From Lineus longissimus (Eukaryota > Nemertea > Pilidiophora > Heteronemertea > Lineidae): a stretch of DNA of 64,000 nt. Position numbers and translations under genes: made by a program. The notes under the pieces were generated by a model. That model saw only the letters and a program-made list of their open reading frames with translations, was not told where the DNA came from and searched no databases. The first letter of the stretch is position 1. Every line of letters starts with the position of its first letter. The stretch lies in contig NC_088326.1 in the NCBI RefSeq assembly GCF_910592395.1, positions 5,897,001-5,961,000 of the forward strand. The letters run 5' to 3'. Shown piece after piece: positions 1 through 64,000 of the stretch.

Positions 1-335
1 AGGCTGATACGATTCTGACTACACCCAGCTATAGTTATAGCTATAGCTCTCAAGCAGGACACGCATGTCTTTCGCCATAAACTGCTAGGCCCCAAGCAAA
101 CCAGGATTTTGACAAGTTATATGCGTACACTATTTCATACAAAAAAGCATACAATCTCGTGCAGAAGGTGCATAGTGCAAGGGTGCTTTGACAAAGCAAT
201 ACAATCAATTAGACACATTAAGACATCTCAAACCGTACAAAGATAATCGAAAATTTCGTTCAAATTCCTTCTCTCATTTTGTAATTCATCTCTTAATTTG
301 ATAAGATCCGCAATAAACTGCCCCCTTTGAAACGG
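1..335. other. No gene seen
   Basis: I see no convincing exon, RNA gene or repeat here. The sequence is AT-rich and non-coding in appearance. Confidence 0.4.
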
Positions 336-786
336 CTTAATATAAACCGCGAGATGAGAAATCGCGAAATCGAGATGAGTAACCATTATTTTCAGCAACA
401 ATATTTTCTACTTCCCTGGACAATGACAATCAATCACCACTTCTGATGCTGCTGTCCACTTCTCTATTCAATGATAGTAGGGTCGAAGACAATGCAAAGG
501 CTACATGCAACTGCATGTTCATCTTGACCACAAAAGGTTTTTGCAATTTATCAAGATGTACTGTGAGTATAATACCACGAGGTTCAGGATGCTGCATGTA
601 TCAATATTATTTACCCGTTACACCTGGCGGCACAAGTCATTATACACATGATTGACCGATAACACAGGGCATGCGATCTGGTCATCCCTAAAAATAGCCC
701 GGGATAGTCTGACCATCGAAAGCAGGCTATAAATTGGGTTAAATTCCACACATCGCACAGCGGAGTCTATTTCAATGATCAGGGTT

Positions 787-851
787 CGCCAGTCTACCTC
801 TCTGGCTGGGCACCACCTCCACAGCTAGGAACCTCTCTGACCAGGCACCAC
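787..851 (+). repeat. Left inner inverted-repeat arm
   Basis: About 64 bp (CGCCAGTCTACCTCTCTGGC onward) recur in reverse complement at 3450-3514 with about two mismatches. Arms this similar imply recent activity, or gene conversion between them. Confidence 0.75.
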
Positions 852-1347
852 GGATGCGCATGCTCCGTTTGGATCTATTCCGTTTCCGTTTTGATCACTT
901 CCGGTAACGAAGGCGCATTGAAGTTGAGGAAAATATTAACTTAATATCGTATCCGTATTTCGCGTAGCTAATGCCTGAAATGCAGTGGCAGTGCCCAATC
1001 ATGGCATAGTGATAGTAGTAAGGTTGATGCCTCATAGACATAGACAGTCATACTATGTACTGTAACGTAAATCATGAAATACAGGCCACAGGCACAGCAA
1101 AGGGCGTCTCCAAAAAAGGTAATCCTGACAGAACAGAAGGGGTCAATACTGATTTGATTGCATACTTTTAAATACGGGAAGCTGATTGCCTATACTGCAG
1201 CACAAGAGACCAACTTGTCACCGAGCAGTCCGAACCTGGAACCAGCTTCCAGAAGCAACAAGATCAGCTGAGACTGACGAGGAGTTCCTGCCGAGTGCTC
1301 CTAGCCTCCCATCAGTAGACAACAAGCACGCCTTTTTTAATCACTGG

Positions 1348-1976
1348 TTTTTTCACTTGGTGGTGCCTGGCTGTGGAGGTAACCTGCTCTCGACCATTTC
1401 AAAAGAAAAGACTATGAACTGTTCTGTTATTAACACAGTTTACCCAATATTGAACAGATTCAAAGTTTTATTTGTTCAAGTATTCAATTGTATAAGGCCA
1501 GGGACACATAGACTGCTGTTTTCACTTGGTGGTGCCTGGCTGTGGAGTTAACCTGCTCTCGACCATTTCAAGAGAAATGACTATGTTATTGTTCGATTAT
1601 TAAGGCAGTTTGCCCAATATTGAAAAGATTCAAAGTTTTATTTATCAAAGCTATCAATTGTATAAGGCCAGGAAAACATACACTGCTTTTTTCACTTGGT
1701 GGTGCCTGGCTGTGGAGGTAACCTGCTCTCGACCATTTCAAGAGAAATGACTGTGAAATGTTCTGTAATTAACACAGTTTACCCAATATTGAACAGATTC
1801 AAAGTTTTATTTATCCAAGTATTCAATTGTATAAGGCAAGGGACACATAGACTGCTGTTTTCACTTGGTGGTGCCTGGCTGTTGAGCTAACCTGCTCTCG
1901 ACCATTTCAAGTGAAATGACTATGAAATGTTCTGTAATTAACACAGTTTGCCCAATATTGAACAAATTGGGTTATT
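1348..1976 (+). repeat. Tandem array, about 170-bp unit, four copies
   Basis: The motif CACTTGGTGGTGCCTGGCTG recurs at 1354, 1523, 1693 and 1862, a spacing of 169-170 bp. Each unit continues through a CTCGACCATTTCAAG block and an AACACAGTTTACCCAATATTG block. The units differ by scattered substitutions. The last one is cut short and changes sequence near 1965. Short open frames across it are by-products of the repeat and not genes. Confidence 0.85.
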
Positions 1977-2664
1977 GATCAGTTTGGAAGAAACTTGTTT
2001 GAAATATTCAATATTGGGTGGATTGTGGTAATAACTTTATAGTCATTTTACTTAAAAAGTCAAGAGTGGTATTCATTGATTGTGGTCACAGTGTAAAATG
2101 TTCAATTCTCATCAGGAGGTTTTTATTAATAGATATGCGAATGTGTCCACTGAACAAAATTGTTGTAATTCAAATGATGTCTATTGATTGATTAATAAAT
2201 ACATCTTTAAAACTAAATCGTGTGGTCATTTCATTACTTGGACCCTTCAGCCTGGAAATTCTTCTTCTTTGTGTTCATTTCCATCTAACAGACTCTCCAG
2301 ACTTACTAGTAATCAGAAGCGGAGTTGGTGTTCGTCAGCCGGTCAAGTCTCCCTCCTCAACGCTGCAAGCGTTGGGCATCTTCCCAGGATGTGCTCTACA
2401 GTCATTGGCTCGATCTGGGGGGTGTCGCTATCTCCTTATTCCTAGACAGAAGCCTGGAACAAGCTGGACATCGGGCAGCAAACCCAATATTAATGTGCTC
2501 AGAACACTTCTCAAGTAATTAGTGTTTCAGAGTGATCTATAGCCTATACCTAATACAATAGTGATGGTTTCGGGCAGGGCTTAGAGGAGGCTTAGAGTAA
2601 CGAGACTAGTATATAGCAGGCCCGGGAAAGCTGGGGCGTAGGTAGCAGAGGGGAGGGGGCAAAT

Positions 2665-3060
2665 GTTTTTGGCCAAAATATTTCATAAAGGGTCATTTTG
2701 TCCCCCAGAGAGCCTTTTGCCCCCCCCCCCCGCCAGACCAAAAAGCTAGCTACGCCCCTGGCCCTGTAGGTGTATAGTATAATTTACTCTAAGTAAGGGC
2801 AGGGCAATAAGGAAAGGTGCTATGCTGCATGTAGGCCCTATTATATCCTCCCCCCGAGGTCACCAAAATATGTGTTTTTGGCCAAAAGATTTCATAAAGG
2901 GTCATTTTGTCCCCCAGAGAGCCTTTTGCCCCCCCCCCCCGCCAGACCAAAAAGCTAGCTACGCCCCTGGCCCTGTACGATGTCTAGTATAATTTACTCT
3001 AAGTAAGGGCAGGGCAATAAGGAAAGGTGCTATGCTGCATGTAGGCCCTATTATATTCTA
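2665..3060 (+). repeat. 209-bp tandem duplication with poly-C and CTAGCTACGCCCCTG block
   Basis: The segment starting GGCCAAAATATTTCATAAAG at 2671 is repeated from 2880 with few changes. Each copy has a run of about 12 C followed by AAAGCTAGCTACGCCCCTGG. A diverged third relative, again with poly-C and the same GCTAGCTACGCCCCT end, sits at about 40776-40896. Confidence 0.75.
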
Positions 3061-3449
3061 TAACAAAGAAACCCAACATATGATTTAAAGATGCCGGTGT
3101 AATAGAATCAGATGCCCCCTGATATTAAATGCCCTCAACAATAGAACACCGGCACCATTCAATAGGACTCTAAAGAGGCCAAGACCCTTTATCCGAAGAA
3201 GAACAATACAGGCGGGCATCAGGAAAGGGAGGGCATTTGATTCTATCACAGCGGAACAATATATCTCCCTTTTCCCATAAGAACTAATATTCCTCACAAA
3301 AGAATTCTAGACTGGACTTAGATTCATGGGGACCAGCATTTCTTTTACACCCGCACGCGGAGCATGAGCTGAGCTACTACTGCACGCCAACATCAACCAA
3401 CAGCACCGTCATTTCTTCAAACGGTTGGAAGTGATACTACCAGTCACGT

Positions 3450-3514
3450 GTGGTTCCTGGTCAGAGAGGTTCCTAGCTGTGGAGGTGGTGCCCAGCCAGA
3501 GAGGTAGGCTGGCG
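3450..3514 (-). repeat. Right inner inverted-repeat arm
   Basis: Reverse complement of 787-851, with about 62 of 64 positions matching. Confidence 0.75.
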
Positions 3515-3973
3515 GAGGGTGTTGATTTCAATGGGCCAATCAAAACAAGGATAGCTCCCTAATACAGCATCGATATCATGAATGCTCGCCTTTTCAGGTT
3601 CCATATTTGCAATACATCCTGTGTGTGGCGCATGGTAATCTCACCGAGTCTGGCCATTCGCGATTTCGCATTCCGCATCTCGCGGTTTATAATAAGCCCT
3701 CTGCATCACAACAGGGTCAGCAGGTTCAGCTCTCTGTCTATTCTGGATGTGGCGTAAACTTGACCCAAAAGAGGACATCCCACCATTTTAAGGTGGTTCT
3801 CATACAAAGTCTTATATACGTATTTTCACTGCGGCTTACCGAATCTCGGAAGTTTAGAATTCTGCCCTCATTTTGAGTTTTTATATCACATTCTCCAGTA
3901 ATGTGGCTAATTAAATTAACATGAGTTCTTGCAGGAATATTTAGGACTACGAACACATTTTAGTTGTACTTAC

Positions 3974-4126
3974 TTTGCTGCCATTTTGACAAACATATAT
4001 TACTTTATTTCCACCAACGGTTAATGGTCCGCAAACCCATCCAGTACGATCGCTACAGTCTGCTGAATCATTTATTGGGTCGCAAGGTCTCATGAAGGCC
4101 TCGGAGGGGCCTGGCAATGCCGCGGC
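3974..4126 (-). CDS. Small secreted cysteine-containing protein, exon 2
   Basis: Fifty-one codons lie between a TTTTCAG acceptor and a GTAAGT donor, phase 0 at both ends, so they join exon 1 in frame. The peptide begins AAALPGPSEAF and has four cysteines (RPC, ADC, VCG, YVC) around a TGWVCGPLTVGGNK stretch. With exon 1 it gives a signal peptide plus about 50 mature residues. I do not recognise the family. It could be a disulfide-rich secreted peptide or the start of a longer extracellular protein. The next exon was not identified: a possible acceptor at about 3911 would add only six residues before a stop. A diverged duplicate of this exon's start may lie in intron 1 (4228-4300). Confidence 0.55.
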
Positions 4127-4227
4127 CTGAAAACACAAATATATTAACTTTATTTAGTACTTGCAGGGAATTTAAACGGGCAACATCGCCAAATTCGAAA
4201 GTTCAATCACCATAAGGCCAACGTGGA

Positions 4228-4300
4228 GGACAGTCTGTACGTGATTCGGGTTACGTGCTCATAAGCCGCTGGTCTCAGAGGGGAGAGGCAATGCCATGGC
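4228..4300 (-). pseudogene. Possible decayed duplicate of exon 2 inside intron 1
   Basis: Read on the minus strand, this stretch opens with codons for AMALPLPSET, compared with AAALPGPSEA at the start of exon 2 (about 24 of 30 bases equal). A shared CAGACTGT follows further on. It then meets a stop codon and indels. A weak AG acceptor lies upstream. I read it as an exon duplication that has decayed. Chance similarity in a short stretch remains possible. Confidence 0.3.
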
Positions 4301-4495
4301 CCTATAGGCCTGTGCATGATTTTCAGGTCTGTAAACATGGCAGATATTTGCAGAGTTATGCAATAGTTTTCAGAACCCATCTCGGCCGACAAGCAGTCTC
4401 GGAGCCATGATCAATCCTGTTCTTGCGACCAACACGCAAAAGTTGGGACCTTTGATGACACGGAGTCTAGAAGAACGTATCAGATACATACTTAC

Positions 4496-4531
4496 CGCAA
4501 GTAGGAAACAAAGGACCAGCGCTTTCAACAT
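4496..4531 (-). CDS. Small secreted cysteine-containing protein, exon 1 (signal peptide)
   Basis: The ATG at 4531 opens MLKALVLCFLLA and runs into a GCG|GTAAGT donor, phase 0. Together with the alanine-rich start of exon 2 this makes a textbook signal peptide: a basic residue at position 3, a leucine/valine core, and an AAA|L-type cleavage zone. The upstream sequence on this strand has a TATA-like box at 4645-4653. No other ATG in frame gives a shorter hydrophobic lead. The protein should therefore enter the secretory pathway. Confidence 0.55.
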
Positions 4532-4644
4532 CTTGACGTCGGTATGACGAATGGCAATTGTGCAGTCCTTGATTATCAGAAGGCCAGGTGGCTCGATCCG
4601 AACTTCGACTCCGCCAGAGATGTTGTATTCAAAGTCTCGAGCAA

Positions 4645-4653
4645 ATATATATA
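4645..4653 (-). promoter_or_regulatory. TATA-like box
   Basis: CCTATATATATTT on the minus strand lies about 115 bp upstream of the ATG at 4531. A start of transcription about 30 bp downstream would leave a 5' leader of about 85 nt. The motif fits the gene but could be simple AT repeat. Confidence 0.4.
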
Positions 4654-5100
4654 GGTTCACCAGCGAGAATACTTTGAAGGCTATCACGTTTAACAAATGT
4701 ACATATTACTTGCCTGAGATTACAAATGAAGGTATTGACAATATTGGCAATGTTGATCTTTGGTTGTTTGTCGATGAAATATTAACCACAGCAATCGCAA
4801 TCAGATCTAAATGTAAATGTTGATAACAGTACGCATATGGTATTGTTTTTCAGTGGTTGAGTTTCTTTTGGTTCTCCTTCTGTATAGTGTCTTTTCACGA
4901 CGTTTCGAATTGCAGTGTCCCTGTCCGTTTTCAAGTACGAAGTGACCATCGTCCACAAAAACACATGAATGTCCCACAAAAAACGGATAAGCAAACAACG
5001 CCATACTGATAGTTTACTAAGTTTGAAAACCCCCTCTGAAAATGCCACTCAAGCAACTAGTTTGAAGTCTAAATTGTTTTGGTCGAAAGTGATCAGACTG

Positions 5101-5278
5101 TCGGAGTGGCGCAGTGAAGACATCGACGCTTGTCAACTCTGAGGTCCTGGGTTCGATTTTAAGTCAGCCCAAGCTTTCTCATCGGATATAGGGCATACTC
5201 TTGCGACAGCGTTTGTTTCCTCCTATTTAACATTACAACTCGGCCAATATTGTTTTAAGAGCTGTATGATAATATATC
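5101..5278 (+). repeat. tRNA-derived SINE
   Basis: A degenerate tRNA-like head has an A-box-like GGAGTGGCGCAGTG and a B box GGGTTCGATTT. An unrelated body of about 110 bp follows. It directly abuts the inverted-repeat element starting at 5279. Confidence 0.5.
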
Positions 5279-6238
5279 TATAGGGTATATAAAAAAAGCC
5301 AGCAACAGTTGCTCTTTTCCCTAGTATTTATAACTCTAGGATAGATATGATAAATACATGTAGATCATATTTTGCGTATGGATCTTCAAATTCATGTTTG
5401 AATAGTATTCCGCATGGCTGGTCAGGCACTTTTTAAACGAAATGGCCTAAAATCCTATGTCGCAGGGTGAGCATCACGTTTGTAATTGATGCTCTGTGTC
5501 TTATTCACTGCATAACATTCTTATGTAATGCCCAGGTGGTAGGAAAATTGTGGTCACTGAAAAGGGGCACCATCCTGAACACACCAAAGATGACGAAAAC
5601 CTCCAGCCTGATTCCTCCGCACTGGAATGATCTCAAGGTTTATCATTTCCAAGTAACATTCGCCGTTTATGTTCCGTTCAAAGAACACGGACCCGATCAT
5701 GAAAAGTCCATTGCGGCAAACATGCGAAGTCCGAGCCAAAATGTCAGTTTTCAGCGCTAATCATTCCTATCGGAAGTGAATGGTGGATGGTTTTCCGAGA
5801 TGGGACAGGTCTTTTGGGATACCCGACGGGCGATGGTTTCTATCACCCTTGCCAAACTTCCCAAGCGCGCATATACAGTGACAATCATGAAGGAACTCTC
5901 CTGTTGAGTTGCCCCATTTTTCCAATGATCATGCACATGTGCATTACATTATATGTCCTACCATTTGAGCATTACTTAAGAATGTTATGCAGTGAATAAG
6001 ACACCGAGCGTCAAATACAAACGTAATCCTTACCCTGCAACAAATGGGATTTTTGGTCATCATGTTTAAACATGTGCCTGACCAGCCACGCGGAACGCTA
6101 TTCAAACGTAATTGGTGTCAATTTGAAGCTAAGATCCCTACGCATAAACATGACCTACATGCATTAGTCATATCTATCCTATAGTTGTAAATATTAGGGA
6201 AAATAGCAACTGTTCCGTTTTTATTGATACACCCTGTA
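5279..6238. mobile_element. Non-autonomous TA-ended transposon with long inverted repeats
   Basis: The left end reads TATAGGGTATAT and the right end, reverse-complemented, TACAGGGTGTAT. Similarity continues inward for about 260 bp (5279-5535 against 5965-6238), with shared blocks such as CAACAGTTGCT, GGATAGATATGA and GGCTGGTCAGGCAC. The ends resemble Tc1/mariner-type termini with a TA target. The centre has no transposase, and open frames inside it are incidental. Confidence 0.6.
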
Positions 6239-8164
6239 GTTAAAGTGTACGTGTCCAATGTTAACAACAACCTAATCATGTCCATGCATTCGATTCAGAT
6301 GGCCATGGCTTAGATTTGACCTTAAATTGCCGCCAAAAGAGAAAAACGCGCGAATGAAGCAACTCGGTTGTTCGAAGCTCCGAGAGAGAATCACATGAAT
6401 ATTTACACTGTTTTTTAATCAACCTTCAATTTCAGAGGGGTTCGGGGGTCCCCCCAAAATATGTGTTTTGATTTTTGTAACTACAGTAGTAATATCCAAA
6501 AGACACTTACAATTGATATAATCCCGAATTAATCAAGCAAAAACTTAAGTCGAAGTGACCCTATCCGCCACGCAGCGGATGGTCAAGGAAGCCTCGTTGA
6601 TTTACTCGAGACGAGGCATACATTTTCAGTGCATACGGTGGATGCACTGTCTTACTGAGCGCTCTGGTATTGAAGATTATTCATTTGGATCGAGGTCACC
6701 CATTCTACAGAAAAACACGTAACCACCATCACCCCGGGCCAAGCAGCTCGGAAGGACTTATTGAGAGGCCAATGGGGGGGGGGGGGCTTCCTCCCAATGC
6801 ACCGGCTAAAACATGTCAGAAGGACGGGTGTTTGAAGGGCTCCCCATGTAAACAGCTGCGTGAGTTCACTAGAGCTTGCACTTTACATATGAATCTGCCA
6901 GAGTGCCAGACTACGATAGTCCAGACACCTTTCCAGGGGGACATTTTCCATTTCTAGACCGGTTATTGTGACGATGCAGTTGAGGTACTGCTAAGGAGAT
7001 ACACGGAGAAAATCGCCTATCGAAACAAAAATATGCCGGAAGAAACTACAGTAGGTTCCCAACCAGGGGGTTTGGGGGTTTCCTCCCAATCCAAAGGCGC
7101 TGCACGCTTAATTGGGCACTGCACTGATAATATCAATGCCCTAGTTGAATGACAGCCCTCACCCGAGCTCTCAACAATAGGCAAATTTGAAAGTAACTCA
7201 TACTTTCCCATTCAGGGTAGCATTTATCAGTCCCAAGGGTGTCCTTGATAAAGAGCCTCTCTATTCCGGACTATTCTCTCTTCTACGACCTCTTTTACTC
7301 ATCATCTGCATCGCAAGAAAGGCCTTTGTGTTTCTATGGCACGCTATTAATTGTAGACCTAAATACATGTACTCCAATCATGGTTGTATTTATGTCATTT
7401 ACCCCAGAGACCTAAAAGCAAAATTACCAATCAATGAAAATGTCGGCTATAAATGATGGGACAGTTTCTAATTGTCAATGCATGACCCTAGAAAGCCATA
7501 AACCGTTTCGCCGGCTATGTTTACCATAACTTATTCAGGATTGCCATGATTATATCAACGATGAGGTGTTATTTTAGCTAGTATCTTTGGGTGGTATGAA
7601 ACAGTCATGGCACTCTAGCTATGAATGAAGGGTATCGTGCATACTAATATTAGAATTGCTACTGCGGACAGGATTTATGATACATGGAAACGAGGTTGAA
7701 TTAGTCCCTTTGTGAAAACCATTACTCGTCGTCATTATTATTGAAGAATGAAAAAGAAAAAATCATCTCACGGTGATTGTGAGGAGATGGGGCAGGTGGC
7801 AAAGTCAATTGGCAAAAAAGTTCTTTAAAAATTTTACATTTTAATATTTGTGCGGTGTTTCCTATTGATACCCTTATCTTATAACTCAGTAAATTGATAA
7901 CAAATATTTTTACCTGAATTTAACATTTGAATTGCCATTTGGAAGGAAAGAAATCGAACTGAGCTCAAAAGAAAGAATTGTTGGCGCCAGTGACGTCATC
8001 AATGGCGGATTTAGACTAAAGTTTTCATGAATTCAGTCGAAATTGCGAGTGAGGATCGTGACGGCATTCTATATTACTTGGAATAATACGTTTTGGAAAT
8101 TTATGAGCCAACACATCTACAAAATTATGGTACTCAGCGATCAATTATCGAAAGATTATAATCA
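6239..8164. other. No gene seen
   Basis: No exon, RNA gene or clear repeat family beyond a short poly-G run near 6775 and a fragment near 7229-7255 (AGTCCCAAGGGTGTCCTTGA) that resembles one end of the 17432/48472 MITE family. A perfect CRE-type TGACGTCA lies at about 7991. Confidence 0.4.
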
Positions 8165-8645
8165 ATGTGTTTTACCACATGGTACAACCATAATTTTAGC
8201 AAAAGTTTATATATCCTGGATGTATTCACTTTTGGATTACCTTTGATTCTGTAACGATCACTCAATTCAAGGCTGTTGTGATTAAACGACATTCATCATG
8301 TACACATCACCGTTCATTGGAGTCAACAGAACACTCAGGGTCACTTAATGGTAAGGTTGCCGGTTCGAACATCAAGCCTGCATCGCTTTATATCCAGTTA
8401 TAGACCTTAATTATGCATTATCCGGAGAACCCTTTAAAACTCCTCGGAGTCTCACATCAGGCTCCAATGAAAGGTTATGTGTACACGATGAATGTCGTGT
8501 TGACTTAATGTGGCTACCTTTGCTATTATAATCACAACAGCCTTGCATTGAGTGATCTTTACAGAATTTAAGGTAATCCAATAGTAAATACATCCAGGAT
8601 ATATTTTCTTGCTAAAATTATGGTTGTACGATAAAGTAAAACACC
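8165..8645. mobile_element. Foldback (palindromic) element
   Basis: The left arm (about 8165-8325) and right arm (about 8455-8645) are inverted copies. They share blocks including GTACAACCATAATTTTAGCA, ATATATCCTGGATGTATT, GATCACTCAAT and AAGGCTGTTGTGATTA. The arms differ by small indels. The spacer is about 130 bp and non-coding, and no transposase is present. Confidence 0.6.
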
Positions 8646-11600
8646 ATCACAACAAACGGCCAACAAAGGTCAATGACTTTTACCTATGAAGCCGAGTATG
8701 TATTGAAATAAGAATCATGACCCTTATTGTTGTGTTTACTAGTATTCAGCGATTTTTAGTAAATTTCCAAACCGTCGCTTAGGTTGTAATACGACTCGTA
8801 GCTTAGAAAATAAAACTATATTAGTACAAAAAAACTATATTAGTACTGCGATACAACGTCGTATTGAATTAGAAATCTGTCATATATGTTAATAGCTGTT
8901 CGATTTCATCTTTGCTGGGAGAGCAATGCTTCATTGTTGTTACCTTGGCAACACATAGTTTAAAGGTGGTGCTTTATTGTGACTGAAACTCTCGACTATC
9001 TATACTATAATGCGCGTTGTGGCCGCTAAATAGGAGGCGATTTTTGTTTCAAAATTGGGCCTCGGAAATGCGTCGAATTCTTGCAACTTTTGGCTTCGTA
9101 GGTGTGGATCATAAGTAAGAGTGTCACTGAGGGTGTCATACGTCGAATATCTTCGTGGTTTTAGAATAAATAACAACTTTTCAGAGAGCACGTCGACTGG
9201 AGAGCTCCGCTCATTCTCAAAAGCATACACAAACTTCACGCATATTCTCCCTGCCACATCAGTATTAGCTTCCAGCACGTATGTAGTGCTATACAACCTG
9301 GTCCATGGTGCAGGGTATTAGCAGGGAGATTAATGATTAGCCTATTCTATTTTAGTTCTATTCGAGAAACACTGACCGGAGTGATAAGGCAAATTCTGCA
9401 GGGTGGCCTACCGGAACATGCAGTCAGGGTATCAATAAACAGTTATGCCAGGATGGACAAAATATGTACAGTGGCCAGCGCTTGCTCTTTGATTTATTCT
9501 TTACTGATTGATGTTGTCAGTTTGAATTGCGTTCTGCATCTCTCCATGCGCCTGGCTTTGGTCCGACAGTGGCATTGGGTACGGGAGTGGGTAGGTGATA
9601 TGCCTAATATGTGAGGCCCTTATTTGGAACAGGACCTGCTGTCACTGGTCTCAATGCATTGTGCAAAATAGCGTACTCCAATCAATCTATTGGGGGTTGC
9701 ATGTAGATAGCAGCAATAAGTCCCTAAATGCAGTTCATTTCGTGTTTAACCTTTAATAAAACTTCGGTAACGTTAGAAATTTAATGTAGTTCAATCATCG
9801 TGCCCATTTAACTAATGTATAATTATTACATTTCAACTTTGCCCGCTCCATGGGTATATGCTAGTGTGCATAATGGCTCTTATACACTGAAGGAAATAGT
9901 TTTGTATCGATGGCAACTGAATGTAAACAATGGCTGCAAGTCCACTTGGCTTAGGATGAAAATAATCGCTTGATTATCAATATTTCCAAGGACGATATCT
10001 TTCGAATCCTGCCAGCTTTTCTCACCACTCCCCCAAAAGATATTTAGTTCAGATAGAGAAAAGCATCAATGTGTTTTTTGTGCTTTTAAAAAGTCATGCT
10101 AGCCTATGGCTAATTCCGTGACAGAAGTGTCAACATGGTCAAGAGACTGCACTATTTGCAAGGATGACATGGGGTTTTGGAAAGGAAATATCCTTACTTT
10201 CGCACTATAATGTGCAATGTATATACATTGTATTATAGTCGAGATACAATTATTATCATTAAGCGATTAACTGGAGTAGGTTGGTCCAAATCAAGTTTCT
10301 CGCCCACAAGATACCTCATATTGTTGTTCTTGAATTCCATCACAACAGAATGCGTCCAGATTTGTTAATCATGTCAATATATATATGTCAGTAATGTACA
10401 GATTATTTACGTCCAGGTCATTAAATTGATTATGGATCGGCTGGCCAGTGGAAATATTTTGGAAATATTACGGCGGTATCGTGTTCCTGATGTGTGTACG
10501 CTGCATCATTCTGGCAAACAAGCCATCATCTCAAAAAGGAAAGGTTGAAAGATGATTCGTTTACCATTATGAAAGGCCACCGCTTGCATGTTGTCCTGCA
10601 TTAAAATACACCTTACCGCTTTGCATTCGTCATGTTCGTGCATCAAAGGCCACAGTCTCATCATGATCAAAGCATTGAGGTAGCCATCAGAACCAGAAAT
10701 AGACTTATATGTTATTGTGTACAGTATATACCCCTTTTTATGCGCTAGCCGCCAGATTACAAGGAACTATATCCCCTTTGATATATTTGACTATTGTCTG
10801 ATGTTTTTTTCATCAGCGATACACTCATGATATCTTGGTGATATAAAAGACAAGGTCAAAGCCCTTGTTTTACGTTGCTACTCAGGGTATATACCCTGGT
10901 AGGATGTTGTTTGCAAGTGACTCAGAATAGCAAGTAATACATGTATATGATATAAATGTATATTTCCAGCCCCCCCCCCCCCCCCACCACCTCTTAGTTT
11001 CGAATCAATGTTAAAACGGCGTGACGCCCTTGTATATGTATATAGGTATCCGAAAAAAGCTGGATCGCTGGACTGCTGGATTCATTGGATTGTGACTCAT
11101 AGATCACCACCGCCTGGATTGGGGATCGTTCGGAAAATAGGATATGATATTCGTCCGTATATTGATTGGTTTCTAATCCCTACAAAATCAACATCTTGCA
11201 TTGATCAGCAGAGGCATTCAAACGTGTATCGACATCGTATGCACACCCACAGCTGCTGTAGCTGGCACTGCATGCTGTACTGTAGTGTAGCATACCGGTA
11301 GGCCTACCGTACTGTAGTCATGGAGGTATTATTAAGATACCTCCATGCTGTAGTGTAGCATACCGGTAGGCCTACCGTGCAATACCCAACCTCATGCAGC
11401 TGCCATTATCACAACATTAAAACAAAATGCATTTGAAGTTTTATCCCCTTCGATCAGCAAAGAGCTCAAGGAATTGGACCGTACATCCCGGGAAGGGAAA
11501 AAAAATCCAAGCAATGGCGGACGAAATCATTTTGATAAGTTATGTTTGCTTGCATTTGTCCTTCATATTCATCTTAGAGAACGTTATTCGCAAAACTGGC

Positions 11601-12277
11601 TCAACGGGGGGGGGGGGGGGGGGGGGTATCTTAGATACAATCAAGCATTTCAAGATGACTAGATCATACAGTGGTATTGGTGGTTGTCACAAAACATATT
11701 TTGTTTCAGATTTTCATTTGATACGAGACTAGCTCAGCCAAATAATCCGGGGACCACTCTTATGAATAACTTGTTTATTTACATGTATAAGTACACGTAG
11801 TAGGTAGGCTACAATTGGCGTATATACATGTTGGTGCGATGTGAAAAGTACACTAGGTACACATATTACACTATATTTTGATTACGAACAGGCCAGCCAG
11901 GTAGTCGCAACTATCATTTCGTTTCGCTCGAATATTCTATAGTCTTTTCTGTCTCTCACAATTAACATCTTTTTAAGTATTTTCGCAGTGTCATTAGTTT
12001 TGACATCAACTGGGAAGGTAAACATATGGGTTCCATATAAAACGTCAAAGTATTCCATATCTCGCTTTTGTTGATCAGCCTGTAAAAAGGAGCTCCCTAA
12101 ACAATGCTTCACATTTACGATGTATTATGTGCTTGATTTGAAGTCCATAAAAACTAAATGCCCCCCCCTTTAATTATGTAGCAAAAAGTTATTAGGGGTG
12201 ACAATTATCTTAAATGGCGTCGAATAACGTCGTTCCCAACTCAACACCTCATACACCACTCGCAGTGCCTCATTAGA
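8646..12277. other. No assignable gene; scattered simple repeats
   Basis: Open frames at 9000-9330 on both strands have no recognisable family or clean splice context. There are poly-C (10971-10986) and poly-G (11606-11627) runs. A 30-bp block with core CATACCGGTAGGCCTACCGT occurs twice (11281-11311, 11349-11379), flanking an 11-bp-arm hairpin at 11318-11346. I see no gene I would defend. Confidence 0.4.
8939..8952. promoter_or_regulatory. X-box (RFX-type) motif
   Basis: GTTACCTTGGCAAC is a full match to the palindromic RFX consensus (GTNRCC, two-base spacer, RGYAAC). No gene start is identified beside it, so its function is unproven. Confidence 0.35.
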
Positions 12278-12990
12278 CAGGATTAGCAGACGCCCGACTC
12301 CGACTCCGAGTACGAGGTGATTCCCTTTTTGCGCTTTACGTCATCAACAGTGCGGGGGTTTCCCAAGTGGTCACTCGTACTCGCTCGTAAACTCCGAGTT
12401 GGACGACCTCTATTTATAAGTGCGCTCCCAGTGCAAATTTCTGTTATCATCGTAGATTCGGAGTATTTCCTGATCGTTTTTAAATGTAAATGCTTTCAAG
12501 GATATGTCAATGCCCAGCAATGTAGTTCTGGTGGAAAAAGGGTGCTCTGTATGGGCATCTTTGTTGGGTGGCATTCTCGCGATTTTTTTGCACATCGATG
12601 CGCATGCGATGCGTGTACATCATGTGTACATGACATTCATCATGTGCATGGTAGTAGTTATCAATGGTTATTACAAGTGAGGAAGCATTCAATTGCCCTT
12701 GGGTTATTTTTTGCTCCCAAGTCCAAGATGTAGGCCTAGTAAAATCTGCCATTTCTCTATAACTGGTTTAATTCACGATCAAAGGAAAATCACTGCCGAT
12801 CAGCCGATTGTTTCCGTCGTCTGCTATGTTTACGTTTCGCAGCGACATCTAACGTAAAACACCTGGAACTGAGATCAACTCTGACCGGGAGTCGTGATGT
12901 TGCTAATCGATCAAACTGAACATTCGCGCACGGATCCGACTCTGACTCGTACTCGTACTCGGAGTCGGAGTCGGGCGGCTGCTAATCCTG
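12278..12990. mobile_element. MITE with GACTCCGACTCC inverted termini
   Basis: The left terminus CAGGATTAGCAGACGCCCGA continues through GACTCCGAGTACGAG and is mirrored at 12951-12990. That gives terminal repeats of about 40 bp around a 713-bp non-coding body. Open frames inside are incidental. The inner terminal motif is shared with 44659-44986. Confidence 0.65.
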
Positions 12991-13761
12991 GCTATTATAG
13001 GTAAATCACACCAGACATAATGCCAGATCCACATCAAACACAACGGCACTGAAGGTAGGTTAAGATATCAATATGATGTCAGTCTGTTTTGTTTTTGCAT
13101 CGTACTTAATTATTTGAGTGAACATGTATATCCAGGGTAGTTTCAACACCCTGTTTTTTATCATTATTATTTCAGATGGCAAGTATTGAAACACAAAGCA
13201 ATTGTTTACTCAGTTATTACGCAAATATTAACGTTTATGCCACAGGCAAGTCGTATATTTTTAGTTTCATGAAAGTGCATGCGGGTGACTTTCAAATGAC
13301 TTTGGCTTCGAACGTCATGTTAATTGATTCCGATGACACAGACCTATTTTTGTTTTCTCATGGTACAAGGTGAGGTGGTACAATCAGTGTTCAATGATGT
13401 GTACATCCTACCAGTTCTTTTCAACACTGTAGGGGCTTCATTTGAACTGTACCACTTAACCTTACCATCCCCAAGTTCATAATTACTGTACAGCGGATTT
13501 TTAGGGTAAAAATTGGCATTTCCACTTTGGGTGTTGTCAGGCAAGGACCTTACTGAACCGATTGTCAACCATTCTAGTTATTTCACACATTGAGATAGTC
13601 CATTGTCTGGCATATTCACAGCAGCTTTGATCCACGCGCTCTTCATACATGTTATATGATGTATCGATATAGTTTTGCGCAGAGAGAAGTGTACTTTTTC
13701 TTATGTTCGGCATCGGAGAGATTTCAATGAACGATTCCCAAAATGCTCGATCAACTACAGG
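12991..13761. other. No gene seen
   Basis: An ATG frame at 13176-13373 follows an AG but has no recognisable domain or convincing donor. Nothing else stands out. Confidence 0.35.
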
Positions 13762-13868
13762 ATGGCCCAGAAAACTTCTCCCTTGCAAAATTACAAGTGG
13801 ATGCACGATAGAATTCTATTCTATTCTATTCTATTCTATTTTGCAAGGGAAAAGTTTTCTGGGCCACC
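13762..13868. mobile_element. Tiny inverted-repeat element with pentanucleotide core
   Basis: The termini TGGCCCAGAAAACTTCTCCC and its mirror (13841-13868) form 28-bp inverted repeats with one mismatch. The whole element is about 107 bp. Its centre is a (TTCTA)n microsatellite. Confidence 0.6.
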
Positions 13869-14149
13869 ATGTAGTGCAAAACTGCATGGAAATCGATAAG
13901 ATTACAGACTTGCGTTGATGGTATTTTTCAGTCATGGACGGATGAATCAAGCTGCTAGACTAGTACTTAGTTATGATGCGGAATGAAGGGGCCTTTCGGT
14001 AATTAGATTAGCTCTAATTCATTATCAGGTGACTATATTATTGGATAGCTTCTGCCCGAATTGTATCATTACAACCCCGCACTCAATATTCCTCGCATGC
14101 CAAATGTGTTAATCATTCCAATTGAAAAAGCGTTTTTTGAAAAATCAAA

Positions 14150-14535
14150 AGAATGCATTCCCGAGGTTGATTCCGATTTGACCCGAGTTAGCTCTCCATG
14201 CACCGACCCTTTCCAAGTAAAACGATGCGCTAGTAAGGCGTTTCCTGGAGTTAGGATCAACCCTGTGACGTCTTGGTGTAATATCGATTTTTCCGACGTC
14301 TCGCTGACGGCGCTTGTAACCCGCAACTGCGACGATAAGTAGAAAAGACGTTGCGTCTTAGTAGCGGGGTGGCGTGAAATTGGATCTCGGCGTGCACCTC
14401 ACGCGCCAGGACTTGTGCGTACGAGAAATAACGACTAACGCGTTATGCTGAAACAAAATTGGAAAAGGTTCAAACACGTTTAGAAAAATGGTTAACTGAT
14501 TAACCAGAAGAAGAACAAACATAATGCAATAAAAA
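14150..14535 (-). repeat. Interspersed repeat, intact copy A
   Basis: This sequence is present in reverse complement, split by an insertion, at 60605-60891 plus 61533-61625. Shared blocks include GGAGAGCTAACTCGGGTCAA, CCATTTTTCTAAACGTGTTT and GTTTGTTCTTC. Copy A lacks the insertion and so serves as the empty site. A short third fragment occurs near 31376-31412. Confidence 0.7.
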
Positions 14536-17431
14536 GCCGCCCATTCATTAAAGGTTTTTTTAGTCGTTCATTATTCTCGTATCTGTATTTGATATAACGC
14601 AAGCTGATGTACCGACAATTCGTGACCAGTCTGCAATTTTTCTGAAATTGAGATAACAGCGCCATCTGAGTTGTACATACACACCAATTATCATGATATT
14701 CAAAGCCAATGTCAATTATACACCTTTCCAGAAATGGGGCGCTGAGTGTCCGAAATAGTGATGTCATCAGGGGAAACTAGGCCTTATGGTAGAGGGACAA
14801 AGGAGATAGTCATGGTTGACCAACACACTTGAATGCCTTTGATGACGGACAAGGGGGAAAAGTTAGTTCCAATGCAAGCCACCAATTTCGGGAAGCATGC
14901 TTTACCATCTATTCATGCATTTCGTGCCATTATCTTCTTTCAACAATACGGAATCTTTGAGTGGAGTTTTCTTAAAATAAAAAATAATAGGTCACTTCGT
15001 AAAATCATCGACGAATTTATAGAAATCATGGAGTCTCGCCTGAGAATGCTAATGGCTTCTTTCGGGTAAAGTATAATGAAGGAAGGCATAACTAAGAGGT
15101 TGATGATGATAAACATGTAGTTGTGACTACATCGGCGATGCATACGAAAAAGGGCAATGTGTGACTCTAATGCAGCTTTAATGTAAACCTTGTACTTTGT
15201 CTGTCGACATTTATCGATCAAAAAAATATGTAGAGTCGAATATTTGTCGACTTGCTCATCTTTGTTAGCAGAGAAGTAGATGTACTTGTAATCAGTGAAG
15301 ATGTCCGGAAGATAGGTGAGCCCGAGGAGATTTCTTTCAAGTCCTTGTTGATTTTTTTTCGGATCCAGGCGCTTGAAAATATGCCAAGCGTCGACTAAGT
15401 GTCGATCGCCTGAGCGAAGAGGGGGTACAGAGTTGACATTGACTGCTGCATAAAAGACAGGGCGACGCCATGTTGGCGGTGATGTGCAGTCAGAGTCAGA
15501 AAATCAATCATGGCTGTCACAGCCTCTTACCAAGTGATGAATTATTCTGTGTAGGGTTGACCAAACGTGACAAAATGGGTTACTCGGCATTAGGCAGCGT
15601 CTCGGTTCATCAATATTCTATTGTTGCAAGTTCGACACTGGCAATACTTGAGATGTTGGACTTCGGGTCCGTCAGACAGCCAGAAAAGGGTACGATTCGA
15701 AAAACCATTTAAAGGGGATTAGCAAACACTTGGCAATTATATGAATTTATAGTTTAATTCCAAACAACTTTCATCAATAGTAAAACAAAAAAAATCTTGA
15801 ATTACCAGTGTCAAAATATCCCCCATAACGTCCGTATTTTCATGATCAGCACCCGGTATTGTGATGTACGACATCATCTTCACACCAAAATTGACGAGCT
15901 GCGCACTGACCTCAAGCCCAGCCAAGCCCCCCCCCCCCAAGCATGCTTCATGACCGCATAGTGTACTATCTGGCTGTTAGGATAGTGTAGGGAAAACTCC
16001 CAGCAAACTTGCTAAAACGCAAAGCTGCTTATTTTTTTATAGCGAACGTAGCCATGGAAGCAGTGGATTATGAAACAAGCGAAAAAAAGTCGTTGCAGCG
16101 ATTTGATCTATATCATAAAAGTAATCAAGATTGTTTAGTTCCATAGCCTAGAAATACAACAACATAGAACTTGAAGATGACCTTTTTGTTATTCTGGTTA
16201 AAATCGATAAAATGACATCGCCGTGAATCGTGCAAAAACAGTTTGCGGCCAACATGGTCCTTTCTTGGTAGGAAATTTGAGAAAAATGGTTCTCTTGCTC
16301 GAAGCAAAGAAAATATAAGAAAAATTAGATCCTGAAAATCGAGATGGTTGTTTGGGAATATCACAACAATAGAGAAGATGACATAACAGGTATGACTTTT
16401 CAACCTTTTGGCAGTGACGTTCACATTAAATGATTTCTGCAAATGATTTCTGATCTCAAGAAATTCATTCATTGTCTGTAAAATGAATATAACACTTTAC
16501 AAAAGTTTATACGTTTTTGTCAACTGATCAATGGTTTCACCATACGATGAGCTGCCTTCCCTGCTGTATCGTCTTTTACCAGTTTGCCTCTCGTTGAGGG
16601 CTGTTTTTGATTATGTCAGTAATAAAGAAAGCAAGAAACTATAGCGTGCGCCAGAAGAACACGGACAACGTAGTGTCATAGTAAAATACTAATTCCATAT
16701 TCTCAGAATATCTCGGAGACATGACACCAGCAAAGTCCTTGCCTCTGGGCATGCTTCTACACAACCCTGTCACCATGTTACTTACCAACGAATTCAGCTC
16801 TCATAAGCTGGCCTTTAGGTCCAACGCTTCTCAAGGAACAAGGTTTAAAAAATCGGAGAGACAAAATTACTGACGAATGCATCCATCAACTGTAACCAAT
16901 GGTAACGATATAGAAATTCGACCACTCTTTATTGTGACCAGTATGGGAGGATCCACGGGAATCGATAGGCAAAATTATAGACATTCTTGATAATCTGATA
17001 GCCTGATAATCGACTGACTCATTGGGAATAGATAGAATGCTGCAAAAAAAATCCGGATTATTGACCGGACGACGATTGGTTCCATATTGTACTGATATCG
17101 CGTTAAAGTTCACGCATATGGTTATTGTCGCCTAGAGTACCACGCCCACCAAATTACTATTATTGAAGTATACGTCTATACAAATGGAAACAAGTCTGAT
17201 ATCGATGGCTTGTGTTTTGGCCCAGTAAATTCCGTAAAATTCACACAATTTATTTCATATCACCTCAAGTACGTAGCATTTGGTGTAGTTTTCAATCTAC
17301 GAGGCCCTCTCAATCACCATGGTCACATGGGTATGGAGTTTGTGTTAAAGATAAAATAATACGAGTTTGTCTGTCCGAATATGCATTCCCCCCCCCCCCC
17401 CCCCGAAACCTTTTATTTGTCTTCTAATAAA
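14536..17431. other. No gene seen
   Basis: Several AT-rich open frames (for example 16125-16472 on the minus strand) lack recognisable domains or paired splice sites. Poly-C runs occur at about 15929 and 17390. No RNA gene seen. Confidence 0.4.
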
Positions 17432-17630
17432 TACTGTTGAACCTCATTCAGCAGACACCTCTCTATTAAGGACAACCTCTCTATATTAAGGAGACTATAG
17501 CATTGGTCCCAAAGTACATGTACATGTAGTTGTTTCCATTCAGTTTGACCTCTATGATCAGTACCACCTCTCTTTTAAGAACATCACATGTCAGTCCCGA
17601 GGGTGTCCTTTATAGATAATTTCTACTGTA
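17432..17630. mobile_element. TA-ended MITE, copy 1
   Basis: The terminal inverted repeats read TACTGTTGAACCTC at the left and, reverse-complemented, TACAGTAGAAATT at the right, followed inside by CTCTATTAAGGAC-type sequence. A second copy lies at 48472-48656. The termini resemble pogo/Tigger-type elements, and the body is non-coding. Confidence 0.6.
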
Positions 17631-19157
17631 GTTAGATATGATGAACGACAAACCTAAATCGGCAATGGCAAATAAACGTTTTAATTGTGAGATTAAGCCA
17701 GGAATCATTGTAGCAAAAAATGAACAAATTTCCATTTTGATCTTGATGACCTCATTGATCCGTTATTACCTTTTATTACTTGATTTGTGAGTCCTGCGAA
17801 TACTAAGTTTCAACCAAAAAGTCGCATTGCCTGTTCCCAAATTACCAAAAAATGTCAGTTACAATATGATTCGCACCACAAAAGTTAAAGAGATTCCGGA
17901 ATCCAGATTTTCCCGATCATGTCTCCATTTCATTTTAATATTTCGGGAAAGAGATTTTAGTTGTTGAATGAAAAATGTTTACACATACATGCAACATGCA
18001 AGTACGATGGCCCGTAAATGTCAGCATTTCTTTCTATTTAACTTGATTAAAAAGTATTCTGCACCGCGGCGGTAATAGTTTCAACCGCAATGATAATTCG
18101 AGAGAAAAATGAATTAAATGAGAAGGTACAGCAGGCGACGGCCATGCCTGTAAATGACAGATTTTTTCAAAACATCTTAGACTGAGAAGTATTACATTGA
18201 AGTACGTTTGGTGCGGTTATTTTGCCCACATGATTCTGATTAGTAAATACACATAAATGGCCGATTGAGGCGCGTCTGTACACAGGTTTATTACAGCCGA
18301 TCAACGTGTCTTTGGTACAGTTGCCCTTCAACTGGCTTTAGCGTGTCGACACATTATATTGCTAATGCTGCTGAAAATACGACTTGATATGCAACGCACG
18401 TGCGCTTTAACATAATCTTCGATGTGTTGACGGTTGTCAAAGTCTCTATTGAACCTATGAAGTGGGTCGTTTTCCTTCCTGACCTTTTCGCCCCCATTCG
18501 TTTTGCTCCAAATAGTAGTCCATTTACACTTGTACCATGTATACCTGAGTTGACCAGCTTGGTACGCTGATGTATCAATTTACAAGTACCCTGTATAGAA
18601 CGTTCTATACTCTTGTTAATAAGCTAAGCAAAGATTTACGTCCTTTCGTGTGCAAAAATAGATGTAATTTCAGCTTACTACAATGAATCAATCTGCCCCG
18701 AGAAACACCTTTATGAGTCAGTGTCGCACAGATCAATCAAATTGGAAAAAGATCGAATTTCAAAAGCTCTCCTTCGCGGCCGTGCTTCGATTAATACGCG
18801 GTGTCGATACATTACTTATAGATGAGTACGATGAGTACAACAGACAACCTTGTTGCATCTTGGGCTTCAGCTCATTCGATCTCATTACCGTGCACATCGT
18901 TTGATTTATTATTCAACCAAGCATGACATCGTGCACGACACTCGCTAGTTTTAAGAAAGGGGTCATCTCTTTGCGTCCCATCTTCCATGTGCCTAAAAAT
19001 TAAAAGGGTTCTATGTGTACCGTGCTTTATAGAAGTCAAATTGTACTATTTTATTGAGGATCGTGAATCAGACTCCGGGGCATTGACTCTTGGAGGTGGC
19101 TACGCTGGATATCATTGACCTAAGTACATGTAAGGAGTCGTTGACTTAGTGCGTAAT
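17631..19157. other. No gene seen
   Basis: No recognisable exon or repeat. This is the region upstream of the putative first exon at 19158. I saw no convincing TATA box tied to that start. Confidence 0.35.
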
Positions 19158-19330
19158 ATGCACACTATTCCGATTTTCAGTGAGATTACCTTGCGTGATA
19201 TCTCGCTAAGTCTTATCAATATTTTCACTTTGTTTAAAGCAATTCTCAAAGCAGTTGTTCTGGTTTGTTTTGCTGTTTTGGGGTTGCCCCTTGTCCTCAG
19301 TGCTTCAAAGTCTCGTGTTGGTACGAGTGA
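19158..19330 (+). CDS. GPI-anchored iGluR-LBD-like protein, candidate exon 1 (signal peptide)
   Basis: The frame from the ATG at 19158 ends in a strong hydrophobic core (AVVLVCFAVLGLPLVLSASK) suitable for a signal peptide. The lead before it is rather long. Two possible donors, after 19318 (G|GTACGA) and 19330 (A|GTGACA), both leave phase 1, which is exactly what exon 2 needs. The choice of start and donor is inferred, and another upstream signal exon could be the real one. Confidence 0.4.
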
Positions 19331-19709
19331 CATATTTAAGGTGAAAATTGATAATTAAACGAGACTTACCTTATGTTGAAGTTTGGGAATTCATCAATTA
19401 CTCTGATCGAAGTATTGACTGCCGTCATAGGTTCTATTGAATAATGTATCATAAGCCTTCAGAATAAAATAAGGCTGGACATCTTTTCCAGGGGCACACT
19501 GCAACATCGGATAATGCGCAAGGTTCTGCTAATTACATTACAAGCTCAACGCCAACATACAGTGCTTTGAATATTGTCTCTTTACGGGTGTCGACCATTT
19601 CTACAGGCTACATATTATGCACCAGGAGTAGTATTTGGAAATTGATTGAACAATTTGGTCACATTGATGAATTTCAGGTTACCGGTATCTCCTTTCTCTC
19701 TCTTTTTAG

Positions 19710-19756
19710 TCCACCATGCGACGGGAGCCGAAAATGTTACAATTGGGACTGTTACG
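19710..19756 (+). CDS. GPI-anchored iGluR-LBD-like protein, exon 2
   Basis: A pyrimidine tract and TTTTTAG precede this 47-nt exon, and GTAAGA follows. After two bases completing a codon it reads HHATGAENVTIGTVT, then joins exon 3 (NKPWSY) in phase 0. The NVTIGTV strand followed by a Pro-Trp/Phe is how the first beta strand of the iGluR S1 lobe begins. The correct phase and sequence logic make this short exon credible. Confidence 0.7.
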
Positions 19757-20275
19757 GTAAGAACATGATCGGGACTGTGTATAATTTCTTCAAAGAAGAA
19801 GCTAAAAAGGGTACTTTTTCATTCTTTACATCAATTCAGATGTTCCGTTTTCATTGTATTACACGTCGGAGCGCATGAAACCTTTCGCCACTCAGAACTA
19901 CTTCGCATCTTCCATCTCTGTCTTCTAGGAATCAATCTAAACTCTCGAGGAGAGCAAATTCAGGTTAAGCGTTTTGTCCTAGGACGTAGAGATAACACAG
20001 TAATGGAATCGATCCCCAACATCTTGATAATGACTTAGGTGTAATCACCCCTGACACTGACCACCTTACTGGGCGTTTGAAGGAACACCTGGCCATGTTG
20101 ATAAAATGTATACGAAATGATGGTGGCAGCTTTCTGAATATGTTTCAAAAGAATATTGGCGCTAATGCTTTGTCGTCATTCCATAAAAGAAGTCATTGAA
20201 ATGGGGATATCGTTTTTTGACTTTATTATGGCCTACATCCATATCAATTGTTGACTTTGGTTATTTAATGATTAA

Positions 20276-20504
20276 CATTGAGTTCTTATATAGCGCGTTT
20301 CCATGTTTCCCTGACTGTTCAAAGCGCTTTTGGGATACCATATCCTTTTTGCCCCAGTCTCTACAGAAATCAATCTAGGGTTTCAAGGAACAACCAGAAG
20401 GCGCTAACTTGAAATCAACCAGGCATTAACTCGGTCGAGAGTCGAACCAACGACCTCTTGATCATGAGGCCGAATCTCTTCCACTGCCCTACACCGCTGC
20501 CCCA
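20276..20504 (-). repeat. tRNA-derived SINE, family 1 copy
   Basis: Read on the minus strand it has a tRNA-like head (GGTGTAGGGCAGTGGAAGAG, then GGTTCGACTCT). The body carries TCCTTGAAACC and AAAGCGCTTT, and it ends in GCGCTATATAAGAA. The same family occurs at 40021-40246 (minus) and 49930-50180 (plus). Confidence 0.75.
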
Positions 20505-21245
20505 ATATATATTTGGGTGTCATGATAATGCCCATTTTTGATAACCGAAACTATAGAAAAAACGTTTGCAGGTGTTTCTGTCTTACCGTTCTTTGCTCAT
20601 CATCATCATTTGGAAAAAATACCGAGTCATACCATTCTGTTTGGGCTCCTTTTGCTATAGGGACTGAATATTTTTACATCCAACCTATTTTCAAATGTAT
20701 TCCGGCCACACGGGATTATTAGGGGACTTAGCTGAAAACATTGTTTTCATCAAACATCTGGGTCCCCTAAATGGGTCTCCGTGAAGGAATAAATTGTAGA
20801 TATGGACATAAATTGTAAGGATAAAGTGTGCGAGAATAAGGGGATGTGAAAGTCTTCTAAAGAACTTTGATTAAAATATTTTTGGCCATGAATATCTAGG
20901 TCCCCTAGGGGAGGGTCCCCGTGAAGGAATGAATGATAGATATGAACATATATTGGTTGGATTTTAGTACAAAATGTAATACGGGTGTCACTACCGGGTG
21001 GCTACAATATACATGCACGAATGACTCGACCTCATATCGGGCCATAGATGATTATTCAGGCTCTTTTAAACAGATTTTGTAGACCCTTTTATTATGGCCA
21101 TGTTTTTAACAGCATGAATATGGGGTCATTTAAAATATCATCCTGTTTTAAAAAGTGGGACGTGTTTTTTTAGATCACCCGATATATAGTTACAGTTTTC
21201 AGCATTTGTTCAAGTTGCAATATCTTTGTTATTATAATACTTCAG

Positions 21246-21437
21246 AATAAACCATGGTCGTACACAGAGGATGGTAAACAGACAGGCCTCGCTGTGGACA
21301 TCCTCATGAAGATATTCGAATATCAAGGCACTAAGGATAAGTTCACTCCGCAGCTGACCGAAGATGCTGACGGCGTGATTGGTAGGAAGGAAAATGGGGC
21401 CTGGACTGCGGGGTTGATTAAGGACCTTATAGCCCAG
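21246..21437 (+). CDS. GPI-anchored iGluR-LBD-like protein, exon 3 (S1 lobe)
   Basis: Sixty-four codons lie between TACTTCAG and CAG|GTTAGT, phase 0 at both ends. The start NKPWSYTEDGKQTGLAVDIL matches the S1 pattern of ionotropic glutamate receptors and bacterial family-3 solute-binding proteins: a Pro followed by an aromatic, then G-x-x-V/I-D-I/L. It continues to GVIGRKENGAWTAGLIKDL, the counterpart of the G-x-W-x-G-x-x-x-D-L motif. This lobe would form half of a bilobed ligand-binding clamp outside the cell. The call rests on motif order, not on a database search. Confidence 0.8.
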
Positions 21438-21982
21438 GTTAGTCATATTGCAAACAATATTTTTGTTGACCGAGAATATGTATAAATGTCCACGGGAAAT
21501 CCGATGGCGCAACATACAGTGTGATTATAAAACTAGCTTGGTGTTGCATGTTATAATTGGAATTGTGATTATTTGAATGAATATCTACCTTCTGGCAAGA
21601 ATTGATGAGGACTAAGAATATGGAAGCACATACCATAGTTTGTATCCTATTTAGCATTAGGTTCCAAATTCTGACAATAGGGGGCCATCGCTCCTATTGG
21701 CTAGGTATTAATTGATTTTTGTCACAAAATACATACCTCAAATTGTTTGACTAAATTCAGAACAGCTTAATGAGCTAATAATGAAACGATATTTAAATCA
21801 GGTCCTAAAACCCCTCCAAAACATGCGAGTACCCACAAAATTTGCTTTAAAGGCCCGATACTTCTCTTCGGCAGCAAATGCCCATAAAGATGATGCTGAA
21901 ATCTGAAAAACTTGAAATACTGTTTCTTTGTTGCACTGTATAAACTTTTGTTTATTTACACCTTCAATGTTTCCTCCTGCAG

Positions 21983-22126
21983 AAAGATGGGATGCAGATG
22001 GGTGCCGCTGGCGTCATGATCACGGACGACTTGGAGGCCGAAACCAAATTGATGTGGTCGATGCCATACCTTACATACAACGTCTCCATGCTGATGGAAA
22101 AAGATAAGGATGTAAAATCTATTATG
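21983..22126 (+). CDS. GPI-anchored iGluR-LBD-like protein, exon 4 (end of S1)
   Basis: Forty-eight codons, phase 0, lie between CTCCTGCAG and ATG|GTGAGA. GAAGVMITDDLEAETKLMW through SMPYL corresponds to the S1 stretch that in true receptors reads x-P-L-T-I-T-x-x-R then hydrophobic-D-F-S-x-P-F. The arginine that binds the ligand's alpha-carboxylate is not present: an ungapped alignment puts Ala or Glu there. The exon ends at MLMEKDKDVKSIM, where channels would continue into the first membrane helix. Here the next exon goes straight into S2. Confidence 0.8.
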
Positions 22127-22159
22127 GTGAGAATGGTCCATCTACGACAAACTGTAACC

Positions 22160-22418
22160 TTAAAGCGAATTTCACTCAAGCAATACCATGCCCTTCCCGC
22201 TCTGCATGCAGTCGGGAGCAAAGCAATTGATGCATCATCAAGTCATACGCAAGTTTCTGAATGGAACTCTATTGCGGGCTCTGGTGTCCACATCAGGCCG
22301 AATGTAGCTTTCTGATCTGCGCCGGACATTAAAATAGGGAACTGATTGGTACACTAAGTACATCTTCACCGCCCGAAAAAAAGTAAAAAGTAGGCTCAAT
22401 CACTGTTCTTTAGCCTTG
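22160..22418. mobile_element. TTAA-ended MITE, decayed copy in intron 4
   Basis: Starts TTAAAGCGAATTTCACTCAA and keeps the family's GCAATTGATGCATCATCAAG-type core and a GTAGGCTCAATCAC block near the right end. It matches 42641-42895 and the better preserved copy at 54629-54889. Confidence 0.5.
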
Positions 22419-23156
22419 AAGCACCATGCCTTATTTTGCCTTGCATTCGACACCAGGAGAGCATAACAACTCTGGAAGGTATATTTGGTCCTCTCCCCCC
22501 TTTTAGTGTCTCAAGTAGGTATTTGATTGTATTCATTGCGTGAACTGACTCGTCAGCAGTTGCGTAGTCGTCTTCCTTTATTGTCCCCGGAGTTGATTTT
22601 AGCTTCCTTCCCCCATACGGTGCCTCCGTCAAAGCCTCTGCTTTGTCCAATAGGGTGATTGTTCCACTTGCATCGTCCTTCCCTCTTCCGCAACGGTCTT
22701 CACCATATGATGAGGGGCAAAACTGATCAGCAAGGATTATTCACCAATGGGTCGATGCCATATTTTTTGAAGTACAGTACCTTCAACATGACCATCCTAC
22801 AAAGCGGAATTTTTGTCGAAGTCGTAAAAGGAGTCAGGGATACCGTAAACCCTGAGGAAAATCCACCGATATAACTATGTCTACCCAGTATAAGAAAATT
22901 ATGCTCGGCCCAAGTGAATGATTAGTATTTTTTGTAAATTACCAACTATAGCATGATTAGCTGGCAAAAGGATTTCATCAAATGACGCAGCCGCGCCAGC
23001 GGGTATTAAAATACCCATTCGACAAGTAGTTATCCCGTAATGAAGAGCACAGCCAGACCCCAAGCTGTATGTCTTCCCAATTATACTATATGGGAAAATG
23101 TCCATCAACTCGATCATCACTTATTTTAACTTAGAATATTATGTCTGTTAATCTAG

Positions 23157-23423
23157 GATGGTCACACTAACAACATGACCTTCGTAGTGGTTAAAGATGG
23201 ACCGATTCATGTGATGTTTACAAAGTGCGAGACCCTGTTGACAGATGCCACCGAGAAAACATCATGTAAGGCTATCAACGATAAGTTTACCGCGGATGCA
23301 ACTCTCCTGGTCAAAGACGCCGCTGCTGCACTCAAGGCAGTCAAGGAAAAAGACTCGGACATGGTTTTTCTGACGGATGGGGCGACTGCCAAGTACCACG
23401 CTAGACTCAACTGCGAACTTAAG
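23157..23423 (+). CDS. GPI-anchored iGluR-LBD-like protein, exon 5 (S2 lobe)
   Basis: Eighty-nine codons, phase 0, lie between TTAATCTAG and AAG|GTTAGT. DGHTNNMTFVVVKDGPIHVM corresponds to the start of S2, which follows the third membrane helix in channels. Further on, MVFLTDGATAKYHARLNCEL matches the S2 A-F-L-x-E/D-x-x-x-x-x-Y ... N-C-x-L motif. The acidic residue (Asp) that contacts the ligand amino group is kept, as is the first cysteine of the conserved S2 disulfide. No frame between 22127 and 23156 shows a pore loop or the SYTANLAAF-type third helix, and the phases splice exon 4 directly to this exon. Confidence 0.8.
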
Positions 23424-23973
23424 GTTAGTATGCCCATTAACCATGAGTTGCCTCGTACCCTAGTGGTTTATAACACTGTGAACTCCCGCGCAATAGGGCC
23501 CGGGTTAGATCCCGGGGAAACCCAGGCTTTGTATTCTATATGAACCGGCGTGGATTGAAGGAACTAAAATTGCTGGCCCTTCACAGTCCTTCGAATGAAA
23601 CTTAAAACCGATGTTCCTTGTATCTGTTGTCTATGCTAGGGCAGGTAAAAGACCCCACCAAGTAAGAAACATTGAGTAGCTTGCGTGGATTCCCCCTCCT
23701 TGGCCGAAGGCCATGGGCATAGTCAATGATGACTGCGCCCCAGTAAATGGAAGAAGACGAAGTAACCTGCTGTATATTGATGTGGAAGGACTCTGTATAC
23801 TGTATTGGTCATAGGTCTGGTCTGTTAAGTTAACACCATCTTGTCCATGAACCATGAAATCTCATTTTATCTGCTGATTACGCTGTAAAACCATTGGCAA
23901 TCATTCTGTTATATGCACAATTCTAGGGTTAATATTTTAGCGATCCCGATCAAATTATTCTTTATTTATTTAG

Positions 23974-24225
23974 GTCGTTGATGGCGGCATGTTTCCAAAA
24001 GGCGCCTGCAAATATGCCTTTCCAATCAACAAAGATGCAGCAACAGCTCAAGTTGAGTTGAAGCCGGCAATAGATGCGACCATCAAACTGTTCACAGGTA
24101 AAGGAAAAGATGACATCAAGACGATTGAGACCACGTACCTCTCGCCCAGCACGTGTGGATCATCAGGCCTCTCATTCACCCTTGCAGCACTCCTACTCTC
24201 TGTATTTGTGTCCAAATTATTGTAA
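23974..24225 (+). CDS. GPI-anchored iGluR-LBD-like protein, terminal exon 6 (end of S2 and GPI signal)
   Basis: Eighty-three codons plus TAA follow TTTATTTAG. VVDGGMFPKGACKYAFPINK continues S2: true receptors have a glycine-rich turn and a G-Y-G/A-x-P-x strand here. A helix and the second disulfide cysteine follow (LSPSTC). The chain then reads CGSSG and a hydrophobic tail LSFTLAALLLSVFVSKLL ending at the stop with no cytoplasmic residues. That is the layout of a GPI-attachment signal (small residues, short spacer, 12-18 hydrophobic residues). A single C-terminal membrane anchor is the alternative. The whole protein is about 360 residues. It should sit outside the cell and bind a small ligand without forming a channel. 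It converges with the class C GPCR gene. Confidence 0.8.
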   Translation, partial: VVDGGMFPKGACKYAFPINKDAATAQVELKPAIDATIKLFTGKGKDDIKTIETTYLSPSTCGSSGLSFTLAALLLSVFVSKLL

Positions 24226-26905
24226 AGGAAACACTGTCCAAGATTCAACACTCTTAAACAGGGTCGCGTTCACAACGAAGTCACGCTGTCATCTTGAGTC
24301 ACGGTTACGCATGCGTGAGCTGGAGAATGCATTTTTTAGTCAAGAATTGTTTTTAATTAGCAGCCTAAACAGGCGGTTGTACCATGTCCATTCGGATATA
24401 CACCAAACAGAAAATGAATGGAGCTCCCAAGGTTCCCACACAGAAATTTCGGGTTGTCGTTTAAATCCAATCAGAGTCTTTCAAATAATTTGTTTCAAAT
24501 GTTTTTGAAAGTCTCTGTTCCAATGTAAAGATGTAACAGTTTAAACGTGATCAATACCATCAGAGCCTTTCAAATACAAAGGCTATGCTCTCAATAATCT
24601 ATTTCTTTATATCATATTCGATTTGATAGTGTCATTATAGTCCACTACCCCGAGACATATAAACCGGGCTGTAGCGGTAACGTTTGCTGGTTGGTCCCCT
24701 TAGTACCATTAATCATTTTAGAATAATCACAAAAAGCAAATAAAAACTTTTTTTGTTCTTTTGCTCAGATGTATTGATCAGATTAGTGACAGAACACAAA
24801 ATTCATATGGGCACAATCCATATGCCTGGGAGATATTCCTTCCGCATTTGCACATATTCGGATGGATCTGATACAATTGTTTTGTTCACGCATGGATGGT
24901 GAGACGTGACTAAGCGACACTGACAGTATGACCTCAGTCTGTGACTCGCGTTTTTCTATGACTTCCTGAGACAGTCGTGACACATACATCCTGGCATATT
25001 TAATTTGAATTGGAAAGCAAAAGCAAAAACAAATAATTATCTCACGACTATCTAAAGACAGGTTTTATTTCAAATAAAGTGTTGTGTCTGCAGGCAATTA
25101 AAGCTTCCCTCTAAATTCACTCATCGCTTGTCCTACATCTTGTTCTGGGGTCCAGAGGGTCACGTGTGCTCCCAGGGGGCGCTCACGTTTCTCATCTTTA
25201 TGCAAATTTTCATCCAAACCAAACCGTCCACGCTAGTGGCACGTACGTAGCCTCCTCTATCGCTGAAATAACTTTCTCATCTTATTTAGTTCTTTCCTAC
25301 ACTGGATCCCAGCCAAGGCAGTTCAAGCGCTCATCCAAAAAAAAACACTAAAAGGTTTCCGTCGTCTTCTATATAACCATTGTTATGTGTGCGTTGTAAC
25401 ACTCCTCTGGCGCACAGTATGAATGACAGAATAAACACCGCACGTCGGCAAACTCCTTCAAAATGATTTTACAGATAACAGCCAATATAGTTACTGCTTT
25501 TGAGAAAGCGCATACTTTCCAAAATGACGAACGGTTCGCTCCTTAGCTGCCAAATCATTGTCTGCCGTCGTTTGGAAGACCCACTCTCCAGTTAGGGGAA
25601 GAAAGTGGCTATTAGGATTAATTCGCTCTGATAATACAGAGTGTTGTGTTGGCTTATCTGCGGTTTAGGGTTGATGGCCGGCTTAATATTGAGGAGGTTA
25701 AATAGTGAATCTGGTTTTCCGCTTGAATAACAGGGCTTCGGCTGCGTACCCACAGGCTTTTCTCTTGTGACTTCGTTGACTTGTCGCGTTTTTCCATTGT
25801 CCCAGTAGTGTGTTCCCTGACACAACCAATGGGAATTCCAATAAGCAACAACAAAATGTTCATTTTTTTGTGTGGGGTTTCAAAAGCGAACACACATATA
25901 CATAACAGGGAAAAACGCCACAGGCAAACTGTCTCTCGATTCGCAGCCCACTCTTTCCAATGATACATCACTTTGGCCAATGGGGTACTAGCTCTATCAC
26001 AGGGAGAAAGAGTTCATTTATGTTATTTGTTGTGTAATGGTAGCAATGATGCACATACTAATTCGGCAAGATATAACCTCATACACACTTATCCTACGTA
26101 CACGCCAACTAGATATTTGAAATTGACCCGTCGAGGCCTTTGTCCAGGCATTTTGCGTACACACGTACACATACTTTGACAAGGAACACCGGCATATACA
26201 TCTACAAAGGCCAGTATGTTATTGGGGAAAGACTTTTTCCTGGCCGATTTGAATAGACCACTCTAAATAAGACGGTCATCAGTGGACCCTTTTTTCCTGT
26301 GATATCTGAAGTACCCCATTTGTAACAGTTAAAGTGGTACCGGCGATAGCTGCTGGCTGTCTATTACTGACTGATCATTGAAAACTTTAGCCACACGTGC
26401 CGACGTTAACCTACGTAGGCAATCAATGGTAATACGGTAGTGTTACATATATCAAGAGATTTTCTTCCTAATATCATCATGACTTTTCAGAGAAAGTAAC
26501 AAGAAAATTTTCTGTTCAGCATATTCAGATTATCAATGGGATTGTCTCAAAGATATTAGTTAAGATAAATAGATAGCTGGAACATTTTAAACTGATTGAT
26601 GACTCACATCATTTACAATATTGTTCTAAACACGACGGTTGTCCACAATTCCTTGTGTTGCCCCCATGTGGTGTTGATAACACAATATTTGTAAGGCCAT
26701 GGGAGTTTTCCAGTTCGATGTAAGCTTACTTGCAAGCAACTATAACTTTCTAGTTCGAAATTTTCTTACATGCAAGTAACTAAAGGATAATTTAAGATAC
26801 ATATACTTTTTATTAAAGTAATGTCTCAATTTTAAGGTAACACCTGAAGAAAATGTTGAATAATAATCTAATTAAAAACGCACTTATATCAAATATATAT
26901 TTCAG
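24226..26905. other. 3' flank and intergenic stretch, no further gene seen
   Basis: Apart from the possible poly(A) signal at 24739, I see no exon or clear repeat. Open frames on both strands near 25600-25980 overlap each other and lack domains. Confidence 0.35.
24739..24744 (+). terminator. Possible poly(A) signal of the iGluR-LBD-like gene
   Basis: AATAAA lies about 515 nt after the stop codon at 24225, followed by a T-rich stretch. Plausible but not unique in AT-rich DNA. Confidence 0.3.
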
Positions 26906-26967
26906 TTCGTGAAGGTGCTGCAGGTCCTACTGGACCTCGCGCTGACATGACTGCGTTGAACTACTGA
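26906..26967 (+). pseudogene. Orphan collagen-like terminal exon
   Basis: After a good acceptor (ATATATATTTCAG), the frame that starts two bases in reads REGAAGPTGPRADMTALNY and then a stop. It has Gly-X-Y triplets followed by a P-R-A-D-M-T-A-L stretch, like the end of the triple helix in invertebrate fibrillar collagens. No other Gly-X-Y exon is visible on this strand nearby, and no C-propeptide follows. It may be a stray duplicated exon, or the last exon of a gene whose other exons I missed. Confidence 0.35.
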
Positions 26968-27795
26968 TTCTCAAAGCAGCCTGAATGGGGAAACTCTTTA
27001 AAAAGATATATGAAAACACCTAATCGAGACTTATTTAACGCAGTGTAATTACCTACTGAAATTGTTTACTATATACATGATATAAGCCACAATCCGAGGT
27101 GTTTTGATAAACCAGCTTTTGCAGGTCATAATCATAATAAGTGGCTTATATCAATCGTTAAAATTAAGAAAACTGTTATTTTATTTGAAATAATCTACTT
27201 CTTTATGTGAGTTCAAATTTGAGCTATATCAGAAGTTCCTTGCAAGGATAAAAAATAGGAAGATGATGAGGTGCAATGCTGGCTAGCCTTTTTTCCTTCT
27301 GAGACGTTTACCTTCAAGGTCTAGGATGAGATAAAATCGTCATAACCTGCTTCCGGTTCACCCTAATGTTCAAACAATTCACGATTAAACCATTGAAAAG
27401 GGTTTTATAAGTACTGTTAGGGGTATTATTATAAGTTTCATTTTTTCCTTTGGGCGGAAATGACGTAGTTCAGTAGTAGTCTCCATGACGACAGGGGGTA
27501 TTTTCACATTGGCCTGAAACAACGTTGTTGTGTGGAATATACATTGCTACACAATTACTGTTTTGATTCAAGGTGCAATCCTCCGTCAGATCATATTTTT
27601 AAAACTTCATTCACAACATTCCGATTTTCGCGAGTGACGTAACTTTTTATTTCTTATTTAGATGTTATATTTGTTTAATGTAGTCCCATTCTGCATGTAA
27701 TCGATGTACTATGATTCTTTTGTTTTACAAACTGATGAATGTACATTTAGATAACACTGAGGTGAATGAGAGAAATAGATAAATATTGACGTAAT

Positions 27796-27814
27796 CGGGT
27801 TGCCTGGCAACCCG
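27796..27814. promoter_or_regulatory. X-box-like palindrome
   Basis: CGGGTTGCCTGGCAACCCG has perfect 9-bp arms around one base. The core GTTGCC-T-GGCAAC fits the RFX-factor half-sites with a one-base spacer. No gene start is evident beside it. Confidence 0.35.
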
Positions 27815-30800
27815 TACGTCCTACTTGACGTCGAAACGTTGGTAGATACTTGAACAAAATGGATGTCGAATGAGCCTCTTCACTAACCGCACAATTATCG
27901 GTCCTTCTGCATTTCAGTGTGCACTAGAGGGAATGCTCTGTTACAGGTCACCTAACACTTTATGGCTATATCTTGTAGCCGGTAATTCCGTACCCAAATA
28001 GGGTTTCAAGCCAATACGCCAAAGTTCAATATTTTGAATAAAGGTTAATTATCTGATGAAGCTACATGTACATTAACAATTTCACCGACGATTTGATATG
28101 CCTGGTGCATTCATTTAGGAAAACATCACAGTGCAACATCCAAATAGGCTGGCCTCAGCTATCTTCCCCTATATATATTTATGACTACAAAGTGTTAATT
28201 TGTATTCCTATAGCATGATTAATGTTCAGAAATCAATCAACGTTTTGACCGAATATTTCTAGATGTTATGTATTAATAAATGCTATATAAAATGCACAGC
28301 ACTACGTTTGGGCGCTTTATGTGACGACGTAAAGAACGCCATCTATTACCTGCTGCAGGATATCCTGCACGCCATCTATGAGTGAACCTTGTAACTAGGT
28401 GGTTCAAAAGGTTCATGGTGATCTTGAAAGACAACATCGCGACAGGAGAGGTCAGCAGCTTATTATGCCTATCTGATAAATTCAAGCGCCCTTTTTTCAG
28501 CACCTCTAGCATTGTTCAGATGTGTTGAAAGTGAGTGTAGGAAATGTTACAGAACATCATAGTGCCCCAACGAATGTCATATTCGGTAATTTAGAATATT
28601 TTACCCATTTACCCCGTTTAAAGGAGATATACGGAAACAACCATACGATTATTTGCAAATCAGGCAAGTAACTGCATGACTTCTCTAATCGCGAATCTTT
28701 CATTGATCAAAATGACATGGCGGTTTCGTTAATAGTCGTCCAGCTGGAGGGAGTACAACCTCATCATCATGTGAGCCATTTCCGGCAGTAACATTGTTGG
28801 ACAAGGGAGGCGGAGCGAGGTTGGAAAGATACTTTCAGTGCGGATCGAGCAATCAATCGTAGCGCATGCTCAAAAGCGACTGTAGAGCAGTCGGCTCTAA
28901 AGGTTTACCAACCTTGACCCCTTACGGTCCAGCTTTTCTGTGAATATATTGTTGTAAAAAGTAGTTAGGCGCAATGTTAGTGTGATGTTGGACAATTCAT
29001 ATATAAGAATCCTTAATTTTTGTTTTCATCCCATCCCACAAATGCCAATATAATTCGAGAGGAAAATACCTCCGCTGGAATCGGAAATGAACTGTACAAA
29101 ACTACACAGATTATATCGAATGGTCCTATTGGGAAGATGACAAACAGACATTGACGATTGATACCCCCATTTTAATGACGCTGTTCTCATCAACAGAGAT
29201 AAGACAAGACCAGAAAATTAACAACTTTAGATAAGCGCGTTACAACCATACAGAGCTATACACACCGGAAGAACACTCCACTGGCGACATTCTTTGTTAT
29301 ATTTGGGTGGACACGTGCATGATAGCACCATCGATGTGTATAGCTGATACAAACATTTGAGCGATCTAATAGAGAATTATTATCAATGTATGTATAGCAC
29401 TGTACGGTTGTCCACAGTGTTAAAGGTCTGCACAGTCGGCCAGGAGTCGAAGTGAAAGCTCTAGCTCCCGCCATATTATGTCACTGGTGTGGTGGTGATG
29501 CCAACGCGTTGCTGGCCAATCATTTCAAAGGTAATCTACATCACTATAGTATCCGAATGAAGACTTGAATTGATTTATTGATTAAGGGGTGTACCGGTAC
29601 ATCAATGTATACTGTGTCCTTGGGATAAACATGTACTACCTAACTAGTCGTGGGCTCACGCCAATTAGGGAATATCCCAATGATTATCCCGATATAAAGG
29701 CATAAATTAATGTCGTTTGAGAATATTTGCGCTTCCAGGCTCGCGCATAACACGATATTTCAGGTTGTTTTTTTTCTCGGCGCCCCGAATTAAACACACC
29801 GGAATGATGATTGTAGTTTGTGTGCAAGGCACTGTGCTTTGAGGATGCACACATGCAGAAGTGTTTTCAGTCAATATCTGTATAATCTCTCTCCGCACGA
29901 GTAAGCGATGGGATTCAAAAACTGTAAATCGGTCAGGACTTGCATTTGGATACTGTTTTTAAAGGCGCATCATCAAATATCATAGACTAAGTTTTTTCTT
30001 CGTTGCATAATAACACGGCTTTTGTTTTGTTTGTCATCTTATTATTGTAATAAAATATTTTGAATTGAAAACATTCCTCCTCCGTCTTGTTGACATGGTA
30101 ATATGTCATGCCCCAATAATAATCAAAAAGCGCCCACAGAGTCACGGGTTTCGAAATGTAATCAATGATATAAACGGTGGCTATAAGGGTATCGGTTTGC
30201 CTCTTAAGAAAAATACGTGCTTACCTATAGATGAAATGACGACACAAAAGAAACATAGACGAAATAAGTTCATTTTGAGGGGCGTATAAGGCCCGCATTT
30301 ATTATTATTATCCGATTGAACCCCTCCACCACATTGTTTCTATTGTGTTGCAAAAGTAAACGCACCGCGATATACCTGCTCAAGGAAACTTAAGGGTATC
30401 TGGTCGTCTGGCTTCCTGACCTTCGTCCCCGGTCGTTTCGCTCCAAATTATGGTCGTTTCGCCCCTGGCTTGGTTGCTGGTCGTGCTAGTATTTCAGGTT
30501 ATTGAGGAAGGAAGAAGTATCGGTTGTGGTCTTGTCCATCCAATGATCGCTAACCATAGGGCGCGCCAGGGTGAATTGTGAGGGGGGGGGGTTGGGGGTA
30601 GTCCTTTCAATCTTCTCCGTAAAGGGGATCCCGTCTGTGGTGGCTTAACCACCCCACTAAGCCAAGAAGAAGCTTTGTTTCACGAACCATGGATGGTTAC
30701 GCATTTTAGAGGCGTTTCGGGCCCATAGACATTTGGCACAATGACAGCTAAACCAAATATGCAACACTTGACCAAAGTATCATGGGCGACTGCAGTTTCT

Positions 30801-32692
30801 GTATTAATACAATTTTTATAGGGGGTTGTAAAATGATTACGAGAATACAATGATCGGGATGAAATCCACCGTCTTCTTTTCTATCTGATAACGTCCAACA
30901 AGGTGCTATATCGAGTCCGCGTGTCGCCAATTTGGTGCGATATTCGGAAAGGTCAGCTGGACGGGTTCGGCTAACTCTATACGCCTCGTGAACTCAGGAC
31001 GATGGTCAAACCAGCATGAATAGGATCAAAATATGGGCTACAGCGATCTTGATCAGTAGAACAAACACGACATAAAATTTACATCGTATTTATTAAATAT
31101 CCGGTAATATGATAATGATAGTGAAAATAATTGCTTGGCTTTTCAAAAGAGAACATAACTACGATGAACTAAAGCTAGAAGCCACGGATGTCCGTGTAAC
31201 CATTAACAGAACTTAAAATGCACATATCGACGACATTGAACTCGCATTCTCGACTAGAACAACATTATGCATGGTGACTTTTTTCAAGATCATCAATTTA
31301 AACATGTTTAAGGATAACTTGATGTTATGCAAGACGCGAATCCGATACATTTAGGTACAGGTCAGAAAAGTAATTTACTGATGAACCAGAAGAAGAACAA
31401 ACATGCAGTAACTAGAATTCCGAAATTTGCTGGCAGCAAATTTGATAGTCCCCAGGTAGTCGTCATGTCAACCGAGTAGAAACCGAGTAACAAACTCGAC
31501 TGTAGTCAAAGGAGGAAAGCGAGGAGGAAAGCCAGAAAAAGCGAGAACATTTTGCGCCGTCGTATTCCGATTTGACTGGTTAGTGGTGAAATCTGCTTTT
31601 ACTTTTGCAAATTAACATATTCGTTTTTCTAGTTCAAACGTTGTCTGAATTAAAGATGCTTTCCCAATGCTTGACTGGTCTCGCAAGAGGCATTGCCAGG
31701 AAAACGTCACGTCATTTTGGCAATTCTTCTTACCGCACGCCCTCCCTCTCCGCAAAACTTACTGACATGGTGTGAAGTGGGAGGGCGCACAATGGGAACC
31801 ACACTGCCGCGATGTTAATAGTTTCTATTTATAGAATTCAGCGGCAGAGATTTTAAGCACGGAAAAAGTAGATTAACTCGGCTAATCTCAATGGCTTTTA
31901 CCCAGGAATGTTTTCAAGGCGAGAGAAACATCTGATTTAAGTACTTCGCTTATTAGATTTCATGTTCATGCCGAAGATTGGCCTAAAACGTGGACGAAAA
32001 GAGTGCATTATCGAGTGTTGGAGAGGTCACGTGATTGATTGTACGAGACACCTGAGCGAAAACAATACTGACTTCAGCTCCCAGAGGGAGGAGCTGGAGT
32101 CATAAAAACGCATCTAAAGCATCGACATATTCTGAGTTTCGAAAAATCGTTTTGCGATAGTCCATGAATCGAATTAGGTTTCTTTATAATACCTCCGTCC
32201 CATCGCTCGACCAACTCCTGAGAGTGAGAATAATGACGTCATTATGACGGGGCGGAGCTTATGCTAATGTATCAGCGTCTCACCTCTGCGCATGTCACAG
32301 CGCATGTCAGATTGAATCGCGGCTTCGGCATGTTGGGAGAAGACGGTATCATATCTGAGCAAAAAAATGCTTCAAAAGTATCGAAATACTCAGGATTTTT
32401 AAAATACTTTTGCGATAGTCCATAGATGGAATTGGGTTTGGTGGTGTAAGGGTGATTGATTTCTGGTTTATTTAGCCGTTTTGCTGGACTACCGCAATAA
32501 ATGTCTTAATTTCGTGGAAGAAAATAACAGCTTCGAGAATTCCAGTAATAACAATATAGTCCCCAGACGGGATCTGGGGCCTATAAAAAGCCAGCTGTTC
32601 ATTTAAATGTAAATTATGGTCATGGTATCAAAAGCGTACACCCAAAGTTAGACCTACAGTTCGAGACGCGTGAGGTTCTAATAGAGAATGAC

Positions 32693-32741
32693 AAGGGTGG
32701 GAGTCAGTTATCTAGAAAAGGAAAAACTGACTCCCACCCTT
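32693..32741. repeat. Perfect 17-bp inverted repeat (hairpin)
   Basis: AAGGGTGGGAGTCAGTT is mirrored exactly at 32725-32741 across a 15-bp loop. No U-run or RNA-gene context identifies its role. It may be a very short foldback or a structured RNA element. Confidence 0.6.
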
Positions 32742-33406
32742 GAAATTGGCATTTGCTTTGTTTTGAAAGAGTTCTGAGGAGGATTTCAAGTTCAAAAATG
32801 GCGGTATCTACATATAGTCAAGCCTTGGGTAATGGCCGGCTACATCGTCCGTAGATAGTTATTCAGTAGTAGATAGACACGTTGATAGCACTTCGAATCA
32901 TATCTGCCACATACCTCTTGTTCAGAAGGGGTTTCAATGTTATGTAGAATTTAGTTTAGTCGTCCACTCGATTTAGCCCAGCATCACTGTACCACTCGAC
33001 ACGGATGCAGATATAGGCCATCCCTGTCAACTGACTATTGCTCATAGGCCTGATGAGTCACTGGCCGTCCGCAAAGTATCACGCTTCCACGAATTTGACG
33101 TACGGTATATCGTCTTTTGCTGTCGTCATCCTGGATTTGGTCAAGGGACGTCTTGGACTTATTCTTGTGACTATTAGTGAGTTTCCGCAGAATCTTTGAC
33201 CAGGAAAGAGTTCATCCATTTTACCTGAGATTATAGTTAAATAGTATGATCTACGTCGTTATCGTTCATGTACTTAGTTAGGAGCAATCATCCCAACACC
33301 TCTGTCATGCCTGCATTAAGCCGTTCAAAGCAGGTTTCTAGACAATAATCAAAGTTGCATTCCTCTTCCGTTCGATAAAATATTAAGGTTTGTATTGTCA
33401 AACATG

Positions 33407-34719
33407 TCAGAGTTTAGTACACACCACTGCTTCAACAGCTTTAGTATTCTGTTTCTCTTCTTTACCATGCACAACACAAAGATTTGTCACACTCGAACAC
33501 GTGGAAACGGCAGATTTAGCCGAACCATCAGAATTCCGCCGAGGCCTTGAGGCACAGTCCAGTGGATCCAACTTGGGAGACCCCTGGCTGTATTTAGTTT
33601 GCATCCGTGGCTCAGCAGAATCCGCCCGCTCTCGGCTGCCTTCGAAGGCCAATTCCCGGCCACGCGGAGATGGTTTAGGGCTGGGCCTCGGCGTCCCTGC
33701 GCTCATCTGGTTGACCCGCATGGTTGACGCATTGGAAACCTTTCGAGAATCGCCGCCTATGTTTGTTCCTACGTCAGTGCCCATTGTATGCTGAATCGTC
33801 TGTTCTCGGACATAGTTCGGGTCATTTTTCTCAGCTTGGAAAAGGATGATTCGAATCTTCGGAAAGAACATGAAGCCTAAAATGAAGAGAGCCGCGAAAA
33901 TTGCCGCGAAGCACATAATTGACGTTCGTGATTTTCCGTGAGACCCGAAATACGCCGGAAGACATACGATCCAGACTAAACATAACATAAACATGGAGAA
34001 GCTTAAATGTTTGGCCTCGTTGAAGTTTTCAGGGAGTTTCCTCGCCTTGAAAGCTAAAAACGAACAGACTATCGAGAGAAATGCCACGTAGGACATTGAG
34101 ATAAGCTGCACAGCGAACCAGTCAGATCCGCATCTTATGACGACGATGTCAGGGAAAGAGTAATCTCTCACCGCCTCGGGGGTCAAGATCAGGGAACAGG
34201 TCACCCCAATAATGAGGGCAATCAGCGTCAACCCTGTCACGAACGCTGCCTGCTTGTGCTCGTGTTTGAATCTTGAACTCCGTGAGCGCACCAACGCACT
34301 GAACCTTGCGTAGAACACAGTCAGCAGTCGTTGCGTCTTCGTTAACATAATTGCAACACACAAGGTAAAAACAAACCCAAAATACACCGGCTGAACTGCG
34401 CAAGAAAGGTCAGTTGGAATCCCGATATACAAGAACGGCAGCACGTAGCACAAGGCAATGGCAGTCAATAATACATAACTCAAGTTTCTGTTTGATCCCT
34501 TGACGACAGGGGTGTCACGATATTTGATGAATACTGCGAGAACGAATAGTGTGATCAGGAAGAACAGGAAGGAGAGCACCATGGCAAAGATGGCCGCCAC
34601 GTCATCCCAGCGGAGGAACTCGAGAGGCATCTCCACACACTCGGTGTGGTCGGAGTTATTGGTCTCGCCGAGAGGGCAGTCCATGCAAACACCAGAGTTG
34701 GATACGTTGCTGATCTCAC
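33407..34719 (-). CDS. mGluR-like class C GPCR, last exon (end of cysteine-rich domain, 7TM, tail)
   Basis: This exon encodes 436 residues to a TGA. It begins GEISNVSNSGVC, the end of the cysteine-rich domain. The seven helices follow. Numbering from the Met at 34684, they lie near residues 29-53, 67-88, 99-121, 146-167, 188-212, 227-248 and 254-276. Class C hallmarks are clear: NLSYVLLT in helix 2, LTKTQR after helix 3, FNEAKHLSFSMF entering helix 6, W-I-V-C-L-P-A-Y-F-G in helix 6, and FFPKIRIIL at the end of helix 7. Cys95 and Cys185 can form the usual extracellular disulfide. These features are nearest to metabotropic glutamate receptors. The cytoplasmic tail of about 145 residues is rich in Ser, Pro and Arg, and ends VVCTKL, a class I PDZ-binding form. 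It should signal through G proteins. Confidence in the family is high; the exact subtype is open. Confidence 0.95.
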
Positions 34720-34779
34720 CTGGAAATACGAAATGTATGCTATAACAACACTAACACGTCATAAACATATCACTTTGCC

Positions 34780-35080
34780 AATGCAAAGTTTAAAGCTGAA
34801 CTGCATGCACAAAACCAGAGCACCACATGTGGCAATAGTAAGAAATTCAAACGACCGAAAGGCCCTTTCTGAATACGGCCTGAAACATGATAGACCTCCA
34901 ATGCTGTGATGCGCTTGATTTCACAAACCAGCAAGCCGTGGGACGATGCGGACCTTCGCTGAGAATTCTGGAAGGAAAAAAATAAAAAGGTCCTCTCATC
35001 GGGACTCGAACTCGAGACCTCTGGTTTTATTTGCCAACACTCTTATTCTCAAGGCCACTGGGCTGCTTGAAATACCTGTC
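34780..35080 (-). repeat. tRNA-derived SINE, family 2, minus copy
   Basis: On the minus strand a tRNA-like head with B box GAGTTCGAGTCC leads into a body ending near TTTGTGCATGCAGTTCAGC. It is an inverted, diverged copy of 35355-35645. Both lie in the last intron of the GPCR gene. Confidence 0.65.
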
Positions 35081-35354
35081 GTTTTATACGCTTTTATAGA
35101 ATGTGCAAACATTTGTGTGTAATCTTTGTTCAACGGCTTCCAGTGGGCAACTGCAAAAAAGAGAAAGTCACGTTTTCTTTGCTGTGCGGGATTATGTATG
35201 CGGAGTCTTTGTTTTCTCTTAGCAATGTTCACCTTTGTCTTGGTAGCTTCTTCTACTACATGTACTTGAGAAAATTTCTGGTTCATGTCTCAAATATAAA
35301 GCATAATCGCCATTTCATATAAGATATATTTGCAGGCAGCAGTTCACAAGAAAG

Positions 35355-35645
35355 CCTCCTCTAGCTCAGACGGTTAAAGCGTTCGTATTCTGAGCCCGAG
35401 TTCCCGGGTTCGAAAACCCGGAGAATTTGATTTTTTTCTCTTCCATAATTCTCTGAGACTATCCGCATCGTCCGTTGGCTTGCTGGTTTGTGAAATTAAG
35501 CGCATTGGAGGTCTATCATGTTTCAGGCCGTATTCAGAAGGACCCTTCGATCGTTTTAATTTCTTACTATGGGACGCTCTGGTTTTGTGCATGCAGTTCA
35601 GCTTTAACAATACAAGGACTAACAATACAAAGTTTAATTATTTAT
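35355..35645 (+). repeat. tRNA-derived SINE, family 2, plus copy
   Basis: The head CTCCTCTAGCTCAGACGGTT carries an A box, and GGGTTCGAAAACCC a B box. The body matches 34780-35000 in reverse complement (for example GGAGGTCTATCATGTTTCAG). Paired transcripts in the intron could fold into a long duplex. Confidence 0.65.
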
Positions 35646-35805
35646 ACGAAGTTAATAAATGAGCGAATATGAGCTGACCCCAGTAACGCTTCGACATGAT
35701 GGAGCCTTTGACACTCGGTACATGTTTCCGACCGCCGAATATTACGTGGCGCCAATTTTATACATCTTGACACTCTGTATTGACATTGCTCAGCATAGGC
35801 TACGG

Positions 35806-35824
35806 GGGGGGGGGGGGGGGGGGC
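35806..35824 (+). repeat. Poly-G run
   Basis: Nineteen or more G in a row within the GPCR intron. Similar runs in this window are at 11606 (G), 45131 (G), 17390 (C) and 40833 (C). Confidence 0.8.
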
Positions 35825-36666
35825 GATGCCAATGAAAGTTCAGTGTGGTTTTATACGATAATACCGCAAATGAATATGTACAGGTACATGAGTTAAAGGC
35901 ACTGCGATTTTTTTGCAATATACCATTTTTTGATTATTCCAAAAGATGTCACTGCAGTGCTTGTTCCGTGAGCTTGAAAGCATTGAAGATCGCTGAATTA
36001 GTTTGCGGTCAGCTCACTCAATCTTAAATTGGCATCATTATCATCATTAAAAGGCGGGGAGAACCAGAGTCTACTAGGTGAAACTTTGGTCAAAAATGAG
36101 TTGCGTGTGTAGCAACCTCGGACTTGAATACTATTTTCTGCCAGAGGCTCATTGGTGCAGCTTCACGTGTTTACTCAGGCCCTGTAGAATGAGCGGAATG
36201 AGCGGATTCTGTACAAAATATGATATAATTTCATACAAAATGGAGCTTAATGAATTCATTGAGTTTTAATTTGCTCGATACGCAACAGAGATTATTGGAA
36301 AATCGCCTTTTAAAGTCGTTAAGCCATGACTCGCAATGAGGGCATGAAACTGGTCTGTAGGGACAGTTTAGTTCAGTCGGTAGCCGTGCGCAGCGCTGTA
36401 TTACCGTACCTCCTTTCGTCTTCAGAGTTCAGGCATGGCGACGATCATCGCGATAAATACTGGCTTTTCCAGGTGATTGAAGCACCGAATCAGCTCATTC
36501 CGTTTATTCCGCTAATTCTACATGGCCGTTTACTCATATATCGCAGCACCCCATTTTCCTTTTCCATGAAAACTGAGTGGTTGAGGACCAGGCCAGAACC
36601 GACCCATTTTTCTCAAAACTTGAATGTCAGTAGACTTTGGTTCTCACCGCCTCTCCGAGTACATAC

Positions 36667-36786
36667 CTCTTTCGCAGGTGACGCATGTCCAGCAACACTT
36701 CGTGGAACCATAGATAGCCCGATTTCCCGGTCTGCAAGGAAGGCTACACACGGACACTGGGATGTTGTTGGAGCCGTCGCTCCATA
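36667..36786 (-). CDS. mGluR-like class C GPCR, cysteine-rich domain exon
   Basis: The 120-nt exon lies between CTTTCAG and GTATGT, phases 1 and 1. It reads WSDGSNNIPVSVCSLPCRPG and then ends in KCCWTCVTCERG. That is the nine-cysteine linker domain of class C receptors: I-P-x-S-x-C-S-x-x-C-x-P-G and C-C-W-x-C-x-x-C are diagnostic. It joins V from the preceding exon and GEISNV of the last exon in frame. This domain passes the ligand-induced movement from the flytrap to the helices. Confidence 0.93.
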
Positions 36787-37004
36787 CTGAAAGTCGACAC
36801 ATCCACACAATATTCAATATGCAAAACTAAAAGATCAAAACCAGCCCTGCGTGAGGGAGTGTTGATCTAGCTGGTGTGGTATGGCCGTTTGATGTGCGGG
36901 GGAAATGAATTCTATTATGCGTCAGGCTTTACCTTACTTGCTATACTCAACCAAGGGGTACGTATATAAATGGACACTGTGTGACATTATATAAATATTG
37001 CCCG

Positions 37005-37200
37005 TCACGGAGGGTAACATGCCGAATGTCGCCCCGTAGGGATGCAATGTCTCCCGAGGCTTTGGGAGGCTTTATGAGAAACGACACACTCTTGGCATAT
37101 TATACAAATATTGCCCGCCACGGAGTGTAACATGCTGAATGTCGTCACGCCGGGAGACATGGCAAAATGTCGACCGGCTGGAGCTGGCAACATTGCGAAT
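37005..37200 (+). repeat. Diverged tandem duplication in GPCR intron
   Basis: A block with ATTGCCCGTCACGGAGGGTA at about 36996 recurs at about 37111 as ATTGCCCGCCACGGAGTGTA. Both copies are followed by ACATGC-GAATGTCG. Each unit also holds a GGGAGACAT/TCTCCCGAGG piece in opposite sense. Confidence 0.5.
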
Positions 37201-37340
37201 ACCACACGGTCACGCGACTTGTATCAGCCAATCATATTCACGGAATCTCACTTGAGGTATGAGATCAGTGGTGATTCCCCGCATTTCAGTAGACCGCTTG
37301 AGAACTCTAACCCTAACCCATGCAATTTCTAAAAGGGAAG

Positions 37341-38162
37341 CTATGGCGGGCGGTTACAGTCACAATTGATACATGCTGTTCAACAATACATATAAGGTCA
37401 TTGAGTGACTTATTTTCAGAGTGCGTCTAATAAACTTCAAAAATGTTATGGATTTAACTCTGAGTGTCTTTTGCAGTCCATACAACGTTTTGCCTTGCGT
37501 TCTCAAATGCGTCTTCTGGTGTAATGAGTATAATATATATGCACAGGAAAACCAATTGTCTGATTGAATAATCCGGTTATATGCATAAGGCAGAAACAGA
37601 CTCTGATCCCTGTTGAGGTTGGGTCTGATCCTCCTTATCTGACTTGCTTCGTGCATTTTTTCTAACACTAATGTTCTCCATATTTGAACAAATCCTTTCA
37701 ATTCAGTTCCAGAGGATTTTGATTCAGGGTTTGTTAACAAGTGTTCAGACGATGCTTTGTACATCAGAGAAACAAAAAAGGCCACTTTAGGTCAGGATAA
37801 ATGAGCACAAAACATCAGTGCAGAAATGCAACTAATTTCTTTTTTTTGATTTGTGGACAACATATATCATTTCCCGGCTGTCCGGCCAATTAGAGCACCA
37901 ACTGAACATCACGTGGTCCACTAGAAGGCGTGTCTATTATCAGTTGACGAACCGAACGAAAGGGGTCCTCGCTGTCATCAACCCAAATAGATATCAGACC
38001 ACACCCACTCATCGACCACGTGATGTTCAGCTGGTGCTCGAATTGGTCGAACAGCCGGGAAATGCTTTTTGTCGTACACAAATCAAAACGAATTATTGTT
38101 GAACACTATGTATTTATTGTTGAACAGCATATATTAATTGTGACTGTAACCATCCGCCATAG
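37341..38162. mobile_element. Inverted-repeat element with a second element nested inside
   Basis: The termini CTATGGCGGGCGGTTACAGT (37341-37390) and its mirror (38112-38162) form inverted repeats of about 50 bp. The interior holds a minus-strand open frame (37360-37785), and the element at 37849-38094 is inserted at its right. Part of that frame (H-L-L-x-N-P-E ... E-A-S-Q-I-R-R-I-R-P-N-L-N-R-D) resembles the tail of GIY-YIG endonucleases in Penelope-like retroelements. Those retroelements do not normally carry such termini, so this may be a composite. Confidence 0.45.
37849..38094. mobile_element. MITE with inverted repeats of about 80 bp
   Basis: The arms (37849-37925 and 38015-38094) share TTTGATTTGTG, CATTTCCCGGCTGT, GAGCACCA and GAACATCACGTGGTC in mirror image. 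Nested in the 37341-38162 element. Confidence 0.65.
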
Positions 38163-38438
38163 TAAAGCCTGCTTATGCTAAGCTCATCCAAGTTCAACTG
38201 AAAGGTGTCAGACTGGGCTTAAAGTGCGAAGACAGATGAAGTATACTGTCATGCTCACAGTTGATATCAACCCCAACTTTAGAAAAAGCTTTTAACATTA
38301 TGCATAAGCATCAGCTAACAGTAAACTAGACTTGGTTCATGATTATTTTGAACAACCTGTCATATATATACGCTCCACAACTGATTGGGTCGAACACTCA
38401 TAGCGGTAGCACACGACTACGCGGCCATTTCTACGTAC

Positions 38439-39192
38439 CAATTTTTTCTCGGTTGAGTATTAATCTCTCTTTTCGTCTGCCATCCCAACCACCGACATCA
38501 ACATACATGAGTGACTTCCCGTCTCGTGTTCGTTGGATGTTGTTGAGACGATAACTTCCAGAAGGATCGCCATTTTCATCAAACTTCATCTGACCTTGGA
38601 GTCCTTGAAATTTCACATTTCTGACTGACCGCAAAAAGTCATATTCATTGATGGTCAAATTCTTTCGGCATACGCCGTTCGGGCAGATCACGGGGTTCAA
38701 AGCGAGAGCGAGAGCAGTAACAGCATCGATGACGTAAGGTGTCTTCCCAAGCGGCAGGAACGTTCCATTTTTATTGGTGGCAGAAGCTGGGTTTAGGTTG
38801 TAGTCTAATAAATGGGAGCATCGGACAAACTCACTCGGCAGACGAGGTGGCGTTGGGTCGGTTGTAGGGATACCTGTCGCGTTCAGTGCCAGAACCACCG
38901 ATGAGTCAATATTTGCTTCCCGTTCAACTCGGTTGTTGCTCGGATCGTAGCCGTTTAAGGAACAATTATAGTCAGTCATCATGATTTCGTCGATCCATGG
39001 ATGCTTGCGGATGAGTTCATTCAGAGACAAGTTATGGATGTACTGGTTATATCCATCAGTGTTTCCGCTCTCCGGTAGCAACCCAATGGTCCCAAGAACA
39101 ACATTATGGTCGATATTCAATACTGCTGCCTCATCACCCCAACTCTCGGATGCAATCCACGTTTTTCCAGTCAGGCCTTGTCGTTCAGCCTC
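38439..39192 (-). CDS. mGluR-like class C GPCR, flytrap exon (lobe 2 and C-terminal part)
   Basis: Between TTTTTGACAG and ATTG|GTACGT lie 251 codons plus one base. It opens EAERQGLTGKTWIASESWGD, the standard G-K-T-W-I-A-S-x-x-W of family C flytraps, then VVLGTIGLLP. Asp after SWG and Lys in LGKTPYVIDAV align with the acidic and basic residues that contact glutamate's amino and gamma-carboxyl groups in mGluRs (aligned from memory). FQGLQGQMKFDENGDPSGSY is the usual end of the domain. Several N-x-S/T sites (NLSL, NCSL, NATG, NLTI) suit an extracellular location. It joins the cysteine-rich exon in frame. Confidence 0.93.
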
Positions 39193-40020
39193 CTGTCAAA
39201 AACAGATGAAAAATAAAATGTATGATTATATAGCGCTTTTAACTGTACATGTTTTGTCTTGAAGCACTTCACATCCATCCCCGAGCCAAATTTAGAAACT
39301 ATTCTGTAGAAACCAATTAAGGACCGCATATATGCAACACTTTGCCACTTCAGGCCAGTTGATAAAGTACCGCCGGGGCGAGTGTCACATGGGCGAGCCT
39401 CGAACACACGACTATTTGAGTCACTCTTTCATTGTGTGCCACAACGCTTTGCAAGAAGTCAAAATGCAGTGGTAAGAAAGTAACCAACTGGAAAAATTCA
39501 ACCACTCGATGTCGAAGTCTTTTGACCTTTAGCTTTTGAAAAACCTTTACAGATGTTTCGGCCAACACAAATATGCACCCCGTCAGGGCCCCAATACCCC
39601 GACGCGAATGCCTATCTCATTGTCTGAAATTGAAATCAGTAGTTCAAACAATGAGACACGCGTTGGCGTTGGCGTATATCGGGGCCTTTACAAAAACTCC
39701 CAAATATGAACAAAACAATTGTATTTAAGATCACAGGTTTTTCACATTGCTGAAAACCTCTAAGGAGTACATATTTGTGTTGGTCAAAAACCATGTGAGG
39801 TTTTTCATGATCAAAAGCTCAAAAACCTTAACAGAAGGTGAACAACAAAACCTTGCCTTTTAGCATGTTTCTTTGGGATAATTCAAATTTGGTATACCAG
39901 TGTACGTAGTTACAATTGGAAAATATCAAATCATAGTCAAAACATGATTTTGATATCACCAAATCATAAGCTCGTTTGCATTAACAATCAGCTGTAATAT
40001 AAAAATATTGATAATATCGA

Positions 40021-40246
40021 GATATAGCGCTTTCCATGTTTCCCTGCTCAAAGCGCTTTTGAGATACCATATATTATCCCGGTTCCCAAAGAAATCAATC
40101 AGAGGTTTCAAGGAGCAATCAGAAGGCGCTCACTTGAACTTGACCAGTCGGGGAACCAAGCAGTGACTAGGCCGGGAGTCGAATTGAAGCTACGACCTCT
40201 TGACATGAGGCCGACTCTCTTCCACTGCGCTATTAAACGCTGCCCG
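40021..40246 (-). repeat. tRNA-derived SINE, family 1 copy in GPCR intron
   Basis: Matches 20276-20504 and the plus-strand copy at 49930-50180. It has a tRNA-like head (CAGTGGAAGAGAGTCGGCCT), a TCCTTGAAACC block and the GCGCTATATC end. An open frame across it is incidental. Confidence 0.75.
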
Positions 40247-40775
40247 CCGTGCAGGTTCTCAATTACAGCCACGAGAACTCGATCAAAGCTGTTCGGCCAG
40301 TGCAGCTTCTCCGTTTCGTGCCTCAGAGAATAACACCAACCATTCGGCCAATTAGCGCCCACTAAAGTTATTGATATGCTGGTGATTAGATAGGTTATGA
40401 CGACAACCCGGAGTAATATCAAACAAACACAACGTGTAATTTACAATCTCTTGTCAGGGGCAGGTGAGGTAATTCTCAGCCGCGGACAAACACAGACCGT
40501 TTTATTATATTTCTGTGTTCAGATAATAAATCGGTGGTCACACAACAAGTAAAAGGGCACCAAGGCAAAATGCCTGCTTGTTTTGAAGCTTGTATTCATC
40601 AAATCAAAAACTGCCTGGCATCAGAAATTCTTGTTGACAAATTATCATCATTGTGTACCATCACAATAGTCTAAAATATAGCCATCATTTATCATTGTTA
40701 AAAATGAAATGATACTGAAGGTGATTGATTAAACTACACCGATAAATTCAGAGTGTCTCATCCTAAACTTTTAAG

Positions 40776-40896
40776 CAGCCACCCCCCCCCCAAGTCACCA
40801 AAAATGCGTTTGTGACAAAATGTGTCATTTAACCCCCCCCCCCCCCCCCCCCCAGAGCCTTCCCCTCAACCAGCCACAAAGCTAGCTACGCCCCTA
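40776..40896 (+). repeat. Diverged copy of the poly-C / GCTAGCTACGCCCCT repeat
   Basis: Resembles 2665-2760: CACCAAAAATGCG, TGTGTCATTT, a long poly-C, CCAGAGCCTT, then AAAGCTAGCTACGCCCCTAA. Confidence 0.55.
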
Positions 40897-41614
40897 ATGT
40901 CGTTATCCGTTTTTCATTTGATCATTATGTCAACAATGAGGAGCGTGTTATTTAATTAATCATTTAAGAAATGGTCCACAAAAATCGTGTTTATTTCAGA
41001 TAAAACAACAAATATCTTTAGAATGATAGCACTACAACCAAACATGACGAACATCCACAAGTGCCGGAAAGCTTTCTGACGAATTGTATAGTCAAAATGT
41101 ATGACATTTATAATTTCCTGTGACTCGTTCTGTGTCCGCACATGAGACAGATGTCGCCATTAGTTCCAACATTGACAAGCAAATGCCTGCACCGATCAAT
41201 CATGGTTGCATTGGTGGCATGAGTTAAGCTAGAGCAACGGGAGCTATGTTCTCTTGGTACCCATTATGTAGCAAGACTTGTTTGTGAGTGTTGATATGAA
41301 ATCAATATGAGGTGCGGAATGTAATCAGCCATACTGAATTATTAAAACAGAGCGCGGTTTTAGAGTTGACTGCTATACAAGCAGGCTACGTCCACGGCAG
41401 AGAGATGGCATTACTGCCTCAAACAGCAAGACCGGACGTATTCTTTAAATAGCCATGACCTGTGCCTGGGCCGACGTCAGGGGTCATGAACATGTCATGA
41501 TTAGCTAGGTTTACTGCTAATACAGACACACCTAAAAGTGTTACACCGGCCCAACGTTTTGTGACGACCCGTCGACATGTCCCTCGAACGGCAATGCTAA
41601 ACCACCACCTGATC

Positions 41615-41760
41615 ATGATGGCCAAGTGGTCAAGGCGCCCGCCACATTAACGGAAGGTCGAAGGTTTGAGACCAGCAAGTTGTTTTGTTCCATTGCGGCC
41701 GGCATGTTGAGTACAATCTGCATTCTCGCCAGGCGACTGGTATTAAATTGCAAGTGAAGA
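41615..41760 (+). repeat. Possible tRNA-derived SINE
   Basis: A leucine-tRNA-like A box (TGGCCAAGTGGTCAAGGCGC) and B-box-like GGTTTGAGACC at normal spacing, followed by non-tRNA sequence. Confidence 0.45.
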
Positions 41761-41783
41761 GTGTCTCATAAGCCAATTCCTGA

Positions 41784-41959
41784 TGGCCCTTTTGGAAAGG
41801 GTGACAACCTTTACATAAACACGTTTCCCTTTATGTTTTCTTTTTTGACGACGTTAAAGGAGAGAAAGTTGGCCCTCTCGGAAAGGGCGACATCCTTTAC
41901 ATTATAAACACGTTTCGCTTTATGTTTTCTTTTTTGAAGACGTTAAAGGAGAGAAAGCA
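41784..41959 (+). repeat. 88-bp tandem duplication beside a GPCR exon
   Basis: Two units, each starting GGCCCT and ending GACGTTAAAGGAGAGAAAG, lie head to tail. The second ends about 5 bp before the splice donor of the exon at 41971-42170. Confidence 0.75.
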
Positions 41960-41970
41960 GTTCAACTAAC

Positions 41971-42170
41971 CTCAAGGAAAGACACCGCTTCATGGTTAGA
42001 ACAGAAGAGGACGATGACTTTGGCTTTCCTCCCGGCGTCTGTGTTCTTTAATCTGCGGATTATTCTTTCCATGTCCTGGAGGGTGGCGTCTTTGGAAGAC
42101 TTGGAAAACACACTGCTCACCGCTATACATATGCCCCTGTTTTTTATTTCCTGCTTGAGAGACTCAATAC
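41971..42170 (-). CDS. mGluR-like class C GPCR, flytrap exon (lobe 2)
   Basis: The 200-nt exon lies between TTTTTCCAAG and GAG|GTTAGT. It completes the Gly of GKIG and runs IESLKQEIKNRGICIAVSSV onward to KAKVIVLFCSNHEAVSFLE. This is the second-lobe part where a ligand-proximal YG is followed by a helix, then a C-I-A strand, and a V-I-V-L-F strand. The phases (2-nt start, phase 0 end) agree with both neighbours. Confidence 0.92.
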
Positions 42171-42276
42171 CTTGGAAAAAGAAAACCGGATACACAAAGT
42201 TAACAGTGATTGCTACTATACTATTACCGTAAACATTTCTCGCCACGCTGAGCCTGAATAATTATGATGGCCGGGT

Positions 42277-42505
42277 CTATTTGGCAAGCCGCTCGCCGAA
42301 CAGGCATCTTTTTTTGTCCTGTTTCGAGAGCCGCTTGCCAAACAGCACTAAAAAGCCACCCTGTTCGGCCAGCCGGGCTTGCCAAACAGGTAAAAAATCT
42401 ACCCTGTTTGGCGAGCTGGAGACTTTACTTTAATATTAATGAGTTCGGCTCTCCATTCAGGACAAGAAAAAGTCGCTGTTTGGTAAGCCGGGCTTGCCAA
42501 GCAGT
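42277..42505. repeat. Cluster of five related palindromes
   Basis: Five variants of a near-palindrome built from CTGTTTGGCAAGCC and GGCTTGCCAAACAG lie at about 42277-42304, 42318-42346, 42359-42390, 42402-42420 and 42474-42504. They are separated by short A/T-rich spacers. An open frame runs across them but shows no domain. Confidence 0.7.
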
Positions 42506-42640
42506 CACTTCCAATTATGATAATAATTTTGATATTCTTTAAATATAACATATTTTATCATTATGATCTTCATTGTCATTGAATTAGTAACATTGGAGGC
42601 ATACTGACCATAGGGTAGAAGATATCATCAGGTGGCCACC

Positions 42641-42895
42641 TTAAAGCAAACTTCGTACGAGCAATACCCTCACCGCGCCTGGTAGTCGGTATCAAAGCAA
42701 TTGAATGCATCATCAAGTCGTACGCAAGTTTCTGAATAGAACCCTTTTGAGGGTCCAATAGTTCACGTGTTAAACAGGCCGTGTCTAGCTTACTGAGTGC
42801 GCCGGACTTATAAACAGACAATGAGAATGTTCATTTTCATCACCCGAGAAAATGTTAACCGTAGGCCGAAACGTTAGTCGTGTGACATCCCCTTT
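42641..42895. mobile_element. TTAA-ended MITE, decayed copy
   Basis: Left end TTAAAGCAAACTTCGTACGA and core AAGCAATTGAATGCATCATC match 22160-22418. The right end keeps GTAGGCCGAAACGTTAGTCGTGTGA, related to the intact copy at 54629-54889. Confidence 0.5.
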
Positions 42896-43236
42896 GAGGC
42901 TCCAAAGGTTAAAAGTATCCTTGGGACTACACTATATTTTATCCCCGAAAAAGTGGCACTCTGACTTTGTGCGATGAAATATTTGAATAAACAATTACGA
43001 CATCAATGTCCAAGGTCTCTCAAACTACGCACTTTGCTTGAATCGGACAAAGCATGACCAAGAACGATCAATTTTTAGCGAAAACTTTTTTCTCGGCCAT
43101 TTTCTGGCTTGTTTTGCACAACTCAGTGCCATTTTAGTCGTGAAATGGGATATAACTAAATACCCCTACTGCGTGTGCACTGAAGTGATGATCAGCTGGT
43201 GCGGCGCCAGTGTTAAAATCAAATCAACCGACTCAC

Positions 43237-43346
43237 CAATTTTTCCATAGATATCATCACTGGCCACAGTGGATATATACTGCCAGTTAAAACTGGCGAC
43301 AATATCAGCCAGAGCCTGCACTTGAAGAACATCGGAGGGGATAGTC
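43237..43346 (-). CDS. mGluR-like class C GPCR, flytrap exon (lobe junction)
   Basis: The 110-nt exon lies between GCTGCAG and ATTG|GTGAGT. It reads TIPSDVLQVQALADIVASFN then WQYISTVASDDIYGKI. The T/V-P-S-D strand, A-x-x-x-I-V helix, N-W-x-Y and Y-G motifs are standard for glutamate-receptor-like flytraps. The Asp of PSD and the Tyr of IYG stand at known glutamate-contact positions. Phases (1-nt start, phase 1 end) match both neighbours. Confidence 0.94.
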
Positions 43347-44017
43347 CTGCAGCAAAATACGTCGAATTTAACTACTTAATAACTGTTTACTGCAGCATGC
43401 AATTTAGGTTCTAAGTGCCCCACAAACAAGTGGTTTTTCTCGCTTCGACCTTCGGCAATTATTGCAACGATGAGCCATAACAAAGAACGCTTATCTGCGG
43501 GAAAGGGGGGTTTCCACTGAATGCGTTTTAACAGAATCGTACAGCGTATGCAGAATCGCAAGGCTTTTGTCGAGGCGTGAAATACCAAAGCATCGCAGCG
43601 ATGGCGCCAATTCTCGTAGCAGGAACCTTTACTGCTCGCTGCTAGCAACATCTTTTTATTAATAGGACCTGAATAGATCTAGAAGCGTTTAAAATCAGAT
43701 GTATATTGCACCCAATTCTCCCGTACAAATCCCGGATTCTACTTCAGTAGCCAACTCATAACACAGTTCAATGCCTTGATGCAACAGATCACGATCGCTC
43801 CATCCGGAGGGTCCCTGTCAGACTACCATTTCTGAACCTCTTGGCCCTTTTCTTAATTCTACTCGAATATTGGTACGTAGTTTTAACTACCCTCAAGGCC
43901 CTGGGCTGCCGGTCTCATCAAGAAATGTCGATGATCGTCGCAGAGCTATGTCATCAGCTCTCAAATCAACTCTATATATTCTATGGATTGTGAAGGGACA
44001 AGCTCCACATACTATAC

Positions 44018-44167
44018 CTAAGAAACGACCTATATTTGGTCTTATCACTCAGAAGTCTACTGGTAGACGAGTAGCTAATCTGTGGTATGCTCATCGAGCC
44101 GAAAACTGTCGCCACTGCCATGGAGATTCTGGAACTGGCGGATCCGACCACGCCAACCACCTTTGAC
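44018..44167 (-). CDS. mGluR-like class C GPCR, flytrap exon (lobe 1 ligand pocket)
   Basis: The 150-nt exon lies between CATCTTATTAG and TTAG|GTATAG. It reads SKVVGVVGSASSRISMAVAT, then IPQISYSSTSRLLSDK and KYRSFLR. V-x-G-x-x-G, I-P-Q-I-S-Y and the S-S-T-S turn followed by L-S-D-K are the core of lobe 1. The Thr of SSTS is the usual ligand-contact residue. The serine that normally precedes the following helix appears to be Arg here by ungapped alignment from IPQ. The phases (1-nt start, 2-nt end) fit exactly between the neighbours. Confidence 0.93.
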
Positions 44168-44488
44168 CTAATAAGATGTAAGAGAAGTATATTCAGAGCT
44201 TAAGTGATGGTAAGTGTGATCTGATTCGACATGACATCTGGAATATAACATGCATTCCCTTCGACGTTGTAAAACTGTTATGCCGTAAAAATGTTACGGC
44301 TAACGAAATTGATATACCGACATACCTGACTAGGTACCTCCAAGGTGTCGAGCACGACGATTTGCTTTTGTCTTCGAACCAATCTCATTCATTTTTCAAG
44401 ATCATTTTTTTGAAAACGAGAATTATGCCGTTCCGAAGAGAAAATTTCAGAAATTAACGGAAACTAATGTACATGTACTATAACATGA

Positions 44489-44560
44489 CCGTGGACAACA
44501 CGTTACCCGTACATGTACGACTGACCGTGGACAACACGTTACACGTACATGTACGACTGA
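44489..44560 (+). repeat. 36-bp tandem duplication
   Basis: GACCGTGGACAACACGTTAC followed by (C/A)CGTACATGTACGACT occurs twice head to tail. Confidence 0.75.
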
Positions 44561-44658
44561 CTGATAATTAAGGACGTTCTAAACACATACTGTATTTAAA
44601 AGCCATGCAGTAAACTAACGTTAACGGATAACATAGGATTGAAGTTAGCATTTCAATA

Positions 44659-44986
44659 TTAGCGATCGCGAGCTTTGGCAACTTTCCGACTCCGACTCCG
44701 ACTTGAACTACCAGAGTGAATTGCAGCCAGCTACGAATATCTCGTTTATACAAACGATTTGATCAAGGTTTTCTAGTCATAAAGCCATTTTTAGGGGAAA
44801 ATGAATGGCCATATGCTCGCATCCAACTTACAAAGCTAATTCTTTCTACCAAACATAATGGTATTTCGCTCGTGCGTTGAAAACGTTCATAACCTCATTT
44901 CTTTATTGACGATGTCCTCAGCGGACTGCAATTACGATCTCGTAGTTAAAGTCGGAGTCGGAAAGTTGCTAAAGCTCGCTATTAAC
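44659..44986. mobile_element. MITE with GACTCCGACT-type inverted termini
   Basis: The left terminus TAGCGATCGCGAGCTTTGGC continues through AACTTTCCGACTCCGACTCC and is mirrored at 44942-44986. The element is about 330 bp with no coding capacity. It lies in the GPCR intron and shares the GACTCCGACTCC block with 12278-12990. Confidence 0.6.
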
Positions 44987-45390
44987 TTTCACCAAACAAT
45001 AACGTTCTGATCGAAGCGTCACTGTGTTAATCGTATTATCAGCCAAGCCAACACTGTGTAAACAAACCTACACTGCAACCACATCAAGGAGAAAAAACAA
45101 TAAAATGTTTTCAAAGGATCCAGGCCATGTGGGGGAGGGGGGGGGGGGTGGTGGAGGTATTTCTAAGACGGATATAATTATTTTGTTCATTCGGCACCAA
45201 ACATGTTTTACTCTCTGGGTGTCAAATGATACCCACACATAAAGTTACCTCATTGAACATAGAACATCAAAACAAATGCACCAATTTCCATAAAAACTTT
45301 CAAATGTATACATGAGTGTATGAAAAGGGACCCTCCTTCAACAATTAGCTTTTAAACATATTTTTAACAAAAACAGAATGAAACGGCTAG

Positions 45391-46035
45391 GGGCCATTGT
45401 GTTCACCGTATATATATTTGGTGGTTAGGAATTCATCCTGGTTAAGAAATGTGCTACATGTTTTGTATATGGGTCAAACCAAAGTCGGTTTGACATGTGA
45501 TGTACCCTTGCTTGGAGTACCATAAAAATATCATCGAAAACAAGTCACTAGTAAGCGAGATATTGCACTTTTTACCTTTTTTAGTTTTGGCTCACTGGTG
45601 GCCAAATCGAGAATAAGATCAGACTGAAATTCGATGTCAGAGGTACCAAATTTCAAGTTCATAGCTTTAGCGGTTACGAAGCGTGCCATAGTTACACTCA
45701 AACGACCAATTTGCGCAATTTGACCTCTGCGATCTTGAAAATTAGGTCCAATGAAAAACCCGTACGACATGTAACGTATCCTTGCTAGGAGATCGAAAAC
45801 GAGTCACTCATAAGAGAGATATCACACTTTTTAGGTTTCCACTTCTGGTCCCCTGGCGGCAAAGTCAAGAATCAGATCGGAACGAAACTAATTGTCATAG
45901 GTCACCTGACCTGGGGGTCCTGGGTTCAAAGTTTCAAGTTCATAGCTCTAGCGGTTAAGAAACGTACCACTGTTTTTGAAACAGGATTCTGACAACCACA
46001 ACGGACGACGATGGACGACGGACACAGCGGTGTTG
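45391..46035 (+). repeat. Interspersed repeat with two internal units, long copy
   Basis: Contains two diverged units (about 45476-45760 and 45761-46035), each with a CTTGCT(T)GGAG start, TCGAAAAC(A)AGTCAC and CATAGCT-TAGCGGTTA blocks. It ends GACGACGGACACAGCGGTGT. A shorter copy with a single unit lies at 53041-53425. Confidence 0.65.
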
Positions 46036-46786
46036 TATAGACTCCCCTACGGTGAGCCAAAAAGCACGACATGAGGAAGGAGATCTTCACGTTCAAAAGA
46101 AATGTCAAGGAATGATCATTTGCATAGGTATCTGTGAGGTGCCACGAAATCATCAAGTGAAACGAAATAATTTGCAGACGTGAGTGCAGTTTGCGAAAAC
46201 AAAAAACACCAATATCTTTTTTTTATCGAGGGGAGCTTATTAAAAAGGGGATGATCAGAAGTATAACGTGTTTCTTATCAACGACCGGTCACACTACTTT
46301 CTGATGTTCTGTAAAGAGCGAAATGTTATCTACATCACACTTTAGACTTGTTAATTTACAAACACCAAATTTATGAAGTCCATGAAATGCCTCGGGGTCA
46401 CTTGTACTGCGTCGAGGAAGGTTTGACAAAACCCCGAAAACGCCAACTAAAACGAAGCGCAAACGCTCTCTCACTGCTTGACACCTTGCTCACAATGTCG
46501 AAAAATTGGCAAGGCGTTCGCATGGATGGGCCTCCCGGACGATCTTCGGAAAATCTCTATAAGACAAGAAAGTTAGTGTAGACCTTCGCCGCGCCTTTAT
46601 TTTGAGAAGAAGATCAAATTCCCAGAGATATAACGCTGGCCCTTGATAGATCCCCACAACAAATAGTGCATTATACAGTGTAGTAACCAAAAGAAGGTCA
46701 GAGCAGAGAAGCCATACGAAAGGTCAAATAGCGGTTTATTACATTTTTGTATGGGATTTGCAAAGACCCGTCACCAGGTTCCAACA

Positions 46787-47294
46787 GGTAACCGGAAAAA
46801 CGCCGACCGACCGACCGACCGACCTACCGACCTGTCAATTATACCGGGAAAACGAGCCCACGCGGTAAGGAACTGATAACGATACTCTAAAGATATGCTT
46901 TGTCTACATGGTCGGTGGATATAAAAACATGATTTGGGCCTAATCTATGCACTGTAGTTTTTCTACTCGAGTGTCTCGACCGATGCAATGCATGAACTGC
47001 AACGCGCAATATGCATTTGTTGTCATTTGAACAGCGCACGTGCGCTTGTTTACAATTTCATTTCACATGACCTGCTATCGTGGATTGGATATATCACATT
47101 GACTTATGACCGCGTGGGCTCGTTTTCCGGTATAATTGACTGAAGATGTTGCTGTCAGACATGTCGGACTCCATCACGTCCATTGCGCTGGGCACTACAC
47201 AGATACATGTGCTATAGAGAAGCGAAAGGGATACTGCATATGATGGTAGGTTGGCAGGTCGGTCGGTCGGTCGGTCGGCGTTTTTCCGATTACC
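46787..47294. mobile_element. Non-autonomous transposon with GACC-repeat inverted termini, copy 1
   Basis: It starts GGTAACCGGAAAAACGCCGA followed by GACC tetranucleotides. It ends with the mirror image (GGTC repeats, then GGCGTTTTTCCGATTACC). Direct flanking repeats GGTTCCAACA at 46777-46786 and 47295-47304 form a 10-bp target duplication. An inner inverted repeat (46836-46868 against 47107-47140) shares CAATTATACCGG and AAAACGAGCCCACGCGG. The 508-bp body is non-coding. A 9-10 bp duplication points to Mutator-like elements, but no transposase is present to confirm it. Confidence 0.75.
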
Positions 47295-48020
47295 GGTTCC
47301 AACACACAACGTATTCGAATTCCAGATCCATTAATTCACAACTTCCCCAAGTGACAAATCGTTTACCTTTGCTCTAACCTGAAACTATTGGTTAAACCGA
47401 AATCAACCAACCATTGCATATGAATAATCGTGGTGTATATAAAGTCATATCCGCAGGGTTGAAAGAAAATTTAGCCCTTTTGAAAAAAAAACTAGCTGTT
47501 CGCATGACTATCGGGAACAAATTACTTGAGATAACGATATTAAAAAACGATTATTTCATCCCCAGAACTCTTACTCACACTGGTCGAGCCATGAGACACC
47601 CAGCATCAACCCATTACCATATCCTTCTCATTATGAAATATTACACACCTAAACTTAAATTGGACACTTTAAACTTAATTAACAGTGGATTATGTGCTGA
47701 TGATAACGCAACTAATAAACCGCAAAAGTAAGAAGGACACGCATATCACACCACGTTAAAAATCGACCCAGTGCACTAGAGTAAGAAATTTCAATTTTTT
47801 GCTAGGCTGTATTCGATACTAGAATGCAGTAACGAATTTCTCAGACATGACGTTACGTCAGACTTGGAATAAATCAAGGTTTCTATCAAAATTAGACCCC
47901 GGTGTGTATACGCCTCCAAAAAGACAATATGATCATGATAAATACCATACCCACAACCAGGGGCCGGGGGTAAATATCGTTAGGGGTGACAGACATACCG
48001 CCGCGCATCAAAAGGTATAA

Positions 48021-48060
48021 GTAGGCTAAAAACGCTGGTCGTGCGAAATTCCTTTAAAAC
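48021..48060. repeat. Fragment of TTAA-ended MITE
   Basis: GTAGGCTAAAAACGCTGGTC and GTGCGAAATTCCTTTAA match the right end of 54629-54889. Confidence 0.4.
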
Positions 48061-48471
48061 CTTGTGATGTAATGTGCCCCCTGAACGACATTGTGCACTT
48101 TTTGATGTTAATATACTACCACCAAATATTCACTGCACAACAGAACCCTAGGTTTGAAATGTGTCAAAACGTGATAAAGATAACGATAACTGCAGCATGC
48201 GATGCAGACAATTGAATGAACCTTGTGTCTGGTGCACAGTGAGGTGAAAACGACACCTATATCTAACCTCGTCAAAAATTTACAAGGACAGCCAAACGTT
48301 CTGAAACTAAAGAAATTTGAATTCGAATCAGATGAAATGCATCTTTGGTGTGGTCTACCCGTTGGGCTTCACACAACAAAAGATACTAACAAGATATATC
48401 TAGAGCTCATGAATAGGTTGAATCAACAAGTTTCACTGTATCTGACCTTACAAATCTACGACAAATATGTA

Positions 48472-48656
48472 TACAGTAGAACATCCCTTAGCGGACAACT
48501 CTCTATTAAGGACAACCTCTATATTAAGGACACTAGTGTGCATGGTCCCAAATTGGGTGTTTCCATTCAATTTGACATCTCTAATCATGACACTTTTCTA
48601 TTAAGGACAGCAGTTGTCAGTCCCGAGGGTGTCCTTAATAGAGAGGTTCTACTATA
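48472..48656. mobile_element. TA-ended MITE, copy 2
   Basis: The left end TACAGTAGAACATCCCTTAG and the right end, reverse-complemented, TATAGTAGAACCTCTCTATTAA form terminal inverted repeats around a 185-bp element. It matches 17432-17630. The open frame 48223-48666 runs through it by chance. Confidence 0.65.
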
Positions 48657-49693
48657 CTTAGAATAAATATTTCTTTTGTTGGTGGATTCTATTTGCTATA
48701 TTCCTTACTAAAGAAACTATAAGTGATTATACAGACACAAAATGGCATGAATTACAGGCACAAAAAATATGATTAAGGAGATCAAGTCGTGACTAAAGTC
48801 CTTTAGACTTGCTGAACGAGGCAAAACTAACTAAATTGGTGATTACCTCTTGCAGTTCATCGACTGGAGTCAGTAATATGCAACGTTATGCAATGTTACC
48901 CAGATGTCCAGCTCACATAATAAACTACTTTGGGGAACTCGAAACTGCTAATATTTATGAATGGAAGCTTATTCCCACCTTAGTTTTTAACCGGGCCGTT
49001 CAAACTCCCCATTTTTATAAGCGTTTCGCTACAGGTTTCCTTTAACTTGGCAGTATTAGCAGTTTAGCCAGCAAGTTAAAGGGGGAAGAATTTTTACGTG
49101 TTCATCTAACCCGTATGAAGATAACTCGAAATAAGTGGAAGCTTCATTGTTAAGGTTAAAAGTTCACCTGAAGTCAAACATGAAGAGCTGGACAGGTGCG
49201 GCTATATAATCTGAATCTGATGATTCGCCGGAGCAGCAGTTTATTACAGGCAGCTCCATATCCCTATTGCTGCATATATCTGCTATGAGCAGCACTAACC
49301 CGATCATAATCAGACATTCTACAATATTCATAAACCCCATTCAGTTGATATCCGTGCACCAAGCAGTGTTTATATAATCAAGATCGAAGCGTCTATCTCT
49401 GTATGGAACCTCGAGAGAACCGGGTAAATCTATGTAATACTATCCTAATGCTCAGTGCATTTATGGAAGTATGGGGTTGTAGACCAGATGAATACCGCCC
49501 TTGGTAAACTGCTGACCGGAGTGATAACCGATAAATGCCTAAATAAACGAAATGCGTCCCATGCAAACACAACCAATCGCATCAAGAATCAACGGAAATC
49601 CTGTTGAAAACATGCCGGTACATGAAGCATGAAGATACTGAAAAGAAGTAACATGCTCTGCCCAATCGTAAACAAGGAGGACAGTTAACTTAC

Positions 49694-49854
49694 TTATCGT
49701 GCGTGGCAACTTCAGCATCACAACAAGGTTTAGAGGAGGAACTGGTGTAGCGTCCGCCATTTAGTCCATCTGGAAGGATGTAACCGGTGGATGTGAGGGA
49801 AGGATGGCTTGGGCCAAGCGAGAAGTCAAGACTCGCTTCTATTGCACGGTCAAC
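49694..49854 (-). CDS. mGluR-like class C GPCR, flytrap exon (lobe 1)
   Basis: The 161-nt exon lies between TTGTTGCAG and AA|GTAAGT. It reads VDRAIEASLDFSLGPSHPSL and continues to a loop with SSSSKPCCDAEVATHD. It directly extends DGCNQ of the previous exon: the helix after D-x-C is standard in lobe 1, and the Ser/Cys-rich loop is the usual variable region before V-x-G-V-x-G. The next exon (44018-44167) completes the Lys codon. A long intron of 5.5 kb full of mobile elements follows. Confidence 0.88.
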
Positions 49855-49929
49855 CTGCAACAATAAAATAATCTCTAAACCTGGCCTTTTTGGATGTACC
49901 AGCATTCAAACATCAATAGCAAATGATTA

Positions 49930-50180
49930 GGAGACGCGGTGGCGCAGTGGTAGAGAGTCGGACTCATGATCCGGAGGTCGTGGGTTCGATTCCCGGCTTA
50001 ATCGTCACTTTGTTTCTCCTACTGGTTGAATGAGCGCTTTGTAGCTGCTCCTTGAAACCCCATATTGACTTCTGTGGAGACCGGGATGATGACAGTCCCA
50101 AAGCGCTTGAGAATACCCAGCTATTGAGTAATTCGAGCGCTATATAAGCGCCGACTATTATTATTATTTATTATTTATTA
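49930..50180 (+). repeat. Full-length tRNA-derived SINE, family 1, with ATT tail
   Basis: A methionine-tRNA-like head has A box TGGCGCAGTGGT, a CAT anticodon position and B box GGTTCGATTCC. The body with CTCCTTGAAACCCC and AAAGCGCTTGAG follows, then GAGCGCTATATAAGCGCC and an ATT-repeat tail to 50180. The acceptor stem pairs poorly, so it is not a working tRNA. It sits in a GPCR intron. Confidence 0.8.
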
Positions 50181-50697
50181 GGAAACAGTGCATTCTAAAG
50201 ACATTGATGGTGAGACACATCAATTGTGTTTTAAATCAGCATTACATTACCAAGTTGTTTCAGAGATGTTTCAGTTAATAAGTCTCATCACAGACGTATT
50301 CAAACCCTGTCTTACTTCTGGGCTATGCACACCTCTTGAGTGTTTAGCAAATTTTAGAGAATGTACTAGGCAGAGTAATTATGTTAGTTTAGTATTTCCT
50401 ATCTACAGGGATAACTGTTACGGTATCATTGTATCTCAATTGGCTTTCAGCTGTTGATGAATTGAACAAAAACCTAGTAAGTCCCCGAAAAAGAAAAATA
50501 TTATATGTCTAAATGGACACTTTATACAAAACAAATCTGGTTCTTGAAGGGTAATGACTCAGTGAAGGATGAATTTAGATTTTCATCTTTCTCTGTGAAA
50601 TTCACTTATTGGGTCTTTGCTCAACACTCCAGACTTTCCTGCAATTAAAGACAATGGGCAACAGTTCAGAATGCGAAATCTAACTGATATTGCTTAC

Positions 50698-50807
50698 CTG
50701 ATTACACCCATCCCTAATATCGTAGCCTAACTTCACACCGGGGAAGAATGTACCATTTTTGTTGATCTCTTCAACGGCATAAATCATCGCCAGAACCCAT
50801 GACATAC
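50698..50807 (-). CDS. mGluR-like class C GPCR, first recognised exon (lobe 1)
   Basis: The 110-nt exon lies between CGTTTCTAG and CAG|GTAAGC. After two bases completing a codon it reads MSWVLAMIYAVEEINKNGTF and then FPGVKLGYDIRDGCNQ. A-M-x-x-A-x-x-x-I-N followed by P-x-x-x-L-G-Y-x-I-x-D-x-C is the signature start of family C flytraps. It opens mid-codon, so it is an internal exon. The signal peptide and the G-G-L-F-P exon should lie further upstream and were not identified, so the gene is 5' incomplete here. The eight exons encode 971 residues, close to full mGluR size. Confidence 0.93.
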
Positions 50808-53040
50808 CTAGAAACGGGAGAAGATAACGTTTGTTTGCAAGTGACCGGCTTTAAACAAGTTAACAATGAAGGAGGAATAACCATAGATTGGAAGATTTTA
50901 CACTATTGCATATTTTACATCGCAGAAGAATAATGTTTTCAATCCGACGAGATAGAAATCCCGTGCGTAAAATAAATACCGAGGCATTTTGCGGCCATGA
51001 GTGCCTGGTAACGATAAAACCGGTATAATGTAACCATGGGTCACCACCTGACCTCAAAGACTACACCTGGATCGCCACCAGGATCGCGTTTTACACGTAC
51101 AAAACTGATAACAAGATCGCTCTTGATCGGTTTACGAACCACGGATGGACATCACATCGATCCTACCCCAATGAGAGTCCACTTTTTCGACCACATCGAA
51201 CTACAAACTAGACCAGACCTGTTTATATCCAGGCGCTTTTACACGACATTCCGATCTCTAGCCAAGACGGATCGTACATCGTGTAAGCGACCCTTTTTCA
51301 CCATGTCTTCATAAAACAGTTTCACTACGGCTCATGATCAAAATATTGATAAACGACTGGGAGGCATTGAGGGCACGAAAACATGGTTAGCAGTTGATTG
51401 GCGGGGATGGTACGAGATTGGTTTGTCACGGCATAAATGGACTTGACACAGATCGAGCTAAATTGATATTTTGTTCCATTACCAATGAAGTGGCGTTAAT
51501 GATTCGTACTTTTGCAGCGACCAATACATTGCTGTTTTACTTATGTCATGTGTCTACATGGCCAGTAACGCCGACAAACTTAACATAACTAGTATCATTG
51601 TCTCGGACCATTATTTGTTTCCGGTTTGTAACACAAGTAAAAGATACGTAGACAGAATGGGTTACTGTGTAAAGTATTGGCCTGGTATTCCTATCCATAA
51701 GCAACGAATCTTACTCGCATTTATTACTTTCGAAATTAAGAAACGACATTTTCCGGGGCCAAAGGATACCACCTCATGACTATCAGAAAACGATAAGAAA
51801 ATATTACACAAAAGTACACGTACAACTATGCTTCAGTCATGGCTTAATTCTTCAACGAAACTGCTGTACCCGTATTTTGTTTGTGCAAGAGGGAGTTTTC
51901 GCAAACACCATCCCCGAAACGCCTATTGTATGACCTCCTGATAACGAAGTCGAAAAGGATAGGCGTTCCCGTGGCCGTTTCGTGAGCACTGCGAAAACTC
52001 CCTAATATACAATGTACATATACGATCCGCACCGAACGTATATGAGGGAGTGAGGCTTATCCAACGAACGAAAAGAAAACAAACGAAAACATTCTGCTCA
52101 GCTTATTAATACGCACTATGACTAGCCATTTGAATGACATAACTGATATTTTGAGTCGAAGAGATGAGCTCTGACGTGATAATACACAAAGTGTACGGAA
52201 TTTATAAAGTGAGACGTATACTAGTAGTGGTGCGTAAAGACTAGTGTAATGGTTCAATCTGCAAATTGAATGAAAGAGTACTTAATACATATAATGATGA
52301 TGAATCCTTGTATTACTAAATCAATTGAGATGCTGAGAAATGTGCAATTGTCACAATACTTATAGAACTGGCTTCTCCTAAAGATACTTAAATTCTACAA
52401 TAATATAATCATTAAACAAGATAAAAAACTGGGCCTTCTGTCCAGGCGAACAAAGCCTCACTGGTCTTCTTCCAAAAATTTGTCAACGAGACATCAATAA
52501 ATTTAACTGACACCACATGTACGTCCTGGTGACGGGAAATGTAATCTTGAAGGTGATGAGTTCAGTGCTTGATATAGTACAGGGGAAAAGGTTACCCAAA
52601 AAGGTAGCTCATTAATAACGCACAGATGTTATCAAATGAATGATCTCAAATGAATGATAACTGAACTTCGTTATGACCTGCAGGTGAGAAAAACCCTAAC
52701 CCCTTCGGAGCGTGTAACCCGGGTGTCGATGGTCACGTTCACCAGCTGACCCTGCCCCACTTGCAGCAAGAAAGAGAAATCGACATTTGACCTCAACCAG
52801 GCCAGACCTAGAGAAAAGGACGGTAATTATAGATAATTTTCAAGCACCGGAGGGATTAACGAACGCCGACTGCTGTTGAAAAGGTGATTCGGATCGCACA
52901 GGCGCAATGGAACAATTTCCCAGGACCACGATCACATCACAAATTCACGATCACATCACAAAACCACCATCACATGAAGGCCATATACAGACTATCATGA
53001 CAAGTTCATGGATGGGGGTGTCATACACCATATTACGTAA
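50808..53040. other. Upstream of GPCR, no exon identified
   Basis: I searched the minus strand by eye for the first coding exon and signal peptide and did not find them. A MITE lies at 51888-52003. A minus-strand stretch near 52690-52765 has an acceptor-like and donor-like pair but no matching motif. Confidence 0.35.
51888..52003. mobile_element. Short MITE
   Basis: AGGGAGTTTTCGCA at the left is mirrored exactly at the right (TGCGAAAACTCCCT). Inner blocks CGAAACG and GGCGTT are also paired. The element is about 115 bp and non-coding. Confidence 0.55.
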
Positions 53041-53425
53041 TAGAATGTCCGGCCATTGTGCTCACCGTATTGATATTTGGTGGTTAGGAATTCATCCATT
53101 CATAGTACATAGGTCAAATCAAAGTCGGTATGATATGTGATGTATCGTTGCTTGGAGTACCTACCATAAAAATATCATCGAAAACAAGTCACTTCTAAGC
53201 GAGATATTGCACTTTTTACATTTTTTGTTTTGGCCTCCTGGTGGCCAAGTCGAAAATCAGATCGGATCGAAATCCGGTGACCGAGGTTACATGACGTAGG
53301 GAGTCATGTGTACCAAATTTCATGTTCATAGCTTCAGTGGTTAAGAAACGTGCCACTATTTTTGAAACAGGACACAGACAACAACGACGACAGACGACGG
53401 ACACTGCGGTGTTGTCTAGACTAGG
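53041..53425 (+). repeat. Interspersed repeat, short copy
   Basis: Matches 45391-46035: TATTTGGTGGTTAGGAATTC, AAATATCATCGAAAACAAGT, AAGAAACGTGCCACTATTTT, ending GACGGACACTGCGGTGTTGT. It has one unit where the other copy has two. Confidence 0.65.
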
Positions 53426-54628
53426 GTTGTCTAGAGGTTTTTTTGTGTTCATGTCCGGCCAACCCTTAACCGTAGTTCCTAAAAAATCATTGATTTCTTG
53501 GTCCTCACAGTATGCCAGTGTGGATTTAGCAGTTGTTTTGGCAAAGACATGTTATTTGGAGATTCTGAAACCTGGAGCACTACTCAATAGGCGGCTAACA
53601 AGAAACTACACATTTTACTGTTGTTGCCGACGTATGTGTACACTGAACTTTTGATGTGCGTCGGGCCACCCGTGTTGAAATACCGTCCAGTGCCAGTTGG
53701 TGCGTTTTTCGCTGATTCGTGCAAAATTCAACATATCTCAAAAGTTCAATGGTTGACCGTCGATTTGTTTGTGTGTGTAGCGTCAGCAACTGTCTTTCAC
53801 GGGAGAATGGTCACGGTAAGAATTATACAGGAAGAAATGTATAATATTTGGGTTTTTCCGTGATTGTCCGACCCAATTGGCAATATTGCCATTTGGGATG
53901 GTGAACAGAGCTAGGAGCCAATGCGACGCTTATGATTTATTTAAAGAAATAAATTGCCCGATTTAACATCCTACAGAGTCAGGGAAATCGAGCGTTTCCA
54001 GTGCATACGACACAAATGGCTTGTCCTCATGCAATCACATTGGAAACGCATTTTAAAATAGATTGACGTTCTGTTAACGGGGCACGTCATCATTGCATAC
54101 ATTCGGGAAAAGCTCCCTAACGAGACCCAAGTAGCCATGACATGAACTCTTTACATTGGCAGGCGAATGATTAAAGCGTTCCCACGCCCGACTAGAAGGC
54201 TTTGATACAGGTACTTTCCTTTCGTGGATTTATCAATCACACTATGCAATGTTGTATGTTGTATGTTGTATTTCGGCATAATTCAAGCCACTGACAGCAT
54301 CACTGTGCAACATTCTGGCGTAAGTCGCCGAAAATATTTTGTGTTTTATCGCCGATCTTGATAGCCGCCATTTGCAATTTCGCGTCATCAACGACGTCAT
54401 CGGTAAAATAACGCCATAAAATCTCAATTTTAGTATACGGCGTCAAAGTAACTAACCCAGTTGGGACGCTAGTACAAAAGGTCTATTGCATGTAATTTGC
54501 CTATAATTGACACTCGCGGCTCAAACATCCTGACATAACCAATGGTTTTAATTATACTCCGCCTATCGATATTACAAACCCCTGATGAAATCCATGCCTT
54601 TCCAGCCCAATCAGAGTGCCGCTCTGTA

Positions 54629-54889
54629 TTAAAAGCGGATTTCGCACGAGCAATATGCACAATGCCCATCCCAAGCCAAAATCATTATCAAAGCGATCTT
54701 AGAATAACCGTCATCAAGTCAAACGAGAGTTTCTGAGTGGTAGCCTATTGTCAAAATGATAATCCTTATTAAAGTAACTAATCTGTGCCAGACTTTTGAA
54801 CAGGAATCAAGTACATGTAGGTACATTTTACCGCTCGGGAAAAAGTAAATAATAGGCTGAATCGCTGGTCGTGCGAAATCTGCTTTTAA
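54629..54889. mobile_element. TTAA-ended MITE, best preserved copy
   Basis: Begins TTAAAAGCGGATTTCGCACG and ends CGTGCGAAATCTGCTTTTAA, giving inverted termini of about 26 bp bounded by TTAA. TTAA ends suggest mobilisation by a piggyBac-type enzyme. The 261-bp body is non-coding. Relatives lie at 22160, 42641 and 48021. Confidence 0.65.
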
Positions 54890-56394
54890 GCTTGAGTTAT
54901 CGAAGGCACTTTCTTGAATTGCGTGTCCCCCGCTACAAGTTTGTTTCGTTTCGCACTAGATACCCAAAAACACTTCAGCAGAAAGTTAAACAGCATATAT
55001 AAAATCGATCTAGATTGAAGAGTCAAAACGTTAGAAACGTGTTAATTGTATTATACGGCAAATCTGAACATAAACGCTTCAAGGTGTGTAAAGTAATCGG
55101 AACAGCCACATCCTTCCCAGCAGATTGTACTGGATTTCTCAAGGGTTTGTATACGAGGTAGGAGTATCAAATACATGCATCTCAGAATGCAGCTCAACCG
55201 GCTTGATAGCACCGACACAGTATATTTGGACCATACTTCCCATCTAATTATTTCAATCTTCGGCTACGTTTTTTATATGGTTTGACTGCACCACATGTTG
55301 CCATGCTGAAACACAATTATGTGGCCGACTATGGCTGTGCTTAAGACTAGGATAACTCGCATCCGATAGCGGACGTGTTCAATCAGTAGTCCATTACCGC
55401 CACTCAGTTGGCATCCCCTCACCCGGATTCGCCTCTCATTACGCGGAGATTACTGCCAGAGAGCAAACAAATTATGGCGGGGTTTTAAGCTAGTGACCAG
55501 CTCGGTCGGCACTTTGACACGTTCAACCAAGGATATTATGGAATTATCCCTGGCATTTGTAGAGGAACAGTAGAAAAACCAGAATAATTTAGGCAGTCAG
55601 TAAAACACGCCGTTTTAGATGCTGGAGGTATAATTTTCCCAGTTGTGTATGGCGCCTAGCAATGCAAGCTAACTGTTGGATTTCTGGCCATGTTTATCCC
55701 CTATCATGCCATCTTCGATGTCCTGGGTCTCTGGTTATTTCGTAAATCACCGCGAGTGTGGAGCTACAATTTAGGCCAAAATCGAGGGGCGGCCGATGAT
55801 TTGGAGGAAATGACAGCTGGGCGAGTTTCAAAACACCTTAGTTTTACACATCTGTGAATCAAAGAAGAATTGTGAAAAGTGTGTTCCACTGAAGTCGGAA
55901 AATTGTGTGGGTAAGATTCTATCCGTTCTCATTGCAAAATTGGTAACACACCCATGTGAGATGCGAGACCCCTAGTGAGTCGAGAGGCCAGCGATTCAGT
56001 CGTGTTTGGAGGTTATCGGTCATGGAATTCCATCAAAGTCACCACGTGACTATACAGGCAAAAAATTCCGCCGAAAAATTCATAAAGAAAAACTCTATGT
56101 CACCCCAAAAAAACTGCAATGTATATATTTTGTAAAACCGGGTAATGCATAACCTAGAAAAAGCGACTCAAACCAAAACACCGTCCAAATTTGCAGTGGT
56201 ATTTAGCCTTTTTTGCGTGCGATGTCTTTGATAGCTATAATTATAAAACTTTTAGGCCCCTATAGCGCTAAATCCAACTGGTTTCAGTCGGTTAAAGCGA
56301 TTCACATTATTACCCCCATCCTTAGATATAGGTTTCTGATACTCCTTATGTCAGGATGACAGGAATATTACAGATCCGAGCTGCAGCGACACAA
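54890..56394. other. No gene seen
   Basis: No open frame with a domain, no clear repeat and no RNA gene recognised. Confidence 0.4.
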
Positions 56395-56612
56395 CACGCC
56401 AGACCTAACATTCATAGTTTGCCATCTCTGCCAGCCAGCTAGGTACCAATTTACTCTTTGGTGGAGAGAAGCAAGTAGTCTAGGGTTAAGTGCTCTGCTC
56501 AAGGACACAAAGACGAAACAGCGGTGATCCTCCTGAGAATCGAACTTACGACCTCCTGATAATGAGCCGGTGCTCTAACCAAGCACTCATGCCACTGATC
56601 TCCCCAGGTGTA
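56395..56612 (-). repeat. tRNA-derived SINE, third type
   Basis: On the minus strand the head GGTTAGAGCACCGGCTCATT and B box AGTTCGATTCTC lead to a body with GTGTCCTTGAGCAGAGCACT. The body differs from families 1 and 2. Confidence 0.65.
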
Positions 56613-59400
56613 GCCGTTGGAGCCCAGGTGTGTACACCGGAGGGTTACAGTTCAGCTTGTATTTTCTATGGTAAACTCATTGTCTCCATTGTGGTGCCGC
56701 CGTGTCCCAGCTGTATTTGCGCTATATGGATAACCCACTTAATTATATATGCATGCAAATGGACATTGATATCGAGTCGAGAATATTTATCTAACATATA
56801 TTGTGATGACAGACTATACAGACGTGTACCGTTGTAATTCATTGATTTGCTTTTATATAAACCACATGGTGTAATTAACTCTTTCACCATCGAATGATAG
56901 GGTGATCCGGAATAACCCGAGTATCGAGCAGTCGATCACCCCTGGCCGAATTGAACTTGTTTTTACATCGCCCCATATAGACTAGACCTTACTCCGCTAG
57001 GACCAACATAGACCGACCAACAAGCCCGTGTGTGTTTTGACACGGAAGTGCTCTCAAAACGAAGAAGTGATTCCACTCGCACTGAAATCCAAACACCTTA
57101 TCGCCTCAGACATCGAGATTGCAAGCCTTCAAGATGAACTTATATTGATGTGGTAAAAGAATAAAAACCCTGGTTTGCCCGACGTGCTCTTGCCTGCGTT
57201 TCACACGACGTCGTCCAGTCGACAATGCAATAACATCAAAAGCCACTAATCCGCTGGTTTGAAGTCGCACAGCTAGCTGAACCATTTCACATAGGTAATT
57301 ACGCCACAGTTTAAAACGACTTAAATAAAATCATCGAAAAATGTCGGTAATCACCCCAAGGTATGTAAAAAAACATATCAATATGATATCAGTGATGAAT
57401 AGGTCATTTTATTTCCGAGTATGACAACCCCGAATTTTTTTTAACATCCCTAAATCTGCATGTAAAACGATGACAACCATTCTTATTATTCAACGGATTA
57501 TAAAACATTCGATTGGATAAAACAAACGTGACGTAAAGTCATGGTTCAATGCCCTCAGTACCATGCATAACAAAGAATCTGGTCTGACAGTGAATGTGAT
57601 ATTTTCTATGTATATCAAATGTCGTTGTCATGTTAAACTACATGGGATTATTGTGTAACAATGCCATGAATGGCGGTTCAAATAGACTAATATCCTTAAA
57701 CTCAATTTTCTATGACTTTAGACACGATGACGTAATTTCGAGGAGAACCAATCAATCAATGTCGGTTTGTATTTTCACCAATAAGCTTTCAGGTAGCAAT
57801 TAACAGAAAAAAGGAGTTGATAAATATAGAATATGGTTCCAAAGAGAACAACGGACGTGTGGCACGTGCCATACATCCTTGATACAGAACTGGTTTGGAC
57901 GGAATGTCACCATTCAAGAGCCAGACAAAATAGCAACTCGAAGCTGTCTGTCCCATTAGAGCAAATCATTGGGGCCATTAGCAATTTAATGATTATCCTT
58001 TCAAACGTCAGTTCTCATTACCTAAGAACTCTGTAGCAGTTTAATAGCAACTAAAGTGGTATAATTCCTGACTACTGTAAGTGGGCGATTGCTAAGGTCC
58101 CAATCAATCGAATCGTCTAGAGTGGCGTGAAAGGTTTAACATTTTCCAGGATAGAATGTCCGGGGAACAAATGATTCTGTTGTGCGTATAAATGACCATA
58201 TGTTGACGACCGTGGTCTATGAATATCCATGAAAAATCAGTTCAACTCAGTGAAATTTTGAAAGCACTACATGAGGCCTCATGCAGGTTTTGGATGATTT
58301 TTAGACTGACGGATGACAAACGAGCTGTTTTTCCCCGATAACGAAAAGATTAGCGACCCAATAACATTAATGCTGCACCCGATTCACCCAAATTTGTGGT
58401 GCTCATAAGGGTCAGCCCTTCCGAAGATAAGGGTCAGCCCTTCCGAAGTGCAATGGAAAGCCCTCGTCCTGGGAGAACGTCCTCGTTCCTGTGCCAAGTA
58501 ACTATGCTTGATTTTCGCCACATGCCATCGCGGGCGAGTTTTTGCAATAGCATTGTCACTCGGTTTCGCTATTAAAACTCCAATCTCCACTAGCCCCTTT
58601 TGCTTTACTTACTAATCTGGGGATGTATCATTTAATTGGTCATTAATCACATGGAGACACCAATTACTGCTGTAATGGAACGGAGGACTCACACAAGTGT
58701 ATGTTAAATGCATGTTAAATGTACTAAAGCGATTGCATCGTCGTCGACTATTATCATTGAACGTATCACTGAAGGAACGGAGTAAGGATTTTAGTTTACA
58801 CTAAATAGTATTGCATGAGTTGTCGCAGTCGCTTTTTGGTGAGGGAAAAAGTATACAGGGCCGAGAAATTGTACGGGGGGGGGGGCAAACACAAAGCCAA
58901 AATACGGTGTCCCTCCCCAAACCCCTCCAACCGGCTAAATACGGCCGAAATCTATGCCCACGGACCGGACACAGGATAGTTGCTAGGAAATCAAAGTGAG
59001 CCAGGTGGTTATGATGAACGTTGTTTTTGTCACAGCCACAGTTACACCTGGTTCAGGGAATGCCTCTCCACGTATAGATTTAAGTTGGTGTTATCTACCA
59101 GTACTACTGGCGCGAATGGACAGACTTCCTAAGTATGCCACTGCAACAATCTGAATTGCGGTGTGGCGCAGCTCTCAATTATGGTGCACCATAAATCAAC
59201 CAATCAAAACCTCGGATCTCGTGAATTAGGCCACGGCATAAAGCTGAATTGTGGTGTGGGTCTATTCAGCAATAGCAGTCAACCAATCAGATAGCCGGGA
59301 ATTGTGGACGGAAGTGTCATTTATGGAGGACGAAAGGGAGAATTGTGGACATGATTTGTTTGTTGATGTTATTTTCAACACATGATCGCAAGTTGTGTGA
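56613..59400. other. No gene seen
   Basis: No gene recognised. A 22-bp unit (ATAAGGGTCAGCCCTTCCGA) is tandemly doubled at about 58405-58449, and a poly-G run lies at 58875. Confidence 0.4.
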
Positions 59401-60604
59401 TTATGGTAGTTGATAAAGCTTGGAATCAGTGAAACCTTGGAACCAGTGATAAACCTTGGAATCAGTCCTAAAAATGCATAAAAACATGAAATAATGCCAT
59501 TCGAACCTAACGTGGTTACGAATCAACATTTGGAGCTTATTCTTACATGATCAGATCGGAATTTTATGGTAATTTAGAAATCTGTCGCATATCCGATTCA
59601 ATAGTCTATATTTTAGAACAACCCAGTTGTACCTCGCCTCCAGTGTACAGTACTGATCTCCCAAATATGGGAAGACACGCCCACCACACACCCATAATAT
59701 TGACCAATAGCGCTCCTCTTATAAATACGCCACCACCACGCGGGGCCTATTTGAACTACGGATCGGTCTGTTCATACAGGGTGATACAGAGAAAATTGGG
59801 GGCCTGTCATGCATTATGCATGGATAAGGTTGACGACTATGTCTAGGCCTAATTGTCTATGATTGACTGATATTTTATAACAAACGATGAATAAAAGAAG
59901 CCTATTAATGTATGTTTATTACCGAAGTTTGCGGATGAAAATTTCCTTTATCGTCTATGGAATACAAAACAATCATAAAAACTAATTTTTGCTTCCATTG
60001 AAGAGAAATAAAATATTTTAACGACCACAGCGCATTGCCAATTGATGACGTCATCCTCCACATTAAAAATGTTGGCTTCTGAACTAACTGGCAAATTGCT
60101 ATCAATAAAGTCAGCTGGGACGAGACTGTCAGATGGGAGGGTATAAATCGTGGAAGGAACGCACCCGATTTCCCGCGCTATTTGCACAGTGATTCCATGG
60201 TTTACATTGAATATTCCAAGGTTTATCAGTGTTTCCAAGGTTTCACTAATTCCATACTTTATCAACTACCTGTGATTATTGATATTTCGCGGGAAATGAA
60301 ATTGTAAAAAACCGCAAAACTCCAAAGATTTCCAGATTTCATACAACCACCGAGCTCACTTTGATTCCGAAGTATTTTTGGGGCAGTTTTGAATATCAGG
60401 ACTGTGAAGGGCTTGCTATCAAGGAACGCATGCAATCAGAAGGAATAGAGAGATAACCCAAGTTTAGCAACCCACGTGTATTGCATTTGTTGACACTTGA
60501 GCTTCACAAGTACTTCTTTTACAATTTCTTTTCCCGCGAAATCTCAAAGATCACATGACCTGTAATCGTGAATTGAAAATAACATCAATCAATAAAGAAA
60601 CGGC

Positions 60605-61625
60605 GACATTTTATTGCAGGATGTTTGTTCTTCCTCTGGTTCATCAATAAACCATTTTTCTAAACGTGTTTGATGCTTTCGAAAAAAACGCGTTATTCGT
60701 TATTTCTAGTACGTACAAGTCCTGACGCGAAAGACCTTTCCCGCCACGTGAGTACACGCCGTGATCCGAGTTCACGTCACCCCGCTAGACATTTTATGAT
60801 CAGAGGGGTAATCAAGCGCCATCAGCGTGACGTCGGAATAATCGATTTCAGCACCAAGACGTCACAGGGTAGATCCATGGCTCCAGGCAACGGTAACCGG
60901 AAAAACGCCGACCGACCGACCGACCGACCGACCTACTCGCCGACTCTGACAACCTCACTTACGGCATCCCATTCGCGCCTCATAGCCCGGTAACCGGAAA
61001 AACGCCGACCGACCGACCGACTGACCTGCCAACCTACCGTCATAGTGCAGTATCCCTTTCGCTTCTCTATAGCACATGTATCTGTGTAGTGCCCAGCGCA
61101 ATGGACGTGATGGAGTCCGACGTGTCTGACAGCAGCATCTCCAGTCAATTATACCGGGAAAACGAGTTCACCCGGTAAGGAACTGATAACGATACTCTTA
61201 AGATATGCTATGTCTACATGGTCGGTAGATATGAAAACATGATTTGGGCCTAATCTATGCACTGTAGTTTTTCTACTCGAGTGTCTCGACCGATGCAATG
61301 CATGAACTGCAACGCGCAACATGCATTTGTTGTCATTTGACCAGCGCACGTGCGCTTGTTTACAATTTCATTTCACGTGACCTGCTATCGTGGATTGGAT
61401 ATACATGTATCACATTGACTTAAGAGACCTGTGACTCAACTACGAAACTCCTTGGGTTGGTAGGTCGGAAGGTCGGTCGGTCAGTCGGTCGGTCGGTCGG
61501 TCGGTCGGTCGGTCGGCGTTTTTCCGGTTACCCCAGGCAACGCCTTACTAGTGCATCGTTCCACGTGGAAAGGGTCGACGCATGGAGAGCTAACTCGGGT
61601 CAAATCAGAGTTAACATCGGAAAAG
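60605..61625 (+). repeat. Interspersed repeat, copy B, split by a transposon
   Basis: Parts 60605-60891 and 61533-61625 together match the reverse complement of the unbroken copy at 14150-14535. The break coincides exactly with the insertion and its target duplication. Confidence 0.7.
60892..61532. mobile_element. Non-autonomous transposon with GACC-repeat inverted termini, copy 2
   Basis: The termini GGTAACCGGAAAAACGCCGA plus GACC repeats and their mirror bound 641 bp. Direct repeats CCAGGCAAC at 60883-60891 and 61533-61541 form the target duplication. The uninterrupted paralog at 14150-14535 has one diverged copy of that site. A second terminus-like block starts at 60990, so the left end is doubled. 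Part of the interior is inverted relative to copy 1. Confidence 0.8.
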
Positions 61626-61745
61626 CATCATAATTCAGTCAGATTTGCATCTTTCCTTTAATTGTGCAATATATTGATGAAAACTACATGTAGAATAGGA
61701 GGTGACTGGTGGGCTGCCGACAGCTGGGTATTATTGCCCTTAATA

Positions 61746-61830
61746 ATGCCAATGGTCATTTAAATCAGCACAACAGCTTTATGATAAAAACAGCATAATT
61801 CTCAGGTTGCTTGAATCAGCACAACAGCAT
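61746..61830 (+). repeat. Isolated units of the end-of-window satellite
   Basis: Two to three units of the CAGGTTGCTTGAATCAGCAC type, as in 63193-64000, lie inside the palindromic element. Confidence 0.6.
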
Positions 61831-63192
61831 TAGTCGTGACGTGCATGCCTATATTTGGGAGATCAGTAATGTACACTGGAGGCGAGGTATGACTGGGTTG
61901 TTCAAAAATATAGATTATTGAATCGGATATGCGACTGATTTCTAAACTACCGTCCAATTCCGATCTGATCATGTAAAAATAAGCTCCAAATATTGATTCG
62001 TAACCACCTTAGGTTCAAATGGTAGTGGATAAAACTTGGAATCAGTGAAACCATGTAACCTGTGCTAAACCATGGAATAGTCAGTACTAAACCGTGGAAT
62101 CACTGTGCAAGTACCGCGTGAAATCGGGTGCGTTCCTTGCAAAATTTATACCCTTCCAACTGCCAATCTCGTCCCAGCTGACTTTATTGATAGCAATTTG
62201 CCAGTAGTTCCAGAAACCACCTTTTTGTGGAGGATGACGTCATCATGGAATGCATTTAAAATGCGTTGTTGTCGTTAAAAAATAAACTTATATTCATGAC
62301 GGGCCGCAATTGCAAATATCTAATGATTTCTTTTCAATGAAAGCAAAAGAAAGGTTTTGTGATTGTTTTGTATTCCATATACTATCAAAATAAAACTTTT
62401 TTATTAGAAGAATCATTTTGTATATATAATGCTTTGATTAAGCTTGGTATATAGGACAAACATGTATACATGAATCACTAAAAAAAATGTGTCCGCTTAG
62501 AACTGGTGACATCACGAAAATATATCTACATCCCTCGATGTGTACATGAAAATGTACGAAATCGCTCACTGTGAAGGAAATCGTTCTCATTTTTCATCTC
62601 CGAACCCGGCTAAAACCTTCGGTAATAAATCTTCTTATACACTTGTCATGTTTAAGATGATGTACGGATAAGTGCCAGCCGGTACTGCATGATATAGTCA
62701 ATCTTCTCTGTATCACCCTGTATGATCACACCGCTCCGTAGTTCAGTTATGCCCCGTGTGGTGGCGTAGGAAGCGGAGCGCTGATTGGTCCATCTTATGG
62801 GTGTGTGGTGGGCGTGTCGTGACGTGCATGCCCATATTTAGGAGATCAGGAGGCGAGGTCTGACTGGATTGTTCTAAAATATAGATTGTTGAATCGGAAA
62901 TGCGACTGATTTCTAAACTACCGTCAAATTCCGATCTGATCATGTAAAATAAGCTCCAAATATTGATTCGTAACCACCTTAGGTTCCAATGGCATTATTT
63001 CATGTTTTTATGCATTTTTAGGACTGATTCCATGGTTTAGCACAGGTTACATGGTTTCACTGATTCCAAGTTTTATCAACTACCGGTTCAAATCGCATTA
63101 TTTCATGTTTTTATGCATTTTTAGGACTGATTCCAAGGTTTATCACTGGTTTCAAGGTTTCACTGGTTCCAAGCTTTATCACCTACCATTAT

Positions 63193-64000
63193 GTTGAGGT
63201 CGCTTGAATCAGCTGCACATCAGCAATATGATAAAAACTGCATTATTCTCAGGTTGCTCGAATCAGGACAACAGCATTATTCTCAGGTTGCTTGAATCAG
63301 CACAATAGCATCATGATGCGATTGTTTGAATCAGCATTGCAGCATTATGATGAGGTTGAATCAGCACACAACATTACGATCAGGTTGGTTGAATCAGCAC
63401 AGCAGCATTAATGAGGTTGCTTGAATAAGCACATCAGCATTATGATAAATCAGCATTATTCTCAGGTTGCTTGAATCAGGACAACAGCATTATTCTCAGG
63501 TTGCTTGAATCAGCACAGCTACATTATGACATGGTCGTTTGAGTCAGCACAACATCATTATGATGAGATTGTTTGAATCAGCACTGCAGCATTATGACAT
63601 GGAAGTTTGAATCAGTACAGTAGCATTATGAATAGAGAAGTTGTTTCAATCAGTGCAACATCATTATGATGAGGTTGCTTGATCAGGACAACAGCGTTAT
63701 GATATGGAAGTTTGAATCAGTACAGTAGCATTATGAATAGAGATGTTGTTTCAATCAGTACAACATCATTATGATATGGAAGTTTGAATCAGTACAGCAG
63801 CATTATGAATAGAGAGGTTGTTTCAATCAGTGCAACATCATTATGATGAGGTTGCTTGATCAGGACAACAGCATTATGACATGGAAGTTTGAATCAGTAC
63901 AGCAGCATTATGAATAGAGAGGTTGTTTCAATCAGTACAACATCATTATGATGAGGTTGCTTGATCAGGACAACAGCATTATGACATGGAAGTTTGAATC
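63193..64000 (+). repeat. Satellite with units of about 35 bp and a higher-order period of about 105 bp; runs off the window
   Basis: Units of about 34-36 bp read CATTATGATGAGGTTGCTTG then AATCAGCACAACAG. From about 63590 the array organises into three-unit blocks marked by GGAAGTTTGAATCAGTACAG (63601, 63709, 63778, 63883, 63987 approximately). It starts at the right edge of the palindromic element. Confidence 0.8.

Follow-up and report, generated by a model that had tools for sequence, protein, structure and literature searches.

An ionotropic-glutamate-receptor-type ligand-binding clamp with an anchor-like tail and no detected channel in the ribbon worm Lineus longissimus

The gene LOC135503287 of Lineus longissimus raises the question of whether the ligand-binding clamp of an animal ionotropic glutamate receptor (iGluR) can persist without its membrane-spanning channel (M1-pore-M3). 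The gene was analysed in a 64,000-nt window of genomic DNA (positions are those of the window unless a contig is named), for which an earlier note had described an S1-S2 clamp encoded by exons 2-6, with no membrane helices between S1 and S2 and a GPI-signal-like tail at the C-terminus.

Gene model and clamp fold

Translated together, exons 2-6 give 299 aa that match the L. longissimus NCBI protein of LOC135503287 (P0001) at 100% over that length, and these exons, all on the plus strand, are borne out by this identity, their translations and AG/GT borders throughout. Exon 2 (19710..19756; 47 nt, phase-1 acceptor) encodes the end of the signal-peptide region and the first S1 strand (VHHATGAENVTIGTVT, its V shared with exon 1), exon 3 (21246..21437) the first part of S1 (NKPWSYTEDG...LIKDLIAQ), exon 4 (21983..22126) the end of S1, the S1-S2 linker (LMEKDKDVKSIM) and the start of S2, exon 5 (23157..23423) the main part of S2 (DGHTNN...NCELK), and exon 6 (23974..24225) the end of S2, C295, a GPI-signal-like hydrophobic tail (GSSGLSFTLAALLLSVFVSKLL) and the stop codon. 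Exons 3, 4, 5 and 6 each have a length that is a multiple of three and join one another in phase 0, in agreement with the phase-0 joining of S1- and S2-coding exons claimed earlier. Two elements of the earlier description did not hold. The first exon that it placed at 19158 is absent from the NCBI model, whose own exon 1 (aa 1-17, 100% identical) sits 38 kb upstream and beyond the window (contig C20:5878423-5878473), with a phase-1 donor (G/GTGAGT) and the codon for Val18 completed by exon 2. The S1-S2 transition, which it had put at the exon 4/5 border, is placed by alignment within exon 4 (at LMEKDKDVKSIM), with which the joint of S1-S2 constructs aligns free of gaps.

The best PDB match was the GluK4 binding domain (E 2.7e-9), and the predicted structure was bilobed and compatible with an iGluR clamp, as opposed to the unlike fold that would have spoken against the earlier reading. 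The input to this model consisted of receptor rows picked for good alignment at the S1-S2 joint, which favours that fold, and a model built from only four rows failed (pLDDT 31.7). Judged from the PDB E-value and the predicted fold, the resemblance to an iGluR clamp is more than chance. Identity to 29 aligned receptor rows was 17-24%. An S1 HMM matched exon 3 at E 6.7e-4, and a generic S2 profile reached only E 0.13 in exon 5; PF10613 (Lig_chan-Glu_bd) scored 26.9-27.1 bits, below its curated cut-off of 30, and the bacterial solute-binding family 3 (PF00497) was also sub-threshold, at 24.7-25.1 bits. Acquisition of a bacterial solute-binding protein by horizontal transfer is disfavoured, since by its PDB match the sequence is nearer to animal iGluRs. 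PHROGs returned a match to an unnamed family without assigned function (E 1.1e-7), and NCBIfam a match to EhuB far under its cut-off. No orthologue of LOC135503287 was found.

The missing channel and a second gene

Channel exons would be expected in intron 4 (22127..23156, plus strand), and none were found there. Only two hydropathy peaks over 19 residues exceeded 1.0, one in the signal peptide (1.87) and the other, at 1.94, in the C-terminal tail, in line with the claim that no membrane helix separates S1 from S2. Channel HMMs used as local profiles gave no E-value below 1.5 in intron 4 or below 0.34 across the window and the flank that was scanned, and Pfam searches of three frames of the intron yielded no channel, only DUF870 (E 0.24). 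Membrane exons within 22126-23157, named in the earlier note as what would overturn it, were thus found by neither profiles nor Pfam. No match to PF00060 (M1-pore-M3) lies near C20:5.9 Mb among the genome matches listed; as far as these searches show, LOC135503287 lacks the PF00060 core of iGluR channels as well as the pairing of clamp and channel (PF10613 + PF00060) of protostome IRs. Two candidates were rejected: in a null test an M1-like PGVDFSFLPPY in intron 4 (tblastn E 0.038) came ninth among 61 pieces, level with an overlapping window piece, and scores equal to that of a supposed decayed duplicate of exon 4 at ~22752 (SMPYFLKYSTFNMTIL) occurred in 14 of 238 control windows. Support for the channel-less layout comes from the NCBI annotation, the sequence alignment, the predicted structure and the failed search for a channel in the intron and its vicinity.

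Some 97 kb away, on the minus strand (C20:5778058-5781687), is a second, similarly laid out gene, so that both fall within 150 kb. It matches PF10613 at 76.5 bits, against the cut-off of 30, and its tail is longer and more hydrophobic (2.31) than that of LOC135503287. Channel query P0063 matches the opposite strand of its S1-S2 intron (E 0.002, 24.6 bits); this match was taken as chance because in a null test with 74 queries 2 of 61 window pieces reached 24.6-25.0 bits. An amino-terminal domain (PF01094) was not seen on the gene's strand in three stretches of the upstream C20:5783001-5813000, the first exons of the gene not having been located. A putative broken third copy (L071, C17:13168004) was discarded, having an internal stop and a non-significant E of 0.44 genome-wide; it outscored ten local control stretches, but had been chosen out of the whole genome.

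C-terminal tail, ligand pocket and alternative readings

By inspection, the N-terminus (MESKCLAVLCVIFAVSAV; hydropathy 2.54 over 15 residues) fits a signal peptide. The C-terminal tail reaches 2.26 over 15 residues, and by eye and hydropathy CGSSG followed by LSFTLAALLLSVFVSKLL fits a small omega site, spacer and terminal hydrophobic tail, which makes a GPI signal plausible, although the spacer ahead of the hydrophobic stretch is short and counts against it. Alternatively, the tail might remain in place as a short single-pass anchor, conceivably what is left of M4, or the channel-less clamp might be shed and soluble. Over 19 residues its hydropathy exceeds 1.6, the usual rule-of-thumb threshold; the second gene's more hydrophobic counterpart points the same way, as does a comparison with the M4 segments of 87 relatives, in which the tail outscores composition shuffles (median 0/400, maximum 32/400). 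Against eight invertebrate M4s, however, it does no better than shuffles (maximum 263/400), just ~14 hydrophobic residues precede SKLL, and a basic cytoplasmic tail is absent; a clamp without GPI is a possible but rather doubtful reading.

The agonist arginine (R485 in GluA2) is Arg in all 29 aligned rows and Ala116 in LOC135503287, where the agonist Thr and Tyr are also replaced. In the alignment most canonical amino-acid-gripping positions are changed and fold-level residues are retained, as are the S2 disulfide cysteines C231 (Cys in 28/29 rows) and C295 (Cys in 28/29, a gap in one). The protein might act as a ligand sink, co-receptor or chemosensory binding protein, as proposed earlier; a plain glutamate sink is unlikely, because the binding arginine and threonine are lost. 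Counting against a non-glutamate reading, some epsilon receptors without R485 are still predicted glutamate binders in the cited part of one study (PMC12226733).

The free clamp could also pair back-to-back with the binding domains of ordinary Lineus iGluRs, tuning or blocking them. It is predicted to share the fold of the dimerising iGluR domain, and iGluR loci are many in the genome (65 PF00060 matches listed), but the low identity to the aligned receptor rows makes such a decoy improbable. That the gene is a functionless, decaying receptor remnant, expressed or not, would suit its strong divergence, lost pocket residues and want of an orthologue; six open, in-phase coding exons with AG/GT borders, the retained cysteine pair and fold-level residues, the presence of both export signal and tail, and a similarly laid out second gene render it quite improbable.

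Other channel-less candidates were sought genome-wide by comparing PF10613 with PF00060 matches, the loci then read not including C6:6574735 or the two copies near C17:13.43 Mb. Among five Pfam-channel-less loci read as 5.5-7 kb stretches, four (L046, L047, L048, L050) were rejected when more sensitive local profiles revealed channel segments, and one (L049) showed none; C14:12704789 was rejected on a channel start seen in L039 (3.2 kb locus only). Pfam did therefore overlook divergent channels elsewhere, but that real channel exons escaped the earlier note, NCBI and the present analysis alike is highly improbable, given the values of the same local profiles in intron 4, window and flank and an exon 4 that itself passes through the linker into S2.

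Proposed explanation and known systems

Of the earlier interpretation, an exported, channel-less S1-S2 clamp with a hydrophobic C-terminal tail is supported and its exon 1 is not. We hold it to be an even call that LOC135503287 is an intact animal-type iGluR ligand-binding domain minus M1-pore-M3, persisting as a separate exported protein by steps that we in part infer. The channel-less layout with export signal and anchor-like tail, and the second similar gene, suggest that a former receptor now serves the ribbon worm as a tethered binding protein. The signal peptide would direct the protein to the ER, and a GPI anchor near G296/S297 would take the place of the tail after C295, so that the lower lobe would sit next to the membrane as it does in iGluRs. 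On this view the cleft might shut on a non-glutamate ligand, and a partner receptor or transporter might read the closure, in the way that lipid-anchored solute-binding proteins of bacteria pass on their ligand. Co-receptor function or chemosensory capture is judged the most likely mechanism. More tentatively, nemerteans may have evolved a new animal surface protein, in which channel-free iGluR clamps (the two Lineus genes) were re-anchored C-terminally, with the glutamate site rebuilt for another ligand, and took on the role of co-receptors or of binding proteins on a tether.

A proposed origin of glutamate receptors, in the cited part of one study, is the joining of a stand-alone bacterial-type clamp to a membrane part (PMC3206071). 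That joining has apparently been undone in an animal, giving a natural version of the crystallographers' construct, in which the clamp's solo abilities can be tested. Channel-less clamps elsewhere may have been overlooked, because at least one large iGluR survey, as described in the section cited, retained a sequence only when at least four residues of the channel motif SYTANLAAF were conserved in it (PMC6307864).

The iGluR S1S2 domains (kainate GluK2/K3/K4, AMPA GluA2; PF10613) share the bilobed fold, the S1-S2 order and the C231/C295 pair, and their crystal constructs have a similarly short linker, whereas LOC135503287 is a natural protein without M1-pore-M3, with its own signal peptide and terminal tail and with agonist Arg, Thr and Tyr replaced. 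The mGluR-type and iGluR clamps are different families. A literature search for the S1-S2-tail layout gave no recognised iGluR-type case, as the earlier note had supposed in knowing of no well-described family, but a metabotropic-type precedent exists in SmGBP of Schistosoma mansoni, a truncated metabotropic glutamate receptor. In the cited part of its description, this is likewise a lophotrochozoan receptor's Venus-flytrap minus the membrane part, found membrane-associated, but with an mGluR-type clamp that binds glutamate and, according to its authors, no high-probability GPI site (PMC3206071). Protostome IRs, in the part of the source cited, have similarly diverged chemosensory binding domains without glutamate-contacting residues (PMC2924276), but retain the ion channel, of which none was found here. 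Bacterial family 3 solute-binding proteins (PF00497), lipid-anchored in Gram-positives, are also stand-alone clamps; LOC135503287 differs in being nearer to animal iGluRs, with an intron-bearing gene and an iGluR-type cysteine pair. If the proposal is true, animals would, with these re-anchored clamps, have re-invented the lipid-anchored solute-binding protein of bacteria.

Gene model and S1-S2 joint of P0001

P0001, the product of LOC135503287 in the nemertean Lineus longissimus, has a protein database entry titled 'uncharacterized protein LOC135503287 [Lineus longissimus]' and is 317 aa long. Exons 2 to 6, on the plus strand of the window at 19710-19756, 21246-21437, 21983-22126, 23157-23423 and 23974-24225, have AG/GT borders, and the 299 aa translated from them are identical over their full length to part of P0001, bearing out these exons as proposed in the earlier note. 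The first exon, previously placed from 19158, is absent from the NCBI model, where exon 1 instead lies at C20:5878423-5878473, 38 kb upstream of exon 2; the window itself spans 5897001-5961000 of this contig, C20. Exon 1 codes for MESKCLAVLCVIFAVSA and ends G|GTGAGT in phase 1, Val18 being made up with exon 2. That the public gene model bridges a 38 kb intron suggests, by inference, transcript support for it.

Pfam scores for P0001 were just below threshold for PF10613, the Lig_chan-Glu_bd clamp (27 bits vs a cut-off of 30), and PF00497 (25 bits vs 26.4). Top matches among solved structures were kainate receptors (GluK4, E 2.7e-9), the earliest bacterial match appearing only at E 0.0016. The alignment of P0001 with S1S2 crystal constructs is free of gaps where S1 ends, across the artificial Gly-Thr linker and into the start of S2 (to D146), and the natural joint of P0001 is therefore close to construct length; a one-residue gap follows D146. 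In this alignment the transition falls within exon 4, whereas a 40-row alignment, mostly of full-length channels, instead set the S2 start in the channel region.

Membrane exons between 22126 and 23157, named in the earlier note as refuting a channel-less protein, were found neither by a local channel profile nor by Pfam: intron 4 (22127-23156) gave no channel in an unfiltered search with the profile built in this analysis (best E 1.5) or when three frames were compared with Pfam. A weak M1-like stretch in the same intron failed a null test. The assembly searched genome-wide has 391,118,348 bases (the published Lineus longissimus genome has 391 Mb; PMC8593623), and among the 65 matches listed for PF00060, the M1-pore-M3 channel core, the sole one on C20 lies at 8.07 Mb. 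Since a channel was searched for and not found, P0001 does not, judged by its sequence, belong to the iGluR channels.

Ligand pocket and C-terminal tail

Contact positions in P0001, including Thr655, Glu705, Tyr450, Thr480 and Pro478, are assigned by GluA2 numbering. The arginine gripping the carboxylate of the ligand in a GluA2-type cleft is present in 29/29 aligned receptor rows, and P0001 has Ala116. The Thr655 position, Thr in 26 and Ser in 3 of the 29 rows, is Ile162, while those of Glu705 (Glu in 28/29), Tyr450 (Tyr in 22/29) and Thr480 (Thr in 23/29) are Asp219, Ile78 and Met109. Gly107 stands at Pro478, as Gly does in 5/29 rows. Several Lineus iGluR-like loci (L002, L003, L063 and L065) also have Asp at Glu705, so this change is not peculiar to channel-less genes. 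One account of chemosensory IRs describes them as likewise marked by lost glutamate-contact residues (PMC2924276), and some epsilon receptors without the arginine are reported as still predicted to bind glutamate (PMC12226733). Set beside these receptors, the contact-residue changes mark the predicted cleft as something other than a standard glutamate site, but amino acids may still be its ligands.

Beyond C295, P0001 continues with GSSG, 18 mostly hydrophobic residues and a stop, a tail that suits a candidate GPI signal. Attachment near G296/S297 would hold the lower lobe at the membrane. A possible relation of the tail to M4 was not upheld against 8 invertebrate M4s.

Relatives and a second S1-S2 gene

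Protein database searches with P0001 (5,595 and 7,997 scored candidates) returned no protein other than P0001. With three GluK fragments added as queries, the widened search gave 827 proteins, and among the 120 listed, nine, P0001 included, had PF10613 without PF00060; four of these (P0002-P0005) resemble laboratory constructs and four (P0039, P0090, P0102 and P0120) are gene fragments or models. Residues 4-278 of P0001 also matched phrog_10776 (E 1.1e-7), a phage protein family without known function whose profile spans 674 positions; the match is probably to a clamp domain inside a longer phage protein. In the genome, P0001 matched its own exons and one more stretch (E 4.9) with an unrelated-looking reading frame. 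Setting the 90 genome-wide PF10613 matches against those of PF00060 gave further channel-less candidate loci; when five were taken as longer stretches, sensitive local profiles found channel segments in four and none in L049. A tandem array at C17:13424396-13436100 holds three copies of diverged iGluR-like binding-domain exons (PF10613) with no nearby PF00060; in the single copy examined, L050, local profiles picked up channel and M4 segments.

L049, on the minus strand at C20:5778058-5781687, outside the window, lies 97 kb from the P0001 gene on the opposite strand of the same contig. The three exons found for it, which do not include its first ones, splice in phase into an AMPA-like S1-S2 protein (L049p, 298 aa), which scores 76.5 bits against PF10613 and matches the GluA2 binding-domain chain 1ftk in a single continuous stretch (E 2.2e-32); the joint reads MYR-EENSQEPPFNKTLSDIA. 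In the intron at this joint, neither a local profile (best E 1.2) nor Pfam detected a channel; a single channel query matched its opposite strand (tblastn E 0.002). Counted inclusively, 40 residues lead from the last cysteine of L049p to its end, a hydrophobic stretch followed by a stop. The agonist arginine is replaced as in P0001, and both proteins have proline, found in 0/29 rows, at the S654 position. Introns flanking the first S1 exon agree in place and phase 0 between the two genes; the place of the second is common to many Lineus iGluR loci (36/90 PF10613 matches start at profile position 73-78) and is thus a sign of iGluR descent, not of this pair alone. Compared directly, the two proteins gave E 2e-5 (26% over 77 aa). 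Because a genome-wide search with L049p did not recover P0001, what ties the two together is their layout, their place and a handful of residues.

Across the stretches covered here, C20:5783001-5833000 and the window, there were no further members, and the best channel match stood at E 0.34. Upstream of L049, L072 (C20:5783001-5793000) and L074 (C20:5803001-5813000) have Mutator-like and DDE_1/Tc5-type transposase matches. L071 (C17:13168010-13168168) resembles the L049p joint in one frame, with an internal stop, and is a mere lead because its genome-wide E is 0.44.

Role and known systems

P0001 would act like a stand-alone solute-binding protein, its most likely role being that of a co-receptor or ligand capture; rival readings are that it is a decoy subunit or a relic. 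Downstream of its gene, on the opposite (minus) strand, class C GPCR exons at 33407-34750 and 38431-39195 (7tm_3 E 8.2e-65, ANF_receptor E 1.8e-14) mark a metabotropic-type clamp receptor. A large animal iGluR survey is described as discarding sequences with fewer than 4 conserved SYTANLAAF residues (PMC6307864), and channel-less clamps like P0001 would therefore be missing there. The nearest published precedent found is Schistosoma SmGBP, reported as a clamp without a membrane part that is yet membrane-associated, and of mGluR type (PMC3206071).
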